DNA of 64,000 nt from Raineyella sp. LH-20 (GTDB lineage Bacteria > Actinomycetota > Actinomycetes > Propionibacteriales > Propionibacteriaceae). Of the stretch, positions 1 through 64,000 are shown in pieces; the stretch's first letter is position 1, and each line of letters starts with the position of its first letter. Position numbers and translations under genes: made by a program. The notes beneath the pieces were generated by a model, which saw nothing but the letters and a program-made list of their open reading frames with translations, was not told the DNA's origin and ran no database searches. The stretch spans positions 930,001 to 994,000 of the forward strand of contig NZ_CP137003.1 of assembly GCF_033110965.1 (NCBI RefSeq), given 5' to 3'.

Positions 1-419
1 TAGGCGTAGTCCTCACGCAGGGTGTCGACGTACGTGTCGGCCTTCACGCCGGCCTTGGCCCACAGGTCGTCCAGCGGGGTGGTGGCCTTGTTGAGGGCGA
101 AGTTGAACCAGGTCACGTCGGAGGCGACGATCACGTCGGGCAGCTGGCCGCCGGCGAGGGCGGCGTTGAACTTCTGCCCGAGCTCCTCGTAGTTGGCCCC
201 ACCGTCGACCAGCTTGGCCGGGGTCTTCGGGTTGGCGGCGTTCCAGGCGTCGATCATGGCCTGCTCGACGGCCTGCGACTTGCCCGGGTGGTTGGACCAG
301 AACTGGATCGTGCCGTCGCCCTTCTGGCCGGCGGACGCCCCGGTGCCGCAGGCGGCGAGGGCACCCACCGACGCGACGGCGCCGGACATGGCGAGGAAAC
401 TACGACGGGACAGGGACAT
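1..419 (-). CDS. ABC transporter substrate-binding lipoprotein, N-terminal part
   Basis: This is the first 139 codons of an extracellular solute-binding protein; the rest lies beyond the left edge. It should capture the substrate for the two permeases encoded just upstream. The N-terminus is a twin-arginine lipoprotein signal: SRRSFLAMSGAVASVGALAAC, with the twin Arg at residues 5-6 and the lipobox Cys near residue 24. The mature part opens with IQFWSNHPGKSQAVE, the usual start of family 1 sugar-type binding proteins (UgpB/MalE). A GAAGGA ribosome site lies about 12 bases before the ATG at 419. The gene follows the permeases by about 70 bases on the same strand. Because a glycerophosphodiesterase gene heads the cluster, glycerol-3-phosphate or a glycerophosphodiester is a plausible ligand (UgpB-like), but a sugar cannot be excluded from this fragment. 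Confidence -1.
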   Translation of the reverse strand, partial: MSLSRRSFLAMSGAVASVGALAACGTGASAGQKGDGTIQFWSNHPGKSQAVEQAMIDAWNAANPKTPAKLVDGGANYEELGQKFNAALAGGQLPDVIVASDVTWFNFALNKATTPLDDLWAKAGVKADTYVDTLREDYA

Positions 420-489
420 GCTCGTTCCATTCCTTCGGTGGTGCCGCACGCTGGTCGCGTACGGGGATCGGGGGTGCCGCGCGCCCGGG

Positions 490-1533
490 TCAGCCCTTCA
501 CGGCGCCGGCGGTGAGGCCCTTGATCATCTGCTTCTGGAGGATGAGGAAGACGATCAGGATCGGCAGCGAGGCGAGCACCGTGCCGGCCATCACCGGTCC
601 CCAGTTCGTCAGGCCCTCGTTGTTCTGCAGGAACGTCAGGCCGACCGGCAGCGGGGCCACCTCGGCGCCGTCCGACATCAGGAACGGCCACAGGTATTCG
701 TTCCACTCGTTGACGACGGTGATCAGGGTGAAGGCGACCACGGTCGGCCAGGACATCGGCAGGATCACCCGGAACAGGGTCCGGAAGAAGCCGGCTCCGT
801 CCATCAGCGCCGCCTCGCGGATCTCCCGCGGCAGGGAGAGGAAGTGGTTGCGCATCAGGAAGGTGCCGAAGGCCACCCCGGCGAGCGGGACGATGATGCC
901 CTGGAAGCTGTTCCGCCACCCCCAGTCCGCCACCAGCGCGTAGTTGGAGATGACGGTGATCTGGTTGGGCACCATCAGCGAGGCGATCACCCCGATGAAC
1001 AGCACGTTCCGTCCTGGGAAGCGCAGGTAGGCCAGGGCGTACGCGGTGAGCACGCCGAGCGTCACCTTCACCACCACCAGGGTGCCGGTGATGATCACCG
1101 AGTTGCGCAGGTAGGAGAGGAAGGCCACCTCCTGCTGCACATAGAGGTAGTTCTCCGGGGCGAACGGGTGCGGCCACCAGGTGATCGGGTCGGCGTAGAT
1201 GTCCGGGCGGGTCTTCAGCGAGGTGATCAGGATGAAGTACAGCGGGACCATGATCACCGCGACGGTGACCAGGATGCCGAGGTAGCCGAGCACCGTGCCG
1301 GCGGTGCCGCGCTCGCCGGGCTTCGGGATCGCCCACCGCGTACGCCCCGCGGTCAGGGACCCTGTGGTCGCCTCGGCCTGCCGCCCGGTGGCCCCCGCGG
1401 CCTGCGACCCTGCCGTGCCGGCGACGGCCGACCCGTCGGTGCCGGCGACGGCCGACCCGTCGGTCCCGGCGCCCGGTCCGGTGCCGGTGGGCTCGAGCGG
1501 CTCGCCGGTCCCGGTCCTGTCGGTGATCGTCAT
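490..1533 (-). CDS. Carbohydrate-type ABC permease, UgpE/MalG class
   Basis: Inner-membrane permease subunit of a family 1 (CUT1) importer, 347 residues. The C-terminal 270 residues carry six predicted membrane helices and the coupling (EAA) loop, seen as REIREAALMDGAGFFRTLFR followed by ILPMSWP. The first ~75 residues are an unusual low-complexity Gly/Ala/Thr-rich tail with repeats of GTDGSAVA, encoded by a near-perfect DNA repeat at 1425-1470; MalG homologues normally lack this. The start is ATG at 1533, only two bases after the stop of the upstream permease, so the two are translationally linked. The substrate is inferred to be a glycerophosphate or sugar from the neighbours. Confidence in the family is high, in the substrate modest. 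Confidence -1.
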   Translation of the reverse strand: MTITDRTGTGEPLEPTGTGPGAGTDGSAVAGTDGSAVAGTAGSQAAGATGRQAEATTGSLTAGRTRWAIPKPGERGTAGTVLGYLGILVTVAVIMVPLYFILITSLKTRPDIYADPITWWPHPFAPENYLYVQQEVAFLSYLRNSVIITGTLVVVKVTLGVLTAYALAYLRFPGRNVLFIGVIASLMVPNQITVISNYALVADWGWRNSFQGIIVPLAGVAFGTFLMRNHFLSLPREIREAALMDGAGFFRTLFRVILPMSWPTVVAFTLITVVNEWNEYLWPFLMSDGAEVAPLPVGLTFLQNNEGLTNWGPVMAGTVLASLPILIVFLILQKQMIKGLTAGAVKG

Positions 1534-1535
1534 GA

Positions 1536-2474
1536 TCAGTCCTGCCTGTCCTGGAGTTGCACCTGGACGAGGGTGACGGCGAGGACGACCAGGAACATGA
1601 TGGTGGCCACTGCGGCGCCGTAGCCCGCGCGGGAGTTGACGAAGGTCTCCTGGTACACCTGGAAGACCATCGTGGTGGTGCCGGTGCCCAGGGGGCCGCC
1701 GCGGGTCATCACGTTGATGATGTCGAAGACCTGCAGCGAGTTGAGCAGCACGGTGACCGACAGGAAGAAGGTGGTCGGCCGCAGCTGCGGCAGGATCACC
1801 CGGAAGAACGCCCGGACCGCCGAGGTGCCGTCGATCTCGGCCGCCTCGTCGAGTTCGGCCCGACGACCCTGGAGCGCGGCCAGGTAGATGACGAAGACGT
1901 AGCCGACGTTCTTCCAGATGTAGGTGACCGTCACCATGAACAGCGCCCAGCCGGGCGCCTGGTAGAAGTTCGGCGAGGCGATGCCCAGCCGGCCGAGCAG
2001 ATCCTGGATCAGGCCGAACGTCGGGTCGAAGACGAACTGGAAGGCGACACCGATCGCCGCCCCGGAGATCACGAACGGCGCGAAGACCATCGAGCGTACG
2101 GCGCCACGGCCGAACAGCTTCTGGTCGAGCAGCAGTGCCATCGCCAGCCCGAGCACCATCGACCCCAGCACCGCCGCGACGGTGAAGATCAGCGTGTTGA
2201 GCACCACGGTGCCGGTGTCGCGGGCGGTGAACCACTCCACGTAGTTGGCGACACCGATGAACGTACGGCGCGGCGAGGAGATGTTCCAGTGGTAGAAGGA
2301 CAGCCGGATGTTGTCCAGCAGCGGCCGGTAGGTGAACAGCGCCAGCAGGACCACGTTGGGCAGCACCAGTGCGGCGGCCAGCCCGATCTCGCTCCACGCG
2401 TACGGCCGGCGTCTGGGGACCACCGCCTCGGTCGGCTCGCCGCTCGTCCGCGGCGAGAGCATCGTCGGACTCAC
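1536..2474 (-). CDS. Carbohydrate-type ABC permease, UgpA/MalF class
   Basis: Partner membrane subunit of the same importer, 312 residues with six predicted helices. The EAA coupling motif reads ELDEAAEIDGTSAVRAFFRV then ILPQLRP near residues 205-230, which contacts the (unlinked) ATPase subunit. It is first in the permease-permease-binding-protein run. No ATP-binding subunit is encoded in the window; many actinobacterial CUT1 systems share one multitask ATPase (MsiK type) encoded elsewhere, which would explain this. The start ATG at 2474 gives MSPTMLSPRTSG. The 303-base gap upstream holds a dispersed palindromic element rather than a gene. Confidence -1.
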   Translation of the reverse strand: MSPTMLSPRTSGEPTEAVVPRRRPYAWSEIGLAAALVLPNVVLLALFTYRPLLDNIRLSFYHWNISSPRRTFIGVANYVEWFTARDTGTVVLNTLIFTVAAVLGSMVLGLAMALLLDQKLFGRGAVRSMVFAPFVISGAAIGVAFQFVFDPTFGLIQDLLGRLGIASPNFYQAPGWALFMVTVTYIWKNVGYVFVIYLAALQGRRAELDEAAEIDGTSAVRAFFRVILPQLRPTTFFLSVTVLLNSLQVFDIINVMTRGGPLGTGTTTMVFQVYQETFVNSRAGYGAAVATIMFLVVLAVTLVQVQLQDRQD

Positions 2475-2647
2475 GGGGCCCGAGCCTGCTCCACAGGGGT
2501 GAATGCTGTGCGGTTCACAGGTGACGTCGAGATGTACGCCACACGAACGGGCGCCGATCGGTCACCCGGTCAGGTCACGTCCGCCCGTCGCATCCGCTGG
2601 TCTTGTCCGCCCGTCGCATCCGCCCGTCGCGTCCTTTGGTGTCGAAC

Positions 2648-2690
2648 AAACTTCCATAGGGCAGACCTATAACCCGCCGGAGGACACCAT
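2648..2690 (+). repeat. Dispersed CATAGG-N5-CCTATG element, copy 1
   Basis: First of three copies in the window (others at 15998-16042 and 50287-50329). It shares with copy 3 the lead-in AAACTTCCATAGG, five variable bases (GCAGA here), CCTAT, then CCCGCCGGAGGACA. It lies between the glycerophosphodiesterase and permease genes, in the only large gap of that cluster. Because the five central bases differ between copies while the arms are kept, a protein-binding dyad or an RNA stem is favoured over simple duplication. Its function is unknown. Confidence -1.
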
Positions 2691-2741
2691 CAGCCGTCCG
2701 GGCAAAGCGGTCCGGCCGCCCGCTCCTAATCCCCGGGACGA

Positions 2742-2772
2742 GTCGCCATCGCCCCCGTCAGGGCGGAGCGAC
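2742..2772 (-). terminator. Possible weak terminator after glycerophosphodiesterase gene
   Basis: Just past the stop at 2778 the minus-strand transcript can fold GTCGC with GCGAC around an inner GCCC/GGGC stem (2751-2754 with 2761-2764). There is no T-run, and the stem is interrupted. Reported at low confidence. Confidence -1.
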
Positions 2773-2777
2773 CCCGG

Positions 2778-3539
2778 TCAGTCGGCGACGAGCTGCAGGG
2801 CCAGATCCGGGCTGTCTGTGGTGATCGCGTCGACGCCGAGCTCCAGGCAGAAGGCGATGTCGGCCGGGTCGTTCACCGTCCAGACGTGCACCTCGAGTCC
2901 GGCCTCGTGGGCGCGGCGGACCAGCTCGGGGTCCCGGCGCACCATGCCGAGCCAGGGGCTGATCGCGGGTGCCTCGACGCCCTCGACGATCGGGGCGGGG
3001 AACTGCAGCTGGGATCGCGGGACGTCAGGCAGCAGGCCGGCGAAGACGTGGACCGCCTCCGGGTCGAAGCTGATCATCCGCACCGGCGCGTCCGCGCCCA
3101 CCCAGCCGCGCTCCCGCAGCAGGCCGGCGAGCGCCCGTTCGACGTCGGTGCCGCACGGGTTCGGATGCTTGGTCTCGACCACCGCGAAGACGTCGATGCC
3201 CCGGCCGCGGGCTTCGGCCACCAGGTCGAACAACTCCGGGACGGTGATCAGCTCGCGCTGGGCGGGAGTCGCCTCCGGGCCGATCAACCAGGAGCCGATG
3301 TCCACTCCCTTGAGCTGGGCGACGGTCAGGTCGCGGGCGTCCACCGGCCGCCCGCCGGTGCGCGCCAGGTCGAGGTCGTGCAGACAGATGAGCTGGTCGT
3401 CGGCGCTGAAGTGGGTGTCACACTCCAGCCCCAACCGGCGCCCGGTGCGGGCGGCCAGGTCGATCGCGGCGACGTACGCCGCACGGCTCTGTTCGGGTTG
3501 ACGGGCGGACCAGCCGCGGTGGGCGATGACGAGAGTCAC
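2778..3539 (-). CDS. Glycerophosphodiester phosphodiesterase
   Basis: Cleaves glycerophosphodiesters to glycerol-3-phosphate and an alcohol; UgpQ/GlpQ family, 253 residues, a single TIM-barrel domain. The family signature is clear: IAHRGWSARQPEQS at residues 5-18 (HRG with the catalytic His), LECDTHFSADDQLICLHD with the ExD metal ligands and second catalytic His, VVETKHPN, and the C-terminal HVWTVNDPADI. There is no signal peptide, so it acts in the cytoplasm, which fits hydrolysis of imported diesters. It is followed on the same strand by the two permeases and the binding protein, a ugpQ-ugpAEB-like order. The start is ATG at 3539; the promoter region is shared with the divergent response regulator. 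Confidence -1.
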   Translation of the reverse strand: MTLVIAHRGWSARQPEQSRAAYVAAIDLAARTGRRLGLECDTHFSADDQLICLHDLDLARTGGRPVDARDLTVAQLKGVDIGSWLIGPEATPAQRELITVPELFDLVAEARGRGIDVFAVVETKHPNPCGTDVERALAGLLRERGWVGADAPVRMISFDPEAVHVFAGLLPDVPRSQLQFPAPIVEGVEAPAISPWLGMVRRDPELVRRAHEAGLEVHVWTVNDPADIAFCLELGVDAITTDSPDLALQLVAD

Positions 3540-3555
3540 GGCTGCAGAGTAGCCC

Positions 3556-3682
3556 CCGCCGGGTCGGCCGTTCCCGGTCAGGGGTGCCGCCGGGTCAGCC
3601 GTTCCCGGTCAGGGGTGCCGCCGGGTCAGCCGTTCCCGGTCAGGGGTGCCGCCGGGTCAGCCGTTCCCGGTCAGGGGCGCCG
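3556..3682. repeat. 31-bp tandem repeat, about four units
   Basis: Units begin at 3567, 3598, 3629 and 3660, each reading GCCGTTCCCGGTCAGGGGTG then CCGCCGGGTCA, with almost no divergence. The array fills the gap between the divergent glycerophosphodiesterase and response-regulator genes. It is probably replication-slippage DNA; an effect on promoter spacing is possible but not shown. Confidence -1.
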
Positions 3683-3761
3683 CCGCGCCTGTCATGCCTC
3701 GACCTGGGCGTCGTACGCGCCGCGGGGCTGTGGACGTCTCGGCGGGGGCCACAATGGTGGC

Positions 3762-4445
3762 ATGCGTGTGCTGATGGTCGAGGACGATCCCTCCCTCTCG
3801 AAGCTCGTCGCCGACGGTCTGCGGAGCGAGGGGTTCCTGGTCGACGTCGTGGCGAACGGCCGGGAGGGGCTGTGGATGGCCCTCGAAGGCGACTACGACG
3901 TGGCCGTGATCGACATCATGCTGCCCGGGCTGAACGGCTACGACATCGTCAAGGGGATGCGGGCCCGCCACGACTGGACTCCGGTGCTGATGCTCACCGC
4001 CAAGGACGGGCCGTACGACCAGGTGGACGCCTTCGACCTCGGCGCCGACGACTACCTCACCAAGCCGTTCGACTTCGTCGTGCTGGTCGCCCGGCTACGG
4101 GCCCTGGTCCGGCGCGGTGCCCCCGAGCGGCCGGCCGTGCTGACCGCCGGCGACCTCTCCCTGGACCCCGGTAGCCACCGGGTGTGGCGGGACGATGAGG
4201 AGATCGAGCTGACCGCCAAGGAGTTCTCCCTGCTGGAGTTCCTGATGCGGCGTCGTGACCAAGTGGTCACCAAGGCGCAGATCCTCGACGGGGTGTGGGA
4301 TCCGGCGTTCGCCGGGGACACCAACATCATCCAGGTCTACGTCAGCTACCTGCGCCGCAAGATCGACGAGCCGTACGGGCGCCACTCCATCGAGACCGTC
4401 CGCGGCGTCGGCTACCGGGTGGTCGACAGCCCGGCCGCCGGCTGA
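3762..4445 (+). CDS. OmpR-family response regulator
   Basis: DNA-binding response regulator, 227 residues. The receiver domain (1-115) has the acidic pocket VEDD at residues 7-9, the phospho-acceptor Asp in VAVIDIMLPG near residue 51, the conserved Thr in MLTAKDG and Lys in LTKPFDF. The C-terminal winged helix (about 128-222) shows ELTAKEFSLLEFLMRR and YVSYLRRKID...TVRGVGYR. Its partner is clearly the sensor kinase on the opposite strand, whose 3' end overlaps this one by 34 bases. ATG at 3762 was chosen because it starts the receiver fold at once. The signal and targets are unknown; MprA/TcrA-like systems are the closest type by appearance. Confidence -1.
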   Translation: MRVLMVEDDPSLSKLVADGLRSEGFLVDVVANGREGLWMALEGDYDVAVIDIMLPGLNGYDIVKGMRARHDWTPVLMLTAKDGPYDQVDAFDLGADDYLTKPFDFVVLVARLRALVRRGAPERPAVLTAGDLSLDPGSHRVWRDDEEIELTAKEFSLLEFLMRRRDQVVTKAQILDGVWDPAFAGDTNIIQVYVSYLRRKIDEPYGRHSIETVRGVGYRVVDSPAAG

Positions 4446-5821
4446 CCGGGATCCGGGGAGTCCAGCGGCAGCCGTACGGTGAACCGGGCGCCGCCCAGCG
4501 CCGAGGCGTCCACCGCCACCGTCCCCCCGTGGTTGGTGACGAGTTCGTGGACGATCGCCAGGCCCAGACCGCTGCCGCCCTCGTCCCGGGTCCGGGCAGT
4601 GTCGAGCCGGACGAACCGTTCGAAGACCCGTTCCCGTTCCTCCGGCGGGATCCCCGGCCCGTCGTCCTCCACCCGTAGCACCGCCGCGGCCCCGTCGGCC
4701 TCCACCGAGAGCACCACCCGGGAGGCCGCTGCGCGGACCGCGTTGTCGGCCAGGTTGCGCAGCACCCGGACGAGCTGCAGCCGGTCGCCGCGGATCCGGG
4801 TCGGCTCCACCTCGAAGAGCACCTCCACCCGCCCGGCGCCACGGGGCCGCCGCGCCTCCTCCACCACCAGGTCATCGAGGTCGACGTCACGCCATCGGCC
4901 CGAGGTCACCATCCCGGCGTCGCCGCGGGCGAGGGTGAGCAGGTCGTCGACGAGCCGCTCCATCCGCCGGGTCTCGGTCGACATCACCGGAGCGAGGTCC
5001 TGCCATCGGCGCCCGGACGGGTCACCGGTGCCCATCTCCAGGGCGGTGTGCAGGCTGGCCAGCGGTGACCGCAGTTCGTGGCTGGCGTCGGCGACGAATT
5101 GGTCCTGCTGCCGCCGGCCGCGTTCGAGACGGTCGAGCATGGCGTTCATCGTCAGCGCGAGCCGCCCGATCTCGTCGTCGACGTCGGAGATCGGCACCCG
5201 GGCCTCCAGGTGCCGCGAGGAGATCGACTCCACCGTCGTCCGGATGTCCTCCACCGGTTGCAGCGAACGACTGACCAGCCACCAGGCCACCGCCCCGGCG
5301 ACGAGGACGATCAGCGGAGTGCCGGCGAGCAGCAGCTTGAGCACGGTGTCGACGGCCTCGTACTGCGAGTCCTGGGAGACCGCCAGGACGGCGGTGCCGG
5401 ACCGCCCGTCGTACGCCACGCCGGTGGCCGCCACGACGAGACCGGGATCCTCCGTGGGCGCCGGCAGCGGGCTCGCCCCGGTGAGGACGACCTCCCCCAC
5501 CCCGGGCCGGGCGGTGGTGAGTGGCGTGTTCCCGTTGGTGGAGTAGACGACCGAGCCGTCGGGCCCGAGGAGCTGCACGCTGGCGCCGAGCGCCACCTCG
5601 GCGCCGGTCGCGCTGCTCAGCCCGTCGACGCCCTCGCGGCTGATGACCTCGACGACCGCGCTCAGCTGGCCGGTCGCCTCCCGGGTGACCGAGGCCATCA
5701 GTGCCGTGTAGAGGGCCAGGCTGACGATGACGGTGCCGACGACCAGGGCGATGCCGACGATCACCATGGTCGCGGCCGCGAGCTTGACCCGCATGCCGAT
5801 GCCCGGGACGCGCCGCCTCAT
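4412..5821 (-). CDS. Sensor histidine kinase
   Basis: Membrane sensor kinase, 469 residues. Two membrane helices (about 12-35 and 165-190) frame an extracellular region of about 130 residues. A HAMP linker follows (VEDIRTTVESISSRHLEARV), then the phospho-acceptor His in DASHELRSPLASLHTA near residue 248, and the ATPase with LRNLADNAVRAA (N box), VEDDGPGIPPEE (G1) and GGSGLGLAIVHELV (G2). It pairs with the adjacent response regulator, but the two genes face each other and overlap at 4412-4445; most pairs are co-directional. The 5' side carries two TCTCA words 11 bases apart (5901, 5912) that might be a regulator site. Confidence -1.
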   Translation of the reverse strand: MRRRVPGIGMRVKLAAATMVIVGIALVVGTVIVSLALYTALMASVTREATGQLSAVVEVISREGVDGLSSATGAEVALGASVQLLGPDGSVVYSTNGNTPLTTARPGVGEVVLTGASPLPAPTEDPGLVVAATGVAYDGRSGTAVLAVSQDSQYEAVDTVLKLLLAGTPLIVLVAGAVAWWLVSRSLQPVEDIRTTVESISSRHLEARVPISDVDDEIGRLALTMNAMLDRLERGRRQQDQFVADASHELRSPLASLHTALEMGTGDPSGRRWQDLAPVMSTETRRMERLVDDLLTLARGDAGMVTSGRWRDVDLDDLVVEEARRPRGAGRVEVLFEVEPTRIRGDRLQLVRVLRNLADNAVRAAASRVVLSVEADGAAAVLRVEDDGPGIPPEERERVFERFVRLDTARTRDEGGSGLGLAIVHELVTNHGGTVAVDASALGGARFTVRLPLDSPDPGQPAAGLSTTR

Positions 5822-6154
5822 CTGACCTCCTGTGCCCGCCCGCCGCGACCGGACGCCGCCGGGTGGCGGGCCCAGGCCCGGGTGGCAGGCGAGATCACCT
5901 TCTCATCCTCCTCTCACCGCCTCAAGGCACGGTAGAGGGGAACCGCCCTGCCGGTTCGGGGTGACGAGCCGGCTCGGGCTGCGGACGCCCCGTCCGTCGC
6001 CCTGGAAGGACCCCTGTGCCAGATCCCGCCATCGACCGCCTCCCCCCCGCATCCGCGGCGCGCCGTCGAGGCACCGCCCCGGTGGTCCCGGCCGGGAGGG
6101 CCGCGTCGGCGGTGGCGGTGGCTGGCGGTCCCCGGGGGCCTTCTCGCCGCGCTG

Positions 6155-7192
6155 GTGCTGTGGACCTCGGTGTCGCTGGGGTCGGCCCTCGCCGCCCCGG
6201 GCACCGACACCACCGTGGCGCGGGTGGCGGAGTGGGCCCGCGACCACCACCTGGGCGGCGCCGTCACCCTGCTGGAGCAGTGGCAGTACCGGCTCGACCC
6301 GCCGAAGTCCGGCGGCACGCCCGACGCGGCGGCGCTCGACGCCGGGGGCAGCGGCCCGATCCGCACCCGGACCACACGTCCCGCGACCATCCCGTCCCAG
6401 GCAGGGCCGGCGCTGCCCGGTGAGGGGCAGTGGCATCCGCTGTACTCCGCCGGGGGCGACACCGCGGCGATGGTCGCCTCCCTGCGGCCGGACGCCGTGT
6501 ACACCTCGTACGTCGTCCATGTGGTGTGGCTGGACCCGAAGCTCAACTCCTTCGTCCTGCACCCCGGCACCAAGGAGCCCGGCCCGATCGGCGGGCAGAC
6601 CAGCCGGCTCAGCGGCCAGCCGGCGAACACCGTCCTGGCCAGCTTCAACAGCGGCTTCAAGATGACCGATGCGCGCGGCGGCTACTGGCAGGCGGGTCAC
6701 ACCGTGGTCCCGCTGCAGACCGGCGCGGCCTCGATGGTGCTGGGCACCGACGGGTCGCTACGCGTGATGACGTGGGCCGGCGGAGAGCCCGGGACGGGGG
6801 TGGCAGCGGTCCGGCAGAACCTGATCCCGCTGGTGCACGACGGGAAGGTGGCCCCGGAGGTCGCCGACCCGAGCGGCGCGGTCTGGGGCAAGACGGTGGG
6901 CAACGCGGCCGCCGTCTGGCGCAGCGGCATCGGCACCCGGGCCGACGGCTCGACCGTGGTGGTGCTCGGCCCGTCCCTGACGGTCGGCGCGCTGGCCCAG
7001 ATCCTGCACGATGCGGGGGCGACGGAGGCGACGCAGCTCGACATCAACAAGGACTGGACCAGTTTCATCACCTACCGCCACGGCGCCTCCGGGCCCGTCG
7101 CACAGAAACTGAGCCCCGACGAGGTGGCCGCCGCCGACCGCTACCTGCAGCCGTCCAGCCGGGACTTCGTAGCGGTCATGCCGCATCCCTGA
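6155..7192 (+). CDS. Phosphodiester glycosidase family protein (NAGPA-type domain)
   Basis: Membrane-anchored or secreted protein whose C-terminal 230 residues match the NAGPA-type phosphodiester glycosidase fold: SFNSGFKMTDARGGYW, LGTDGSLRVMTWAGG, VWRSGIGTRADGS and the late Asp/Asn in TQLDINKDWTSF. The intact reading frame opens only at GTG 6155, inside a hydrophobic stretch. Upstream in the same frame is a convincing N-terminus (RRRWRWLAVPGGLLAALVLW, basic then hydrophobic) with no start codon. A GGAAGGA site and GTG at 6016 sit in the neighbouring frame, and removing one C from the C7 run at 6042-6048 would join them. The gene is therefore probably 6016-7192 with a one-base shift, by error or variation. 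The substrate is unknown. Confidence -1.
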   Translation: MLWTSVSLGSALAAPGTDTTVARVAEWARDHHLGGAVTLLEQWQYRLDPPKSGGTPDAAALDAGGSGPIRTRTTRPATIPSQAGPALPGEGQWHPLYSAGGDTAAMVASLRPDAVYTSYVVHVVWLDPKLNSFVLHPGTKEPGPIGGQTSRLSGQPANTVLASFNSGFKMTDARGGYWQAGHTVVPLQTGAASMVLGTDGSLRVMTWAGGEPGTGVAAVRQNLIPLVHDGKVAPEVADPSGAVWGKTVGNAAAVWRSGIGTRADGSTVVVLGPSLTVGALAQILHDAGATEATQLDINKDWTSFITYRHGASGPVAQKLSPDEVAAADRYLQPSSRDFVAVMPHP

Positions 7193-7289
7193 GCTGTACG
7201 CAAGCGATACCGACAGACACACAGGTTGCTCACAGGCAGCGGGGCGTCACAGAGTTGGAGCCGGGCGTTTCCGGTGTCATCATCACTGC

Positions 7290-7751
7290 ATGGCTATCAC
7301 CCTGCCCTTGACCGTCAGGCACACGACGGAGGGCGACATCGAGGCGATCCTTCGCCTGGAGAAGTCTACGGACACGGCCGAATGGCTTGGTCCGACGGGC
7401 CGCGACTACCACGAGGCGGCTCTGGCTGATCCCGACCAGGAGCACCTGCTGCTGTTCGTCGGCGACGAGCTGGCCGGCTACGGCGTGCTCGCCGGAATCC
7501 TCGACGGCGGAGACATCGAGCTCCGCCGCATGGTCATCGCCCCGGCTCACCGCAGCCAAGGCTTCGGCCGCCGATTCGTCCGCTACATCGTCGACTACGT
7601 CCGTGAGACGTACGCCTGCCGTGGCATGTGGCTGGACATGAAGTGCCACAACGACCGCGCCCGCAAGCTGTATGCCAGCGAGGGCTTCACCTCTTTCGTT
7701 CCGGCCCGCGACGGCAAGCTCGGCCGGTCCTACATGCGTCGCAAGTTCTGA
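7290..7751 (+). CDS. GNAT family N-acetyltransferase
   Basis: Acetyl-CoA-dependent N-acetyltransferase, 153 residues, single GNAT domain. The acetyl-CoA site is read in IELRRMVIAPAHRSQGFGRR (motif A, with Q/RxxGxG-like SQGFGR) near residues 74-93, and motif B in MKCHNDRARKLYASEGF, where the Asn-Arg-Arg-Tyr arrangement is typical of RimI-like and amino-acid/amine acetyltransferases. The acceptor cannot be told. ATG at 7290 is used. It is probably a single-gene unit between the glycosidase-like gene and cueP. Confidence -1.
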   Translation: MAITLPLTVRHTTEGDIEAILRLEKSTDTAEWLGPTGRDYHEAALADPDQEHLLLFVGDELAGYGVLAGILDGGDIELRRMVIAPAHRSQGFGRRFVRYIVDYVRETYACRGMWLDMKCHNDRARKLYASEGFTSFVPARDGKLGRSYMRRKF

Positions 7752-7816
7752 CCCCCGGGGCGTACGCCGCACTCCGCGGCCCGGCCCCCATCCCGCCGAC
7801 CGGCGGGACCTCCCGA

Positions 7817-7902
7817 TCTTGACCGGATCTTGACAGAAGGGATCCGGCGTCTTGACCTGCCCGCGAATGGATGGTCAAGAGCGGTTGCACGTCCGGTCAA
7901 GG
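7817..7902 (+). promoter_or_regulatory. Phased TCTTGAC boxes upstream of cueP
   Basis: TTGAC occurs at 7819, 7830 and 7852, that is with spacings of 11 and 22 bases, each preceded by TC. The inverted form GGTCAAG occurs at 7873 and 7895. Direct repeats spaced by one or two helical turns are the normal binding pattern of OmpR-type regulators. The gene pair downstream of cueP encodes such a regulator and its kinase, so this is a good candidate for its operator and for the cueP promoter region. This is an inference from spacing alone. Confidence -1.
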
Positions 7903-7973
7903 CCCGGTGCAGGGAGCACGGGTCGCCGATCGGCACCGGGTGGCACCGCCCACCGACGATGTCTGGAGGAACC

Positions 7974-8609
7974 GTGACGAAGCCCCTGCCCGCCCTCGTG
8001 GTCCCGGCGGTCATGACCATCGCCGCGCTCACTCTGAGCGCCTGTGCCGCCACCGCCCCGCGCGGTGCCACGACGTCGACCTCCGCACCGGGAGGATCGG
8101 CGTCCGCGGCGGCCCCGGCCACCGACCTGGCGAGCGTCGACGCGGTGCTGGCCACCGCCGGTCTGCAGGGGCGCAGCACCGAGGACGTGGTGGCGGCGCT
8201 GGAGGCCTCGACCGAGGACCGCACCGCCGGCCCGGTCGCCTCGGTGCGCCACGACCAGGTGGTGCTGACCGCCGGCGACCGCCAGGTCGCGATGGCCCTG
8301 CCGGCGGGCCGGACCTACCTGTCGATCGCCCCGTACGAGAAGAAGACGCACGACTGCTACAACCACAACCTGGCCACCTGCCAGGGCGAACTCGCCGGCG
8401 CGCAGGTGCATGTGACCATCACCGACACCGCGGGGGCGTCGCTGGTCGACCAGGACGTCACGCTCGGCGCCAACGGGTTCGCCGGCTTCTGGCTGCCCCG
8501 CGACATCCGGGGCACTGTGACGGTGACGTACGCCGGGAAGACCGCCACCCAGGACATCGCCACCGGCCCGGACGACCCGACATGCCTGACCACCCTGAAG
8601 CTGGGCTGA
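7974..8609 (+). CDS. cueP: CueP family metal-binding lipoprotein
   Basis: Secreted copper/metal-binding protein, 211 residues. The N-terminus is a lipoprotein signal with lipobox LSAC (Cys near residue 23) and a Thr/Ser/Ala-rich linker. The diagnostic part is HDCYNHNLATCQGEL near residues 125-140, matching the CueP metal site (C-x2-H-x4-C-x-GE pattern) that binds copper in Salmonella CueP. The start GTG at 7974 follows GGAGGA by three bases in a clear ribosome site. It is followed by a response regulator and kinase that most likely sense the metal. In Salmonella CueP is periplasmic and linked to copper resistance and Cu delivery to superoxide dismutase; here it would sit on the outer face of the membrane. 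Confidence -1.
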   Translation: MTKPLPALVVPAVMTIAALTLSACAATAPRGATTSTSAPGGSASAAAPATDLASVDAVLATAGLQGRSTEDVVAALEASTEDRTAGPVASVRHDQVVLTAGDRQVAMALPAGRTYLSIAPYEKKTHDCYNHNLATCQGELAGAQVHVTITDTAGASLVDQDVTLGANGFAGFWLPRDIRGTVTVTYAGKTATQDIATGPDDPTCLTTLKLG

Positions 8610-8643
8610 CCCCGGCGGCGGGTGCGCCCGGGAGAGCGCTGCG

Positions 8644-8770
8644 GTGACCGGGGAGCACGGCGGAGTGACCGGGGAGCAGGGCGGGGTGACCGGGGAGCAG
8701 GGCGGCACGCCCCGGGATCGTGGCGGCACGCCCCAGGAGCAGGGCGGGGTGACCGGAGACCGTGGCGGCG
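8644..8770. repeat. GTGACCGGGGAGCAGGGCGG imperfect tandem repeats
   Basis: Five to six imperfect 20-21-base units lie between cueP and the response regulator. They stay in frame with the regulator, and a GTG at 8644 with an upstream GGGAGA could in principle start translation there, adding a TGEQGGV-repeat tail. The ATG at 8800 is the more normal start. Confidence -1.
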
Positions 8771-8799
8771 GGGCGCCCGGGGCGACGTATCGTCGGGAC

Positions 8800-9678
8800 A
8801 TGGATCCCACCGGTGACGCCACCCCCCGCGTCCTCGTCGTCGACGACGAGAAGGCCCTGGCCCGGATGGTCGCCAGCTACCTGGACCGGGCCGGCTACCT
8901 CACCCGGCTCGAGCACACCGGCCCGGACGCCCTGGCGGCCGTACGCTCCTGGGCTCCGGACGTGGTCATCCTCGATCTCGGCCTGCCCGGGATGGACGGG
9001 ATGGAAGTCTGCCGGCAGCTGCGGCGCACCTCCGACGCGTACGTCATCATGCTCACCGCGCGCGACGACGAGTTCGACACGCTGATGGGGTTCGCCGCCG
9101 GGGCCGACGACTACGTCACCAAGCCGTTCAGCACCCGCACCCTGGTGTCCCGGGTGCAGGCGGTGCTCCGTCGTCCACGGACCCGGGCCGAGGCCGCGGC
9201 GGGCCGAGAGTTCGCCCCGGGCGGATCCGCGGGGGACACCGTTGGGCAGGCCGGAGTCGGGCAGGCCGGACCGCGCGGTTCCGAGGGCCCGGGCGGCGCC
9301 GATGGGCGGGACGAGCGGACCGCGGCGGGCCCATCGGTCCCCGACGGGCCGAGCACGGCTGTCGAGGCGGATGCACTGGAGCGTACGTTCGGCGGACTGC
9401 GGATCGACGTGGCCGGCCACGAGGCGTTCCTCGACGGGGAACGCCTCGCCCTGACACCGACCGAGTTCAGCCTGTTGCTCACGCTGTCCGAGCGGCCCCG
9501 CTGGGCGTTCAGCCGCCGCCGGTTGCTCGACGCCGTGTGGGGCGAGCACTGGGTCGGCGACGACCACCTGGTCGACGTCCACATCGCCAACCTGCGGCGC
9601 AAGCTCGGCGACGACCCCGAACGGCCTCGGTTCGTCCTCACTGTCCGCGGCGTCGGCTATCGGATGGGCCGGGGGTGA
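8800..9678 (+). CDS. OmpR-family response regulator, probably metal-responsive
   Basis: Response regulator, 292 residues. Receiver domain at about 10-125: VVDDEK acidic pair, Asp in VVILDLGLPGMDG, Thr in IMLTARDD, Lys in YVTKPFSTR. The winged helix is at the end (LTPTEFSLLLTLSERP, VHIANLRRKLGDD, TVRGVGYRMG). Between them is an unusually long Gly/Ala/Pro-rich linker of about 65 residues. The stop overlaps the kinase start as GTGA. The location directly behind cueP suggests a copper or general envelope-metal response, and the phased TCTTGAC boxes upstream of cueP are the likely target. ATG 8800 begins the receiver fold; a longer GTG 8644 start is possible. Confidence -1.
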   Translation: MDPTGDATPRVLVVDDEKALARMVASYLDRAGYLTRLEHTGPDALAAVRSWAPDVVILDLGLPGMDGMEVCRQLRRTSDAYVIMLTARDDEFDTLMGFAAGADDYVTKPFSTRTLVSRVQAVLRRPRTRAEAAAGREFAPGGSAGDTVGQAGVGQAGPRGSEGPGGADGRDERTAAGPSVPDGPSTAVEADALERTFGGLRIDVAGHEAFLDGERLALTPTEFSLLLTLSERPRWAFSRRRLLDAVWGEHWVGDDHLVDVHIANLRRKLGDDPERPRFVLTVRGVGYRMGRG

Positions 9679-10817
9679 GCCCGACGCGGCGCCGCGCGGC
9701 CAGCCTGTCCACCCGGCTGCTGGTCACCCAGGCCGTCGTGGTGGTCGCCAGCCTGGCCACCGCCGGACTGGTCTCCTCGTTGATCGGGCCGATGATCTTC
9801 CACCGGCACCTGGTGGAGGCCGGCGCCACCGCTGACTCCCCCGAGCTGGCTCACGTCGAGTTCGCCTTCCGCGACGCCGGCGCCCTCGCCCTGGCCGCCG
9901 GGCTGGGGGTCGCCGTGGTGGTCGCGATCGCCGTCAGCTGGTACGTCGGGCGACGGCTGCGGACGCCGCTGCGCGACCTGACGCATGCCGCCGGCCGGTT
10001 CGCGGCCGGCGAGGAGACGGTCCGGGTGCCCGAGTGGGGCAACGGTCAGGAGATCGACGAACTGGCCACCGCCTTCAACGCGATGGCCGACACCATCGCC
10101 CACGCCGAGGAGACCCGCCGCCGGCTGCTCACCGACGTCGGCCACGAACTGCGGACGCCGCTGGCGACGATGGCCGCCCACCTCGACGGGCTGGAGGACG
10201 GCATCATCGCGTGGGACCCGCAGCTGCAGGACCTGTTCCGCGACGAGGTGACCCGGATGAGTGCCCTGGCCCGCGACATCTCCGCGGTCTCCCGGGCGGA
10301 GGAGGGCACCGGCGACCTGCACCGGCAGCGGATCGACCTGTCCGAGGTGGTCGCCGCCGCCCACCACGAACTCGCCGGGGCGTACGCGGACAAGGGCGTA
10401 CGCCTCGCCGTCCCGTCCGCCGACCCGGCGCACGCAGCGGACCGTACGGTCCTCGCCGATCCGGCCCGGATCGGACAGGTGTTGACCAACCTGCTCAGCA
10501 ACGCCCTGCGGCACACCCCGCCGGGAGGCGCGGTGACGGTGGCGCTGCAGCCGGCGGCCGGCATCGAGGAGCCGCACCGGCCGGGGGTGGCGATCACCGT
10601 CACCGACACCGGGGAGGGGATCGCCGCCGACCAGCTGCCGCACGTCTTCGAGCGGTTCTGGCGCGGCAGCACGGCGCGGGAGCACGACCACCTCGGATCA
10701 GGGGTCGGCCTGACGATCAGTCGCGCCCTGGTCCGCCGCCACGGCGGCACGCTGACCGCGGCGAGCGACGGCCCCGGCCGCGGCAGCACCTTCACCCTCT
10801 GGCTGCCCGGACTCTAG
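9675..10817 (+). CDS. Sensor histidine kinase, partner of the cueP-linked regulator
   Basis: Sensor kinase, 380 residues, start GTG 9675 overlapping the regulator stop by four bases. Two membrane helices (about 15-38 and 70-95) enclose a short outer segment of about 35 residues, small enough that sensing may involve the membrane or the lipoprotein next door. HAMP follows, then the phospho-acceptor His in LTDVGHELRTPLATMAAHLD, N box LTNLLSNALRHTPPG, G1 VTDTGEGIAAD, and G2 GSGVGLTISRALV. Only one His (HRHL, near residue 42) and no Cys stand out in the outer loop, so the metal ligand set is not obvious. It is co-transcribed with the regulator and probably with cueP. Confidence -1.
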   Translation: MSPTRRRAASLSTRLLVTQAVVVVASLATAGLVSSLIGPMIFHRHLVEAGATADSPELAHVEFAFRDAGALALAAGLGVAVVVAIAVSWYVGRRLRTPLRDLTHAAGRFAAGEETVRVPEWGNGQEIDELATAFNAMADTIAHAEETRRRLLTDVGHELRTPLATMAAHLDGLEDGIIAWDPQLQDLFRDEVTRMSALARDISAVSRAEEGTGDLHRQRIDLSEVVAAAHHELAGAYADKGVRLAVPSADPAHAADRTVLADPARIGQVLTNLLSNALRHTPPGGAVTVALQPAAGIEEPHRPGVAITVTDTGEGIAADQLPHVFERFWRGSTAREHDHLGSGVGLTISRALVRRHGGTLTAASDGPGRGSTFTLWLPGL

Positions 10818-10886
10818 ACTCCCGAGCAGCGAGCAGGACGGCCCACGGAGCCCCGTCGGGTCGTACGCCACGGAAGGGAAATCGCC

Positions 10887-11870
10887 ATGGACCAGATCCG
10901 TCTCGGTGACTCGGGCCTCACCGTCAGCCCCATCACCATCGGCTGCATGAGCTTCGGCACCCCGGGCGAGGGGCCGCAGAAGTGGTCGCTGGGCGAGGCC
11001 GACAGCCGCGCAGTGATCCGCCGCGCCCTGGACGCCGGGCTGACCACCTTCGACACCGCGGACATGTACTCGCAGGGTCGCAGCGAGGAGATCCTCGGCG
11101 CCGCGCTCGCCGATCTCACCCGCCGCGACGAGGTGGTGATCGCCACCAAGGTGTTCTTCCCGACCGGCCAGGGGCCGTACGACCGCGGCCTGTCCCGCAA
11201 GCACATCATGAGCGCGATCGATGCCAGCCTGACCCGGCTCGGCACCGACTACGTCGACCTCTACCAGATCCACCGCTGGGACTACGCCACCCCGATCGAG
11301 GAGACGATGGAGGCGCTGCACGACGTGGTGAAGGCCGGCAAGGCGCGCTACCTCGGCGCCAGCTCGATGTGGACCTGGCAGTTCGCAAAGGCCCAGTACA
11401 CCGCCGACCGCCACGGGTGGACCCGCTTCGTGTCGATGCAGGACCACTACAACCTGCTGATGCGCGAGGAGGAGCGGGAGATGCACCCGTTCTGCCTCGA
11501 CCAGGGTGTCGGCGTGATCCCGTGGTCGCCGATGGCACGCGGCAAGCTGACCCGCCCGCTCGGCCAGCACACCCCGCGCCAGGACACCGACCGGCCGGTC
11601 CGGGCCGGGATGTACTCGCACAATCCCGATGCCGACGCGACGATCATCGCGACGGTGGCCGACATCGCCCGCTCCCGCGGGGTGTCGATGGCCCAGGTCG
11701 CCCTCGCCTGGGTGATGGCGCAGCCCGCCGTCACCTCCCCGATCGTCGGCGTCACCAAGACCGAGCAGCTCGACGACGCGATCGCGGCGATCGACCTGAC
11801 GCTGAGCCAGGAGGAGATCGCACGGCTCGAGGCCCCGTACACGCCGCGCCGGCCGGAGGGGCACGAGTGA
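10887..11870 (+). CDS. Aldo/keto reductase
   Basis: NADPH-dependent oxidoreductase of the aldo/keto reductase superfamily, 327 residues, TIM barrel. The catalytic tetrad is visible: Asp and Tyr in FDTADMYSQGRSEE, Lys in VIATKVFF, His in LYQIHRWD. The cofactor end has SPIVGVTKTEQLDDA. The sequence resembles the YajO/YccK-like group, whose physiological substrates are poorly known. It is expressed alone; a GGAAGGG ribosome site precedes ATG 10887, 70 bases after the kinase stop, so read-through from the cueP operon is possible. Confidence -1.
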   Translation: MDQIRLGDSGLTVSPITIGCMSFGTPGEGPQKWSLGEADSRAVIRRALDAGLTTFDTADMYSQGRSEEILGAALADLTRRDEVVIATKVFFPTGQGPYDRGLSRKHIMSAIDASLTRLGTDYVDLYQIHRWDYATPIEETMEALHDVVKAGKARYLGASSMWTWQFAKAQYTADRHGWTRFVSMQDHYNLLMREEEREMHPFCLDQGVGVIPWSPMARGKLTRPLGQHTPRQDTDRPVRAGMYSHNPDADATIIATVADIARSRGVSMAQVALAWVMAQPAVTSPIVGVTKTEQLDDAIAAIDLTLSQEEIARLEAPYTPRRPEGHE

Positions 11871-11872
11871 CG

Positions 11873-11975
11873 GCGACACCGAACTGACCACGACACCGAT
11901 CTGACCGCAGGGACCGATCTGACCGCAGGGACCGATCTGACCACGACACCGATCTGACCGCAGGGACCGAGCCAA
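11873..11975. repeat. 18-bp tandem repeats downstream of the aldo/keto reductase
   Basis: Units CTGACCGCAGGGACCGAT and the variant CTGACCACGACACCGAT alternate across the gap between the convergent reductase and Nudix genes. No coding capacity or terminator-like stem is visible here. Confidence -1.
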
Positions 11976-12032
11976 CCCGGGATCCGGCGAGGCGGACCGG
12001 GCGGACGCCGACATCCGACCGACCCGGGTGAG

Positions 12033-12689
12033 TCAGCTGATGCCGTCGACCGGACGCCCGTTCTCCAGGTAGACGCAGTGCCGGGCCGCCAGACCGCGGC
12101 GTACGCGTCGCCGGACAGGCTTGCGCAGCAGGGTCAGCGCCTCGTCGATCGGGGCGAACCGGTGCTCCGCGATCTCCACCGGGTCGATCACGATGTCGGT
12201 GACCTGTTCGGGCGACAGGACGCCGCAGTGGAAGAGGAACCGCAGGCCGAGTTTGCGTCCTTCGCGGGCCGGGCGGGTGTCGACACAGACCAGACGCGCC
12301 CCGTCCACGACCAGCCCGACCTCCTCGAACACCTCGCGGCGACACGCCTCCCACGGGGTCTCACCGCTGGCCTCCATGATCCCGCCGGGGATGGTCCAGC
12401 CCGCTTTGTAGGTCGGTTTGAGGACGAGCAGGCGACCCTGGTCGTCAAGCAGGATGGCGCCTGCGGAGACCGGGATCTCCTGCGGCACGAACCCGGCGAT
12501 GGGCTGCACAGGACCCTCACTCGCGGGTGCCACGGGCGCGGTCGTACGCTCCGACATCGCGCCCCGCATCGCGTCCCCCATCGCGTTCGGGGTGCCCTCC
12601 CCCGGCGCCCCGAACTGCGCCACCTCCGCGGCCGTTCCGAGCTCGGGCTCGGTCGCGGGGTCGTGGTCCGAGTGATCCGTCGTGGTCAT
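12033..12689 (-). CDS. Nudix hydrolase
   Basis: Hydrolase of nucleoside diphosphates linked to another moiety, 218 residues. The Nudix fold lies at about 65-200. The box reads GGIMEASGETPWEACRREVF then EEVGL, with the metal-binding REVFEEVG core intact; one extra residue precedes GE compared with the classical spacing. The N-terminal 60 residues are low-complexity acidic and Ala-rich. ATG at 12689 (MTTTDHSDHD) was chosen; an internal MSERTTAPV start nearer the fold is possible. The substrate is not predictable. It converges with the aldo/keto reductase. Confidence -1.
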   Translation of the reverse strand: MTTTDHSDHDPATEPELGTAAEVAQFGAPGEGTPNAMGDAMRGAMSERTTAPVAPASEGPVQPIAGFVPQEIPVSAGAILLDDQGRLLVLKPTYKAGWTIPGGIMEASGETPWEACRREVFEEVGLVVDGARLVCVDTRPAREGRKLGLRFLFHCGVLSPEQVTDIVIDPVEIAEHRFAPIDEALTLLRKPVRRRVRRGLAARHCVYLENGRPVDGIS

Positions 12690-13285
12690 GGATCCAGCAT
12701 GGACCCGGGCGGCGCCGCGGCCGTCCGGGCCTGCGGAATCGGCGGTGTCGGCAGTGCCTGCGAGATCGGCGGTGCCGGCGAGATCGGCGGTGCGGGCGAG
12801 ATCAGTGGTGCCGGCGAGATCGGCGTCATCCGTCATCGACGGGCGGGCCCGGCGGGCCCGGACACCTGGTCGCCAACAGCTGCGCGGGTTTCTGGCAGAT
12901 GCCGCAGTTTCAGTCAGCCGCGGCCCGCCGGCGCGCGGCGGATAGCTGAAACCGCGGCGGCTGACGGAAGGCACCGCGGCTGTTGCACCGACGCCGGGTC
13001 GGAGTGCCCCGATGGCACGGGCACCGCGGGGCGGGCGGCCGGTCGGTTCTCCGCTCCCCATGGTGCGGTTCAGACACCTGGCCGACAATGGAGACGATCC
13101 AGGACGCGTCGGCCGGCGACCTCGACCATTCACGCCGGACAACACGTCTCCGCCACGAACCAGCCACTCCCAGTCCCAGCGACTCCCCAGTCCCGGTGAG
13201 TCTCGCCAGTCCCGGTGAGTCTCGCCAGTCGGGGACGCTCCCGTACGTTCCCCCATCCGAGCCCCCTCCCACGGAAGGCCCCGCT
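12690..13285. other. 596-base intergenic region with structured DNA
   Basis: No convincing gene. It separates the divergent Nudix and pterin-dehydratase genes and must hold both promoters. Visible structure: GGTGCCGGCGAGATCGGC-type repeats of about 18 bases at 12740-12830; a nested hairpin at 12901-12958; and two to three copies of AGTCCCGGTGAGTCTCGCC at 13180-13230. Open frames here are low-complexity and change character at each repeat, so I treat them as chance. Confidence -1.
12901..12958. other. Nested hairpin
   Basis: GCCGC-A-GTTTCAG (12901-12913) pairs with CTGAAAC-C-GCGGC (12946-12958), with one mismatch, and encloses CCGCCG/CGGCGG (12925-12930 with 12936-12941). The stem is long for chance. 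It has no T-run and lies between divergent promoters, so it is not an obvious terminator; it may be an RNA structure or a repeat relic. Confidence -1.
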
Positions 13286-13957
13286 ATGAGCACCCTCCTG
13301 TCCCGCCGCGAAGCCAGCGTCGCCGCACCCGGATGGCGGCTCCTCGCCGGCCGCCTGCACCTCAGTGCCGATTTCGGCGACTTCGACCGGGCGATGGAGT
13401 TCGTCACCGCCGTCGCCGAGGTCGCCCGCACCCTCGACCACCACCCCGACATCGAGATCCGCTGGTCCCGGGTCCACCTGTCGGTCATCAGCTACGACGT
13501 CGGCGCCCTCACCGACCGCGACGTACGACTCGCGACCCGGGTCAGCGGCCTGCTGGCCGACCGGGGCGTCCAGCCCGACCACGCGCGACTCACCGTCGTG
13601 GAGGTCGCGATCGATGCCCTGGACCGGCCGGCGATCCGGCCGTTCTGGGCCGCCGTGCTCGGCCGCCCGATGCCGCCGGTGGGTTCGCCGGAGGAGAGCG
13701 ACCTGGAGCTTCCCGACCCCGACCTGGCCGGGCCGCTGATCTGGTTCCAGCAGATGGATGCGCCGCGTCCGCAGCGCAACCGGATCCACCTCGACGTCTG
13801 GGTGGCCCACGACGAGGTGCAGCACCGGATCGATCGAGCGCTGGCCGCTGGCGGCCGACTCCTCAGCAGCGACCGTGCGCCGGCGTTCTGGGTGCTCGCC
13901 GATGCCGAGGGCAACGAGGCCTGCCTGTGCACCTGGCAGGCCCGCGACCCGGAGTGA
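13286..13957 (+). CDS. Pterin-4a-carbinolamine dehydratase-like / VOC (glyoxalase-like) fusion
   Basis: Two-domain protein of 223 residues. Residues 1-95 resemble pterin-4a-carbinolamine dehydratase (4a-hydroxytetrahydrobiopterin dehydratase): FDRAMEFVTAVAEVARTLDH then HPDIEIRW and VHLSVISYDVGALTDRDV, keeping the His-His-Pro catalytic loop. Residues 105-220 are a VOC/glyoxalase-like domain with AIDALDRPAIRPFWAAVLG, NRIHLDVWVAHDEV and a closing VLADAEGNEACLC. The first domain recycles oxidised pterin in aromatic amino acid hydroxylation in other organisms; no hydroxylase is nearby. The fusion occurs in actinobacteria but its job is not known to me. ATG 13286 follows GGAAGG. Confidence -1.
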   Translation: MSTLLSRREASVAAPGWRLLAGRLHLSADFGDFDRAMEFVTAVAEVARTLDHHPDIEIRWSRVHLSVISYDVGALTDRDVRLATRVSGLLADRGVQPDHARLTVVEVAIDALDRPAIRPFWAAVLGRPMPPVGSPEESDLELPDPDLAGPLIWFQQMDAPRPQRNRIHLDVWVAHDEVQHRIDRALAAGGRLLSSDRAPAFWVLADAEGNEACLCTWQARDPE

Positions 13958-14011
13958 CCGACCGGCCGCCGTACGATCCCCGGCCTGTGTCCCAGCTCCT
14001 ACGATCTGCCC

Positions 14012-15862
14012 ATGGAGATCGTCCTCGCCATCACCGGCTTCATCTTCGTCGTCCTGGTGGTCACCTGGTGGGCCGATCGGCTGCGGATCTCCGCGCCGTT
14101 GGCGCTGATCCTGGTCGGCGTCGCCGGCTCGCTGGTCCCGTTCCTGGAGGTCCCCGCGCTGTCACCGGAGCTCGTCCTGGTCGGGCTGCTGCCGCCGCTC
14201 CTCTACGCCGCTGCGGTGAACACCCCGCTGGCGGACTTCCGGTCCAATCTCCGGCCGATCGGGTGGCTGTCGATCGGCCTGGTGCTCTTCACGATGGCCG
14301 GGGTGGCCGTCGTGGTGCAGCCGCTGCTGGAGGTGCCGTGGCCGGCGGCCCTGGCGATCGGCGCCGTGGTCGCCCCGCCCGACGCGGTCGCCGCCACCGC
14401 CGTGGCCCGGCAGGTCGGGCTCCCGCGCCGGGTGGTGACGATCCTCGAGGGCGAATCGCTGGTCAACGACGCGACCGCTCTGGTGAGCCTCCGCTCCGCC
14501 ACCCTGGCCCTCACCGCGGCCCTCTCGGCCGGCGCGGTGCTGCTCGACTTCGGTCGAGCGGTCGTCCTCGCCGTCGTCATCGGGCTGGTGGTCGCCCGGC
14601 TCGCCGGGCTGTTCTTCCGCCGGCTCCGGGACGCTGCGATGACGGTCGGCCTGTCGTTCCTGGTGCCGTTCACCGCGTACGTGCTCACCGAGTCGGTGCA
14701 CGGCTCCGGTGTGCTGGCCGTGGTGGTCGCCGGTCTCACCCTCGGCCACCGCGCCCACCGTGAACAGTCCGCCGAGGCCCGGGTGTCGGCCCGGATCAAC
14801 TGGCACACCGTGCAGTTCCTGCTGGAGAACGCCGTCTTCCTGCTGATCGGGCTGCAGACGCGCCAGATCGTCACCGCGGCTTGGGGGGCGGAGGTGGGGA
14901 CCGGCACGGTGATCGCCGTCTGCCTGGCGGCCCTCGGGACGGTCATCGCGGCACGGCTGGTCTGGCTGGTGGGCACCCGGGTGTTCCTCGTACGTCGCGG
15001 CGGTCGACCGTGGGCCGAGACACTGATCATCGGATGGGCCGGAATGCGCGGAGTGGTCACTCTGGCCGCCGCGATGGCGCTGCCGTTCGACACGCCCGGC
15101 CGCCCCGTCCTGGTGCTGATCGCCCTGGTCGTCACCATCGGCACCCTGACGATCCAGGGCCTCACCCTGCCCCCGCTGGCCCGGGCGCTGGACCTGCGCG
15201 GACCCGACGCCCGCGAGGACGCGATCGAATCGGTGATGATCCTCCAGCGGGCCACCGCCGCCGGGCTGACCGCCGCCGACGAGGCCGCCGGCCCGAACGA
15301 TCGGGAGACCGTCGACCTGCTCCGGACCGAGAACACCCACCGCCTCAACACCCTGTGGGAGCGGCTCGGCCGCCCCGGATCGGAGAGGGAGACGCCCGAG
15401 GCGGCCCGCCGCCGGCTGCGCGACGTCGCGCTGCAGCGGGAACGCGAGGTCATCCTCGACATCCGCGACGAGGGGCAGGCCGACCAGACCGTCATCGCCG
15501 AGGTACTGAGCGTGCTGGACCTGGAGGAGGTGATGACCCAGCGCGTCGGCGACCGCCACGACGCCATCCGCGGCGCACTCCCCGCCGTGCACAGCATCGC
15601 CGAGGCGTGCGCCCACCTGCGGGAGGCCACCGACATCGCCGTCCCCACCTGCTTCACCGGCTGTCCCGACTGCGAGCGGGAAGGGCTGACATGGGTCCAC
15701 CTGCGGCTGTGCCTGACCTGCGGCAACGTCGGCTGCTGCGAGTCCTCCCCCGGCGACCACGCCCGCAAACACTTCGAGCACACCGGCCATCCGGTGATGC
15801 GGTCGTTCGAGCCCGGCGAGTCGTGGCGCTGGTGCTACCTCGACGAGGTCATCTCGGACTGA
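14012..15862 (+). CDS. CPA1-type Na+/H+ antiporter with C-terminal UBP zinc finger
   Basis: Membrane antiporter of 616 residues. The first ~390 residues hold about 11-12 helices with the CPA1 core: VVAPPDAVAATAVARQ (antiporter PD motif), ILEGESLVNDATALV (the ND motif) and WAGMRGVVTLAAAMALP. A soluble linker (about 400-530) follows, with helical charged segments. The last 75 residues are a UBP-type zinc finger: TGCPDCEREGLTWVHLRLC, TCGNVGCCESS, HARKHFEHTGHPVM and SWRWCYLD. In eukaryotes this finger binds ubiquitin tails; in bacteria its partner is unknown. The domain pairing is established in actinobacterial proteins but functionally obscure. ATG 14012 begins the first helix. Confidence -1.
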   Translation: MEIVLAITGFIFVVLVVTWWADRLRISAPLALILVGVAGSLVPFLEVPALSPELVLVGLLPPLLYAAAVNTPLADFRSNLRPIGWLSIGLVLFTMAGVAVVVQPLLEVPWPAALAIGAVVAPPDAVAATAVARQVGLPRRVVTILEGESLVNDATALVSLRSATLALTAALSAGAVLLDFGRAVVLAVVIGLVVARLAGLFFRRLRDAAMTVGLSFLVPFTAYVLTESVHGSGVLAVVVAGLTLGHRAHREQSAEARVSARINWHTVQFLLENAVFLLIGLQTRQIVTAAWGAEVGTGTVIAVCLAALGTVIAARLVWLVGTRVFLVRRGGRPWAETLIIGWAGMRGVVTLAAAMALPFDTPGRPVLVLIALVVTIGTLTIQGLTLPPLARALDLRGPDAREDAIESVMILQRATAAGLTAADEAAGPNDRETVDLLRTENTHRLNTLWERLGRPGSERETPEAARRRLRDVALQREREVILDIRDEGQADQTVIAEVLSVLDLEEVMTQRVGDRHDAIRGALPAVHSIAEACAHLREATDIAVPTCFTGCPDCEREGLTWVHLRLCLTCGNVGCCESSPGDHARKHFEHTGHPVMRSFEPGESWRWCYLDEVISD

Positions 15863-15997
15863 ATCGGGCAGCGCACCAGATCACGGCGAACCAGATCACG
15901 GCGAACCGGATCAGACGACGTGGACCTGGATTGGCGGCCGTTGGGAGATCTCGCGGCGACCCCGCGGCGGGTCCGGTCGCCAGGTCAGTGTTCCTGC

Positions 15998-16042
15998 GAA
16001 TGACCATAGGGGAAACCTATGGTCATTCCGACGAGGACAATC
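15998..16042 (+). repeat. Dispersed CATAGG-N5-CCTATG element, copy 2
   Basis: GACCATAGG-GGAAA-CCTATGGTC is a perfect 9-bp dyad with a five-base centre (16002-16024), followed by ATTCCGACGAGGACAA. The centre GGAAA is the reverse complement of the TTTCC in copy 3. It sits between the antiporter and padR genes, about 250 bases before padR. Confidence -1.
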
Positions 16043-16081
16043 CCCGCTCGCGACACGCCGCCGAGTGCGCCGCACCGCGCC

Positions 16082-16164
16082 GCATGAGAATCCCGGCCGT
16101 ATGAGAATCCCGGCCGCATGAGCATCACGGCCGCACGAGCATCACGGCGGCATGAGCATCCGGC
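16082..16164. repeat. 17-bp tandem repeat, five units
   Basis: Units such as GCATGAGAATCCCGGCC and GCATGAGCATCACGGCC run head to tail in the padR upstream region. They look like slippage DNA; no reading frame of interest crosses them. Confidence -1.
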
Positions 16165-16221
16165 TCCACACGCGTCTCGACCCTCAATACTCCAACTGGA
16201 ATAATCGACGCGGAGCCCCTA

Positions 16222-16243
16222 TCGTGTGACGGCAGCCACACGA
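16222..16243 (+). promoter_or_regulatory. Candidate PadR operator
   Basis: TCGTGTG (16222-16228) and CACACGA (16237-16243) form a perfect inverted repeat around eight bases. PadR proteins commonly bind dyads of the ATGT-N8-ACAT kind, so the geometry fits. The site lies 46 bases before the padR start. Self-repression of the padR-MFS operon is inferred. Confidence -1.
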
Positions 16244-16289
16244 CCGACGACCGCACGCCGAGCACCGCCGCGCCCCAGAAGGAGGAGCC

Positions 16290-17120
16290 ATGTCACTCAC
16301 CCCCTTGCAGCTCTCCGCGCTGGCGATCCTGCACGAAGGTCCGTCGCACCCGTACGAGGTCTACCAACTGATGTTGCAGCGCCGGGAGGACCGGGTGGTC
16401 AAGGTCCGTCCCGGCACGCTTTACCACGCGATCGGCCGCCTGGCCGACGACGGACTGCTGCAGTCGTGCGGCACCGACCGGTGCGGCAACCGGCCGGAGC
16501 GTACGACCTATCGGATCACCGACGCGGGACGCGCCGCGCTGCGCGCCACCGTCGACGAGTGGGTGTCCCGGCCGGTGTACGAGTACCCGCGCTTCCCCTG
16601 CGCGGTCGCCGAGCTCCATGAGCTGCCCGCCGAGCACGCCCTCGACCTGCTGACCACCCGCGCCGAGCGCCTCGAGAGTGAGCACACCCTGCTCGTCGAC
16701 ACCTTGGCGTACGTCGGCGCCCGCGGGCTGCCGGAGCGTTTCATCCTGGACGTCGACTACCAGGCATCGATGCTGCTCGCGGAGGTCCGCTGGCTGCGCG
16801 CCACCGCCGCCCGCATCGCCGACGGGACGATGGACTGGGACTCTCCCGCCCCGCCCGCCGACCCCGGCACCCTGCCGGAGCGTCCGCTGAGCCTGTCGCC
16901 GTACTACGACCCGGCCCGCTACGGCCCCCCGGACCCGCCGTACGCCCCGCCCGCCCGCGCCACCACGCCCACCACCCCCGACGAGACCGCCGGCACCGAC
17001 GAGACCGTCACCACGTACGTCGCCACAACGCCCACCACCACGTACGCCGCCACAACGCCCACCACCGCGTACGCCGCGTACGCCACCGCGTCCCCCGCCG
17101 ACACCGAGGAGCAGCCATGA
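16290..17120 (+). CDS. PadR-family transcriptional regulator with Thr/Ala-rich tail
   Basis: Winged-helix regulator, 276 residues. The N-terminal PadR domain is typical: LQLSALAILHEGPSHPYEVY, VVKVRPGTLYHAIGRLADDG (recognition helix region) and ERTTYRITDAGRAAL. A C-terminal helical part (about 100-180) is the usual Vir/PadR dimerisation arm. The last ~60 residues are an odd low-complexity tail of TTYVATTPTTTYAATTPTTA type, encoded by GTACGCC-containing DNA repeats, not expected for the family. The stop overlaps the MFS start as ATGA, so the regulator and pump form one operon, probably self-repressed through the inverted repeat at 16222-16243. The inducer is probably a hydrophobic compound. Confidence -1.
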   Translation: MSLTPLQLSALAILHEGPSHPYEVYQLMLQRREDRVVKVRPGTLYHAIGRLADDGLLQSCGTDRCGNRPERTTYRITDAGRAALRATVDEWVSRPVYEYPRFPCAVAELHELPAEHALDLLTTRAERLESEHTLLVDTLAYVGARGLPERFILDVDYQASMLLAEVRWLRATAARIADGTMDWDSPAPPADPGTLPERPLSLSPYYDPARYGPPDPPYAPPARATTPTTPDETAGTDETVTTYVATTPTTTYAATTPTTAYAAYATASPADTEEQP

Positions 17121-18706
17121 GCACCACCCGCGATGATCAGGTCGTCGAGACCCGCAGCCTCGAGGACCACGGCGTGTCCACCGCAGCGGCCTGGCGTGCC
17201 CTGGTCGCTCTGGTGATCGGGTTCTTCATGATCCTGATCGACACCACGATCGTGTCGGTCGCGATGCCGCACATCATCACCGGGCTGGACACCACGCTGA
17301 ATGCGGCGATCTGGGTCACCAGCGCCTACCTGCTGGCGTACGCCGTGCCGCTGCTGATCACCGGCCGCCTCGGCGACCGCTACGGCCCGAAGAACCTCTA
17401 CCTCATCGGCCTGGCGGTCTTCACCGTCTCCTCACTGGCCTGTGGCCTGTCCGGCACGGCCGGTGCACTGATCGGCTGGCGGGTGGTGCAGGGCCTCGGC
17501 GCGGCACTGATGACGCCGCAGACGATGGCGGTGATCACCCGGCTCTTCCCGCCGAAGGAGCGCGCCCAGGCGATGTCCCTGTGGGGCGCGACCGCCGGCG
17601 TCGCCATGCTGGTCGGCCCGCTGCTCGGCGGCCTGCTCACCGACGGGTTCGGCTGGGAGTGGATCTTCTTCGTCAACGTGCCGATCGGCGTCATCGGCTT
17701 CGTCGCCGCCGTCCGGCTGGTCCCGGCCCTGCCGGTGCACGGGCACTCCTTCGACTGGCTCGGGGTGATCCTGAGCGCGCTCGGCACCTTCCTCGTCGTG
17801 TTCGGGATCCAGGAGGGCAACACCTACCACTGGGCGGGCATCACCGGCGATCTCACCGTCGCCGGCCTGCACACACACATCCCGGTCTCGGTCTGGGGCC
17901 TGATCGTCATCGGCCTGGTGGTGCTGGCGCTGTTCGTCGTCTGGCAGGCCATCAACACCCGTGAACCGCTGGTGCCGCTCGCCCTGTTCCGCGACCGCAA
18001 CTTCTCCGCCGCGAACGCCGCCATCACCGTGATGGGCTTCTGCGTGGTCGGCACCTCGTTCCCGCTGATGCTGTTCTACCAGGAGGTGAAGGGCCTCACC
18101 CCGACCCAGTCCGCCCTCACCATGATCCCGATGGCCGTCCTGTCGGGCGGTCTGGCGCCGCTGACCGGCAAGCTCCAGACGAGGGTCAATCCCAAGTGGC
18201 TGGCGATGCTCGGCTTCCTGCTGTTCGCCGTCTCCCAGGTGTGGACCTGGGCGGTCACCCATCCGGACACGCCGATCTGGGTGTTCCTGCTCCCGCTGGC
18301 CCTGATGGGCGTCGCGAACAGCCTGATCTGGGGGCCGGTCTCGATGACCGCCACCCGCAACCTCTCCCCGCAGCTGGCGGGCGCCGGGTCGGGCATCTAC
18401 AACACCACCCGGCAGATGGGCAGTGTCCTCGGATCGGCGTCGATCGCGGCGGTGATGACCAGCCGTCTGCAGGTGGAGATGAGCCGGGCGGTCGAGGCCC
18501 TGCCGCCGGCGGCACGTACGCAGATCCCTGCCGGCACCGCCACCGAGGGCTTCTCCGGCACGCTGCCGCCGTTCCTGCACGACGCCTTCGCCTCGGCGAT
18601 GGGCCAGTCGATGCTGCTCGGCGCCGGGGCGGTCCTGCTCGGCCTGGTCGCGGCGCTGTTCTTCGCCAAGCCGCCGGCCGAGCACATGAACCGGCCGACC
18701 CGCTGA
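17117..18706 (+). CDS. DHA2-family (EmrB/QacA-type) MFS efflux pump
   Basis: Proton-driven exporter of 529 residues with 14 predicted helices. Motif D1 in the first helix (FFMILIDTTIVSVAMPHI), the loop 2-3 motif GRLGDRYGPKNLYLIGL, the WRVVQGLGAALMTPQTMAVI segment, and motif C GATAGVAMLVGPLLGGLLTD in helix 5 mark the DHA2 drug:H+ antiporters. It is co-translated with the PadR regulator upstream, a standard arrangement for inducible multidrug efflux. The substrate is not predictable. It converges with the NO reductase gene across a strong terminator hairpin at 18862-18893. Confidence -1.
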   Translation: MSTTRDDQVVETRSLEDHGVSTAAAWRALVALVIGFFMILIDTTIVSVAMPHIITGLDTTLNAAIWVTSAYLLAYAVPLLITGRLGDRYGPKNLYLIGLAVFTVSSLACGLSGTAGALIGWRVVQGLGAALMTPQTMAVITRLFPPKERAQAMSLWGATAGVAMLVGPLLGGLLTDGFGWEWIFFVNVPIGVIGFVAAVRLVPALPVHGHSFDWLGVILSALGTFLVVFGIQEGNTYHWAGITGDLTVAGLHTHIPVSVWGLIVIGLVVLALFVVWQAINTREPLVPLALFRDRNFSAANAAITVMGFCVVGTSFPLMLFYQEVKGLTPTQSALTMIPMAVLSGGLAPLTGKLQTRVNPKWLAMLGFLLFAVSQVWTWAVTHPDTPIWVFLLPLALMGVANSLIWGPVSMTATRNLSPQLAGAGSGIYNTTRQMGSVLGSASIAAVMTSRLQVEMSRAVEALPPAARTQIPAGTATEGFSGTLPPFLHDAFASAMGQSMLLGAGAVLLGLVAALFFAKPPAEHMNRPTR

Positions 18707-18711
18707 GTCGT

Positions 18712-18729
18712 ACGTTCCCGCGGGAACGT
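18712..18729. repeat. 18-bp palindrome ACGTTCCCGCGGGAACGT, copy 1
   Basis: Perfect palindrome six bases after the MFS stop. The same 18 bases recur at 51233-51250 and 51357-51374. A further half copy (GCGGGAACGTGAG) follows at 18741. All copies are intergenic. It could be a protein-binding site or a small transposed palindrome. Confidence -1.
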
Positions 18730-18861
18730 GGCTCGGACGCGCGGGAACGTGAGCGGCACGGCGTACGGAGCCGGATCGGCGTACGTACGCACGTCGGAGG
18801 AACGTAGCCCCGGGACGGACGACGCCACGGACGATCCATCCCCGGACAGCTCGGGGCAGAA

Positions 18862-18893
18862 CGACGGCCCGCGTCACCGCACGCGGGCCGTCG
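18862..18893. terminator. Bidirectional terminator hairpin
   Basis: CGACGGCCCGCGT (18862-18874) and ACGCGGGCCGTCG (18881-18893) form a perfect 13-bp stem with a six-base loop. It sits between the convergent MFS and NO reductase genes and can serve both. There is no T-run on either side, as is common in actinobacteria. Confidence -1.
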
Positions 18894-18995
18894 CCGTGCC
18901 CCTGGCCGGGGATCCGGTCCTGCCAGGGTGTCTGTCGTGGCAGACCAGTCGGACTGCCCGGTCATCTCACTACCCGGGTCACCTGCCGTGCCGGG

Positions 18996-21428
18996 TCACT
19001 CCTGCCCGGACACGCCCGCGCCGACGACCTCCACGTCCTCGTCCGGCTCGTCGAGCCGGTTGAAGACCGAGCCGCTGACCGACTCACCGCCGGGCGTCCG
19101 CACCGAGTAGCCGAACAACAGACCGACCATGAAGACACCGATCGCCAGCCCGCCGATGGTGAAGACGATGTCGCCCGGCGTCCGCAGCCAGCGCAGCACG
19201 GTGAGCGCCGGGCTGTAGAGGAACTCGGAGCTGCGGGCGTACCACAGACCGTGGGTGATCGACGCCCAGGCCTGGGCCAGGCCGACCGGCAGCAGCGACA
19301 GCAGACACATCAGCAGCAGGCCGATGTTCAGCCCCCAGAACCCGATGGCGATCGGCCTGTCGGCCCACCGCTTGGCGGGCATCAGCGAGCGCAGGCAGAA
19401 CAGCATCAGGCCGATGCCGAGCATGCCGTACACCCCGAACAGCGCGGCGTGGCCGTGCAGGGGGGTCAGGTTCAGCCCCTGGACGTAGAACAGCGAGATC
19501 GGCGGATTGATCAGGAAGCCGAAGATGCCGGCGCCGAGCATGTTCCAGAACGAGACCGCGATGAAGAAGTAGACGGCCCACTTGTAGCCGACGGCCCAGC
19601 TGCTGACCTTGAGCAGGCGAAGGTTCTTGAAGGCCTCGAAGCCGACCAACACCAGCGGGACGACCTCCAGCGCACTGAACGTGGCGCTCCAGGCCATCAC
19701 GATGTGGTCGCCACCGGTGAAGTACAGGTGGTGGCCGGTGCCGATGATGCCGCCGGCCAGGTAGACGGCCGTCGACGACAGGGTGGCGGTGGCCGCGGTC
19801 CGACTGCGCACGAGACCCAAGCGGGCGAACAGGAACGCGATCACCACCGTGGCGAAGACCTCGAAGAACCCCTCGACCCACAGGTGCACCACCCACCAGC
19901 GCCAGTACTCGGTGATCGACAGGTGCGTGCCCTGATCCATCCCGAAGGCAGCACCGTAGAAGCCGGCGATGGCCAGCGAGCTCATCAGCAGCATCAGGAT
20001 CAGCGTCCGCTGACCACCGGCGGCGAGCGGCGCGGTCGCGGTCGGCCGGTTGCCCTCACCGCTGCGGGCCCGCCGCAGCGCCGGCCACATCGCCCGGGCC
20101 ATCAGGAAGAACCAGAGGAACAGACCGACGAACAGGCCGATCTGCCAGGTCCGCGCCATGTCGAGGTACTCGTAGCCGGTGGTGCCCAGCCACCAGTTGA
20201 TCGGCAGGCCGTGGCCCATGAAGCCCATCATGGACAGCCATTCACCGACCAGGGAGCCGGCGACGACCAGGATCAGCGCGTAGAAGAGCACGTTGACGCC
20301 GAGCTTCTGGTACTTCGGGTCCCGCCCGCCGACGGCCGGGGCGACGTACAGGCCGGTCGCCAGCCAGGCGGTGGCGATCCACAGGATGCCGAGCTGGTTG
20401 TGCCACGTACGGGTGACGGCGTACGGCAGGATCGTGTCGAGCGGGATGCCGTAGAGCGAGCCGCCCTCGACACCGTAGTGAGCGGTGAGGATGCCCATCG
20501 TGATCTGCAGCAGGAAGAGGGCGCCGACGATGTAGAAGTACTTCATCGTCGCGCGTTGGGACGGCGTGGCCTTGTAGCCGAGCAGCGGATCGCGCTCCGG
20601 GGCGTCGGTCCGCGGCTCCTCATCGTCGGAGTGGAGGTTGTGGTAGAAGATCATCCCGCCGATGCCGCCGAGGAGCAGGACGACGCTGATGATGCTCCAC
20701 AACACGTTCGTCGGCGTGGGGACGTTGTCGATCAGGGGTTCGTGCGGCCAGTTCTGCAGGTACGAGACGTCCGTGCCGGGCGAGTCGGTCCCCGCCGCCC
20801 ACGCGGTCCACCAGAAGAAGTCGTTCATCTGCTGGAGCTGCCCCGGGTCGGTGAGGGTGCCGGCCGGGATGGCGTCCTCGACGTTGCCGTTGGAGAAGAT
20901 GTCGGCGTAGTAGGCCGAGTTCTGTTGCCACGAGGCGGCGCGCAGGCCGTCGACGGTGATCGTGCCGGTCGACGGGTCGTACGTATTGGTGCGGATGTCC
21001 TCCTTCAGCCGCTCCTTCAACGCGGCCTGGCGCTCCGCGGGAAGCGCGTCATAGGACGACGCCCCCTCGGCGCCGGCGTACCGGTCGAGGACGTACGTCG
21101 CCTCCCGGTGCAACCAGTCGGCGCTCCAGTCCGGGGCGACGTACGCGCCGTGGCCCCAGATCGAGCCGATCTCCTGGCCACCGATCGACTGCCAGATCTC
21201 CTGGCCCTCGGTGATGTCGGCACCGGTCATCAGCACGCGGCCGCTGCTGTCGACGACCTGAGTGGGGATCGGTGGCTTGTTCTGGTCGATCTGGTAGCCC
21301 AGGTAGAGCAGCACGCCGAAGGACAGCACCACGACCAGGGCGAGTGCTGTCCACCAACGGCGGTCTCGGCGGTTCATCGGCTGACGCGGGGCGGCGGGAG
21401 GGTGGGGATCCCGAACGGTCGAGGACAC
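18996..21428 (-). CDS. norB: Quinol-dependent nitric oxide reductase (qNOR)
   Basis: Single-subunit NO reductase, 810 residues, reducing NO to N2O with quinol electrons in the cell membrane. An N-terminal helix (about 26-48) and a large outer domain of about 190 residues precede the 12-13-helix heme-copper oxidase core, as in qNOR. Metal ligands are visible: His in TRTWHNQLGILW, His and the qNOR-type Glu in VVHLWVEGFFEVFATV, His-His in GTGHHLYFTGGD, and the heme His pair region LHGHAALFGVYGM. The start GTG at 21428 (MSSTVRDP) is preceded by AAAGGAG; an in-frame longer start at 21503 would run through the palindrome and is rejected. It is probably a detoxification enzyme, since no other denitrification gene is in the window. 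Confidence -1.
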   Translation of the reverse strand: MSSTVRDPHPPAAPRQPMNRRDRRWWTALALVVVLSFGVLLYLGYQIDQNKPPIPTQVVDSSGRVLMTGADITEGQEIWQSIGGQEIGSIWGHGAYVAPDWSADWLHREATYVLDRYAGAEGASSYDALPAERQAALKERLKEDIRTNTYDPSTGTITVDGLRAASWQQNSAYYADIFSNGNVEDAIPAGTLTDPGQLQQMNDFFWWTAWAAGTDSPGTDVSYLQNWPHEPLIDNVPTPTNVLWSIISVVLLLGGIGGMIFYHNLHSDDEEPRTDAPERDPLLGYKATPSQRATMKYFYIVGALFLLQITMGILTAHYGVEGGSLYGIPLDTILPYAVTRTWHNQLGILWIATAWLATGLYVAPAVGGRDPKYQKLGVNVLFYALILVVAGSLVGEWLSMMGFMGHGLPINWWLGTTGYEYLDMARTWQIGLFVGLFLWFFLMARAMWPALRRARSGEGNRPTATAPLAAGGQRTLILMLLMSSLAIAGFYGAAFGMDQGTHLSITEYWRWWVVHLWVEGFFEVFATVVIAFLFARLGLVRSRTAATATLSSTAVYLAGGIIGTGHHLYFTGGDHIVMAWSATFSALEVVPLVLVGFEAFKNLRLLKVSSWAVGYKWAVYFFIAVSFWNMLGAGIFGFLINPPISLFYVQGLNLTPLHGHAALFGVYGMLGIGLMLFCLRSLMPAKRWADRPIAIGFWGLNIGLLLMCLLSLLPVGLAQAWASITHGLWYARSSEFLYSPALTVLRWLRTPGDIVFTIGGLAIGVFMVGLLFGYSVRTPGGESVSGSVFNRLDEPDEDVEVVGAGVSGQE

Positions 21429-21439
21429 GGAGAACTCCT

Positions 21440-21464
21440 TTAAATATGGGACTCCCGTATTTAA
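21440..21464 (-). promoter_or_regulatory. AT-rich 25-bp palindrome at the NO reductase start
   Basis: TTAAATATGGGA-C-TCCCGTATTTAA is a 12-1-12 dyad with one mismatch, immediately upstream of and touching the ribosome site of the NO reductase gene. It is strikingly AT-rich for this genome. Its position would let a bound repressor block transcription or translation. An NO-sensing repressor (NsrR or similar) is the natural guess; no such regulator gene is in the window. Confidence -1.
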
Positions 21465-21527
21465 TACCGCAGTCCCCTGCCCTCCGGCAACACGATCCGG
21501 CACATCGGGGCGATCGGCGCCCCACCC

Positions 21528-22424
21528 TCAGCTCTCCGAGGAGGTCGACCCCTCACCGGCGGCACCCTTCGGCGGAACCTCACCGCCGTGCGACGGGGCC
21601 GGCGGGGCCGGCAGCTTCGACAGGTCCGGGAGCACGTCGGTGGCGAACCCGGGTCGCAGCCGTACGGCCATCAGGATCAACAGCGCGGCGATCACCAGCA
21701 TGACCAGTTCGACCAGCCACGGGTTGACCTTGGCCTGGGTCATCAGCACGGCGATGATGTTGAACGTGCCATGCAGGAGCACGGCGGCCGCCCAGGCGAC
21801 CAGCTTGCGGGAGCGATGGACGCCCCACAGCACCAGCACCGACAGCGCGACATGGACGCCGATCGCACCGATCCGCTCGACACCGGCAGCCAGGAACAGC
21901 GGCGATGCCGTCCCGACCATGGCGTCATGGGCCCGCTGGGCGGTCTCGGGGGGCATGGTGGCGGCGATCCGGTCCCAGGAGCCGGTGTTGATCATCACGG
22001 CGAGGACCAAGTTGGACACGGTGTTGACACCGACCAGCACCATCGCCTCGAGACCGCCGTGACCCAGACCGAAGGAGACGCCGTCGATCCAGCGATGGAA
22101 TCGACGCAGCAACAGGACCATCACCACCAGCCGGCCGGTCTCCTCGAACAGACCGGCCGAGTAGCTCGCCATCGGCCCGGACAGCAGGAAGGACGCGATC
22201 GGCTGCGGCAGGGTCGGGACGACGACCAGCATCAGCGGGATCCGGATGAGGAGCTGGGAGGCGCCGAAGGCGAGCATGCCGCAGAGGAACGCGCGCCCGA
22301 TCGCGGGCCATCGGGGATGACCGTCCGTACGACGCGTCAGCAACCAGATCAGACCGCCGAGCGGCACACCGAAACTGATCAGCAAGGTGACAGCCATGAA
22401 GGCGATCGACGACGAGGGAACCAT
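21528..22424 (-). CDS. YhfC-family intramembrane metalloprotease-like protein
   Basis: Polytopic membrane protein of 298 residues with about eight helices and a soluble Pro/Gly/Ser-rich tail of about 40 residues. The likely active-site motifs of the YhfC/CPBP-like glutamic-metalloprotease fold are AGLFEETGRLVVM (EExxR) near residue 95, FGLGHGGLEAMVL (HxxxE) and the late LLHGTFN (HxxxN). These are known signatures of membrane-embedded metalloprotease families; a substrate cannot be named. It starts at ATG 22424 with a TCTCCGGAGAGAG inverted sequence just before it, and is divergent from a PadR gene. Confidence -1.
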   Translation of the reverse strand: MVPSSSIAFMAVTLLISFGVPLGGLIWLLTRRTDGHPRWPAIGRAFLCGMLAFGASQLLIRIPLMLVVVPTLPQPIASFLLSGPMASYSAGLFEETGRLVVMVLLLRRFHRWIDGVSFGLGHGGLEAMVLVGVNTVSNLVLAVMINTGSWDRIAATMPPETAQRAHDAMVGTASPLFLAAGVERIGAIGVHVALSVLVLWGVHRSRKLVAWAAAVLLHGTFNIIAVLMTQAKVNPWLVELVMLVIAALLILMAVRLRPGFATDVLPDLSKLPAPPAPSHGGEVPPKGAAGEGSTSSES

Positions 22425-22535
22425 GGGAACTCTCTCCGGAGAGGGCGGACGTCGTCGGGGAATGATGCCGGCGACGGGGCGATGGGCGACACCAGCATAT
22501 TGACACGACAGGGTACTGTGCAATGCAATATAGCC

Positions 22536-22871
22536 ATGCGCTCCGACCACCTCACCCAGCTCCGCAAGGGCGCGCTCGAACTGGCCGTCCTCGCCCTCCT
22601 CGACCGCGCCCCGTCGTACGGCTTCGAGATCGTCGACGGACTGGCCGGGCTGCCCGGCCTGGAGGCGACCACCGGCACGATCTACCCACTGCTGACGCGG
22701 CTGAAGAACTCCCGGCTGGTCGACACCACATGGCGGGAGTCGCCGAAGGGCCCGCCACGCAAGTACTACACGCTCAGCGTCGCCGGGCGCGACGAGCTCG
22801 CCGGCCAGACAGCGGCCTGGCGCCAGGTGGTCACGGCGATGGACGCACTGCTCACCGAGGAGACCCGATGA
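22536..22871 (+). CDS. PadR-family transcriptional regulator, short form
   Basis: Small winged-helix repressor, 111 residues, only the PadR core: QLRKGALELAVLALLDRAPS, YGFEIVDGL, TTGTIYPLLTRLKNSRLVD and GPPRKYYTLSVAGRDELA. This is the subgroup 2 type without a long C-terminal arm. It overlaps the next gene as ATGA, so the two are co-translated; such PadR plus membrane-protein pairs usually repress themselves and respond to envelope or membrane stress. The leader contains TTGACA (22500) and a doubled TGCAAT word close to the ATG at 22536 that could be a promoter or operator. Confidence -1.
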   Translation: MRSDHLTQLRKGALELAVLALLDRAPSYGFEIVDGLAGLPGLEATTGTIYPLLTRLKNSRLVDTTWRESPKGPPRKYYTLSVAGRDELAGQTAAWRQVVTAMDALLTEETR

Positions 22872-23728
22872 CCGACCCGAACCCGACGTACGGAGACATC
22901 GACACGTACGTCGCCGAGGTGGCCCGCCACCTGAAGACCCGCGGGCCGGCACGTCACCAGGCCCTGGCCGACCTCGAGGCCGCCCTGCGGGAGACGACCG
23001 CGGCGTACGCCGGAGTCCGGTCGACGGAGGAATCGACGAACGAGGATCCGGTCGCCGCGGCGGTGGCTTCCTTCGGCTCCGCCCGCGGGTACGCCCGGGC
23101 GCTGGACGAGGAGTTACGCAGCGACCGTCGACGGACGATCCTCGGCATCCCCAATTCACTGGCCTCCGGGGTGCTGCAGCGGATGGCGGCGACGTTCGAC
23201 CCCGCCGATCCACACCTGGTGGTGCCGCACGTGTTCGGCGTCGGGTGGGCCCTCAACATGGGGGCGATCGCCGTCCGGCTCGGACTGCTCCATCCCGACG
23301 ACCTCGACGACGAACTGCTGGAGGACGCGACCGAGGGACCGGGACGATGGGCCCGGGCGATGGCGTGGACGGTGGCGGGAGCACTGGCCGTCGCCACCAT
23401 CGCGTCGGTCCCGCGGCGCCGTCGCCGCGGGCTCACCGGTCGGGCGGCCTGGGCCGACGTGCCGGGTGCCGCGAGCGTCGGTGCCGCGGTCGTCACCCTC
23501 GCCGCCCTCGGCTCGGACCGGCGCCTCCCGCCCGGTCAACGCCTGGTGACCCCCGCGTACGCGACGCTCCTCGCCGGCATCGGGGCCGCCGCCCTGACCG
23601 GCCTGCGGCCGGACGGCAGTCGGTCGACGTGGGCCGGCTGGTGGGGGCTGCCGCTGGGCACCGCCCTGTGGTGGGCGGCCACGTACGGGCCGGTGCGGGC
23701 GACGGTCGATCACGCGGTGCGCCACTGA
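22868..23728 (+). CDS. HAAS-domain-like membrane protein, partner of the short PadR
   Basis: Protein of 286 residues, no named function. The N-terminal 85 residues look like the HAAS / permease prefix helical domain found after PadR genes: DIDTYVAEVARHLKTRGPAR, ALADLEAALRETT and VAAAVASFGSARGYARALDEE. The C-terminal two thirds has four to five hydrophobic segments (around 150-175, 195-215, 225-245, 250-275). Known members of this domain class act as membrane-bound partners or antagonists of their PadR regulator, which is the inference here. Short CACTGAGCCGG repeats follow the stop. Confidence -1.
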   Translation: MTDPNPTYGDIDTYVAEVARHLKTRGPARHQALADLEAALRETTAAYAGVRSTEESTNEDPVAAAVASFGSARGYARALDEELRSDRRRTILGIPNSLASGVLQRMAATFDPADPHLVVPHVFGVGWALNMGAIAVRLGLLHPDDLDDELLEDATEGPGRWARAMAWTVAGALAVATIASVPRRRRRGLTGRAAWADVPGAASVGAAVVTLAALGSDRRLPPGQRLVTPAYATLLAGIGAAALTGLRPDGSRSTWAGWWGLPLGTALWWAATYGPVRATVDHAVRH

Positions 23729-23784
23729 GCCAGCACCACTGAGCCGGCACCACTGAGCCGGGGGGCGCCCACGGCCGAGTCTGC

Positions 23785-24135
23785 TCAGGGCCGGTACTTC
23801 TCCGGGACGACGGCCAGGTGCTCGGGAAGCACCTCGGTCGCCCGATCGGCGTACTCGGGGTGCTTGCGGAGATAGGCCGTGATGTAGGGGCAGACCGGCA
23901 CGATGGTCAACCCCTCCGCCACCGTCTCGGCCAACGCGGCCGCGGTCAGCCGCCCGGCCAGCCCGCGCCCGCCGTACTCCTCGTCGATTCCGGTGTGATA
24001 GAGCACCCGTTGCTTGCCGTCGGGGCCGTACGGCAGGTAGAAGATGCGGCCGATCTGCCGGTCACCGTCGCGGAGGAAGAACGCCTGGCCGGCGGGATCG
24101 TGGTCGATCGTGTAGTCGTCGATCTCGTCACTCAT
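23785..24135 (-). CDS. GNAT-type acetyltransferase, YjdJ/short class
   Basis: Small acetyltransferase of 116 residues of the short GNAT class that has only the central fold: AFFLRDGDRQIGRIFY, LYHTGIDEEYGGRGLAGRLT (acetyl-CoA motif with GGRGLA) and LTIVPVCPYITAYLRKHPEY. The conserved PVCPY and the Cys within it are typical of this class (human NATD1, bacterial YjdJ); the substrates are unknown. ATG 24135 is used; longer frames upstream are low-complexity. It is divergent from uppP. Confidence -1.
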   Translation of the reverse strand: MSDEIDDYTIDHDPAGQAFFLRDGDRQIGRIFYLPYGPDGKQRVLYHTGIDEEYGGRGLAGRLTAAALAETVAEGLTIVPVCPYITAYLRKHPEYADRATEVLPEHLAVVPEKYRP

Positions 24136-24359
24136 GACCGCGAGAGTAGTCGGCCAGGACGGCCCGCAGGAGGCTTCCGAAGCGGTGACCGACGGGAGGC
24201 CTCCGAACACGGCAGAGGCGGTCGACGACAGCCCGGTGCCGGTGGGCCTGCCGACCGGCGGGTGGGGCGACGCCGGACGTCGGACCGGCAGCGGAGCGGC
24301 GCCACTGCTCCGGTACGGTCGACCTGCATCCAGCAGCCGCCGACCCACGAAAGGGCGCC

Positions 24360-25196
24360 ATGAACTGGTTCCACGCCATCCTGCTCGGGATCGTCGAGGG
24401 AATCACCGAGTTCCTCCCGGTCTCCAGCACCGGTCACCTCAACATCGTCGAGAGTTTCCTCGGATACCGGATCGACGACCCCGGGATGACCGCCTTCACC
24501 GCCGTCATCCAGGTGGGCGCGATCATCGCGGCCATCGTCTACTTCTGGAAGGACATCGTCCGGATCGTCGTGGCTTGGGTGAAGGGACTGCGTGACGCCG
24601 AGGCGCGCAAGGACCCCGACTATCGGCTGGGCTGGGGAGTGATCATCGGCTCCGTCCCGGTGGCCGTCGTCGGGCTGCTCTTCAAGGGGGCGATCGAGAC
24701 CACATTGCGCAGCATGTGGGTGATCGCCGGGGCGCTGTTGCTGTGGAGCATCGTGATGTGGATCGCCGACCGCCGCCCCCACCACGACCGTGGCATGCAC
24801 GATGTCACGCTCAAGGACTCGCTGGTGATCGGTCTTCTCCAGGCCCTGGCCCCGGTCTTCCCCGGCATCTCCCGCTCCGGCGCGACCATCTCCGCCGGCC
24901 TGTTCCTGGGGTTCGACCGGGTCACCGCCACCCGGCTGAGCTTCTTCATGGGGATCCCGGCCCTGATCGCAGCCGGCGGCCTCGAGGCCGCCACGCAGGC
25001 CGGCGCGATCTCGGCGACCGTCGGCTGGGGCCCGACGGTCATCGCGACGCTGGTCTCCTTCGTCGTCGCGTACGCCTCCATCGCCTGGCTGCTGAAGTTC
25101 GTCTCGACCAACAACTTCACCGGGTTCATCATCTACCGCGTGCTGCTCGGCCTGTTCCTTGTCGGGCTGCTGATGATCGGTCTGATCCCCGCCTGA
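24360..25196 (+). CDS. uppP: Undecaprenyl-diphosphatase (bacitracin resistance protein)
   Basis: Dephosphorylates undecaprenyl diphosphate at the membrane so that the lipid carrier of cell-wall synthesis can be recycled; 278 residues, about eight helices, the usual length. The two active-site motifs are intact: EGITEFLPVSSTGHLNIVES at residues 14-33 and PVFPGISRSGATISAGLFLG near 160-180. Overproduction of this enzyme gives bacitracin resistance in other bacteria. ATG 24360 follows AAAGG. It appears to be a single-gene unit; the next gene begins 114 bases on. Confidence -1.
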   Translation: MNWFHAILLGIVEGITEFLPVSSTGHLNIVESFLGYRIDDPGMTAFTAVIQVGAIIAAIVYFWKDIVRIVVAWVKGLRDAEARKDPDYRLGWGVIIGSVPVAVVGLLFKGAIETTLRSMWVIAGALLLWSIVMWIADRRPHHDRGMHDVTLKDSLVIGLLQALAPVFPGISRSGATISAGLFLGFDRVTATRLSFFMGIPALIAAGGLEAATQAGAISATVGWGPTVIATLVSFVVAYASIAWLLKFVSTNNFTGFIIYRVLLGLFLVGLLMIGLIPA

Positions 25197-25310
25197 CGCC
25201 TGGGGTCCAGGACCTGCGGAGGCTCGGGCACGGCCCAGAAGACCGGGACGACGGCCGTCCGGTCCGCGACCCCGGTCGCTTCCCGCGCCCCGGTCGCTGA
25301 CAATGGCGGG

Positions 25311-26039
25311 GTGATGGTCGGCGACACGGACTCGGGTCAGGCGGAGATCGGCGACCGGGACCCGGGCCGCCCGGGCACCGACGACGCCGGCACCACCGTC
25401 GGGATCCTCGGTGCGGGACACCTCGGGATGGCCCTCGCCTCCCGTCTCCTGGGCACCGGCTACGTCGTACGCCTCGCGACCCGCCGCCCGGCGTCGGTGA
25501 CGGCCGAGCAGATCGCCCCCTTCCTTCCGGGCGTGACGGCAGTTTCCCGGGCCGAGGCGTACGACAGTGACATCGTCATCGCGGCGATCCCGCTGCGGCG
25601 CTACCGCAGCCTCCCGGCCGAGGCGCTGCGGGGCCGCGTCGTCGTCGATGTGATGAATCATCTCCCCCTCGTCGACGGGCCGCTGCCGGAGTTCGACGAC
25701 GATCCCCGGTCGACCAGCGAGATCGTCCAGGCGCATCTCGCCGGCGCCCACCTGGTCCGTACGCTCAACCACATCAGCGCCCGGGAGATCAGCACCGACT
25801 CCCGTCCCGCCGGCGAGGAGGGGCGGCGGGCGCTGGCGATCGCCTCCGACCATCCGGCCGCGGCGGCCCGGGTCGGCCGACTGGTGGACGCCATGGGATT
25901 CGATCCGGTCGAGGTGGGCCCACTGGCCACCGCCCGTGTTTTCGCTCCCGGCACCCCGATCTTCCACGGGCGCTGGACCGCCGTCGAGCTGCGGCAGGCA
26001 GTGGCGGAGGCGGTGTCACAAGCGACGCCCGCGGCGTAG
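25311..26039 (+). CDS. NADP-binding reductase, F420-dependent NADP oxidoreductase-like
   Basis: Rossmann-fold protein of 242 residues. The dinucleotide site is VGILGAGHLGMALASRLLGT near residues 29-48, and Arg in RLATRRP would favour NADP(H). The remainder (VVVDVMNHLPLVDG, HLVRTLNHISAREI) follows the F420 oxidoreductase / pyrroline-carboxylate-reductase-like group. The true F420-binding residues cannot be confirmed by eye, so the cofactor is uncertain. Starts GTG 25311 and ATG 25314 are adjacent; the first 25 residues are a polar extension. A long hairpin at 26171-26215 may terminate it. Confidence -1.
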   Translation: MMVGDTDSGQAEIGDRDPGRPGTDDAGTTVGILGAGHLGMALASRLLGTGYVVRLATRRPASVTAEQIAPFLPGVTAVSRAEAYDSDIVIAAIPLRRYRSLPAEALRGRVVVDVMNHLPLVDGPLPEFDDDPRSTSEIVQAHLAGAHLVRTLNHISAREISTDSRPAGEEGRRALAIASDHPAAAARVGRLVDAMGFDPVEVGPLATARVFAPGTPIFHGRWTAVELRQAVAEAVSQATPAA

Positions 26040-26605
26040 GGGCCGGTGCAGAGCAGCGCGGCCGAACAGAGCAGCACCGCCGAACAGAGCAGCGCGGCCG
26101 AACGGAGTTGCCGCCGAGACGGATGAGCCGCCGTCAGCGGCCTCCAGGCCATCGGCGACGGACGTCAAGCGAGTCGGCGGCCGACAACAATGGGGGGATC
26201 GTCGGTCGCCGACTCACCCCCAACGCTAGAGGCCCACCCGCAGGTCAGGCCATCACCAAAAGTCTAATCAGCCCGACTCACAGGCCAGGCACACCGGACT
26301 CTGGGTGCCGCGTCGATGCACAGATCGCACCCAGGCGGGTGGGTGACTCGCTCCCAGGGGGAATGAGCGACGGACCCGCGCGCGCCGCCGGGGGAGGAGG
26401 GAGGAGAGCGGCGGCGCGACGCGAGCCACGGGTGGCATACAACTCACCGGCACCCAGGATGCCCGGTCGTGGTTGAGAGCACGGTGAGCGACGGCCTGCC
26501 CCTGGGCCCCGGGGCAGGATGAGCGACGCCCCCGACTCGGGCACGATGGGGCCGGACCACCGCGGTGGACGCACCGGGCCGCCCCGACCTACCCTGAGAG
26601 GCGCC
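26040..26605. other. 566-base intergenic region
   Basis: No convincing gene. It begins with three 18-bp GAACAGAGCAGCGCGGCC-like repeats (26047-26106) and holds a 15-bp-stem hairpin (26171-26215), an AT-richer stretch around 26255-26285 (CATCACCAAAAGTCTAATCA), purine-rich GGGGGAGGAGGGAGGAGAG (26390-26408) and the promoter of the next gene. A small RNA is possible but I can identify no known family. Confidence -1.
26171..26215 (+). terminator. Long hairpin, probable terminator
   Basis: GAGTCGGCGGCCGAC (26171-26185) pairs with GTCGGTCGCCGACTC (26201-26215) over 15 positions with a single G-U pair, loop of 15 bases. It lies about 130 bases past the reductase stop, rather far for a terminator of that gene. 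Confidence -1.
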
Positions 26606-27163
26606 ATGCCGCGTACCTCAGTCCTCAGCATCCGCAACGCCTCCCGGGCGGACCTGACCGTCCTGCAGGCGATCATCGACGCACAGCCGGAGCACCGCCC
26701 TCTCCTCGGCGGGCCGGACGCCTTCCGGCGGGATCCCGACGGTTTCACCCTGGTGGCGGAGTCCGACCACACGGTGGTCGGGGTCTGCCTCGGCACCGTG
26801 ATGAAGCCCGGCCCGGTCGCCCGGGTCTTCCGCAGCGGCCTGCCCGATGTGCTGCACGCCCGTCGGATCGGCCTGCTCGACACCGTCGCCGTGCACCCCG
26901 AGCACACCGGGCACGGCCTGGGCACCCGGCTCACCCACGCGGCGCGCCTGCACCTGCGCCGCCACAAGACCGGTGTGTGGGCCGCGGCCGCGCCCGAGAC
27001 CCCGCGCGGTGCCGGCATGGGCATCATCCTGCGGCGCGCCGGGCTCGAACCCTTCGCCGAGATCCCCGGCTTCTGGCGGCAGCACCGCGATGGCGGCCGG
27101 TGTCCGGCGTGCGGCGAGATCCTGTGTCGCTGCGCGGCGGTGATGTACGCGGGCGCGATCTGA
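26606..27163 (+). CDS. GNAT acetyltransferase with C-terminal Cys cluster
   Basis: Acetyltransferase of 185 residues. The GNAT core shows LLDTVAVHPEHTGHGLGTRL (acetyl-CoA motif) followed by HAARLHLRRHKTGVW and RGAGMGIILRRAGLEPFAEI. The protein ends in an unusual metal-ligand-like cluster, CPACGEILCRCAAVMY, with four Cys in eleven residues (CxxC-x4-CxC), suggesting a bound zinc. ATG 26606 behind GAGAGG is preferred; an in-frame ATG at 26519 would add a low-complexity tail. The substrate is unknown. Confidence -1.
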   Translation: MPRTSVLSIRNASRADLTVLQAIIDAQPEHRPLLGGPDAFRRDPDGFTLVAESDHTVVGVCLGTVMKPGPVARVFRSGLPDVLHARRIGLLDTVAVHPEHTGHGLGTRLTHAARLHLRRHKTGVWAAAAPETPRGAGMGIILRRAGLEPFAEIPGFWRQHRDGGRCPACGEILCRCAAVMYAGAI

Positions 27164-27221
27164 GAGTCGTACGACCCGACGCCCCGTACGACCTGGCGGT
27201 CGTCCGCCGTACGCTCCGCGG

Positions 27222-29039
27222 TCAGCCGGCCAGCGCCGACCGCAGCACGTCCAGCGGCAGTGAGCCCAGCGACAGCGCCCGGGCGTGGAAGTCGGCCACC
27301 GAGAACGTCTCCCCGCGGGCAGCGGCGGCCGCCGCGGCCTCGGCGCGCAGGTCCTGCCACATCCGCTGGCCGATCCGGTAGCTCGGCGCCTGGCCCGGCC
27401 AGGTGAGATAGCGGTTCCACTCGAACCGCAGCGTCGCCTCGTCGGAGGCGACGTAGTGGCGCAGGAAGGCCCAGCCCTTCTCGGCGTCCCAGGTGCCCCC
27501 GCCGAATTCTTCCGGCGCCGGCTTGCCGAGGTGCACCCCCAGGTCGAACACCACCCGCGCCGCCCGCAGCATCTGCGCGTCGAGCATGCCGAACCGGTCC
27601 CCCGCGTCGTCCAGGAATCCGAGCTCGGCCATCAGGCGCTCCGCATAGAGCGCCCAGCCCTCGCCGTGACCGGAGGTCCAGCAGACCAGGCGCCGCCAGG
27701 AGTTGAGTCCGTCCTTGTTCGCGACCGCCTGGCCGACCTGCAGGTGATGGCCGGGCACCCCCTCGTGGTAGACCGTGGTGCGCTCCCGCCAGGTGGTGAA
27801 GTCGTCGACGCCGACCGGCACCGACCACCACATCCGTCCCGGTCGGGACCAGTCGTCGCTGGGACCGGTGTAGTAGATGCCGCCGGTGTTGGTCGGGGCG
27901 ATCCGGCACTCCAGTCGCCGCAGGTCCCCGGAGATGTCGAAGTGCACGCCGTCCAGCGCGGTGATGGCCTCCTCGGTGGTCCGCGTCATCCAGTCCTGGA
28001 GGGCATCGGTGCCGTGCAGGCGGCGCGCCGGGTCGGCGTCGAGGACGGCGATCGCGTCCTGCACCGAGGCCCCGGGCCCGGCGATCCGCGCCGCCACCGC
28101 CCGCTGCTCGGCCGCCAGTTCGTGCAGCGCGTCCAGGCCCCAGGCGTACGTCTCGTCGAGGTCGACCGCTGCGCCGACGAAGTCCCGGGAGAAACGGGCG
28201 TAGCGCTCCGGTCCCGCGGCGTCCTCCTCGGGAGCGCCCGGCAGCACCTCCTCGCGCAGCGCCTCGACCAGCCGGGCGTACGCGGCGGCCGCCTGCTCGG
28301 CGGCCTGCTCCAGGCGCGCGCCGAGCGCGTCGCCCACGGCCGCGCGGGCATCGCCGGCGGCCCGGGCGCCACCGAGGTGGGTGACGAACCACGACGAGGC
28401 GGGGTCGGCGAGCAGGGCGGCGTCGGCGAGCGCCTGTTCGGCCTGGCGGCGGGTCGGTCGCGGGCCGCCGTCGGCCGCACCTCCCGCGGCCAGGCCCTCC
28501 CGCAGGCAGGCGATGTAGCCGTCGACCGCCTGCGGGAGGTCGGCGACCCGGGCGGCGATGACCTCCCAGTCGGCGGCCGTGTCGGTGGGCATCAGATCGA
28601 TGACTTCGCGCATGCTCTGGACCGGCGACTCGATGTTGTTCGCCGCCGCCCGGTATTCGCGGGCCGCGTACAGCTCCAGTTCCAGCCCGAGCCGGTCCCG
28701 CATCGCTGCGAGGGTGACGGCGTCGCGGGCAGACTCGGTGGCGGCCCCGCGCGCCCCGGCAGGCTCGGTGACTCCCCAGCGCGCACTGACAGACGCCGCG
28801 CCGGGCTCACGGGTCCCCTCGCCGACAGCAGCCGGTGCCGCTTCCCGCTCCGCACGGTCCAGCCGGGCGAGGGTGTCCCGGACCAGGTCGGCGTACGCCG
28901 CGTGCCCGGCAGGCGAGAAGTCGCCCATCCGGTCGTCGTGGCCCGGGATGCCGAGGGCCGTCGCCCAGGTGGGCCGCAGGGCGGCGAGACGCCGGGTGTG
29001 GTCCTCGGCGATCCGATCGATGGCGCTGGGATTCCTCAC
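27222..29039 (-). CDS. DUF885-family putative metallopeptidase
   Basis: Protein of about 605 residues of the DUF885 family, thought to be M32-like zinc carboxypeptidases. The HExxxxH-like signature is TVYHEGVPGHHLQVGQAVAN near residue 420, followed by WTSGHGEGWALYAERLM with the likely third ligand Glu. The C-terminal half, including GGIYYTGPSDDWSRPGRMWW and WPGQAPSYRIGQRMWQ, is typical. No signal peptide is visible, so it is probably cytoplasmic. The start is uncertain; GTG 29039 (VRNPSAIDRIAEDH) opens the family-like sequence, while longer frames add a Gly-rich tail. Its activity has not been assigned. Confidence -1.
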   Translation of the reverse strand: MRNPSAIDRIAEDHTRRLAALRPTWATALGIPGHDDRMGDFSPAGHAAYADLVRDTLARLDRAEREAAPAAVGEGTREPGAASVSARWGVTEPAGARGAATESARDAVTLAAMRDRLGLELELYAAREYRAAANNIESPVQSMREVIDLMPTDTAADWEVIAARVADLPQAVDGYIACLREGLAAGGAADGGPRPTRRQAEQALADAALLADPASSWFVTHLGGARAAGDARAAVGDALGARLEQAAEQAAAAYARLVEALREEVLPGAPEEDAAGPERYARFSRDFVGAAVDLDETYAWGLDALHELAAEQRAVAARIAGPGASVQDAIAVLDADPARRLHGTDALQDWMTRTTEEAITALDGVHFDISGDLRRLECRIAPTNTGGIYYTGPSDDWSRPGRMWWSVPVGVDDFTTWRERTTVYHEGVPGHHLQVGQAVANKDGLNSWRRLVCWTSGHGEGWALYAERLMAELGFLDDAGDRFGMLDAQMLRAARVVFDLGVHLGKPAPEEFGGGTWDAEKGWAFLRHYVASDEATLRFEWNRYLTWPGQAPSYRIGQRMWQDLRAEAAAAAAARGETFSVADFHARALSLGSLPLDVLRSALAG

Positions 29040-29266
29040 CCCGCCGACGCTACCGCCGCCCCCACCCGCGATGCCAGAGCCGCCGGTGCGTACGACATCC
29101 GACCGATCGACGTCCGGGCACTGCGTCGGCACCGCGCCGGCACATCGCGGGGGTGGTGAACGACGGTGCCCACGCCGTGACGACGGCCTCCCCAACGCCC
29201 TGCCCGGCCACTAGGCTGTATGGCGCGCCGGTCAGGTGGCGCACCACGCCCACTGAAGGGGTCTTC

Positions 29267-30457
29267 ATGTCCTTGTTCTCCGCCGTCGAAATGGCACCCG
29301 CCGACCCGATTCTCGGCCTGACCGAGAAGTTCAAGGCGGACACCGACCCGGACAAGGCCAACCTCGGAGTCGGCGCTTACCAGAACGCAGCCGGGAAGCT
29401 GCCGCTGCTGGCCTGCGTGGCGGAGGCCCGCCGCCGGCTCGCCGCTGACCCCCAGCCGATCCCGTACCTGCCGATCGACGGCCTGGCCGCCTACAACCAG
29501 CACGTCAAGGAGCTCGTCCTCGGCGCCGACAGTCCGGTGATCGAGCGTACGGCGACCGTCCAGTCCCTCGGCGGCACCGGCGCCCTGCGGGTGGGCGCGG
29601 AGTTCCTCAAGACGGTCGCCGCCGGGGCGACCGTGCTGATCTCCGACCCGTCCTGGGAGAACCACCGCGCGCTGTTCACCGCCGCCGGCTATCCGGTGGA
29701 GAGCTACCGCTACTACGATGCCGCCACCCGCGGCATCGACGTCGCCGGCATGGTCGAGGACCTGCGGGCAGCAGCACCGGGCACGATCGTCGTGCTGCAC
29801 GCCTGCTGCCACAACCCGACCGGCTACGACCTCGATGCCGACCAGTGGGGCACCGTCATCCAGGTCATCACCGAGGGCGGCCTCATCCCGTTCCTCGACA
29901 TGGCCTACCAGGGCTTCTCGCAGGGCCTGGAGGAGGACGCCCAGGTGGTGCGGCGGTTCGCCGACGCCGGCCTGTCGTTCGTCTGCTCCACCTCGTTCTC
30001 GAAGAGCTTCTCGCTCTATGGGGAGCGCGACGGCGCGCTCTCGGTGATCTGCACCGATGCCGACGAGGCGAAGCGGGTGCTGTCCCAGCTGAAGCCCGTG
30101 GTCCGTACGCTCTACTCCAACCCGCCCACCCACGGCGCGAAGATCGTCGCCACCGTGCTCGGCGACCCGGAGCTGCGCTCCCAGTGGGAGGCCGAGCTCG
30201 CCGAGATGCGCGACCGGATCAAGGAGATGCGTGCCGCGCTCGTGGCCGGGCTGCAGGCCGCCGGGATCACCGACGACGTCTCGTTCATCACCGACCAGGT
30301 GGGGATGTTCTCCTACTCCGGCCTGTCGAAGGACCAGATGATCCGGCTGCGCGAGGAGTTCCACGTGTACGGCACCGACAAGGGCCGGATCTGCGTGGCC
30401 GCGCTGAACCCGGGCAACATCGACCACGTAGCCACGGCGATCGCCCAGGTCTGGTGA
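29267..30457 (+). CDS. Aspartate/aromatic aminotransferase (class I, AspC/TyrB type)
   Basis: PLP enzyme exchanging amino groups between aspartate or aromatic amino acids and 2-oxoglutarate; 396 residues, the usual length. The subfamily I-gamma (AspC/TyrB) hallmarks are present: LGVGAYQNAAGKLPLL at the start, SLGGTGALRVGAEFL, ISDPSWENHRALF, HACCHNPTGYDLD, FLDMAYQGFSQGLEEDA, and the PLP-binding Lys in STSFSKSFSLYGER near residue 247. Choosing between aspartate and aromatic substrates needs more than motif reading. ATG 29267 follows CTGAAGGGG. It ends before a strong two-way terminator. Confidence -1.
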   Translation: MSLFSAVEMAPADPILGLTEKFKADTDPDKANLGVGAYQNAAGKLPLLACVAEARRRLAADPQPIPYLPIDGLAAYNQHVKELVLGADSPVIERTATVQSLGGTGALRVGAEFLKTVAAGATVLISDPSWENHRALFTAAGYPVESYRYYDAATRGIDVAGMVEDLRAAAPGTIVVLHACCHNPTGYDLDADQWGTVIQVITEGGLIPFLDMAYQGFSQGLEEDAQVVRRFADAGLSFVCSTSFSKSFSLYGERDGALSVICTDADEAKRVLSQLKPVVRTLYSNPPTHGAKIVATVLGDPELRSQWEAELAEMRDRIKEMRAALVAGLQAAGITDDVSFITDQVGMFSYSGLSKDQMIRLREEFHVYGTDKGRICVAALNPGNIDHVATAIAQVW

Positions 30458-30527
30458 CTCGGCGGTCCGGTGACCACGACAGCCCGGTGATCCGGACGGT
30501 TGGCTGATCGCGACGGTCACCCACCGA

Positions 30528-30574
30528 TGACGACGAGGGCTCGGCTCCGCGGTGGAGTCGAGCCCTCGTCGTCA
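30528..30574. terminator. Bidirectional terminator hairpin
   Basis: A perfect 16-bp stem, TGACGACGAGGGCTCG (30528-30543) with CGAGCCCTCGTCGTCA (30559-30574); the loop itself can form a four-bp stem. It separates the convergent aminotransferase and NTF2-like genes. Confidence -1.
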
Positions 30575-30590
30575 GTCGCGTCGGACAGGC

Positions 30591-30974
30591 TCAGCCCAGC
30601 AGTGGGGTGACGGTGCTGATCTTCCACCAACCGTCGATCTGGACCAACTGGTAGCAGTAGCGCTCCTGGCTGACCTCGCTGCCCTCGGCATCGACGTTGC
30701 TCAGCATGACGTATGCGACGGCGACGCCGCGACCGGGCTGGTCGCACCAGGTGACGGTCGGGTGCGAGCGGACGATCCCCTTCTCGGCATAGCCCTTCAA
30801 TGCACCGGCGAAGTAGCCCCTGGTCTGGTCGTGGTCCTGCACCACCAGCCGGGCGTGTGGGGCGATCACCATCGCCGGATAGACGTAGAGCCGCGCCAGG
30901 TGGTCGAGGTCGCCCTCGGCGAGCAGACCGGCGTACGTCTCGAAGAGGGCGGTGAGGTCCCCGGTGATGTCCAT
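30591..30974 (-). CDS. NTF2/SnoaL-like protein
   Basis: Small protein of 127 residues with the cone-like NTF2 fold pattern: LTALFETYAGLLAEGDLDHL as the first helices, then strands ending VAVAYVMLSNVDAEG, SQERYCYQLVQIDGWWKIST. This fold covers ketosteroid isomerases, polyketide cyclases and non-enzymatic binding proteins; no catalytic Asp/His pair can be singled out. ATG 30974 is used. It converges with the aminotransferase. Confidence -1.
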   Translation of the reverse strand: MDITGDLTALFETYAGLLAEGDLDHLARLYVYPAMVIAPHARLVVQDHDQTRGYFAGALKGYAEKGIVRSHPTVTWCDQPGRGVAVAYVMLSNVDAEGSEVSQERYCYQLVQIDGWWKISTVTPLLG

Positions 30975-31086
30975 GACCGGCACGCTAGCGTACGGAAGTG
31001 ACCAGGTGGAGGCGGCCGGCCCCCGACTCGGCCGGCCTACGAGGTCAGGCAAGCCATTCCTGATCGGCCTGTCCTATCCTGACCAG

Positions 31087-32532
31087 GTGAACGCGGCAGC
31101 CCGGAACGCTCGGCCGGACCGGGCGACACGCCGATCCCCGACCACACCGCCGGACCCGACCACACCGCCGGACCCGAACACACCGCCGGCCCCGACCACA
31201 CCGCCGGACCCGAGCAGCCCGGCGCGTCGGCACACCCGCAGCCTCAACCGGGAGATCCTCGCCCTGGCCGTCCCGGCGTTCGCGACCCTGGTCGCCGAGC
31301 CTTTGCTGATCCTGGCCGACACGACGATCGTCGGGCACCTCGGCACCGCGCAGCTGGCCGGTCTCACACTGGCGTCCAACGTCATCGGGGTCCTGGTCGG
31401 CCTGTCGATCTTCCTGGCGTACGGCACCACCGCCACCGTCGCCCGACGGCTCGGCGCCGGGGACCGGCAGGGGGCGCTGTCCGGCGGACTGGACGGGATG
31501 GTCCTCGGCCTGCTGATCGGCGTGGCCCTCTGCGTCGGACTGCTGCTCGGCGCCCGGCAGCTGCTCGGCCTCTACGGCTCCACCCCGGAGGCGACCGGGT
31601 ACGCGACGACCTACCTGCGACTGGTCTCGCTCGGCCTGCCCGCCCAGCTGGTCAGTCTCGCCTCCACCGGGGTCTTGCGCGGGCTGCAGGACACCCGTAC
31701 GCCGCTGTACGTCGCCGTCGGGGTGAACCTGGTCAACATCGCCCTCAACCTTACCCTGGTCTACGCCGTCGGCCTCGGCATCGCCGGCGCGGCGATCGGC
31801 ACCGCGGCGTCCCAGTGGGCGGGCGCCGCGGTGCTCGGGACCGCGGTACTGCGCGGTGCGGCCCGGCACGGCGTCGGCTTCCGCCCGGCGTTCGGCGGTG
31901 TGCTGGCGGCGGCCCGCTCGGGCGGCTGGCTGGTGCTGCGGGCGGCGACCCTGCAGCTGGCCATCACCATCACCACGTTCACCGCCTCCGGGATGGGCGA
32001 GGTGGCGTTGGCCGGTCACCAGGTCGCGTACAGCCTGTGGCAGACCATGGCGTACGCGCTCGACGCCTTCGCCATCGCCGCGCAGGCACTGATCGGGCTG
32101 CGGCTCGGCTCCGGCGATGTCGCCGGGACCCGGCGGATCACCCGGCGGGTGCTGGTGTGGGGGGTCGGCTTCGGGGTGGTCGTCGGGCTGCTGCTGGTGC
32201 TGTTGCGGCCGGTGCTCGGGGTGCTCTTCACCCCGGACGCACGGGTGCACGCGACGCTGATGGTGACCCTGGTGGTGCTGGCCTGCATCGTTCCGGTCGG
32301 CGGGGTGACGTTCGTCCTCGACGGGGTGCTGATCGGTGCCGGCGACGCCCGCTACCTGTCCCTGGTCGGGCTGCTGGTCACAGCGGTCTACGCGCCGCTG
32401 GCCCTGGTGGTGCGGGCGACGGACGCGGGGTTGGCCTGGCTGTGGGCGGCGTACGGGGTGTGGATCGCCGCCCGCGCGGTGACCTTGTGGGTCAGGGCCC
32501 GCGGCACCGCGTGGATGGTCGTCGGGGGCTGA
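31087..32532 (+). CDS. MATE family exporter (DinF-like)
   Basis: Cation-coupled drug or metabolite exporter, 481 residues, 12 predicted helices. MATE features: ILALAVPAFATLVAEPLLIL at the start of helix 1, LADTTIVGHLGTAQLAGLTL, and RGLQDTRTPLYVAVGVNLVN in the loop between helices 5 and 6, which points to the DinF subgroup. The first 45 residues are a soluble repeat TTPPDPTTPPDPNTPPAPTT, coded by 18-base DNA repeats at 31137-31210, an extension absent from ordinary members. GTG 31087 is taken as start. The substrate is unknown. Confidence -1.
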   Translation: MNAAARNARPDRATRRSPTTPPDPTTPPDPNTPPAPTTPPDPSSPARRHTRSLNREILALAVPAFATLVAEPLLILADTTIVGHLGTAQLAGLTLASNVIGVLVGLSIFLAYGTTATVARRLGAGDRQGALSGGLDGMVLGLLIGVALCVGLLLGARQLLGLYGSTPEATGYATTYLRLVSLGLPAQLVSLASTGVLRGLQDTRTPLYVAVGVNLVNIALNLTLVYAVGLGIAGAAIGTAASQWAGAAVLGTAVLRGAARHGVGFRPAFGGVLAAARSGGWLVLRAATLQLAITITTFTASGMGEVALAGHQVAYSLWQTMAYALDAFAIAAQALIGLRLGSGDVAGTRRITRRVLVWGVGFGVVVGLLLVLLRPVLGVLFTPDARVHATLMVTLVVLACIVPVGGVTFVLDGVLIGAGDARYLSLVGLLVTAVYAPLALVVRATDAGLAWLWAAYGVWIAARAVTLWVRARGTAWMVVGG

Positions 32533-32557
32533 CCCATCGGCCCGGGCATGGCACACA

Positions 32558-32720
32558 TCAGACCAGCCTCACCTCGACCAGCCCCTCGACCGCAGCCGCC
32601 AACCGTCGGTCGCGGGTCACCAGCGGCACTCCCAGCCCGTCGGCGAGGACGGCATATGACGCGTCATAGGAGGTCAGATTCTCGGCCAGATCGAGGGTCC
32701 GCAACGACCATGCATCTGGC
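32558..32720 (-). pseudogene. vapC-like PIN toxin remnant (C-terminal end)
   Basis: The last ~52 residues of a short minus-strand frame read SLRTLDLAENLTSYDASYAV then LADGLGVPLVTRDRRLAAAV, the usual C-terminal end of VapC PIN-domain RNases, including the YDA and TRD motifs with the late acidic residues. The N-terminal two thirds, with the first catalytic Asp, is absent; upstream sequence is unrelated. No antitoxin gene is nearby. A 13-bp inverted repeat (32760-32772 and 32869-32881) begins next to the break, hinting at how the gene was cut. It is presumably inactive. Confidence -1.
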
Positions 32721-32759
32721 GGCCTGACCGGTCCGAGCGACACGGAGTCCGACCGCGGA

Positions 32760-32881
32760 TGAGCCGAATCTGACACCTCACGGGCGCCGTGTGTCGAGCA
32801 CCGCAGCGTGACCCACGGTTTCACGCGGGTCTTGCATCTCGCCGGCAGCCCGCCCCGATCTGAGCCGCCAGATTCGGCTCA
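32760..32881. repeat. 13-bp inverted repeat beside the vapC remnant
   Basis: TGAGCCGAATCTG (32760-32772) and CAGATTCGGCTCA (32869-32881) are perfect inverted copies about 96 bases apart, with no gene between. The pair could be the ends of a tiny mobile element or a recombination scar. The direct sequence GAATCTGACAC also occurs at 34521 inside another short dyad, GTCAGA-CGAA-TCTGAC. Confidence -1.
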
Positions 32882-32946
32882 CGCCCGGCGAAGCACAGGA
32901 ACGACGAAGCACAGGAACGCGACTCAGGGACGCGGCTCAGGGACGA

Positions 32947-32982
32947 CGAAGGGGGCCGATCCCGCAGGATCGGCCCCCTTCG
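32947..32982 (-). terminator. Terminator of the rpsF-ssb-rpsR-rplI cluster
   Basis: CGAAGGGGGCCGATCC (32947-32962) and GGATCGGCCCCCTTCG (32967-32982) form a perfect 16-bp stem with a CGCA loop, 14 bases after the rplI stop on the minus strand. There is no T-run, but the stability and position make it convincing. Confidence -1.
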
Positions 32983-32996
32983 TGCGATCAGTGCGC

Positions 32997-33443
32997 TCAG
33001 GCGGCGACGACGATCACCGGGAAGTGCGCGGTGACGGCCTCGTGGATCTTCAGGCCCACGTTGTGCTCGCCGACGGTCTTGATCGGCTTCTCGATCTTCA
33101 CGCCACGCTTGTCGATGGTCGGGCCACCGGCGGCCTTGACGGCCTTGGCGATGTCCGCGGCGGTGACGGCACCGAAGAGCTTGCCCTCCTCGGAGGCGCG
33201 GACGGCGACCTGGACCGTGAGGCCCTCGATCTGGGTGCGCAGCTCGTCGGCGTGCGCACGGTCGCGCACCTGGCGGGCGTCACGGTTGCGCTTGATGCCG
33301 GCGATCTGCGACTCGGCGCCGCGGGACCACTTGATGCCCAGACCCTGCGGGATCAGGTAGTTGCGGGCGTAGCCGTCCTTCACCTCGACGACGTCACCGG
33401 CGATGCCGAGGTTGGCCACGGCGTTGGTCAGGATGAGCTTCAT
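32997..33443 (-). CDS. rplI: 50S ribosomal protein L9
   Basis: Large-subunit protein that binds 23S rRNA at the base of the L1 stalk; 148 residues, normal length. The N-terminal signature GDVVEVKDGYARNYLIPQG is at residues 16-34, followed by the long connecting helix (IKRNRDARQVRDRAHADELR) and the C-terminal rRNA-binding domain. Last gene of the conserved rpsF-ssb-rpsR-rplI order, 26 bases behind rpsR, and followed by a strong terminator. ATG 33443 follows a GAGGAG site. Confidence -1.
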   Translation of the reverse strand: MKLILTNAVANLGIAGDVVEVKDGYARNYLIPQGLGIKWSRGAESQIAGIKRNRDARQVRDRAHADELRTQIEGLTVQVAVRASEEGKLFGAVTAADIAKAVKAAGGPTIDKRGVKIEKPIKTVGEHNVGLKIHEAVTAHFPVIVVAA

Positions 33444-33469
33444 AGTCGTTTCTCCTCTTCCTGAACGGA

Positions 33470-33703
33470 TCAGCGGGACGCCGACGCGTACGGCAGCAGG
33501 GCCACCTCACGCGCGTTCTTGATGGCGATGGCGACCTTGCGCTGGTCCTGGACCGACAGACCGGTCACCCGACGGGCGCGGATCTTGCCCCGCTCGGAGA
33601 TGAACTTGCGCAGCAGCGCGGTGTCCTTGTAGTCCACCTTGCCGATGCGGGTCTTCTTGATCGGCGCAGCCTTCTTCTTGCTGATGGGCTTGCGAACGGC
33701 CAT
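33470..33703 (-). CDS. rpsR: 30S ribosomal protein S18
   Basis: Small-subunit protein that pairs with S6 at the platform; 77 residues. The body shows [20 protein letters not shown] then [20 protein letters not shown], the S18 signature. No CxxC zinc motif is present, so this is a Cys-free form. The start [11 protein letters not shown] is preceded by AAAGGGGAG. A 158-base gap to ssb upstream carries two imperfect copies of a GAAGGAC-x-CCTGGGGGAC repeat of about 27 bases. Confidence -1.
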
Positions 33704-33861
33704 TGTGGTGCTCCCCTTTCAGAGCCCGGCCTGAGCCGGAATGTGCCTAGTGAATGTGTGCTGTGTCCCTCGAAGGACCGCCCCCTGGGGGACTGTCCGT
33801 CTGAAGGACTGTCCCTGGGGGACGTCCTCGACCGGAGGCGGTGTCGACCGGCCCGGGTGGA

Positions 33862-34458
33862 TCAGAACGGAGGCTCGTCGCTCTGCGGCTGACCCCACGG
33901 GTCGGCCATCTGCTCGCGATTGTCCCCGCCGTACGATCCCTGGCCGGACTGACCCCCCGGATTGCCCTGGCCGCCGCCGTAGCCGCCGCCCTGACCACCC
34001 TGGGAGCCGTAGCCACCCTGGTTGCCCTGGTTGCCGTAGCCGCCCTGGCCGCCGCCGAAACCGCCGCCCTGACCACCCTGGCCGCCCTGACCACCCGAGG
34101 ACCGGGTGACGGCGGCGGTGGCGTAGCGCAGCGACGGGCCGACCTCGTCGACCTCCAGCTCGACGACCGTACGACGCTCGCCCTGCTGGGTCTCGTAGCT
34201 GCGCTGGCGCAGGCGCCCCTGCACCAACACCCGCATGCCCTTGCGCAGCGACTCGGCGACGTTCTCGGCCGCCTGGCGCCACACGGAGCAGTTGAGGAAC
34301 AGGGCGTCGCCGTCCTTCCACTCACCGGACTGCCGGTCGAACGTCCGCGGCGTCGAGGCCACGGTGAAGTTCGCGACGGCCGCCCCGGAGGGGAGGAAGC
34401 GCAGCTCGGGGTCGGCGGTGAGGTTACCGACGACGGTGATGACGGTTTCGCCAGCCAT
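33862..34458 (-). CDS. ssb: Single-stranded DNA-binding protein
   Basis: Coats single-stranded DNA in replication and repair as a tetramer; 198 residues. The OB fold fills residues 1-115 ([69 protein letters not shown]). A long Gly/Gln-rich linker of about 65 residues (repeats of GGYGNQG and GGQGG) leads to the acidic partner-binding tip QSDEPPF, as in other actinobacteria. It lies between rpsF and rpsR as usual. Confidence -1.
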
Positions 34459-34606
34459 GAGGGATCTCCAGTCGAGATGGTGGGTGTCCGGTGACCCGAC
34501 GCAGACGTCCTGCGTCAGACGAATCTGACACGTCGGACCGATGCTCCCACCTTGTCACGGGTCACCGACAGTGGGTGCCCCGGCAGGCGGTTCGGGTCAG
34601 AAGGAC

Positions 34607-34900
34607 TCAGGCGTGCAGGTCGGGGCGGAGCACCTTGGTCCGCATGATCTGCTCGTTGATGGTCATCAGACGATCCATCTCCTGGACGGACGCCGGCTCG
34701 GCGGTCAGGTTGATGACCGCGTAGAACGCCTCGGACTTCTTGTTGATGTCGTAGGCGAGCTTCCGCTTGCCCCAGAGGTCGACGTTCTCGACGGTGCCGC
34801 CTTCGCTGGTGATCGTCTCCAGATGCTTGTCCAGCATCGGGGCGACCTGACGGTCATCAGTGTCCGGATCGATGAGGACCATGATCTCGTACTTACGCAT
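34607..34900 (-). CDS. rpsF: 30S ribosomal protein S6
   Basis: Small-subunit protein, 97 residues, first gene of the rpsF-ssb-rpsR-rplI run. The sequence MRKYEIMVLIDPDTDDRQVA, DLWGKRKLAYDINKKSEAFY and MRTKVLRPD is diagnostic. ATG 34900 behind AGGAGG sets the normal N-terminus; an in-frame start further up would add 32 foreign residues. The promoter should lie at 34901-35000, close to the divergent DUF805 gene. Confidence -1.
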   Translation of the reverse strand: MRKYEIMVLIDPDTDDRQVAPMLDKHLETITSEGGTVENVDLWGKRKLAYDINKKSEAFYAVINLTAEPASVQEMDRLMTINEQIMRTKVLRPDLHA

Positions 34901-35185
34901 ACGCGTGTCCCACCTCCTGTGGTCTCTGCGGCCATGGGTCTGTCCCATGGCAGGAGGGCGTGTGCCGGTCCCCGACTCATGGGGAGTGGGGACCAAGGGC
35001 TGATTCTAGCGGCCGACCCGGACCGACACCAATCGTCGGAGAGGCCTCCACGCGGCCCCCTGTTCCCCTACGCTTCTGCCGAGCCCGGCCCTCGACGACC
35101 GATGCCGTGCGGGACGACCTCCCCGCACCGTACGGTGGTCATGAGACCGGGCTCACATACGGTCCCCCCTCAACAGGAGCCAACC

Positions 35186-35599
35186 ATGACCTTCCTCGAA
35201 GCGATCCAGACCTGTTTCCGCAAGTACGTCGACTTCAACGGCCGGGCCGGCCGCGCCGAGTACTGGTACTTCGTCCTGTTCTCCGTCATCGTCAACATCG
35301 TCGCCAGTGGCCTCGACTCGGTCCTCGGCATCGCCGCACAGGGCACCGCCTCGGGCCCGATCGCCGGGCTCGCCAGCCTGGCCCTGCTGCTGCCCGGTCT
35401 GGGCGTGGCCGTCCGCCGGATGCACGACATCGACAAGTCCGGCTGGTGGCTGCTGCTCGTCCTGATCCCCTTCGTGGGCGCGCTCATCGTGATCTTCGCC
35501 TTCCTGATCAAGAAGTCCCAGGAGGGCGACAACCGGTTCGGCCCGGCTCCCACCACCGGCCAGCCGACCCCCGGTCACGCGAACCCGGCCCAGGGCTGA
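35186..35599 (+). CDS. DUF805 membrane protein
   Basis: Small membrane protein of 137 residues with three to four helices. The family pattern is clear: AIQTCFRKYVDFNGRAGRAE then YWYFVLF, and GVAVRRMHDIDKSGWWLLL, ending with KKSQEGDNRFGPAP. DUF805 proteins (YhaH-type) are widespread and without assigned role. ATG 35186 follows CAGGAG. A 19-bp-stem terminator follows the gene. Confidence -1.
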   Translation: MTFLEAIQTCFRKYVDFNGRAGRAEYWYFVLFSVIVNIVASGLDSVLGIAAQGTASGPIAGLASLALLLPGLGVAVRRMHDIDKSGWWLLLVLIPFVGALIVIFAFLIKKSQEGDNRFGPAPTTGQPTPGHANPAQG

Positions 35600-35623
35600 T
35601 CCTCCCCGGCACCACATCCCCGC

Positions 35624-35664
35624 ACCACGACGGCCCGGCGCGCTGCGCGCCGGGCCGTCGTGGT
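35624..35664 (+). terminator. Strong terminator hairpin
   Basis: A perfect 19-bp stem (35624-35642 with 35646-35664, core GGCCCGGCGCG/CGCGCCGGGCC) with a CTG loop, 25 bases after the DUF805 stop. The FadD-like gene converges from the right about 105 bases away and may use it too. Confidence -1.
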
Positions 35665-35768
35665 CAGTGCCTCGATCCTGCGGCGATGCGCTCTGTCGTA
35701 CCCCGATCCTGCGGCGATGCGCACGGTCCCGCGGTCGCCGCAAGGGTCCGTACGGTCCGGAGCATCGC

Positions 35769-37643
35769 TCAGTGGTCGCCGTTCAACCGGTGCAGCGCCT
35801 GGTCGGCAGCCTCCCGGGCGTGCTCGGCGGCGCCCTTGGCCGCCTGTCGGGCCGCCGCGATCCGCTCGTACATCTCGTCGACGACCGCCGCGAAACGCTT
35901 CTCCACCGCCCGCCGACGCACCTTCAGGGTCGGGGTGAGCAGCCCGTTCTCCATCGTGAACTCATCGAAGATCACCCGCAGGTCGCGGATCTTCTCCTGG
36001 TGCGGCAGCCTGGCCGAGACCTTCTCCACCCGCCGGCGCAGTTCGGCGAGCACAGCGGGATGCGCCACCAGGTCCTCCCGCGTGTCGTACGCGATGGCGT
36101 GCGCCTCCGCCCATGCCTCCAGCTCGCCCACGTCGGGCGAGATCAGCACGGTGACGCACGGCCGGTCGTCGCCGACCAGCACCGCATGGGCGATGAACGG
36201 GTCGGCGCCCAACTCCTCCTCGATCGGGCCGGGGGCGATGTTCTTGCCCTGGCGGGTGACGATCAGGTCCTTCAGGCGGTCGGTCACCACCAGGTAGCCG
36301 TCCACGTCGAAGTGCCCGATGTCGCCGGTCCGCAGCCATCCGTCGTGGAGGACCGCGGCGGTCGCCTCCGCGTCGTTCCAGTAGCCGGCCATCAGGTTGG
36401 GACCCCGGTACTCGATCTCACCGTCGCCCTCCGCGAGGTCGCCACTGTCCACCCCGGGCACCGGCACGATCCGGATCTGCGAACCCGGCATCGGCCGGCC
36501 CACAGATCCGAACCGCACCTGGCCGGGCGCGTTGTAGGACATCAGCGGAGCCGCCTCGGTCATCCCGTAGCCGGTGGTGATCAGCATCCCGCAGGCCCAG
36601 AAGAACTCCTCGACCTCCCGGCGCAGCGGGGCACCGCCGGCGACCATCAGCTTCTTCTGCCCGCCCAGGGCGTGGCGCACCTTCGACAGCACCAGCAGGT
36701 CAGCCAGCGCGAGCCGACCGCGCAGCAGCGGATCGGCCCGCAGCCCGGCCCGGCCGGCCCGCTGGGCCGCCAGGCCGGTCGCCACCGCCCAGTCGAGCAG
36801 TCGCCGCTTCAGCGGCGAGGACGCCTGCTCCCGTACGGTGCTCAGCACCCGCTCGTAGACCATCGGCACCATCACCATCAGTGACGTACGGGCCCGGGGC
36901 ATCATCACCGGCAGGGTGCGGGTGTCGGTGACGTACGTGTTGCTCGCGCCGGCGGCCAGCACGCAGAAGGTCCAGGCCCGCTCCAGCGCGTGCGCCAGTG
37001 GCAGGAAGCACAGGCTGCTGTCCTCCGGCGTGATCCCGAAGCTCTCCTGGACCACGGCGATCTCGGACAGGAACGCGCCGTGGGAGAGCATCACCCCCTT
37101 CGGGGTGCCGGTGGTGCCGGAGGTGTAGATGATCGTCGCCAGGCACCCGGGGCGCAGTTCCTCACGGCGCCGCCGGACCTCGTCGTACGCCTCGGGCGCC
37201 GGGTCCTCGGACAGATCCTCGTCGTCCATCACGACGACCCGCTCCAGGTCGGGCAGGTCGGCGCGCACCTGGGCGATCCGGTCGGCCTCCAGCACGGATC
37301 CGCAGAACACCCAGCGGGCGCCGGAACTCGCCAGGATGATCCGGGCCTGTTCGGCGGTGGAGGTCTGGTAGATCGGCACCACGATCGCCCCGATCGACAG
37401 CGTCGCCAGGTCGACGACGGTCCACATCGGTGAGTTCGGGGCGAAGATCGCCACCCGGTCCCCGACCTCGACCCCGTCGGCGACCAGCCGGGACGCGGTG
37501 GCCTCCCGCGCGAGCGCCAGCTCGGCGTAGGTCATCGTCGCCCAGCCGTCGTCCGTCCAGACCCGAGTGGCGATCCGGGACGGATGGGCAGCCACCGAGT
37601 TCCGGATCAGGTCGGAGATCGAGCGGGGCATGGTGGGGATCAT
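35769..37643 (-). CDS. Long-chain fatty acid-CoA ligase (AMP-forming)
   Basis: Activates fatty acids to acyl-CoA through an acyl-adenylate; 624 residues. The AMP-binding core is intact: ATIIYTSGTTGTPKGVMLSH near residues 168-187, GYGMTEAAPLMSYN, WLRTGDIGHFDVDGYLVVTD and DRLKDLIVTRQGKNIAPGPI with the Lys region. The C-terminal lid ends in FTMENGLLTPTLKVRR. It resembles the FAA1/FadD15-type long-chain ligases. It overlaps the upstream aldo/keto reductase gene as ATGA (start 37643). It stands back to back with the lipid-type genes at 39596-43017 and could supply their acyl-CoA; that link is inferred. Confidence -1.
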   Translation of the reverse strand: MIPTMPRSISDLIRNSVAAHPSRIATRVWTDDGWATMTYAELALAREATASRLVADGVEVGDRVAIFAPNSPMWTVVDLATLSIGAIVVPIYQTSTAEQARIILASSGARWVFCGSVLEADRIAQVRADLPDLERVVVMDDEDLSEDPAPEAYDEVRRRREELRPGCLATIIYTSGTTGTPKGVMLSHGAFLSEIAVVQESFGITPEDSSLCFLPLAHALERAWTFCVLAAGASNTYVTDTRTLPVMMPRARTSLMVMVPMVYERVLSTVREQASSPLKRRLLDWAVATGLAAQRAGRAGLRADPLLRGRLALADLLVLSKVRHALGGQKKLMVAGGAPLRREVEEFFWACGMLITTGYGMTEAAPLMSYNAPGQVRFGSVGRPMPGSQIRIVPVPGVDSGDLAEGDGEIEYRGPNLMAGYWNDAEATAAVLHDGWLRTGDIGHFDVDGYLVVTDRLKDLIVTRQGKNIAPGPIEEELGADPFIAHAVLVGDDRPCVTVLISPDVGELEAWAEAHAIAYDTREDLVAHPAVLAELRRRVEKVSARLPHQEKIRDLRVIFDEFTMENGLLTPTLKVRRRAVEKRFAAVVDEMYERIAAARQAAKGAAEHAREAADQALHRLNGDH

Positions 37644-38698
37644 TCCCGGGTCTGTTCGGCCCAGAGGTCGATCCCGGACTCGACGGCGTACGCCTCGATC
37701 GCCGTCAGCTCCTCCTGGGTGAAGTCGAGGTGCGACAGGGCGCCGAGGTTGTCCTCGAGCTGGCCGACGCTGGAGGCGCCGATCAGGGTGGACGACATCC
37801 GCGGGTCACGCAGCACCCAGGACAGCGCCATCTGGGCCAGGCTCTGGCCGCGGCCGCGGGCGATCTCGTTCAGGCCGCGGACCCGCTCGAGGGTCGCCTC
37901 GTTGAGCCAGTGGGTGTTGAACGAGGAGTGCATCGCGGCCCGGGAGTCCTCGGGGATGCCGTGCAGGTAGCGGTCCGTCAGCAGCCCCTGGCCGAGCGCG
38001 GTGAAGGCGATGCAGCCCATCCCCTGCTGCTCCAGCTCGTCGAGCAGACCGGTCTCGATCCACCGGTTGAACAGGTTGTACGACGGCTGGTGGATCAGCA
38101 GCGGGGTGCCCAGGTCGGCGGCGATCCGGGCGGCCTCCGCGGTCTTCGCCGCGGAGTAGGAGGAGATCCCGACGTAGAGCGCCTTGCCGGAGCGTACGGC
38201 CTGGTCGAGGGCCATCATGGTCTCCTCGATCGGGGTCTCCGGGTCGAAGCGGTGGCTGTAGAAGATGTCCACGTAGTCCAGGCCCATCCGCTCCAGCGAC
38301 TGGTCGAGCGAGGCGAGCACGTACTTGCGCGACCCGCCGCCCTGACCGTACGGGCCGGGCCACATGTCCCAGCCGGCCTTGGTGGAAATGATCAGCTCGT
38401 CGCGGTAGGGCTTGAGATCGGTGCGCAGGAACTGGCCGAAGTTGATCTCCGCGGCGCCGTACGGCGGGCCGTAGTTGTTCGCCAGGTCGAAATGGGTGAT
38501 CCCGGCGTCGAAGGCGCGGTGCAGGATTTCGCGCTGGTGGCCGAGCAGGTGGTGGTCGCCGAAGTTGTGCCACAGGCCGAGGGACAGCACGGGAAGCTTC
38601 AGTCCCCACTTCCCGACCCGGCGATAGACCATCGCGCCTGGGCGATCCGGGTCGTAGCGGTCCTCGGCAGCGACATAGGGTGTTCCGGAGAGCATCAT
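37640..38698 (-). CDS. Aldo/keto reductase, YghZ (Gpr)-like
   Basis: NADPH-dependent reductase of 352 residues, TIM barrel. Catalytic residues are visible: HFDLANNYGPPYGAAEINFG (Asp, Tyr), ELIISTKAGWDMWPGPYG (Lys) and DIFYSHRFDPETP (His). These segments match the YghZ / L-glyceraldehyde-3-phosphate reductase group and the potassium-channel beta-subunit relatives. Three in-frame ATGs (38707, 38698, 38695) compete; 38698 is 11 bases from GGAGGA, while 38707 is only two bases away. It is co-translated with the CoA ligase and divergent from nfo. Confidence -1.
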   Translation of the reverse strand: MMLSGTPYVAAEDRYDPDRPGAMVYRRVGKWGLKLPVLSLGLWHNFGDHHLLGHQREILHRAFDAGITHFDLANNYGPPYGAAEINFGQFLRTDLKPYRDELIISTKAGWDMWPGPYGQGGGSRKYVLASLDQSLERMGLDYVDIFYSHRFDPETPIEETMMALDQAVRSGKALYVGISSYSAAKTAEAARIAADLGTPLLIHQPSYNLFNRWIETGLLDELEQQGMGCIAFTALGQGLLTDRYLHGIPEDSRAAMHSSFNTHWLNEATLERVRGLNEIARGRGQSLAQMALSWVLRDPRMSSTLIGASSVGQLEDNLGALSHLDFTQEELTAIEAYAVESGIDLWAEQTRE

Positions 38699-38772
38699 GG
38701 CGCCCATTGTCCTCCGTCCCGTCCGGCGGCGTGCAGCGAACCCCCGGCCTCGCGCCGGGCTAGGGTCGGCCC

Positions 38773-39576
38773 ATGGCTGAACTCCCGGTGCCGGTCGGTG
38801 CCCACGTCGATGCCGCCACGTCCCTCGACGAGGCGCGAGCCGTCGGGATCCACGTGGTCCAGATCTTCATCGGTGATCCGCAGGGCTGGAAGAAGCCCAC
38901 GCTGGACGTCGAGGGCGGGCCCGCCGCGCTGCGCGAAGCGCTCGGCGAGGCCGGCGTCACCGCGTACGTCCATGCGCCGTACGTCATCAACGTCGCCTCC
39001 ACCAACAACCGGATCCGGATCCCGTCGCGCAAGCTGCTCCAGCAGACGTTGCACGCCGCCGCGGAGATCGGTGCGGCCGGGGTGATCGTCCACGGCGGGC
39101 ACGTCACCGCCGAGGACGAGCCCGGCCAGGGCGTCGAGAACTGGCACAAGGCGGTCGCGGGCTGCGAGATCCCGGTGCCGTTGCTGATCGAGAACACCGC
39201 CGGCGGCGCCCATGCGATGGCCCGCCGGCTCGACGCGCTGGCCGCGCTGTGGACGGCCATCTCGGCCGCGGAGGGCGCCGAGCAGATCGGCTTCTGCCTC
39301 GACACCTGCCATGCTTTCGCCGCCGGACTGGACCTGACCAGCGTGGTCGACGACGTCCGGGCCATCACCGGCCGGATCGACCTGGTGCATCTCAACGACT
39401 CCCGCGGCGCGGCCGGGTCGGGGGCGGACCGACACGCCAACCTCGGTGAGGGGCTGATCGACGCCACCGAATTGGTCGGTGTGGTCCGCGCCGCCGGGGT
39501 GCCCGCCATCCTGGAGACACCCGGCGGGATCGACGAGCGCCGGGCGGATCTCGCCTGGCTGCGTGAGCACCTCTGA
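38773..39576 (+). CDS. nfo: Deoxyribonuclease IV (endonuclease IV)
   Basis: AP endonuclease of base-excision repair, 267 residues, zinc TIM barrel. Metal-site motifs: VGAHVDAATSLDEAR, TAYVHAPYVINVAS, VIVHGGHVT, LLIENTAGGA, GFCLDTCHAFAAG, VHLNDSRGAAGSGADRHANL and the closing ILETPGG. All expected His/Glu/Asp ligands are present. The SDR gene starts 19 bases after its stop, so the repair gene may be transcribed together with the lipid-type genes, which is an odd mixture. Confidence -1.
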   Translation: MAELPVPVGAHVDAATSLDEARAVGIHVVQIFIGDPQGWKKPTLDVEGGPAALREALGEAGVTAYVHAPYVINVASTNNRIRIPSRKLLQQTLHAAAEIGAAGVIVHGGHVTAEDEPGQGVENWHKAVAGCEIPVPLLIENTAGGAHAMARRLDALAALWTAISAAEGAEQIGFCLDTCHAFAAGLDLTSVVDDVRAITGRIDLVHLNDSRGAAGSGADRHANLGEGLIDATELVGVVRAAGVPAILETPGGIDERRADLAWLREHL

Positions 39577-39595
39577 CCCCGATAGGCTGCCGAAC

Positions 39596-40381
39596 ATGGG
39601 AACTGCGCTGATCACCGGGGGGACCTCGGGCATCGGGGCCGCGTACGCGCGGGCGCTGGCCGAGCGGGGTGACCACCTGGTGCTGGTCGCGCGGGACCAC
39701 GCCCGGCTGGAGGACGAGGCGGCCCGGTTGCGGGCCACGTACGGGGTGCAGGTGGAGGTGCTGCAGGCCGATCTGGCGGACCGTACGCAGGTGAACACGG
39801 TCATCGCCCGACTGGAGTCCACGGTCGACCCGATCACCACCTTCATCAACAACGCCGGCTTCGGGCTGCACGCCGACCTGCTCACCTCCGACACCGAGAG
39901 CGACGAACGGGCGTTCGAGGTGATGATCCGTGCGGTCTATCTGCTCGGCGGCGCGGCTGCCCGGACCATGCTGCGACACGGCAGCGGGGAGATCATCAAC
40001 ACCTCCTCGTCGGCGGCGTTCATCACCACCGGCAACTACTCGGCGGTGAAGGCCTGGGTGCTGACCTACACCGAGGCGCTGGCCACCCAGCTGCACGGCA
40101 GCAAGGTCCACGTCACGGCGTTCTGCCCCGGTTGGGTGCACACCGAGTTCCACCAGCGGGCCGAGATCGATTCCTCCAAGCTGCCCTCCATCGTCTGGAT
40201 CGACGCCGACAAGGCGGTCCGCGAGGCGCTGGACGCCGCCCGGAAGGGCCGGGTGATCTGTGTGCCGACGCCGCAGTGGAAGATCGCCGTCGGGCTGGCC
40301 CGGGTGGTGCCGCGCAGCGCCATCCGGTGGGTCTCCAGCAAGCTGATCAGTTCCCGGGCGAAGGTCTCCGATGTCCGTTGA
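39596..40381 (+). CDS. Short-chain dehydrogenase/reductase, first gene of a putative ether-lipid operon
   Basis: NAD(P)-dependent SDR, 261 residues. The cofactor loop is TALITGGTSGIGAAYARALA, NNAG is present (FINNAGFG), and the active site reads NTSSSAAF with YSAVK (Tyr-x3-Lys). The C-terminus continues past the core (WKIAVGLARVVPRSAIRWVS), as in membrane-associated lipid SDRs of the DHRS7B / YqjQ type. Position before a PlsC-type acyltransferase and an alkyl-DHAP-synthase-like flavoprotein suggests an acyl/alkyl-DHAP reductase role, by analogy with the mammalian SDR of that step. This is inferred from neighbours, not from the sequence. ATG 39596. Confidence -1.
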   Translation: MGTALITGGTSGIGAAYARALAERGDHLVLVARDHARLEDEAARLRATYGVQVEVLQADLADRTQVNTVIARLESTVDPITTFINNAGFGLHADLLTSDTESDERAFEVMIRAVYLLGGAAARTMLRHGSGEIINTSSSAAFITTGNYSAVKAWVLTYTEALATQLHGSKVHVTAFCPGWVHTEFHQRAEIDSSKLPSIVWIDADKAVREALDAARKGRVICVPTPQWKIAVGLARVVPRSAIRWVSSKLISSRAKVSDVR

Positions 40382-40441
40382 GGTGCCGTACGCCCCCGGT
40401 CCCCGGTGGGCGACCAGGGATGCGGGTCTTAAGGTGATGCA

Positions 40442-41281
40442 GTGAGCACCGGACATCGCCGCTACACCTCGGCCAGCTGGGCGATGGCCCGTTTCGTCGC
40501 CCAGCGGGGCTTCATGAAGCCGCTGTTCTGGAGTCTGCTGAACGTCCACGTGCACGGCAAGAGCAACCTGGCCGGCATGTCCGGCCCGTACATCGCAGTG
40601 GCCAACCACTCCAGTCACCTGGACGGCCCGCTGGTGATGAGCTCACTGCCGTCCCGGCTGACCCGCTACCTCGCCACCGGTGCGGCAGCCGACTACTTCT
40701 TCACCAGCCCGATCAAGGCCTTCGCCCCGGTGATGTTCGTCAACGCCTTCCCGGTGGACCGCGGCGGCGGCCGGTCGAAGCACAAGGGCCTGTCCGGCAA
40801 CCTGCTCACCGAGGGCGTGCCGATCATGCTGTTCCCCGAGGGCACCCGCTCCCGCAGCGGCGCGATGGCGGCGTTCAAGCCCGGCCCGGCCGCGCTGTGC
40901 ATCTCCCGCAACGTCCCGGCGATCCCGATCGCCATCGTCGGCGCGCACCTGGCGATGCCGACCAACTCGGCGCTGCCGAAGTCCGGCCGGCCCGACGTCC
41001 ACATCGTGCTCGGCAAGCCGATGTGGGCCGAGAAGGGCGAGACGGCGCGCAAGTTCGCCGACCGGATGCACGACCAGGTGCTGCGGATGCACGACTCGAT
41101 GGCACTGGCGACCGGGTTCCCGACGATGGCGGACTACGCCGCCGAGGCCGAACGGGTGCAGCAGGAGCAGAAGGCGATCGAGGCCGACCGATCCACCGCG
41201 GACGTACAGGCCGACGACAGCAACCACGCAGGGGCGGACCGCCCGGCCACGCGTGACCGTGAGCGGAAGGACAACCAATGA
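40442..41281 (+). CDS. PlsC-type lysophospholipid / DHAP acyltransferase
   Basis: Acyl-CoA or acyl-ACP dependent acyltransferase, 279 residues. The four acyltransferase motifs are visible: AVANHSSHLDGPLV (HX4D catalytic pair near residue 55), VNAFPVDRGGG, IMLFPEGTRSRSG and VPAIPIAIVG. The C-terminal 60 residues are charged and probably disordered. Homologues usually acylate position 2 of 1-acylglycerol-3-phosphate; next to an alkyl-DHAP-synthase-like gene, acylation of dihydroxyacetone phosphate is an alternative. The stop overlaps the next start as ATGA. GTG 40442 is used. Confidence -1.
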   Translation: MSTGHRRYTSASWAMARFVAQRGFMKPLFWSLLNVHVHGKSNLAGMSGPYIAVANHSSHLDGPLVMSSLPSRLTRYLATGAAADYFFTSPIKAFAPVMFVNAFPVDRGGGRSKHKGLSGNLLTEGVPIMLFPEGTRSRSGAMAAFKPGPAALCISRNVPAIPIAIVGAHLAMPTNSALPKSGRPDVHIVLGKPMWAEKGETARKFADRMHDQVLRMHDSMALATGFPTMADYAAEAERVQQEQKAIEADRSTADVQADDSNHAGADRPATRDRERKDNQ

Positions 41282-43017
41282 CCGGCGTCAAGCACCAGAA
41301 GTGGTGGGGGTGGGGTGTCGAGGGGATCGGCTTCAGCCCGGAGGGCAAGCCGAACTTCGCCCCCTTCGTGAAGAAGCAGATCGGCCTGGACATCTCCGAT
41401 CCGGGCACCCCGCCGAAGTTCGAGGACCTCGACGTGCCGGCACCGGTGGTCGACGCCGGCTTGCGCGAGCAGCTGCTCGGCATCGTCGGTGAGCGGTTCC
41501 TCCTCGAGGACGACCTCGACCGGATCGTGCACACCTTCGGCAAAGGCGTCCGCGACCTGATCCGGATCCGTCGCGGCGACCTGCGTCGGGTCGTCGACCT
41601 GGTCGTCTATCCGGCCGACGAGTCACAGGTGCAGCGGATCGTCGACGCCTGTGTCGACGCCGACGCCGTGCTGATCCCGTTCGGCGGCGGCTCCAACATC
41701 GTCGGCGCCCTGGAGCCGGAGCCGGCCGAGCGGCGTACGGTCGTGTCGGTCGACCTGGGCCGGATGACGAAGGTGCTGGAGATCGACGACGAGTCCGGGC
41801 TGGCCCGGATCCAGGCCGGCGCGCTCGGCCCGCAGATCGAGGAGCAGCTCGGCCGACGCGGCTGGACGATGGGCCACTTCCCCGACTCGTTCACCCACTC
41901 CACCCTCGGTGGCTGGATCGCCACCCGCTCGACCGGCATGCAGTCCGACAAGTACGGCGACATCGCCGACATCGTCAAGGGCCTGCGAGCCGTACGCCAC
42001 GGCGACGTGTTGGCGCTGCGGCCACTGCCGTCGACCTCCTCGGGCCCCAGCGTCAAGGAGATGATCCTCGGCTCGGAGGGGCGTCTCGGCATCATCACCG
42101 AGGCCTGGGTGAACGTCCACCGGGTGCCCGAGGTGCGCGAGATCGTCGGCTACTTCTTCCCCGACTTCACCTCCGGCCTGCAGGCGATGCACGCGATCAA
42201 CACCTCCGACGCGCATGTCACGGTGTCGAGGGTCTCCGACGCGCCGGAGACGCAGTTCTCCTTCGCCACCCAGCGGGCCCAGCACGGCGTGCAGAAGATC
42301 GTGATGAGCGGGCTCTTCGGCTACCTCAAGCGCCGCGGCTGGGACCTCGACCAGATGTGCCTGTCGTACGTCGGCTTCGAGGGCGGCCGCCGCTATGTGA
42401 AGCAGAACCAGGCCATCGTCAAGCAGATCGTCAAGGCGCACGGCGGCATCGTCGTGGGCACCGGCGTCGGCGCGGTGTACGACTCCAAGAAGTTCCAGAC
42501 GCCCTACATCCGTGACTTCCTGCTGGACCGGGGCGCGACGGCCGACGTGTCGGAGACCACCACCCCGTGGTCGAATCTGCAGAACCTCTACGACACCACC
42601 ATCGAGGCGGCGAAGCAGGCGTTCGAGAAGGCGAAGACGCAGGGCTTCGTCATGTGCCACTTCGCGCACTCCTACCACAGCGGCGCCTGCCTCTACTTCA
42701 CCTTCGCCATCCCCGACACCGACGCGGACAGCACCTACCGCAACTACGACATGGTGAAGCGCGCCATCCAGCAGAACTTCATGGACGTCGGCGCGACGGT
42801 CTCCCACCACCACGGCGTCGGCAGCGAGCACACGCCCTGGCTGGCCGAGGACATCTCCGCGGCGGGCACCGCGCTGCAGCGGGTGCTGCTGGAGGGGGCC
42901 GACCCGGGCCGCAACTTCAACCCGGGCAAGATCCTCCACGACGGCAAGCCCGGTGTGGCCACGCACTCGTACGACGCCCCGCTGCCGGGCGGGGTGCCGG
43001 GCACGCCGGTCGACTGA
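41278..43017 (+). CDS. Alkyl-dihydroxyacetonephosphate synthase-like FAD protein
   Basis: Flavoprotein of 579 residues, VAO/GlcD-type FAD fold plus a cap, closest by motifs to alkylglycerone-phosphate synthase (AGPS), which swaps the acyl chain of acyl-DHAP for a fatty alcohol to make the ether bond. FAD loop: PFGGGSNIVGALEPE. AGPS-specific segments are kept: MGHFPDSFTHSTLGGWIATR then STGMQSDKYGDIADIV; SRVSDAPETQFSF (the Arg); SGACLYFTFAI (the Tyr); and VSHHHGVGSEHTPWL, the catalytic triple His. The N-terminal KWWGWG start is also typical of AGPS homologues. It is co-translated with the acyltransferase. Mycobacterial AgpS relatives exist with unproven activity, so the reaction here is likely but untested. 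Confidence -1.
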   Translation: MTGVKHQKWWGWGVEGIGFSPEGKPNFAPFVKKQIGLDISDPGTPPKFEDLDVPAPVVDAGLREQLLGIVGERFLLEDDLDRIVHTFGKGVRDLIRIRRGDLRRVVDLVVYPADESQVQRIVDACVDADAVLIPFGGGSNIVGALEPEPAERRTVVSVDLGRMTKVLEIDDESGLARIQAGALGPQIEEQLGRRGWTMGHFPDSFTHSTLGGWIATRSTGMQSDKYGDIADIVKGLRAVRHGDVLALRPLPSTSSGPSVKEMILGSEGRLGIITEAWVNVHRVPEVREIVGYFFPDFTSGLQAMHAINTSDAHVTVSRVSDAPETQFSFATQRAQHGVQKIVMSGLFGYLKRRGWDLDQMCLSYVGFEGGRRYVKQNQAIVKQIVKAHGGIVVGTGVGAVYDSKKFQTPYIRDFLLDRGATADVSETTTPWSNLQNLYDTTIEAAKQAFEKAKTQGFVMCHFAHSYHSGACLYFTFAIPDTDADSTYRNYDMVKRAIQQNFMDVGATVSHHHGVGSEHTPWLAEDISAAGTALQRVLLEGADPGRNFNPGKILHDGKPGVATHSYDAPLPGGVPGTPVD

Positions 43018-43099
43018 GCTCCGGCGGGTCCATCGATCTCGGTCCGACGGCGATGGCGACGCGCCCCCCAGGGGTGTCGTCGTCGGACGGCTCTTTCCG

Positions 43100-43441
43100 G
43101 TTGCGGTGCAGCTCGCTCCGGCCGCGGTGCACTTCGCTCCGGCCGGCGTTGCACCTCGCTCCGGCCGGCGTTGCACTTCGCTCCGGCCGCGGTGCACCTC
43201 CTCGCCCGTGCATTTGTGCTGAATGACAAGCACATTCGCGCGGGCGAGGCGTATGCCTCTGCGAATGTGTCTGACGCCACCTGCCACCTGCCACCTGCCA
43301 CCTGCCACCTGCCACCTGCCACCTGCCACCGATATCCATCTGCTGCGCTCGACCCTCATCCGCCGCGTTCCCAACCATCCGCCGCGTTCCCAACCAACCG
43401 CCGCACTTCCAGCCAACCGCCGCACTTCCAGCCAACCGCCG
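43100..43441. repeat. Cluster of short tandem repeats left of the IS element
   Basis: Three arrays lie side by side: GCTCCGGCCGCGGTGCACTT-like units of 20-22 bases (about 43108-43203), seven-base GCCACCT units (about 43278-43330), and 15-19-base CCGCCGCGTTCCCAACC / CCGCCGCACTTCCAGCC units (about 43360-43441). They flank a hairpin element at 43207-43275. No gene is supported in 43018-43444. Confidence -1.
43207..43275 (+). repeat. Dispersed hairpin element, copy A
   Basis: Contains TGTGCT-GAATGACA-AGCACA (stem 43215-43220 with 43229-43234), an overlapping larger stem CACATTCGC/GCGAATGTG (43231-43239 with 43261-43269), and an inner GAGGC-GTAT-GCCTC. Related copies are at 47571-47645 and 61346-61401. 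One plus-strand frame reads RAFVLNDKHIRAGEAYA, similar to frames in the other copies. Confidence -1.
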
Positions 43442-43495
43442 CGCTGAACCGCCCCGGCATGTCCGGAGACTCCGAACCTTGGGAAGGTTGGAGTC

Positions 43496-43822
43496 ATGGC
43501 AGGGAACACGTCGAAGAGGTATCCGGCTGAGCTGAAGGCCAGGGCGGTGAGGATGTATGCCGAGATCAGGCCGGATCAGGACACCGATTGGGGTGCGATG
43601 GCCCGGGTCGCGGAGCTGCTGGGGATCTCCACGGCCGAGACGGTGCGTAAGTGGGTGCGGCAGGCCGAGGTCGACCAGGGCGCCCGGCCGGGGGTCACGT
43701 CGGAGGAGTCGGCCGAGGTCAAGCGGTTGAAGCGGGAGAACGCCGAGTTGCGGCGGGCGAACGCGATCCTGAAGGCGGCGTCGGCTTTCTTCGCGGCCGA
43801 GCTCGACCGGCCCGGGCAGTGA
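43496..43822 (+). CDS. IS3-family transposase OrfA
   Basis: DNA-binding half of the transposase, 108 residues. HTH region RYPAELKARAVRMYAEIRPD, WGAMARVAELLGISTAETVR, KWVRQAEVDQG, then a leucine-zipper-like coil SAEVKRLKRENAELRRANAI and LKAASAFFAAELD. The stop TGA (43820-43822) overlaps a GTG that can open OrfB. A fused OrfAB may also form by a -1 frameshift near the CTTTCTTCG stretch around 43787-43795, but no classical slippery heptamer was found. Confidence -1.
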   Translation: MAGNTSKRYPAELKARAVRMYAEIRPDQDTDWGAMARVAELLGISTAETVRKWVRQAEVDQGARPGVTSEESAEVKRLKRENAELRRANAILKAASAFFAAELDRPGQ

Positions 43823-44754
43823 TCGTGGACTTCATCCGCGAGCACGCCGACCACCAGCCCGCCACCGGTGGGTTGCGATGGGGGGTAGAGCCGATCTGTG
43901 CCGTGTTGTCCGAGCATGGTGTGAAGATCGCCCCGTCGACCTACTACGAGTGGCGCGACCGGCTGCCCTCCAAGCGCGAGCAGCGCGACGAGGTGCTGCT
44001 GGCACATATCCGGCGGATCCATGCCGACAACTTCGGGGTGTACGGACCCCGCAAGGTGTGGCTGGCGCTGAACCGGGAAGGCATACCCGTCGCCCGCTGC
44101 ACCATCGAGCGGCTGATGCGCCAGGCGGGGCTGGCCGGGGTGGTCCGCGGCAAGGTGAAACGGACAACGATCGCCGGGATCGGGCCCAAGCCGGCCGACC
44201 TGGTGAATCGCAACTTCGAGCCGCTCGCGCCGAACCGGTTGTGGGTCGCCGACTTCACCTACGTGTCGACCTGGGCCGGCTGGACCTACGTGGCGTTCGT
44301 CGTCGACGCCTACGCCCGCCGGATTATCGGCTGGCGGGCCGCTACCACGATGACCGCCGACCTCGTCCTCGACGCGGTCGAGCAGGCCATCTGGGTGCGT
44401 GAGCGGGAGGACCGTGCCGACTTCACCGCCCTGGTCGCCCACCACGACCACGGCAGCCAATACCTCTCCCTGGCCCACAGCCAACGCCTCGCCGACGCCG
44501 GCATCACCCCCTCAGCCGGCGCCGTCGGATCGAGCTACGACAACGCCCTGGCCGAGAGCATCAACGGGATGTACAAGACCGAGGTCATTCGCCGGCAGGG
44601 ACCCTGGAGGGACGTGAACGCCGTCGAGATCGCCACCGCAAAGTGGGTCGACTGGTACAACCACCGCCGCCTCAACGAGTACTGCGGAGACATGCCACCG
44701 GTCGTTCTCGAGCAGGCCCACTACGCTCAACAACAACCCTCAGCAGCAAGCTGA
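43819..44754 (+). CDS. IS3-family transposase OrfB (DDE integrase)
   Basis: Catalytic half, 311 residues if started at the coupled GTG 43819 (VIVDFIREHAD). An HTH_21-like part (RRIHADNFGVYGPRKVWLAL) precedes the retroviral-type integrase core: first Asp in LWVADFTYVSTWAGWTYVAF, second in HHDHGSQYLS, Glu in SYDNALAESINGMYKTEVI, with WVDWYNHRRLNEYCGD closing. All three catalytic acids are intact. The start is uncertain because OrfB may be made mainly as an OrfAB fusion. Confidence -1.
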   Translation: MIVDFIREHADHQPATGGLRWGVEPICAVLSEHGVKIAPSTYYEWRDRLPSKREQRDEVLLAHIRRIHADNFGVYGPRKVWLALNREGIPVARCTIERLMRQAGLAGVVRGKVKRTTIAGIGPKPADLVNRNFEPLAPNRLWVADFTYVSTWAGWTYVAFVVDAYARRIIGWRAATTMTADLVLDAVEQAIWVREREDRADFTALVAHHDHGSQYLSLAHSQRLADAGITPSAGAVGSSYDNALAESINGMYKTEVIRRQGPWRDVNAVEIATAKWVDWYNHRRLNEYCGDMPPVVLEQAHYAQQQPSAAS

Positions 44755-44796
44755 GGAGTCAAACCAGCGAGTCTCCGGACATGCCGGGGCGGTTCA

Positions 44797-45227
44797 CGCG
44801 TCGGCATGCCGCAGATCGCGGAAAGCGCGGCAGGTTGCCGAAAGGGCGGCGGATCCGACTGACCGCACCTCTTCACGCCGCTGGCCAGCCCCACATCCCG
44901 TCACACCACTGGCCGGCCCCGCACCATCCCGCCGCTGGCTAGGAGCTCGCGCCTGCCTGCGGACCCGCCCAACCCAGCCCAGCCCAGCCCGGCCAACGCC
45001 ACCCAGCCCCACCCCACCCCCCAGCCCAGCACCACCCCCCAGCCCAGCACCACCCACCCGGCCCAGCCCCGCCCAACCCGGCCCCTGAACCGGGACACAT
45101 CTGTGACCACGCGGCCCCCCAACGGTTCCCCGCAGTTCCCCGCCCGTTCACCCATTTCTGAGAAGAAACTCAGGGAGTGCGTCACCGCTCGGTGTCGTAC
45201 GTGAGGAGCAGGAGACAGGGAGAGCAC
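44797..45227. other. 431-base gap with strand-biased C-rich stretch
   Basis: No gene is supported. From about 44960 to 45090 the plus strand is nearly free of G and made of CCCAGCCCAGC and CACCCCCC runs, so the minus strand has many GGG/GGGG runs and could form G-quadruplexes. The last 100 bases (CCCATTTCTGAGAAGAAACT, then GTACGTGAGGAGCAGGAGAC) lead into the 5'-nucleotidase gene and should hold its promoter; TTTCTGAGAAGAAA is a small inverted repeat there. Confidence -1.
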
Positions 45228-47333
45228 ATGCACACGCTGGGATGGAAGCGCGCTGCTGCGGGGATCGCCGCACTGAGCCTGGGACTGGGCGGATTCCTCG
45301 CCCTCCCGGCGACAGCCGCCGAGCAGGACCTGACGGTCCTCACGTTCACCGATTTCCACGGGCGGATCACCAACCTGGACTTCTTCGCCACGCTGGACCA
45401 GATGAAGACCACGGCGGGCGCTGACCGGACCGCCCTGCTGTCGGTGGGCGACAATGTCGGCGCCTCGATCTTCGAGTCCTCGATCCTCGACGACGAGCCG
45501 ACCCTGGCCATGCTGAACGCGATCGGCGTCGATGCCTCCGCCGTCGGCAACCACGAGTTCGACCGCGGCTGGACCGACCTCCGCGACCGGATCGCTCCCC
45601 ACTCCGACTTCCCGTACGTCGCGGCCAACATCAGCGGGGTCACCCCCGACGTGCAGCCGTACACGATCATCGAGAAGAACGGCGTGAAGATCGGCTACAT
45701 CGGCGCCACCACCTCCGAGCTGCCAGGTCTGGTGAGCCCGGCCGGCCTGGTCGGGCTGACCGTCACCGATCCCGCCACCGCGGTGAACAAGGTCGCCGAT
45801 CAGCTGACCGACGGTGACCCGGCCAACGGTGAGGCCGACGTGCTGATCGCCGGCTACCACGAGGGTGCCAGCGAGGCCCTGACTGCGGCGACCTCGCCGA
45901 AGGTCGACATCGTGCTGGATGGCCACACGCATGTGTCGTACGTGAAGAACGACGGCACCCGTACGACGATGCAGGCCGGCAACTACGGCGAGAAGATCGG
46001 CCAGATCACGCTCGGCTACGACGCGGCGACCGACAAGGTCACCGTGAAGTCCGCCGCCGTCGTCGCACCGACCGCCGGGCTGGCGAAGACCTACACCTCC
46101 CCGGCGTTCGACGCGGCCAAGAAGATCTCGGCCGCCGCCGTCGAGGAGTCCGCCGTCGAGGGCGCCGCGGAGGTCGCCACCGCCACCGGCCCGCTGTCGC
46201 GCGGCGGCATGGGCAACGCCACTCCGGGCGAGGACCGCGGCGCCGAGTCGACCCTGTCGGACCTGATCGCGAACATGTTCCGCGATGTGCTCACCGACGT
46301 CACCGGCCAGCCCGTCATCGGCATCCAGAACCCGGGTGGCACCCGCGCCGACCTCGCCGCCGGCACGGTGACCTACAAGCAGGCCGCCACCATCCTGCCG
46401 TTCGCCAACACCCTGAAGACCACCGAGATCACCGGTGCCCAGTTCAAGACCATGCTGGAGCAGCAGTGGCAGCGCGATGCCGCCGGTGCCGTCCCGACGC
46501 GTCCGTTCCTCGCTCTGTCGCTGTCGGACAACGTGAGCTGGACCTTCGACGAGTCCCGCCCCGAGGGTGACCGCGTCACCTCGATCATCATCGACGGTAC
46601 GCCGATCGACCCGACTGCGACCTACACGGTCGGCTCCGGCAACTTCCTGATCGAGGGCGGCGACAACTTCCGCGTCCTCGCCGGTGGCAAGAACACGACC
46701 GACACCGGCTGGTCCGACCTGGATGCCTGGACCACCTGGCTGAAGCAGCAGCAGACCATCGCCCCGAGCTACGCCAAGCTGGGCGTCGAGGTGTCCGGCC
46801 TGGACACCAGGAACGTCGCCAAGGGCGCCCCGGTGACCGTCACCGTCGGTGACTCCCCCGCCACGGCCCCGGTCGCCAAGGGCTCGCTCGACATGAACTC
46901 GGTCGGCTTCGTCAAGAACACCACCGTCACCGCCCGCATCGGTGAGGTGCAGGTCGGCACCGCCGCCGTCACGGACGGCCGCGCCGACCTCTCGATCACG
47001 GTGCCCTGCACCGTCCAGGGCACCTCGAACGTGCTGACCCTCACGGCCGCCGACTCCGGCACCACCGTCACCGTGCCGGTCACGCTGACCACCGGGTCCT
47101 GCGATACCCAGAACGGTCAGGCCGGCGACGACAACAGCCAGGGCAACGCCCAGCAGGGTGGCAACGACCAGGGTGGCCAGAACAGCCAGAACGGCAACGC
47201 CGCGGACACGAGCAACCAGGGCGGCAATGCTGCGGCGAACCTCGCCCGCACCGGTGGCCCGGCGGCGCTCGCCGCGGTCGGCGCACTGGCGCTGGTCGGC
47301 GCCGGCACCCTGCTGGTCCGCCGCTTCCGCTGA
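45228..47333 (+). CDS. Sortase-anchored 5'-nucleotidase / UshA-type metallophosphatase
   Basis: Surface enzyme of 701 residues that would release phosphate from nucleotides outside the cell. Signal peptide: residues 1-33, cleaved near PATAAEQ. The metallophosphatase domain (35-290) has FTDFHGRI, SVGDNVGA, AVGNHEFDRGW, VLIAGYHEGA and VLDGHTHVSY, all metal-ligand motifs. The 5'-nucleotidase C domain follows (about 310-500; SDLIANMFRDV, NPGGTRADLAAGTVTY, SGNFLIEGGDNF). An Ig-like segment, a Gln/Gly/Asn-rich linker and the C-terminal sorting signal LARTG, a hydrophobic stretch and RRFR end the protein; LAxTG fits class E sortase. ATG 45228 follows AGGGAGAG. Confidence -1.
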   Translation: MHTLGWKRAAAGIAALSLGLGGFLALPATAAEQDLTVLTFTDFHGRITNLDFFATLDQMKTTAGADRTALLSVGDNVGASIFESSILDDEPTLAMLNAIGVDASAVGNHEFDRGWTDLRDRIAPHSDFPYVAANISGVTPDVQPYTIIEKNGVKIGYIGATTSELPGLVSPAGLVGLTVTDPATAVNKVADQLTDGDPANGEADVLIAGYHEGASEALTAATSPKVDIVLDGHTHVSYVKNDGTRTTMQAGNYGEKIGQITLGYDAATDKVTVKSAAVVAPTAGLAKTYTSPAFDAAKKISAAAVEESAVEGAAEVATATGPLSRGGMGNATPGEDRGAESTLSDLIANMFRDVLTDVTGQPVIGIQNPGGTRADLAAGTVTYKQAATILPFANTLKTTEITGAQFKTMLEQQWQRDAAGAVPTRPFLALSLSDNVSWTFDESRPEGDRVTSIIIDGTPIDPTATYTVGSGNFLIEGGDNFRVLAGGKNTTDTGWSDLDAWTTWLKQQQTIAPSYAKLGVEVSGLDTRNVAKGAPVTVTVGDSPATAPVAKGSLDMNSVGFVKNTTVTARIGEVQVGTAAVTDGRADLSITVPCTVQGTSNVLTLTAADSGTTVTVPVTLTTGSCDTQNGQAGDDNSQGNAQQGGNDQGGQNSQNGNAADTSNQGGNAAANLARTGGPAALAAVGALALVGAGTLLVRRFR

Positions 47334-47334
47334 C

Positions 47335-47425
47335 CACCCGGGCCCGCGCTGACCACCTGGGCCTGCTGACCACCCGGCCCCCTTGATCACCCGCCTCCGC
47401 TGACCACCCGGCCCCGCTGACCATC
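47335..47425. repeat. CTGACCACCCGG-type repeats after the nucleotidase gene
   Basis: Five to six imperfect copies of GCTGACCACCCGGCCC follow the stop directly, before the terminator hairpin. They look like slippage DNA with no coding sense. Confidence -1.
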
Positions 47426-47445
47426 GGATCCACGGACTGTCTGAT

Positions 47446-47479
47446 CGATGGCGGCATCCCTGCGGGGATGCCGCCATCG
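47446..47479 (+). terminator. Terminator of the 5'-nucleotidase gene
   Basis: CGATGGCGGCATCCC (47446-47460) and GGGATGCCGCCATCG (47465-47479) form a perfect 15-bp stem with a TGCG loop, 112 bases after the stop. Confidence -1.
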
Positions 47480-47570
47480 CAGCTCCCGGGCCCGCACGGG
47501 GTGGGCAGTGCCGCCGTGACCACACTTTGCGGGATCTGTGACTCCCGGGCCCGCGCCGGTGCGCAGGCTC

Positions 47571-47645
47571 GCCCACGCAGTGTTGCTGAATGACGAACAC
47601 CTTCGCGCGGTCGAAACCCATGGGTGTCGAAAGCTGTGTGAACGC
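47571..47645 (+). repeat. Dispersed hairpin element, copy B
   Basis: GTGTT-GCTGAATGACG-AACAC (47580-47584 with 47596-47600) corresponds to the TGTGCT/AGCACA stem of copy A, with both sides changed together (CT/AG to TT/AA). It continues CTTCGCGCGGTCGA like copy A and ends in a near-palindrome around ACCCATGGGT. The plus-strand frame reads HAVLLNDEHLRAVETHG. It lies 71 bases before the FemX-like gene. Confidence -1.
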
Positions 47646-47715
47646 CCGACCGCGGCACTTCCCGGGGCACCGCCTGCGGCACGGGGGCGCGGCCCCGGAC
47701 CGGTAGAGTCGGGGC

Positions 47716-48927
47716 GTGGCGATCACCGTACGTAGCATCCCGGCTTCCCAGCACCTCGAGTACATCTCCACCCTCCGTTCGGCGAGCTTCCTGCAGACCC
47801 CGGCATGGGCGAAGGTGAAGAGCGAGTGGCAGCACGAGTCACTCGGCTGGTTCGAGTCCGGGGTGGATGCGGGCGCCACGGCGGACACCGACGACACCGC
47901 TGCCACCGACGACACCGCTGCCACCGACGGCACCCCTGCCGTCGGTCGTGCCGGTGAGCGGCTGGTCGGCGTGGCGCTGGTGCTCTACCGTCAGATCCCG
48001 CGGGTCAAGCGCTACCTGGCGTACGTCCCGGAGGGGCCGCTGTTCGACTGGGAGAACGTCGACCTCGAGGCTTACCTCAAGCCGTTCGTCGCGCATGTGA
48101 AGCACCAGGGCGCCTTCGGGGTGCGGATCGGTCCGCCGGTGGTGGTCCGCCGCTGGGGCACCAAGACCATCAAGGACGCGCTGGCCGACGACGCGGTGAC
48201 CTCGCTGCGTACGGTCGAGCCGGACGAGACCAACGTCGCGGCCGCCCGCGTCCACAACACCTTGCGTACGCTCGGCTGGCAGCCGCCGAAGACCGGCGAG
48301 GGCTTCTCGGCGGGACAGCCGGAGTTCAACTTCCATCTGCCGCTCACGGACCGTACGCCCGACGATGTCCTCAAGGGCATGAACCAGCTGTGGCGCCGCA
48401 ACATCAAGAAGGCCGACAAGCTCGGCGTCACGGTGCGCCGCGGCACCATCGCCGACCTTCCGGCCTTCCACGCGCTCTACGTCGAGACCGCCGAGCGCGA
48501 CGGGTTCACCCCACGGCCGGCGAGCTACTTCCGGACCATGATGGAGGCGATGGAGACGGAGGACGCCGACCGCATCCACCTCTACCTGGCCGAGCATGAG
48601 GGCGACCTCGTCGCCGCCACCACCTGGGTGCGGGTCGGCGGGCACAGCTGGTACTCGTACGGTGCATCCTCGACGCAGAAGCGCGACGTCCGCGGCTCGA
48701 ACGCGATCCAGTGGCGGATGATCCAGGACGCCCTCGCCGCCGGGGCGGACGTCTACGACCTGCGCGGCATCACCGACTCCGTCGACAAGAACGACCCGCA
48801 CGTCGGACTGATCGAGTTCAAGGTCGGCACCGGTGGAGAGGCCGTCGAGTACCTCGGCGAATGGGACCTGCCGCTGAACCGGGTGCTCTACACCGCCTTC
48901 GATCTGTACATGAAGCGACGCGGCTGA
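47716..48927 (+). CDS. FemX-like aminoacyltransferase (peptidoglycan bridge, FemABX family)
   Basis: Protein of 403 residues with the double GNAT-like FemABX fold. Members add amino acids from aminoacyl-tRNA to lipid II. Matching segments: FLQTPAWAKVKSEWQHESLG, LAYVPEGPLFDWEN, LWRRNIKKADKLGVTVRRGT, FHALYVETAERDGFTPRPAS, and the C-terminal GSNAIQWRMIQDALAAGADV, YDLRGI and GLIEFKVGTGGE. An Ala/Thr/Asp repeat (DTDDTAATDDTAATDGT, near 57-73) interrupts the first domain, encoded by GACACCGCTGCCACCGAC repeats. The next gene is an alanine-racemase-like protein, so the two may act together in cell-wall bridge building. GTG 47716. Confidence -1.
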   Translation: MAITVRSIPASQHLEYISTLRSASFLQTPAWAKVKSEWQHESLGWFESGVDAGATADTDDTAATDDTAATDGTPAVGRAGERLVGVALVLYRQIPRVKRYLAYVPEGPLFDWENVDLEAYLKPFVAHVKHQGAFGVRIGPPVVVRRWGTKTIKDALADDAVTSLRTVEPDETNVAAARVHNTLRTLGWQPPKTGEGFSAGQPEFNFHLPLTDRTPDDVLKGMNQLWRRNIKKADKLGVTVRRGTIADLPAFHALYVETAERDGFTPRPASYFRTMMEAMETEDADRIHLYLAEHEGDLVAATTWVRVGGHSWYSYGASSTQKRDVRGSNAIQWRMIQDALAAGADVYDLRGITDSVDKNDPHVGLIEFKVGTGGEAVEYLGEWDLPLNRVLYTAFDLYMKRRG

Positions 48928-49057
48928 GCCTCGCCGGCAGTCACCGGCTCGGCGTCTGCGCCCGGGAGGGTTGTACGTACGTCGTCACCGGCACCGGCAC
49001 CGGGCCCGCGGGGCCGGGAGCGGGGCGCTGCGCACCCGCGGCAGTTAGGCTGACCGA

Positions 49058-50131
49058 GTGAGCGGACTGACCCTGACCATCGACACCGACGCTTGGCGCG
49101 CCCACCAGCGGGCCGTCCTCGAGCGGACCCCGGGCATCATCCCGGTCGCCAAGGGCAACGGGTACGGGTTCGGCCTGGCCCGGCTGGCCGAGGAGGCCCG
49201 CGCCCTGAAGGTCCCCACCCTCGCCGTCGGCGTTCCCGGCGAAGTCGCCGCGGTCCGCGACCACTTCGACGGCGACATCGTCATCCTCCAGCCGTGGCGC
49301 GCCTTCGACGCCCGCGCGGTCGAACTCGCCCGCGACCCCCGCATCATCTCGACCGTCTCCCGGCTCGAGGACCTCGAGGTGCTGAGCAACCTCGGCGGTG
49401 GCGTACGCCCCCGGGTGGTCCTCGAGGTGCTCACCTCGATGCGCCGCCACGGCCTGTCCATCGCTGACCTGGAGGGCGCCGAGGCCGCTTCCGGGCTGGT
49501 CGAGATCGAGGGCTGGACGATCCACCTGCCGCTGCACTCGACCGCCACCGAGGCGGAGGCCCGCACCCTCGCCGAGCGGGCTGTCGACGCGTTCCGCGCC
49601 CCGGTGTGGCTGTCCCACGTCCCGTCGACCACGGCGCAGGCCCTCGCCCAGGACCTCAGCGCCCAGGGCGAGCCGCTCCGGACCCGACTGCGGATCGGCA
49701 CCGAGCTGTGGCTCGGCAAGCGTTCCGCGTACGCCACCTCCGCAACGGTCCTCGACATCCACCAGGTGTCCCGCGGCGAACGGGTCGGCTACCACCAGCA
49801 CCGGGCCCCCGGCGACGGCTGGGTGGTGATCGTCGCCGGCGGCACCGCGAACGGCGTCGGCATGGAGGCCCCGACCTCCGGAGCGACGATGCGCGCGAAG
49901 GCCATCTCGGTGGCGACCGGGGCGATGGAGGCCGCCGGGCGCGCCCTGTCGCCGTACACCCTGGACGGGAAGAAGCGGATGTTCCTCGAACCGCCGCACA
50001 TGCAGTCCTCGATGGTGTTCCTGCCGCACGGGTCGACCCCACCGCAGGTCGGCGATCAGGTGCCGGTGGAGGTGCGGATGACCACCGCGCTCTTCGACGA
50101 CGTGGTCACCGGGCGCATCGGGGCGGAGTAG
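49058..50131 (+). CDS. Alanine racemase-like PLP protein
   Basis: Protein of 357 residues with the alanine racemase N-terminal barrel. The PLP-binding Lys is in IIPVAKGNGYGFGLARLAEE near residue 32 (VKADAYGHG in true alanine racemases). Later, LRIGTELWLGKRSAYATSAT matches the racemase segment before the C-terminal beta domain, which is present but divergent. Sequence changes around the usual catalytic Tyr make true racemase activity uncertain. It follows the FemX-like gene on the same strand; such femX plus racemase-like pairs occur in other actinobacteria, pointing to a cell-wall role. Confidence -1.
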   Translation: MSGLTLTIDTDAWRAHQRAVLERTPGIIPVAKGNGYGFGLARLAEEARALKVPTLAVGVPGEVAAVRDHFDGDIVILQPWRAFDARAVELARDPRIISTVSRLEDLEVLSNLGGGVRPRVVLEVLTSMRRHGLSIADLEGAEAASGLVEIEGWTIHLPLHSTATEAEARTLAERAVDAFRAPVWLSHVPSTTAQALAQDLSAQGEPLRTRLRIGTELWLGKRSAYATSATVLDIHQVSRGERVGYHQHRAPGDGWVVIVAGGTANGVGMEAPTSGATMRAKAISVATGAMEAAGRALSPYTLDGKKRMFLEPPHMQSSMVFLPHGSTPPQVGDQVPVEVRMTTALFDDVVTGRIGAE

Positions 50132-50151
50132 TCCGCCGGCCCCGGGGCGCG

Positions 50152-50220
50152 CAGATCCGACCGGCCCAGATCCAACCGGCCCAGATCCAACCGGTTCAGA
50201 TCCGACCGGCCCAGATCCGG
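50152..50220. repeat. 15-bp tandem repeat, four and a half units
   Basis: CAGATCCGACCGGCC and close variants start at 50152, 50167, 50182, 50197 and 50212, right after the racemase-like gene. No gene or terminator is visible in the repeat. Confidence -1.
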
Positions 50221-50286
50221 ACCGGACGACCTGCCCCGAAACAATCGACCCGCCCGGACCGATCACGGCGGAAGGACGTCTCCAGC

Positions 50287-50329
50287 AAACTTCCATAGGT
50301 TTCCCCTATGGTCCCGCGGAGGACAACCA
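50287..50329 (+). repeat. Dispersed CATAGG-N5-CCTATG element, copy 3
   Basis: AAACTTCCATAGG-TTTCC-CCTATGGTCCCG followed by CGGAGGACAACC. It is the closest match to copy 1 over about 43 bases, apart from the five-base centre. It lies between the convergent racemase-like and phosphatase genes, so it cannot be a promoter for either. Confidence -1.
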
Positions 50330-50353
50330 ACACCCCAGCCGGTCGTCGCCTCG

Positions 50354-51187
50354 TCAGCCCACCAGCTTGCGACGCATCTGCGCGGTGTCGGTCGGGGTCC
50401 AGCCGATCCGGCCGAGCATCGGTTCGACACCTCCGAAGTGCTCCTCCGCGTAGCCCAGGAAGGCACGCATCGACTCGGGGCGGGTGTTGTGCGAGGCGAC
50501 CGGACGGCCGGCCATGCTCTCGGCGTACGTCTCCCGGGCGATCAGGCGGGCGATGATCAGTTCCATCCGTTCGGTGCTTGCGGCGTAGTCCTCGATCACC
50601 GCCTCGGCGTCGGCCCCGGCGATCATCAGCGCCAGTGCCACGGTCGTCCCGGTGCGGTCCTTCCCGGCGGCACAGTGCACCAGCGCGGCGCCGTCGGCGT
50701 ACGCCACATCGCGCAGCGCGGCGAGCACCGATGCCGGACGGTCGGCGAGGAAGGACAGGTAGGAGGAGGCGAAGGCGTCGGCGATCCGGACCGAGTGCGG
50801 CCGGCCACCGGTCCACGGCAGCGCGTCCCCCGGCAGTTCGGCGCCACCCCGTCCGTCGGCCTCGTCGTCGGACGACACGCCGTCGGACGACACCACCGTG
50901 CCGTCGGCGGCGCGCTCGATGACGAAGGAATGCCGATGGATCGCGAAGCCGGACTCGACCTCCAGCGGTCCGGGCCCCTCGGAGTGCACCTCGAACGCCG
51001 ACCGCAGGTCGATCACGTCGGTCACCCCCAGCTCCCGTAGCCGCTGGATGTCGGCCGCCGTGAGGGCCTGGAGATTGTCCGAACGGATCAGCCGGCGCGG
51101 CAGGATGGCGCCCCCGTCGACCGTCGGGATCCCGCCCACGTCACGGGCGTTGACCAGGGAATCGAAATCCAACCACTGCACGCTCAC
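50354..51187 (-). CDS. Tyrosine-protein phosphatase (PTP/DSP-like)
   Basis: Phosphatase of 277 residues of the bacterial Y_phosphatase3 (PtpB/MptpB-like) type. The Cys-based active site reads ALVHCAAGKDRTGTTVALAL (CX5R) near residue 168. The N-terminal NARDVGGIPTVDGG with LIRSDNLQALTAADIQRLRE is the family entry motif. An insertion of about 35 acidic residues (SSDGVSSDDEADGRGG) splits the first part. Substrates may be phosphotyrosine or phosphoinositides, as for MptpB. The start is chosen as GTG 51187 (VSVQWLDFDSLVNARD). Confidence -1.
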   Translation of the reverse strand: MSVQWLDFDSLVNARDVGGIPTVDGGAILPRRLIRSDNLQALTAADIQRLRELGVTDVIDLRSAFEVHSEGPGPLEVESGFAIHRHSFVIERAADGTVVSSDGVSSDDEADGRGGAELPGDALPWTGGRPHSVRIADAFASSYLSFLADRPASVLAALRDVAYADGAALVHCAAGKDRTGTTVALALMIAGADAEAVIEDYAASTERMELIIARLIARETYAESMAGRPVASHNTRPESMRAFLGYAEEHFGGVEPMLGRIGWTPTDTAQMRRKLVG

Positions 51188-51230
51188 ACCGGCAGTCTGG
51201 CACGCCCCGCCCAACAGCGGGTGAACCGGC

Positions 51231-51252
51231 GGACGTTCCCGCGGGAACGTCC
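51231..51252. repeat. 18-bp palindrome ACGTTCCCGCGGGAACGT, copy 2 (22 bp here)
   Basis: GGACGTTCCCGCGGGAACGTCC is perfectly self-complementary. It lies 44 bases upstream of the phosphatase start, where it could act as an operator. Copy 3 is 105 bases further on. Confidence -1.
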
Positions 51253-51263
51253 TGAGTGGTCCA

Positions 51264-51346
51264 CGTCACAGCGGGCGCGGTCAGCGGGTGCCGCCGGCAG
51301 GCGCGTCACAGCGGGCGCGTCACAGCGGGTTCGTCACAGCGGGCGG
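51264..51346. repeat. CGTCACAGCGGGCG repeats between palindrome copies
   Basis: CGTCACAGCGGG occurs at 51264, 51304, 51318 and 51332, mostly with a 14-base period, and fills the space between the two 18-bp palindromes. Confidence -1.
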
Positions 51347-51356
51347 GGGCCTTGAG

Positions 51357-51374
51357 ACGTTCCCGCGGGAACGT
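51357..51374. repeat. 18-bp palindrome ACGTTCCCGCGGGAACGT, copy 3
   Basis: Same 18 bases as at 18712 and 51233, followed by GAGTG as the 18741 half copy is followed by GAGCG. It lies seven bases beyond the 3' end of the small membrane-protein gene. Confidence -1.
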
Positions 51375-51380
51375 GAGTGA

Positions 51381-51749
51381 TCACCGCGTGCCGAGACCGC
51401 CGAGGACGAAGGCCCCGATCACCAGGACCACCGTGGCGATGCCCCAGGGAAGGTCCGTACGACCAGGCGCGCCGCTGCCGCGCGGCCGCGCCGACCCCAC
51501 AGCAGGATCCGCCGTCCTGACCTCCGACGCGATCGGCAACGACCGCCAGCCGGCGCCGGCCGCAGCCAGGAACAACACCGCCGAGACGGCGAACTCCCAC
51601 CGGCCCAGCGCCACCGCGAGCGTCGTCTCGACCACCGTCATGAACAGCAGCGACAGCAGCAGCGACCAGCGCGAGGACAGCTGGTGCGGCGCGCGACCGC
51701 GCGGCGACGGCCGCCGGGGCGCCAGAGGATCAGGGAGATGGTCCGTCAC
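51381..51749 (-). CDS. Small membrane protein, function unknown
   Basis: Unrecognised protein of 122 residues. After a polar N-terminus rich in Pro and Arg there are three hydrophobic stretches (around 30-48, 52-68 and 100-118), separated by a Gly/Arg-rich loop. No motif is recognised. ATG 51749 is the only good start. It lies between the phosphatase and the YhgE/Pip gene on the same strand; an operon is possible but there are 108 bases to the YhgE stop. Confidence -1.
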   Translation of the reverse strand: MTDHLPDPLAPRRPSPRGRAPHQLSSRWSLLLSLLFMTVVETTLAVALGRWEFAVSAVLFLAAAGAGWRSLPIASEVRTADPAVGSARPRGSGAPGRTDLPWGIATVVLVIGAFVLGGLGTR

Positions 51750-51857
51750 CCCGCCATGCTACGGCCGTCGGACCGTACGGTGAGTGCAGCGGGATGCGGC
51801 GCCGCCCGATCCGGGGGGACGGCGTCCCGAGAGGCCCTGCCCCCGACTCGCACACCG

Positions 51858-54131
51858 TCACGCGTACGTCCGGAGGAACCGGGTCACGCCCACCCGCCGC
51901 TGCCGCACGACCGCCAGGCCACTGGCCAACGCCCCGAGCAGGGCCCAGGCGAGGATCCCGACCAGCGGCGCACCGACCGATCCGCCGGTCGCCGCCGCCC
52001 GGACCGCATCCAGCACGGGGCTGAGCGCCAGCAGGGGCCGTACGGTGTCGAAGAAGGCGGGCAGGGCGGACGTGAGCCCGGCAGCGACGGTGAGGACGCC
52101 CATCAGCAGCCCGATGCCGCGGCCGATCATCCCGCCCCAGGCCGCCAGCGCGTGCTGGACCAGCGCGAACATCGCCCCGCCGAGCACGAGCACGCCGAGC
52201 ACCGCCGCAGCCCGCGCCGCCGACAGCCCCATCACCGCCTGCACGGCCAGCGCCACGCCGATCGCCTGGACCACGCCGATCGCGACGCCCGGACCAACGG
52301 TCCGCGCCACCAGCCACGGCGTCGACCGGGTCGAGCCCAGCAGCCGATCGGAGAGCGGCCGGCGCAGGACGTACGTCACCAACGTCCCGAGCCACAGCGC
52401 CACCACGGCCAACAGCGCCCCGGCGGCGAGCACCGGGGTGGACGCCACTGCCCCGCGGGTGGCGACCGGGGCGGCCACCACCGCGGCGAGATTCTTCGCC
52501 TCGGCATCGGTGTAGGTGGGCAGCGCGCCGAGGTTGTCGGTGATGCCGCGGGCCAGCTGGTCCGCGCCGTCGGCGGCCTGGGTGATCCCGGACGACAGCG
52601 GCACCATGCCGTCGGCGAGCTGGGACGTGCCGTCGGCCAGCTGAGCTGCCGCGGACGCGAGCTGGTCGGCGCCGGAGGCCGACGCGGCCGCCCCGTCGGC
52701 CAGTTGACCGGCCCCGGAAGACAGCTGTTCCGCCCCGTCGACCAGCGCGGGCCCGTTGGCCTTGAGCTGGGCGAGCCCGGACGACAACTGTGCGGCGCCG
52801 TCGTTGAGCTGGTGCACGCCCGACTGCAGCTGGGCGACCTGGCCGGGCAGGTCGTTCAACGCCGCCATGATCGCGTCGATCTGGGTCTGGTCGAGCCCGG
52901 GCAGGGTGCCACCGTTGGCCCGGACCAGGGCCTGGAAGGCGCTTGCCCCGTCGTCGGCGGCCTTGGCGGCGGTGACGACGCTGTAGCCGGTCCTCGGATC
53001 CTTGGTGGTGAGCAGGCCGAGGGCACGATCCGCCCCGCTCTGGGCACCCTGCTTCCAGGCGGCGCAGACCTCGGGCCCCTGGGCGGTGATGTCGGCGGGA
53101 CAACTGACCTTCCCGTCCGACATCGCGGTCAGGTCGGCGACGGTCGAGTCGAGCCCCTTCACCACGGCACCGGTGCCGGCGCTGAGCCGGTCGGCTGTGC
53201 CCTGCAGGTCCTTCAGGGCGGCGGTGATCTGGTCCAGCACCGGCCGCAGCCGGTCGATCGTCGCCTGGATCTCGGCGAGCTGCTCGGGGGCGGGCAGCGC
53301 CGAGTCGAGCTGGCGGGTCATCTGGTCGATGCCGGCACTGATCTGGGCGGCCCCGTCGGCGGCCGAGGAGACCCCGTCGGTGTACTGCTTGACCCCCGAG
53401 GCGTACGTGGACGCGCCGCCGGAGAGCTGTCGGGCACCGTCGGAGAGCTGGCCCAGCCCGGACGACAACTGCCCGACACCGTCGGAGACCTGCCGCGAAC
53501 CGTCGGCCAGCTGCTTGGTCTGGTCGGGCAGTTGCGCGGTGCCGGCCTGCAACTGGGCCAGCCCGTCGGCCAGGTCCGAGGTGCCGGAGGCGAGCTGGCG
53601 CATGCCGTCGGCGGACTTGTTGAAGCCCAGGTACACCTGGTCCAGATAGCCCTCGGTGAGCGTGCTGTTCAGGCTGCGCGCGGCGGCGTCGGAGAGTTGG
53701 CGGGCGATCTCGGCATCGGCGACCCCGGTGATCGAGGAGGTGGTGACGTCGAGGGTGGCCCGGCGCGCGTCGGCAGCCGGCCCGCCGTACGAGGTGGTGG
53801 CCGCGGAGAAGTCGGCCGGGATGACGACCCGGGCGACGTAGCGGCCCGAGGCCAGCCCGGCCGCCGCGTCGGAGTCGTCGCTGAGCACCCAGGTGTAGCC
53901 GGAGCCCTCAGCGGGCCCCTCGACCAGCGCGGCCGACAGCTGGCGGCCCATCGGGGCGAGTTGCCCCTGGACGGTCGCCGGCACGTCGTGGTTGACGATC
54001 GCGGCCCGTACGGTCGGCCGGCGACTCTCGGCGGTCGCGGTCACCCAGCCCAGCGAGCCGACGATCAGCAGCGGCACCAGCACCAGTCCGAGCACGGTCG
54101 CCCAGCGTCGGGCCGCCGTCTTCGTGGTCAT
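51858..54131 (-). CDS. YhgE/Pip-type membrane protein
   Basis: Protein of 757 residues. An N-terminal helix (10-30) anchors a long outer domain, and six helices close the C-terminus (about 525-740), the YhgE/Pip plan. The outer region (about 165-510) is a coiled coil built of repeated QLxxGxxQLxxGxxQLSxG units such as DGVGQLSSGLGQLSDGARQL. An insertion (about 330-420) contains two Cys (SCPADI, EVCAAWKQ) that may form a disulfide. YhgE/Pip proteins include phage-infection proteins and type VII secretion EsaA relatives. It overlaps the MMPL gene start-to-stop as ATGA and should act with it. Confidence -1.
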   Translation of the reverse strand: MTTKTAARRWATVLGLVLVPLLIVGSLGWVTATAESRRPTVRAAIVNHDVPATVQGQLAPMGRQLSAALVEGPAEGSGYTWVLSDDSDAAAGLASGRYVARVVIPADFSAATTSYGGPAADARRATLDVTTSSITGVADAEIARQLSDAAARSLNSTLTEGYLDQVYLGFNKSADGMRQLASGTSDLADGLAQLQAGTAQLPDQTKQLADGSRQVSDGVGQLSSGLGQLSDGARQLSGGASTYASGVKQYTDGVSSAADGAAQISAGIDQMTRQLDSALPAPEQLAEIQATIDRLRPVLDQITAALKDLQGTADRLSAGTGAVVKGLDSTVADLTAMSDGKVSCPADITAQGPEVCAAWKQGAQSGADRALGLLTTKDPRTGYSVVTAAKAADDGASAFQALVRANGGTLPGLDQTQIDAIMAALNDLPGQVAQLQSGVHQLNDGAAQLSSGLAQLKANGPALVDGAEQLSSGAGQLADGAAASASGADQLASAAAQLADGTSQLADGMVPLSSGITQAADGADQLARGITDNLGALPTYTDAEAKNLAAVVAAPVATRGAVASTPVLAAGALLAVVALWLGTLVTYVLRRPLSDRLLGSTRSTPWLVARTVGPGVAIGVVQAIGVALAVQAVMGLSAARAAAVLGVLVLGGAMFALVQHALAAWGGMIGRGIGLLMGVLTVAAGLTSALPAFFDTVRPLLALSPVLDAVRAAATGGSVGAPLVGILAWALLGALASGLAVVRQRRVGVTRFLRTYA

Positions 54132-57124
54132 CGGGTTTCTCCTGCCTGGAGGACGGCGTCGGCCGGTGCGGTCGGCGCGAGGTCGGGGGACTGCGGTGAG
54201 GCGGCCTGGTCGACGGCCCGGTCAGGCCGGGCCGCGTCGGAGCGGGCCGCGTCGGAGCGGGCCCCACCGGGGCGGGACACGCCGGAGCCGGCGGGGACGG
54301 CGTGGTCGGCATCAGGTCTGTCCACACCAGGTCGAGCCGCATCGGCACCGGCCGTCTCGGTTCGAGCCGTCGCCACGTACGGTCGGGCCACCACCCGCGG
54401 CGTGCCGAACGGCAGCAGCGGCTCCAGGCCGCGCTCGTCCAAGGCCCCGATCACCACCGTCGCCGGACTGTGCCGCACCAGGGTCGCCAGCAGCTCGCGG
54501 GTGCGGGCGTCGGCCGCCATGTCGGCGTCGTCGATGACGATCACCCGCTCGGGGTCGGTCGGGCGGTCGACCAGCCGGGCCAGCTCGGCGGCCGCGTCGG
54601 GGGTCCGCCACAGGTCGATGTACGCCACCCGACGCCGCACCCGCCCGGCACGTTCCAGCAACCCACCGGCGACCCTGGCCCGCCCCTCGGCCACCGGCAG
54701 CCGACCGGCCAGGGCCAGCAGCAGCGCCGTACGGTCCGCGGGCTCGCCGGCCACCAGCAGACGTTCGCCGGGGAGCAGACGGATGTCGACCGGGTGGTGG
54801 AGTCGGTGGTCGGCGTCGCCGGCGACCAGTCCCTCGGCGGTGAGCACGGTCGGTTCGCCGGGGCCGGGCCAGTCACGCAGCGAGAGTTCCCGGGCCAGGT
54901 CGGAGCCCTCGACGTCGAGCATCGGCATACGTACGTCCAGCCAGTGTGGCAACCACCAGGCGCGGTCACCGAGCAGCGCCATCACCGCCGGCACCAGGGT
55001 CATCCGGACCAGGAAGGCGTCGATCGCGACACCGACGGTCAGCGCGAAGGCGATCGGCTGCAGCGAGCCGCGGTCGGACTCGGGCACGAAGAAGGCGAAG
55101 ACGGCGACCATGATCACTGCGGCCGCGACGACCACCATCGCGGAGCCGACGAAGCCGGTGTGCACCGCGGCCCTGGCCGGCCGACCGTGCACGTGGTCCT
55201 CCCGCATCCGGGAGACGAGGAACACCTCGTAGTCCATCGACAGGCCGAAGAGGATGCCCATGGTGATGATCGGCAGGAAGGAGATCAGCGGGCCGGTCAC
55301 CTCGACGTTGACCAGCCGGGCGCCGACGCCGTCGGTGAAGACGAGCGTGGTGAGGCCGAAGCAGGCGAGGACGGACAGCAGGTAGCCGACGGTCGCCTTG
55401 ATCGGCACCACCAGGGAGCGGAACACCATCGTCAGCAGCACCATCGACAGGCCGACGACGAAGATGCCGAACGGCAGCAGGGCCGCCCCGAGGCGTTGCG
55501 AGACGTCGATCGCGATGGCGGTGTAGCCGGTCACCGCGGTGTCGACGCCGTAGCGGTCGTGCCACTGGGGGGCGGCTGCCCGGATCCGGTGCACGAGCTC
55601 CTCGGTGGCCGGGTCGTCCGGGCCGGTGGTCGGGAAGATCTGGACGATGCCGGTGTCGGCGGTGCGGTTGGGCGTGGCGACCGGGACGACGGCGACGCCC
55701 GGCATCGCCTCGATGTCCTTCTTCAGCCCGTCCATCACGCCCAGCGGGTCGGTCGAGCCGACGATCTGGGCGGTGACCACCAGCGGCCCGTTGTAGCCGG
55801 GCCCGAAGTGCTCCGCGGTCAGATCGTACGCCTCGCGGGCCGGCGTGCCGGCCTTCGCCTGGCCGGCGTTGGGCAGGGCGAGCCGCATGTCCCGGGCCGG
55901 CACGGCGAGGGCTCCGAGGATCAGCACGACCGCGACGATGGTGAACGCCGGCCGCCGGGTGACGGTGCGCACCCACCAGCCCGACGGTCCCCCACCACGG
56001 CCCTCGGCGACCGCCGCCATCCGCAGCCGGGCCGCCTCGTGCGGGTCGTCGACGTACGTCCCGGCGGTGCGGCGGGCCTGCATCCGCCGGCTCAGCCGCT
56101 GCGGTCGCGGACGCATCCGCTCACCGGCCAGCCCGGCGAGGGCAGGCACCAGGGTGAGGGCGATCGACACCGTCACGGCGATCGCTCCGGCGGCGGCGAT
56201 CCCCATCGTGGTGAGGAACGGGATGCCGGCGACGCCCAGTCCGATCAGCGCGATGAAGACGGTGAGGCCGGCGAAGACCACCGCCGATCCGGAGGTGGCG
56301 ACCGCCCGGGCGGCCGACTCCTCGGTGCCGAGCCCCTCGGCGAGCTGTTCGCGGTGCCGCGACAGGATGAACAGGGCATAGTCGATGCCCACCGCGAGAC
56401 CCAACATCAGCGCGAGCATCGGGGTGGTGGAGTTGGTGGTGATGAAGCCGGTGGAGGCCAGGATCAGCGCCATCGAGACGCCGACCCCGACCAGCGCGGT
56501 GAGCAGCGGCATGCCGGCGGCGATCAGCGAGCCCATGGTGAGCATCAGCACGACCAGGGCGACGACCAGACCGAGCAGTTCGACCACGCCGACGGTGGGG
56601 ATGGTCGCGTTGAACGCCTCACCGCCCATCCGCACCTTCGACCCCGGCAGCTGCGCCTGCAGTCGATCGGCGGCGTCGAGCAGCTCCTGCTTCTGCGCCG
56701 GCGTGAAGTCGGTCATCGTCACGTCGAGCATCACCGAGACCAGGCCGGCCTGCCGGTCGTCGCTGATCATCCCGTGCATCAGGTCGCCGTACGGAGACTG
56801 GGCCGAGCGGACGACGTCGAGCCGGCCGATCTCGTCGGTGGTCCGCTCCACCGCGGACCGTACGACCGGGTCGTCGAGGGTGTCGCCCGGGCCGGCGACG
56901 ACGACCATGGTGGCCGAGCCGCCGGACATCTCCGGGAAGGTCATGCCGAGCTGGTCGAGGGCCTGCTGGGACTGCGTGCCGGGCAGGGTGAACGAGTTGT
57001 CGAACGTGCGCATCAGGCCCAGTGCCGCCCCGCCGGCGAGGGCGAGGATCACCAGCCATCCCACCAGGACGCGTCCGCCGTGACGGAAGCACCACCGACC
57101 GATGGCATACAGGACCGATGACAA
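54128..57124 (-). CDS. MMPL-type RND transporter fused to a degenerate ABC-ATPase-like domain
   Basis: Membrane transporter of about 998 residues. Residues 1-725 are a full MMPL/RND protein with 12 helices, two outer loops and the proton-relay-type motifs GLAVGIDYALFILSRHREQL and GLSMDYEVFLVSRMREDHVH. From about 750 to 920 follows a domain resembling an ABC ATPase: LLPGERLLVAGEPADRTALL at the Walker A place (Lys lost: ADRT instead of GKT), and VIVIDDADMAADARTRELL at the Walker B place, with no visible LSGGQ signature. The last 70 residues are Ala/Asp/Arg repeats. Start TTG 57124 behind GGGAG. Divergent from a TetR gene, which likely represses it. Confidence -1.
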   Translation of the reverse strand: MSSVLYAIGRWCFRHGGRVLVGWLVILALAGGAALGLMRTFDNSFTLPGTQSQQALDQLGMTFPEMSGGSATMVVVAGPGDTLDDPVVRSAVERTTDEIGRLDVVRSAQSPYGDLMHGMISDDRQAGLVSVMLDVTMTDFTPAQKQELLDAADRLQAQLPGSKVRMGGEAFNATIPTVGVVELLGLVVALVVLMLTMGSLIAAGMPLLTALVGVGVSMALILASTGFITTNSTTPMLALMLGLAVGIDYALFILSRHREQLAEGLGTEESAARAVATSGSAVVFAGLTVFIALIGLGVAGIPFLTTMGIAAAGAIAVTVSIALTLVPALAGLAGERMRPRPQRLSRRMQARRTAGTYVDDPHEAARLRMAAVAEGRGGGPSGWWVRTVTRRPAFTIVAVVLILGALAVPARDMRLALPNAGQAKAGTPAREAYDLTAEHFGPGYNGPLVVTAQIVGSTDPLGVMDGLKKDIEAMPGVAVVPVATPNRTADTGIVQIFPTTGPDDPATEELVHRIRAAAPQWHDRYGVDTAVTGYTAIAIDVSQRLGAALLPFGIFVVGLSMVLLTMVFRSLVVPIKATVGYLLSVLACFGLTTLVFTDGVGARLVNVEVTGPLISFLPIITMGILFGLSMDYEVFLVSRMREDHVHGRPARAAVHTGFVGSAMVVVAAAVIMVAVFAFFVPESDRGSLQPIAFALTVGVAIDAFLVRMTLVPAVMALLGDRAWWLPHWLDVRMPMLDVEGSDLARELSLRDWPGPGEPTVLTAEGLVAGDADHRLHHPVDIRLLPGERLLVAGEPADRTALLLALAGRLPVAEGRARVAGGLLERAGRVRRRVAYIDLWRTPDAAAELARLVDRPTDPERVIVIDDADMAADARTRELLATLVRHSPATVVIGALDERGLEPLLPFGTPRVVARPYVATARTETAGADAARPGVDRPDADHAVPAGSGVSRPGGARSDAARSDAARPDRAVDQAASPQSPDLAPTAPADAVLQAGETR

Positions 57125-57125
57125 T

Positions 57126-57169
57126 GTGACTCCCAAGTGCCTGCCGCGTGACTCCCAGATGCCTGCCGC
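57126..57169. repeat. 22-bp direct repeat at the MMPL start
   Basis: GTGACTCCCAAGTGCCTGCC-GC (57126-57147) is followed at once by GTGACTCCCAGATGCCTGCC-GC (57148-57169). The first copy contains the ribosome site of the MMPL gene. Repeat binding by the TetR protein or simple duplication are both possible. Confidence -1.
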
Positions 57170-57199
57170 ATGGAATGACCGGCATCCGCCGCGTTCGAA

Positions 57200-57209
57200 A
57201 CACTAGTGT
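57200..57209 (+). promoter_or_regulatory. Candidate TetR operator
   Basis: ACACTAGTGT is a perfect 10-bp palindrome, AT-richer than its surroundings, halfway between the divergent MMPL and TetR genes. Its position fits control of both promoters. Short, so moderate confidence. Confidence -1.
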
Positions 57210-57293
57210 ATCCGCGCTACGGACGTGCCCGAACAGCCACCGACCGGCAGCTGACCGACTATCGTGCATCGCGAACCCCAGCCGAGGAGGACC

Positions 57294-57959
57294 ATGTCCG
57301 ACATCCCGATCTCGCCCCGACGTGCCGAGACCCGGCAACGGCTGTTGGACGGGGCGGTCGGAGTGTTCGCCGATCGCGGGGTGCTGGCGGCGAGCGTGGA
57401 GGAGATCTGCGACCGGGCGGGCTTCACCCGCGGCGCCTTCTACTCGAACTACGCCTCGAAGAACGACCTGGTGCTGGCCCTGCTGGCGCAGGACCGGGAA
57501 CGCCAGCAGGCGATGGTCGACGGCGTGGCCTCCTCCGAGTTCGTGGGCCGGCCGGTGACCTCGTCCCAGGAGATCGGCGTGCTGGTGGAGCACGCGGTCC
57601 GGAGGTTCGTCTCCAGGCGTCGCCTCGACCGCGACTGGGTGATGGTGTCGGCGGAGCTGCGCCTCTACGCCGCCCGCGAGCCCGGGATCCGCGAGGCGTT
57701 CCTGGCCCACCAGCAGGCCGCCCGGGCCGAGCTGCTGCAGAGTGCGCTGAGCATCGCCGAACGCGCCGGCTGCGAGTTCACCGTCCCGCTCGACTCGGTG
57801 CTGCAGATCTTCGACGACATGTACGAGGGCACCCTCCTCCAGGCGCTGCTGCACCATCCGGAGCTGGGTGACGAGGAGCGGGTCCAGGCCAGCCTGGGCC
57901 CCTTCATCCACGTGATCACCAGCATCGTCCGGCCGGTCGGCGGCCGCGCGAGGGCCTGA
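57294..57959 (+). CDS. TetR-family transcriptional regulator
   Basis: Repressor of 221 residues. The N-terminal HTH reads RQRLLDGAVGVFADRGVLAA, SVEEICDRAGFTRGAFYSNY and ASKNDLVLALL, with the classic GFTRGAFYSNYASK recognition helix. The C-terminal ligand domain is all-helical and unremarkable. ATG 57294 follows GAGGAGG. It is divergent from the MMPL-YhgE operon, the normal arrangement for a local repressor of a lipid or drug transporter. Confidence -1.
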   Translation: MSDIPISPRRAETRQRLLDGAVGVFADRGVLAASVEEICDRAGFTRGAFYSNYASKNDLVLALLAQDRERQQAMVDGVASSEFVGRPVTSSQEIGVLVEHAVRRFVSRRRLDRDWVMVSAELRLYAAREPGIREAFLAHQQAARAELLQSALSIAERAGCEFTVPLDSVLQIFDDMYEGTLLQALLHHPELGDEERVQASLGPFIHVITSIVRPVGGRARA

Positions 57960-58027
57960 GGCACCCCGGCGCGCAGGCGCTGTGCGCGACGCAGCGACCG
58001 GGCGTCACCCCGACGTAGCCTGGCCTC

Positions 58028-58966
58028 ATGACACCCGTACGCCGCACCGCCACCCGGATCACCGAGCCCCTGTGCTACCACGCCGAGGGCCCGGTCTGGT
58101 CGCCCGCGTGGGGCGGCCTGCGGTGGGTCGACATGCTCGCCGGTGACCTGCTCACCCTGCGCGCCGACGGCAGCGTCGACCGGTTGCACGTCGGGACCGG
58201 CCCCTGGGTCGACGCAGCGATCGGCACCTCCCGGGGCCGCGACTGGAAGCCGATCGCCGCCTTCTGCCGCCCCCGTGCCGAGGGTGGCTACGTGGTCGGC
58301 CTGGAACGCGGCTACGGCCTGGCCGAGGACGTCGACGTCACCCCGGACCGGGTGGTGGCACTGTGGGACGACCCGAACCTGCGGATGAACGAGGGCGGCA
58401 CCGACCCGTGGGGCCGGCTCTACGCCGGCGGCATGGCGTACGACCGTACGCCGGAGGCCTCGGCGCTCTACCGGATCGGGCCGGACGGCTCGGCCGAGAT
58501 CGTCGCGAGTGAGGTGACCACCTCCAACGGCATCGCGTTCACCGCCGACCTGTCGAAGGCCTACTACAACGACACCGGGCTGCGGCGCACCGACGTCTTC
58601 GACGTGTACGACGACGAACTGGACGGGCGGCGGCCGTTCCACGACGCGCCGATCCTCACCCGCGGGGAGCGGGCCGGCTCGCCGGCCAGCCCCGACGGTC
58701 TGTGCGTGGACTCCGCCGGCAACGTGTGGATCGCGATGAACCGCTCCGGTGAGGTGCACCAGGTCTCCCCCGCGGGGGAGGTGCTCACCATCGTCGAGCT
58801 GCCGGTGCAGCTGGTCACCGCCTGCACGCTCGGCGGGGACGATCTGCGCACCCTCTTCATCACCACCTCGCGGGAGAATCTCGCCGACCCCGAGCCGGAC
58901 GCCGGTGCGATCTTCGCCGTCGAGGTGGAGGTGCCCGGGGTGCCGGTCACGCCGTACGCCGGCTGA
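58028..58966 (+). CDS. SMP-30/gluconolactonase/LRE family protein
   Basis: Six-bladed beta-propeller hydrolase-like protein, 312 residues. The family segments are CYHAEGPVWSPAWGGLRWVD (metal-ligand Glu), VVGLERGYGLAED, LRMNEGGTDPWGRLYAGGM (N-x-G-x-D), TSNGIAFTADLSKAYYNDTG (metal-ligand Asn) and GSPASPDGLCVDSAGNVWIA (catalytic Asp). Members hydrolyse sugar lactones or organophosphates; which one is not clear. No signal peptide, so cytoplasmic. ATG 58028. Confidence -1.
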   Translation: MTPVRRTATRITEPLCYHAEGPVWSPAWGGLRWVDMLAGDLLTLRADGSVDRLHVGTGPWVDAAIGTSRGRDWKPIAAFCRPRAEGGYVVGLERGYGLAEDVDVTPDRVVALWDDPNLRMNEGGTDPWGRLYAGGMAYDRTPEASALYRIGPDGSAEIVASEVTTSNGIAFTADLSKAYYNDTGLRRTDVFDVYDDELDGRRPFHDAPILTRGERAGSPASPDGLCVDSAGNVWIAMNRSGEVHQVSPAGEVLTIVELPVQLVTACTLGGDDLRTLFITTSRENLADPEPDAGAIFAVEVEVPGVPVTPYAG

Positions 58967-59194
58967 GCGACAGCACCGGGACGACCGCGCAGGCTTGGTC
59001 GGGAAGTTGTGCAGCGAACCGGCGCCATGCCGGCGTCATGTGGAATCCGCCAAAGGTCGTCAGGGTTGGACCTCATCGTCACGCCGCCGCAGATGCGGCC
59101 CCGCGCCACCCCTGCTGTTACTCGAGGAGCACGTTCGTCCCGCGTTCTCCTGAGTGTTACCTGAGAGACACCGGGATTCACTACTTCTTGGCCT

Positions 59195-61153
59195 ATGCGT
59201 CTTCATCGCCGTCTGACGGCCGCCGCTGCGGCCGCTCTCGTCACAGGCCTCGGCCTGCCCGCCCTCGCCTTCGCCGCCGATGGCACCCCGAACATCCAGA
59301 TCACCGAGTTTGAGTACAACACCTCGGAGTTCGTGGAGCTGACCAATGTCGGCACCGCTCCCCAGGACTTCACCGGGTGGTCGTTCTCCGACTCCGGCGA
59401 CACCCCCGGTGACCTCAGCCTCTCCGGCTTCGGCACCGTCGCCCCCGGCGAATCGGTGATCATCTCCGAGGACTCTGCGGCCGCCTTCCGCACCGCGTGG
59501 GGCCTCAAGGACACCGTCAAGGTGGTCGGCGGCAACACCACGAATCTCGGCAACGGCGATGCGATCAACATCTATGACGCCGGCAACACTCTGGTCGACT
59601 CGCTGACCTACCCCGGCGACAAGGCCACCCAGACGAAGAGCGGCTACGTGCACGCCGATGCGCTGGCCGAGACCACCTTCTCGTTGACCGGCTGGACGCT
59701 GTCCAGCGTCGGCGACGCCGAAGGCAGCTGGGCCGGACTGAACGGGGGCATCGGCACCCCCGGCGCCAGCACCCTCGGCACCTCCACGCCGGACGACGTC
59801 CGGCTCCCCGCTGACGGCGGCGATCCCGGCGACGGCACCCCGACCGACCCGGCGCCGACCCTGGACTGCCAGCCCGAGGCCGCGTCCGGCACCGGCCCGG
59901 CGGCCGCCGGCGCCGTGACCTGGCCGGGCTCCTCCTCGGTGACCGTCGTCGACAAGGAGTGCGCCTGGAAGACCACCACCGGCCCTGAGGGCCGCGACAT
60001 GAGCGGCATGGTCTTCGACAAGGCCGACCCGAACGTGCTGTGGGCGGTGAAGAACAAGAGCTGGATCTTCCGCCTGGTCAAGGACACGAACGGCCTGTGG
60101 GTGCCGGACACCGCCAACGGCTGGGGCGCCGGCAAGGAGATCTACTTCCCCGGCACGACGGGCGAGCCCGATTCCGAGGGCATCACCCAGGGCCCCGACG
60201 GCATGCTCTACACCACCACCGAGCGTGACAATGCCGCGAACACCATCGCCCACAACGCCATCCTGGCGTTCGACCCGTCGGCGAACGGCACCTCGCTGAC
60301 CGCGGTCAAGGAATGGAACCTCACCGACGAGTTCCCGGAGCTCAAGACCGGCACCAAGACCGACGCCAACCTGGGCTTCGAAGGCGTCACGTACGTCCCC
60401 GACAGCTACCTGGTCGACAACGGCTTCGTCGACCAGTCGACCGGCGCCGCGTACGATCCGGCTCGCTACCCGCTGCACGGAAAGGGCCTGTTCTTCGCCG
60501 CCCTGGAGAACGACGGCAAGCTCTACGCGTACGCACTGAACAGTGACGGCAGCTTCCACCGGGTCGCGGTCGTCGACACGACGATGGGCCACGTGATGGA
60601 CGTCCAGTACGACGCCGCACTGCAGCGGGTCTGGGCGCTGTGTGACAACACCTGCTCGGTGTCGATGACGGTGCTCGGCATCGACGCCACGGGCACGATG
60701 ACCCCGCAGGCCGTCTACGCCAAGCCGGCCGACCTGCCGGTGGTCAACCTGGAGGGCTTCGCGGTCGCGCCGGCCTCCACTTGCGTCAACGGCGCCCGGA
60801 CCGCGCTGTGGTCCGACGACGGCATCTCGGCTCCCGATCACCTCGGCCACGCACTGTACGCCGGGACGCTCCCCTGCACGCTCGACCTCCCGGCGCAGGG
60901 CACCGGCACCGGGAACGGGAACGGGAACGGGAACGACCAGGGCCAGGACGGTCCGGGTCAGGACGGCGGCCAGAGCAACGACCAGGGCCAGGCCGGCGGC
61001 CAGGACCAGGGCAACGGCGTCGACGGTGGCCACGGCGCGCCGGCCAACGGCGCGGGCAACCTTGCTCGCACCGGTGGTCCGGTGGCTCTCGCCGGCCTGG
61101 GCGCTCTGGCACTGCTCGCCACCGGCACCATGCTGGTCCGGCGCTTCCGCTGA
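59195..61153 (+). CDS. Sortase-anchored lamin-tail / phytase-like surface protein
   Basis: Secreted protein of 652 residues. Signal peptide 1-28 (cleavage near AFAADG). A lamin-tail domain at about 32-150 (IQITEFEYNTSEFVELTNVG, FTGWSFSDSGDTPGDLSL), a Pro/Asp linker, then a beta-propeller-like region (about 240-565) resembling esterase-like phytase or SdiA-regulated proteins (MSGMVFDKADPNVLWAVKNK, DSEGITQGPDGMLYTTTERD, VMDVQYDAALQRVWALCDN, NLEGFAVAPAS). A Gly/Gln/Asn/Asp linker leads to the sorting signal LARTGGPVALAGLGALALLA and RRFR, nearly identical to that of the 5'-nucleotidase at 45228. The weak ribosome site makes the start slightly uncertain. Phosphate release is a guess. Confidence -1.
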   Translation: MRLHRRLTAAAAAALVTGLGLPALAFAADGTPNIQITEFEYNTSEFVELTNVGTAPQDFTGWSFSDSGDTPGDLSLSGFGTVAPGESVIISEDSAAAFRTAWGLKDTVKVVGGNTTNLGNGDAINIYDAGNTLVDSLTYPGDKATQTKSGYVHADALAETTFSLTGWTLSSVGDAEGSWAGLNGGIGTPGASTLGTSTPDDVRLPADGGDPGDGTPTDPAPTLDCQPEAASGTGPAAAGAVTWPGSSSVTVVDKECAWKTTTGPEGRDMSGMVFDKADPNVLWAVKNKSWIFRLVKDTNGLWVPDTANGWGAGKEIYFPGTTGEPDSEGITQGPDGMLYTTTERDNAANTIAHNAILAFDPSANGTSLTAVKEWNLTDEFPELKTGTKTDANLGFEGVTYVPDSYLVDNGFVDQSTGAAYDPARYPLHGKGLFFAALENDGKLYAYALNSDGSFHRVAVVDTTMGHVMDVQYDAALQRVWALCDNTCSVSMTVLGIDATGTMTPQAVYAKPADLPVVNLEGFAVAPASTCVNGARTALWSDDGISAPDHLGHALYAGTLPCTLDLPAQGTGTGNGNGNGNDQGQDGPGQDGGQSNDQGQAGGQDQGNGVDGGHGAPANGAGNLARTGGPVALAGLGALALLATGTMLVRRFR

Positions 61154-61194
61154 TCTGGCCCGGCTGCAGGATGAGTCCGGGCGTCCGCTGACCC

Positions 61195-61300
61195 GGCCCG
61201 ACGGCATGATCAGTCCGCCCGCGGATCAGGCCCCGCGCCACGATCAGTCCGCCCGCAGATCAGGCCCGGCGGCAGGATCAGGCCCGGGCAGCCCCGCGCC
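61195..61300. repeat. GATCAGTCCGCCCGCGGATCAGGCC repeats
   Basis: Two to three imperfect copies of a roughly 45-base unit (GATCAGTCCGCCCGC, GATCAGGCC) follow the surface-protein gene. A second set, GGACGCACCTCAGGC-like, lies at about 61430-61520 and runs into the galE 3' end. Confidence -1.
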
Positions 61301-61345
61301 CGGCCCCCGGAAGACACGCCTGGACCGCGCACCAGGTCCACTGAC

Positions 61346-61401
61346 GCGTTTCGCTCATGCGTTCGTGCTGGAAGTCCGACACCAACGCATGAGCGAAACG
61401 C
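61346..61401 (+). repeat. Dispersed hairpin element, copy C
   Basis: GCGTTTCGCTCATGCGTT (61346-61363) and AACGCATGAGCGAAACGC (61384-61401) form a perfect 18-bp stem around 20 bases (CGTGCTGGAAGTCCGACACC). The loop corresponds to GTGCTGAATGACAAGCAC of copy A. One frame reads AHAFVLEVRHQRMSETHR, similar to copies A and B. It could also terminate the surface-protein gene and galE, which converge here. Confidence -1.
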
Positions 61402-61512
61402 ATAGGCGAGAGAGCCCCCTGCCGCCCCGGGACACACCTCAGGCTGCTGCCCCGGGACGCACCTCAGGCCGTCGCCCCCGAACGCACCTCAGCCTGCCGG
61501 ACCGGACGCGAC

Positions 61513-62538
61513 TCAGGCCGTCGGCGCGCCCTCGAAGCCGTACGGGTTCTGCTCCTGCCAGTGCCAGTGGTCGCGGCACATCTCGTCGATGTCACGGGTC
61601 GCGGCCCAGCCGAGGTCGGCGAGCGCCGAGGACGGATCGGCGTACGACACGGCGACGTCACCGGGGCGGCGGGCGACGATCTCGTAGGGGATCGGCCGGC
61701 CGCTGGCCCGCTCGAACGCGGCACGGACCTCGAGGACGGAGTAGCCGCGGCCGGTGCCGAGGTTCCAGCGGTGCAGGCCACCGTGCTGGGCCAGGTACTC
61801 GATTGCCGCGACGTGGCCGTCGCCGAGGTCCATCACGTGGATGTAGTCGCGGACGCCGGTGCCGTCGGGGGTCGGGTAATCGTTGCCGAAGACCATCAGC
61901 TTCTCGCGGCGGCCCACGGCGACCTGGGCGACGAAGGGCATCAGGTTGTTCGGCTTGCCGGTCGGATCCTCGCCGATCCGGCCGGACGGGTGGGCGCCGA
62001 CCGGGTTGAAGTAGCGCAGCAGGGCGACGCTCCAGCGCGGGTCGGACGCAGCCAGATCGGACAGGATGTCCTCGACCTGCTCCTTCGTACGCCCGTAGGG
62101 GTTGACCGCGTCGAGATCGAGCTTCTCGGTCAGCGGCATCTCGTCGACGTCGCCGTAGACGGTGGCCGAGGAGGAGAACACGATGGTGCGGCAGTCGACC
62201 GCCTCCATCGCCCGCAGCAGGGTGATCGTGCCGGCGACGTTGTTCTCGTAGTAGGTCAGCGGGATCTCGGCCGACTCGCCGACCGCCTTCATCCCGGCGA
62301 AGTGCACCACCCCGTCCGGCCGGACCTCCGCCATCACCCGATCCAGGGCCGTACGGTCCCGGATGTCGGCCTGCACCAGCGGCACCTGACAGCCACTCAG
62401 CTCCGCCACGCGCTGCAGGGCGACCGGGGAGGAGTTGGAGAGGTTGTCGAGGACGGTCACCTCGTGACCGGCCTCCTGGAGCAGCAGCACGGTGTGCGAG
62501 CCGATGTAGCCGGCGCCACCGGTGACGAGGATCTTCAT
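61513..62538 (-). CDS. galE: UDP-glucose 4-epimerase
   Basis: Interconverts UDP-glucose and UDP-galactose with bound NAD; extended SDR, 341 residues, normal length. [20 protein letters not shown] (NAD loop), [20 protein letters not shown], the catalytic Ser in [10 protein letters not shown], and Tyr-x3-Lys in [14 protein letters not shown], then [35 protein letters not shown] and [13 protein letters not shown] are all GalE-specific. ATG 62538; the longer frame upstream is foreign. It is divergent from cysK and is not next to other gal genes. Confidence -1.
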
Positions 62539-62611
62539 GGTCCCCACCGTAGTGGGCGCGCGGCGCAGTGCTGTCGGCTGCACCGCCCACACCACCATCC
62601 ATCACACCAAC

Positions 62612-62640
62612 TTGCATGTCCCTAAAGCTCACGTTAGAGT
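62612..62640 (+). promoter_or_regulatory. Candidate cysK promoter
   Basis: TTGCAT (62612-62617), a 17-base spacer and TAGAGT (62635-62640) resemble a housekeeping sigma factor promoter, about 50 bases before the cysK start, in an AT-richer window. Inferred from sequence only. Confidence -1.
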
Positions 62641-62689
62641 TCCGGTCATCGCCACTCCTGCACCCGTACGACATGAAGGACGTCAGACC

Positions 62690-63622
62690 ATGGCCTATTT
62701 CGACGATGCGACCAAGCTCATCGGCCGCACTCCGCTGGTGAAGATCAATCGGCTCTACGGTGATTCCGAAGCCACCGTGCTGGGCAAGCTGGAGTACTAC
62801 AACCCAGCCAACTCGGTGAAGGACCGGATCGGCGTGTCCATCGTCAACGCCGCCGAGGCGTCCGGCCAGCTGCAGCCCGGCGGCACCATCGTCGAGGGCA
62901 CCTCCGGCAACACCGGCATCGCGCTGGCATGGGTCGGCGCCGCGCGTGGTTACCGGGTGATCATCACCCTGCCGGAGACCTTCTCCAAGGAGCGTCGCGC
63001 CGTGCTGCGCGCCTTCGGCGCCGAGCTGGTCCTCACCCCGGCCGCCGACGGTGTGCCCGGCGCCAACCAGCGCGCCGCGGAGATCGTCGCCGCCACCCCG
63101 GGGGCGATCCTCGCCAGCCAGTTCGAGAACCCGGCCAACGTCGAGATCCACCGCAAGACGACCGCCGAGGAGATCTGGGCGGACACCGAGGGCAAGGTCG
63201 ACATCGTGGTGGCCGGCGTGGGCACCGGCGGCACCATTTCCGGTGTCGGCGAGGTGCTCAAGGCCTACAAGCCCGAGGTGAAGGTGTACGCCGTGGAGGC
63301 CGCGGAGTCGCCGGTGCTGTCCGGTGGCCAGAAGGGCCCGCACAAGATCCAGGGCATCAGCGCCGGCTTCGTCCCGCCGATCTACAACAAGGACGTCGTC
63401 GACGGCATCATCCAGGTGAAGGGCGACGACGCGCTGGAGTGGGCACGCCGCTCCGCCAAGGAGGAGGGTCTGCTGGTGGGCATCTCGTCGGGCGCCTCGC
63501 TGCGCGCCGCCGCCGAGCTGGCCGCCGACCCGGCGAACGCCGGCAAGACGATCGTGGCGATCATCCCCGACTGGGGCGAGCGCTACCTCTCCACCCCGCT
63601 CTACTCCGACCTACTCGACTGA
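62690..63622 (+). CDS. cysK: Cysteine synthase A (O-acetylserine sulfhydrylase)
   Basis: PLP enzyme making cysteine from O-acetylserine and sulfide; 310 residues. [13 protein letters not shown], the PLP Lys in [20 protein letters not shown] near residue 44, the substrate loop [15 protein letters not shown], the phosphate loop [29 protein letters not shown] and [12 protein letters not shown] are all present. [12 protein letters not shown] is the normal C-terminal end, without the Ile tip used to bind serine acetyltransferase in some species. No cysE follows inside the window. ATG 62690. Confidence -1.
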
Positions 63623-63664
63623 CAGTCGGCCCGCCGACCACAGGACTTCTTCTCTCGCTACGCG

Positions 63665-63720
63665 CCGCGGCCGTCCCGCCTCGTCGCCCGGTCATCCGGG
63701 CGGTGGTGGGGCGGCCGCGG
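63665..63720 (+). terminator. Probable cysK terminator
   Basis: CCGCGGCCG (63665-63673) pairs with CGGCCGCGG (63712-63720), enclosing GCCCGG-TCAT-CCGGGC (63686-63691 with 63696-63701). It is a long branched or interrupted stem 43 bases past the cysK stop, without a T-run. Confidence -1.
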
Positions 63721-63815
63721 TGGGGTCTGCGTACGCGCGAATCGCCAACACCTCCGTCAATCCGGCGACATTCTTTTGGATTAGGCCACCCCTCATCCAC
63801 AAGGAGACCGTTCCT

Positions 63816-64000
63816 GGCTCTTCGCAGTTGAGGGTGTAGGGGCTGCTTGAGGCTGGGCGGCGCGTCGGGGCCGGAGAGGGGTCGAGGCCTTCCGAAGATG
63901 GGAGTTCTCACACAGCCCATCCAGAAGACCTCGACGTGCCTGACGCTACCTTCACATGCCCCGACCTGACCACCTTCACTCGCCTGAACGACCTCGGCCT
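63816..64000 (+). mobile_element. Left end of an ISL3-family insertion sequence, cut by the window edge
   Basis: GGCTCTTCGCAGTTGAGGGT at 63816 resembles the GGCTCTTC terminal repeats of ISL3 elements. About 120 bases inside, a transposase frame opens at GTG 63936. The other end, target duplication and completeness cannot be seen. A nested hairpin (63881-63935) ends exactly at the start codon. Confidence -1.
63936..64000 (+). CDS. ISL3-family transposase, N-terminal 21 codons
   Basis: Only VPDATFTCPDLTTFTRLNDL is visible, which matches the usual opening of actinobacterial ISL3 transposases (PDATF-x-PDLTTF-x-x-L-x-x-LGL). The rest lies beyond the right edge. The start GTG is immediately downstream of the long hairpin, so its ribosome site, if any, would be inside the stem. 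Confidence -1.
   Translation, partial: MPDATFTCPDLTTFTRLNDLG

Follow-up and report, generated by a model that had tools for sequence, protein, structure and literature searches.

A conserved SDR, PlsC and AGPS-like gene trio in actinobacteria, a likely core for DHAP-based ether-lipid synthesis

Three adjacent genes of Raineyella (Propionibacteriaceae), coding for a classical SDR, a PlsC-type acyltransferase and a flavoprotein resembling alkyl-DHAP synthase (AGPS), are likely to form the core of a bacterial DHAP-based alkyl-ether glycerolipid pathway of the kind found in peroxisomes. This interpretation rests on gene order, conservation, protein family, residues, fold and co-occurrence, which are shown; what each enzyme does, the sequence of steps and the lipid that results are inferred, without enzyme or lipid data. 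Synthesis of ether lipids from DHAP and fatty alcohol through AGPS is viewed as a eukaryotic (peroxisomal) trait, the myxobacteria being the bacterial exception. The same pathway had been suggested by an earlier sequence-only reading; it is supported here by inference and not proven, as biochemistry and lipid analysis are missing.

The locus and its relatives

In the window (the whole stretch of 64,000 nucleotides that was analysed), the three genes form a single plus-strand run, and the start of the flavoprotein gene overlaps the stop of the acyltransferase gene as ATGA. Both features had been claimed earlier and held. The trio and its neighbours are as follows:

35769-37643, minus strand: long-chain acyl-CoA ligase (FadD-type), PF00501 at 272 bits, outside the conserved unit
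37640-38707, minus strand: aldo-keto reductase, between the acyl-CoA ligase and nfo
38773-39576, plus strand: deoxyribonuclease IV (nfo), NF002198 at 372 bits against a cut-off of 244
39596-40381, plus strand: classical SDR, 261 aa, ATG start at 39596, proposed acyl/alkyl-DHAP reductase
40442-41281, plus strand: PlsC-type acyltransferase, 279 aa, GTG start, proposed DHAP or alkyl-glycerol-phosphate acyltransferase
41278-43017, plus strand: FAD protein, 579 aa, ATG start, alkyl-DHAP synthase (AGPS)-like

Upstream of the trio, the first gene read in the same direction is nfo, 19 bp ahead of the SDR. When the loci of relatives were compared, it adjoined the trio in several Propionibacteriaceae loci only; its function is probably unrelated, and a shared transcript is possible. 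The acyl-CoA ligase had been described as divergent next door. This claim failed, as the aldo-keto reductase and nfo lie between, placing it two genes away. The ligase was also rejected as a pathway member, being non-adjacent and having a close homologue only at Raineyella (including Raineyella antarctica) and Propionicicella loci.

Conservation was assessed in 72 loci of relatives with enough flank, which were picked by the flavoprotein alone. The SDR and PlsC accompany AGPS on one strand in 66 of them; the SDR is upstream of AGPS on the same strand in 70, and a PlsC-type gene is present in 68, the remaining four still holding FAR-SDR-AGPS (FAR, fatty acyl-CoA reductase). Because the trio recurs in 66/72 loci chosen in this manner, its arrangement is beyond chance. 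The linkage check, in which genes unlinked in all relatives would have refuted the pathway, is thus passed. The locus is kept in Propionibacteriaceae, Jiangella, Kocuria, Brachybacterium, Brevibacterium, Microbacteriaceae, Streptomyces relatives and others, and is missing from a third of the sampled Propionibacteriaceae genomes. No published account of an actinobacterial AGPS cluster was found in the literature searched, though one may exist outside it; where annotation was seen, the AGPS-like genes were named merely ‘FAD-binding oxidoreductase’.

The proteins and the fatty alcohol source

The flavoprotein consists of a VAO/PCMH-type FAD domain and a cap domain (FAD_binding_4, 110 bits; FAD-oxidase_C, 116 bits), and AGPS is closer to it than GlcD/LDHD. 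A PDB sequence search matched it to the AGPS of Dictyostelium (2uuu, E=1.9e-113) and guinea pig (4bby, E=1.8e-72), whereas glycolate oxidase reached only E=5e-21, some 300 bits behind. In the curated glcD family of NCBIfam it scored 117 against a cut-off of 568 bits, and hence does not qualify. The motifs VSHHHGVG and TLGGWIATR and the Arg and Tyr columns, all reported earlier, are indeed present. By residue mapping, H200, D203, T209, R318, R412, C471, Y473 and H510-512 match AGPS residues. AGPS His300, Asp303, Thr/Ser309, Arg419, Arg515 and the triple His 615-617, which are among the key positions of the enzyme, are all kept; Y578 and R419 are confirmed as key positions by the PDB mutant entries 4bca and 4bc7. 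The catalytic Tyr (Tyr578 in guinea pig, Tyr508 in Dictyostelium), known to be essential for AGPS activity (PMC3509576), is Y473 here and is invariant in 23 aligned relatives.

In the tree, the clade of this flavoprotein (clade A) is placed with Dictyostelium AGPS (UFBoot 97 for that split) and apart from other bacterial FAD oxidoreductases (UFBoot 97 and 100). The tree holds just two eukaryotic AGPS sequences, both partial, and no myxobacterial one. An AF2 model (pTM 0.82) was used for a fold search, in which the top 37 PDB matches were AGPS chains without exception, with glycolate oxidase trailing by some 18 orders of magnitude in E-value. On the evidence of its sequence, residues, tree position and fold, the protein is thus most probably AGPS-like and not a D-lactate or glycolate enzyme; the exchange between acyl-DHAP and fatty alcohol is inferred, with no enzyme data.

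The wider AGPS-like family is not functionally uniform, because some of its triple-His flavoproteins are encoded in catabolic operons on plasmids, where GlcF-type genes and AMP ligases are their neighbours. The actinobacterial clade B and the plasmid-borne AGPS-like FAD-binding oxidoreductases (about 30-38% identity) keep the triple His and the Tyr, but Q replaces D303, and S or, mostly, A replaces C576. At seven clade B loci, SDR-PlsC neighbours were absent within 1.5 kb. Most plasmid-borne forms, which sit in catabolic clusters, are without R515. The plasmid forms weigh against the pathway, yet they diverge from AGPS at D303 and C576, and the majority of them also at R515. BpfA-type flavoprotein oxidases were excluded as a rival identity, since they act as 4-phenol oxidases and fall in a different VAO subfamily.

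The SDR matches PF00106 (adh_short, 134.8 bits) and carries the classical motifs TGGTSGIG, NNAG and YxxxK. Its top NCBIfam match, mycolate reductase (another keto-lipid reductase), is below threshold at 157.9 of 380 bits, and no characterised acyl-DHAP reductase was among its PDB matches. Its role as acyl/alkyl-DHAP reductase is inferred from operon context only, substrate specificity not having been shown. The acyltransferase matches PF01553 (70.8 bits) with the motifs NHSSHLD and FPEGTR. PlsC/LPAAT models fit it best, and in the PDB it matches only the PlsC structure 5kym (E=2.6e-10); it does not qualify as GNPAT/GPAT-type. DHAP is a possible substrate that has not been shown.

The window had been said to lack a fatty alcohol source. 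This gap is filled by a FAR-HAD fusion gene, which is directly beside the operon in 55 of the 72 loci and, in Raineyella, elsewhere on the chromosome, unlinked to the trio and outside the window. The Raineyella protein falls in a subfamily that is sister to that of the operon-adjacent FARs. It qualifies as a FAR by its NAD_binding_4 and Sterile domains and its TGxTGFxG and YxxxK motifs, although the Sterile domain is under the Pfam cut-off (29.8 of 35.4 bits). The fatty acyl-CoA reductase structure 7eoz was matched at E=1.8e-50, and PF07993, Sterile and HAD domains were present in all six FARs scanned. With a strict E-value, FAR was found in 23/23 operon-positive versus 1/11 operon-negative Propionibacteriaceae genomes (Fisher p=8e-8), and, in the class sample, in 33/37 genomes with clade A versus 44/358 without; the four clade-A genomes lacking it are fragmented assemblies. 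Fisher values overstate significance here, as genomes sampled within one family are not independent. FARs about 50-59% identical to that of Raineyella also occur in genomes with clade B only. Diiron-type proteins flank FAR at 28 loci; this family was ruled out of the Raineyella pathway, having no homologue in that genome.

Several observations count against the pathway, namely the unlinked sister-subfamily FAR in Raineyella, the LPAAT-like rather than GNPAT-like acyltransferase, the four loci without PlsC, and the similar FARs in genomes with clade B alone.

The proposed pathway, its precedents and its rivals

In the proposed pathway, the FAR-HAD enzyme, encoded beside the trio in most relatives, would supply the fatty alcohol. 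The PlsC-type enzyme would acylate DHAP, the sn-2 position at a later stage, or both. Through an N5 adduct of its flavin, the flavoprotein would exchange the acyl chain of acyl-DHAP for the fatty alcohol, and the SDR would reduce the ketone of the resulting alkyl-DHAP. The 1-alkyl-glycerol-3-phosphate so formed would enter normal phospholipid synthesis.

Four protein types are common to this scheme and the eukaryotic peroxisomal pathway (FAR1, GNPAT, AGPS and acyl/alkyl-DHAP reductase): a FAR, a PF01553 acyltransferase, an AGPS with identical catalytic residues and an SDR reductase. Unlike in eukaryotes, the bacterial genes lie in one locus and there is no peroxisome; the acyltransferase is PlsC/LPAAT-like, the FAR is a fusion with a HAD phosphatase domain, and no counterpart of the vinyl-ether step (PEDS1/CarF) was found on the bacterial side. 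No match to CarF/PEDS1 (PF10520) was obtained in the Raineyella genome or in 395 class genomes; no control genome matched either, leaving absence unproven.

The closest precedent is the MXAN_1676-1674 operon of Myxococcus xanthus, whose products include an AGPS homologue, an NAD-dependent epimerase/dehydratase-type protein, and domains resembling FAR and the GNPAT acyltransferase (PMC9131029). That operon combines FAR and acyltransferase in a single protein, whereas the actinobacterial locus has separate FAR-HAD and PlsC genes, with a classical SDR in place of the epimerase-type protein. The trio thus does not meet the definition of the myxobacterial operon. In M. xanthus, moreover, AGPS contributes little and the elb operon dominates.

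Anaerobic plasmalogen synthesis by PlsA/PlsR (and the homologue Ger) shares only the product class, ether lipids; it works by reduction of an ester in an already assembled phospholipid, needs neither DHAP nor fatty alcohol, and its proteins are unrelated to those of the trio. The plsA gene is known in Propionibacteriales (PMC9702350). PlsA (anaerobic plasmalogen synthase) was found in 6/23 operon-positive versus 9/11 operon-negative Propionibacteriaceae genomes (p=0.0035), and in this family it is nearly complementary to the operon. A PlsA-like gene is also encoded by Raineyella. The earlier label ‘aerobic’ is not supported, because the AGPS reaction is redox-neutral overall and Raineyella carries this anaerobic PlsA-type enzyme as well. 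No usable lipid data for Raineyella or related genera were found in the literature searched.

Among the rivals, the one that survives best is a sub-case of the main reading, in which the product is a specialised ether lipid (e.g. an alkylglycerol signal, a surface glycolipid or an aldehyde/alkane derivative) and not a bulk membrane phospholipid. In its favour, the HAD phosphatase domain of FAR might dephosphorylate alkyl-glycerol phosphate, diiron-type proteins lie next to FAR at 28 loci, and the ether lipids that serve Myxococcus as developmental signals offer a precedent (PMC7827237). However, the near-complementarity with PlsA, a membrane-lipid enzyme, fits a membrane role, and this rival is considered unlikely.

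A plain acyl-DHAP route to ordinary diacyl phospholipids, with PlsC acylating DHAP, the SDR reducing the product and the flavoprotein in a side role, is very unlikely. Yeast Ayr1 does reduce acyl-DHAP. Neither PlsY (PF02660) nor a large PlsB-type protein was found in the Raineyella genome, which showed only four small PF01553 proteins; another sn-1 acylation route is therefore needed, which favours this rival. Against it, three further PF01553 proteins are available, a third of the sampled Propionibacteriaceae lack the trio yet still require phospholipids, FAR-SDR-AGPS occurs without PlsC at four loci, and the FAR linkage is given no role.

Equally improbable is a 2-hydroxy-acid dehydrogenase of the same VAO/PCMH superfamily as the identity of the flavoprotein, acting on D-lactate, glycolate or a lipid 2-hydroxy acid, with the SDR and acyltransferase in unrelated lipid modification: the Pfam domains shared with GlcD/LDHD, the weak glcD matches in NCBIfam and the AGPS-like proteins of catabolic plasmid operons speak for it, but the glcD score, the distance of glycolate oxidase in sequence and fold, and the presence in clade A of H300, D303, R419, R515, Y578 and HHH, lost in the GlcD-type outgroup, speak against it, so that the simple D-lactate-type dehydrogenase named earlier as the alternative is not favoured.

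Meaning for actinobacterial lipids

A bolder reading, unlikely as a whole, is that a complete portable actinobacterial locus (FAR-HAD, SDR, PlsC, AGPS) takes over from the anaerobic PlsA route in lineages that are becoming aerobic, and that at about half of the FAR-linked loci two unassigned diiron ferritin-fold proteins beside FAR complete the lipid, perhaps by forming an aerobic plasmalogen desaturase that is independent of CarF. Raineyella would then hold the DHAP route and the PlsA route together.

If the DHAP-based pathway itself is real, the AGPS ether-lipid route would be widespread in actinobacteria, an unrecognised way to ether-linked membranes for a large bacterial group. The origin of the peroxisomal pathway would become testable by comparison, and small soluble enzymes would be at hand for studying a human disease pathway (rhizomelic chondrodysplasia punctata). 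These organisms would also be extra ether-lipid producers, so far uncounted in biomarker studies.

The operon and the identity of its flavoprotein

The complete 3.63 Mb genome of the host contains the window at 930001-994000. The following open reading frames make up the operon and the gene before it.

Open reading frames at the operon, in window coordinates
38773-39576, plus strand, nfo (deoxyribonuclease IV)
39596-40381, plus strand, SDR
40442-41281, plus strand, PlsC-type acyltransferase
41278-43017, plus strand, AGPS-like flavoprotein

An ATGA overlap joins the acyltransferase gene to the flavoprotein gene. The sequence-only reading had named an acyl-CoA ligase as the divergent neighbour; the opposite strand held, but an aldo-keto reductase and nfo intervene before the operon. 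Downstream, an IS3-type element was read from the open reading frames at about 43.5-44.75 kb. Between it and the operon lie short repeat arrays (43096-43445), among them a perfect (GCCACCT)8 tandem array at 43276-43330.

The nearest named relative of the host is Raineyella antarctica, whose flavoprotein is 86% identical, which places the host in Raineyella (Propionibacteriaceae). Against all PDB sequences, the window flavoprotein matches the alkyl-DHAP synthases (AGPS) of Dictyostelium (1.9e-113) and guinea pig (1.8e-72), and glycolate oxidase is the next family (5e-21). In guinea pig numbering, H300, D303, T309, R419, R515, D516, C576, Y578 and H615-617 are kept. PDB entries 4bca (Tyr578Phe) and 4bc7 (Arg419His) confirm two of these positions. 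In the Dictyostelium enzyme, the Tyr is essential and is the proposed base (PMC3509576); the window flavoprotein is identical to that enzyme at all 14 columns checked. The other examined members of the clade to which it belongs, clade A, carry the same residue set, save that T309 may be Ser. Maximum-likelihood analysis separates clade A with UFBoot 100. The split uniting it with Dictyostelium AGPS has UFBoot 97, in a tree with only two eukaryotic sequences, both partial. The AlphaFold2 model (pLDDT 79.5, pTM 0.82) has 37 AGPS chains as its top PDB fold matches (E down to 2e-47, TM 0.7-0.9), and the first D-lactate dehydrogenase ranks below all of them (5e-29). By every test available, the protein is a member of the AGPS family, though its enzyme activity has not been shown.

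Another group of actinobacterial AGPS-like flavoproteins, clade B, is common, widespread and about 35% identical to clade A. It has Q303, T527 and S576 while retaining R419, R515, Y578 and the triple His. SDR-PlsC neighbours were not found at seven clade B loci (L024-L030), for which only 1.5 kb of flank was available. On proteobacterial plasmids, AGPS-like flavoproteins were observed in apparently catabolic clusters with AMP ligases, GST and GlcF (loci L163, L164, L165, L168). R515 is missing in most of the plasmid-borne relatives examined, and these proteins likely catalyse another reaction.

Conservation of the trio and the fatty alcohol enzyme

Loci of relatives were chosen by flavoprotein similarity alone and counted if at least 3.5 kb lay upstream (n=72). 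A same-strand SDR is present in 70 of them, PlsC in 68 and both in 66, and nearly all have the SDR and acyltransferase motifs intact. The hosts include Propionibacteriaceae genera, Jiangella, Phytoactinopolyspora, Kocuria, Brachybacterium, Brevibacterium, Dermabacter, Helcobacillus, Herbiconiux, Plantibacter, Frondihabitans, Streptomyces and Actinacidiphila.

The window had been said to lack a fatty alcohol source, and a candidate is encoded elsewhere in the genome. A PF07993 search of the host located a putative fatty acyl-CoA reductase (FAR) at C1:2765317-2767662 (host chromosome coordinates), directly after hisA. It combines NAD_binding_4 with a Sterile-like region and a HAD phosphatase domain, an architecture common to all six FARs scanned, and its best PDB match is the fatty acyl-CoA reductase 7eoz (E=1.8e-50). 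A FAR-HAD homologue adjoins the operon in 55/72 loci, mostly divergent from SDR and co-directional in Jiangella. The Raineyella-type FAR is separate from these in the FAR tree; therefore, its link to the operon rests on architecture and co-occurrence, not on position. Within Propionibacteriaceae, FAR occurs in 23/23 operon-positive genomes against 1/11 operon-negative ones (Fisher 8e-8), the sole exception being only 82% complete. Across a class-wide sample of 395 genomes, it was found in 33 of the 37 with clade A and in 44 of the 358 others. Relatedness inflates the significance of both comparisons. Counted from coordinates, FAR lies within about 5 kb of AGPS on the same contig in 21/37 clade A genomes.

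Unassigned ferritin-like (diiron-type) proteins accompany FAR in 28 loci, most of which have two diverged copies. Among the hosts are Microbacteriaceae, Streptomyces relatives, Kocuria and Brevibacterium. Examples flank FAR in two of the loci.

Ferritin-fold (diiron-type) proteins flanking FAR
L044:2064-2855
L067:1616-2407
L067:4756-5589

A ferritin-like model finds acyl-ACP desaturases and aldehyde-deformylating oxygenases as its best fold matches, all of them weak. A possible though unproven role is that of an aerobic lipid desaturase. No homologue was found in the Raineyella genome.

The proposed pathway and its weak point

It is proposed that DHAP would be acylated first, and that the flavoprotein would then exchange the acyl for an alkyl group, with the fatty alcohol supplied by FAR. 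SDR would perform the reduction, and the product would enter phospholipid synthesis. The acyltransferase is the weak point of this mechanism, because it resembles PlsC/LPAAT and because PlsC is absent from four FAR-SDR-AGPS loci, those of Nigerium, of Propioniciclava and of two related MAGs (L070, L076, L078, L080). It may transfer the acyl group to DHAP or to sn-2 of alkyl-glycerol-phosphate. The enzyme for sn-1 glycerol-3-phosphate acylation of the ordinary phospholipids is also not obvious, since a PF02660 search of the host genome found no PlsY and its PF01553 acyltransferases number only four, all small (L182-L185). The one at C1:823832 is near the PlsA-like gene of the host.

Relation to known ether-lipid systems

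The nearest described bacterial case is MXAN_1676-1674 of M. xanthus, in which the genes accompanying AGPS encode a FAR/GNPAT-like fusion and an epimerase-type protein; the role of AGPS there is minor beside the elb operon (PMC9131029). A Black Sea survey reported Agps homologues in metagenomic Actinobacteria and interpreted them as alkenyl-ether potential (PMC11868695), apparently without describing this gene cluster. No description of an actinobacterial SDR-PlsC-AGPS(-FAR) locus was found in the literature searched, which was not exhaustive. The locus is thus a novel form, in gene content and organisation, of an already known pathway; the presence of that pathway here is inferred, as neither enzyme activity nor lipids have been shown.

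Propionibacteriales are known to have plsA (PMC9702350), and the host itself encodes a PlsA-like protein of 1530 aa with two BcrAD_BadFG stretches and DUF2229.

Candidate anaerobic plasmalogen synthase
L117 (C1:812000-822000) 2684-7273, minus strand, PlsA-like

A DUF2229 (PlsA-like) gene is present in 9/11 operon-negative against 6/23 operon-positive Propionibacteriaceae genomes (p=0.0035, with significance overstated by relatedness). DUF2229 alone cannot tell PlsA from other members, and lifestyle confounds the pattern. With this reservation, the near-complementary distribution of PlsA and the operon fits the possibility of two routes able to replace each other.
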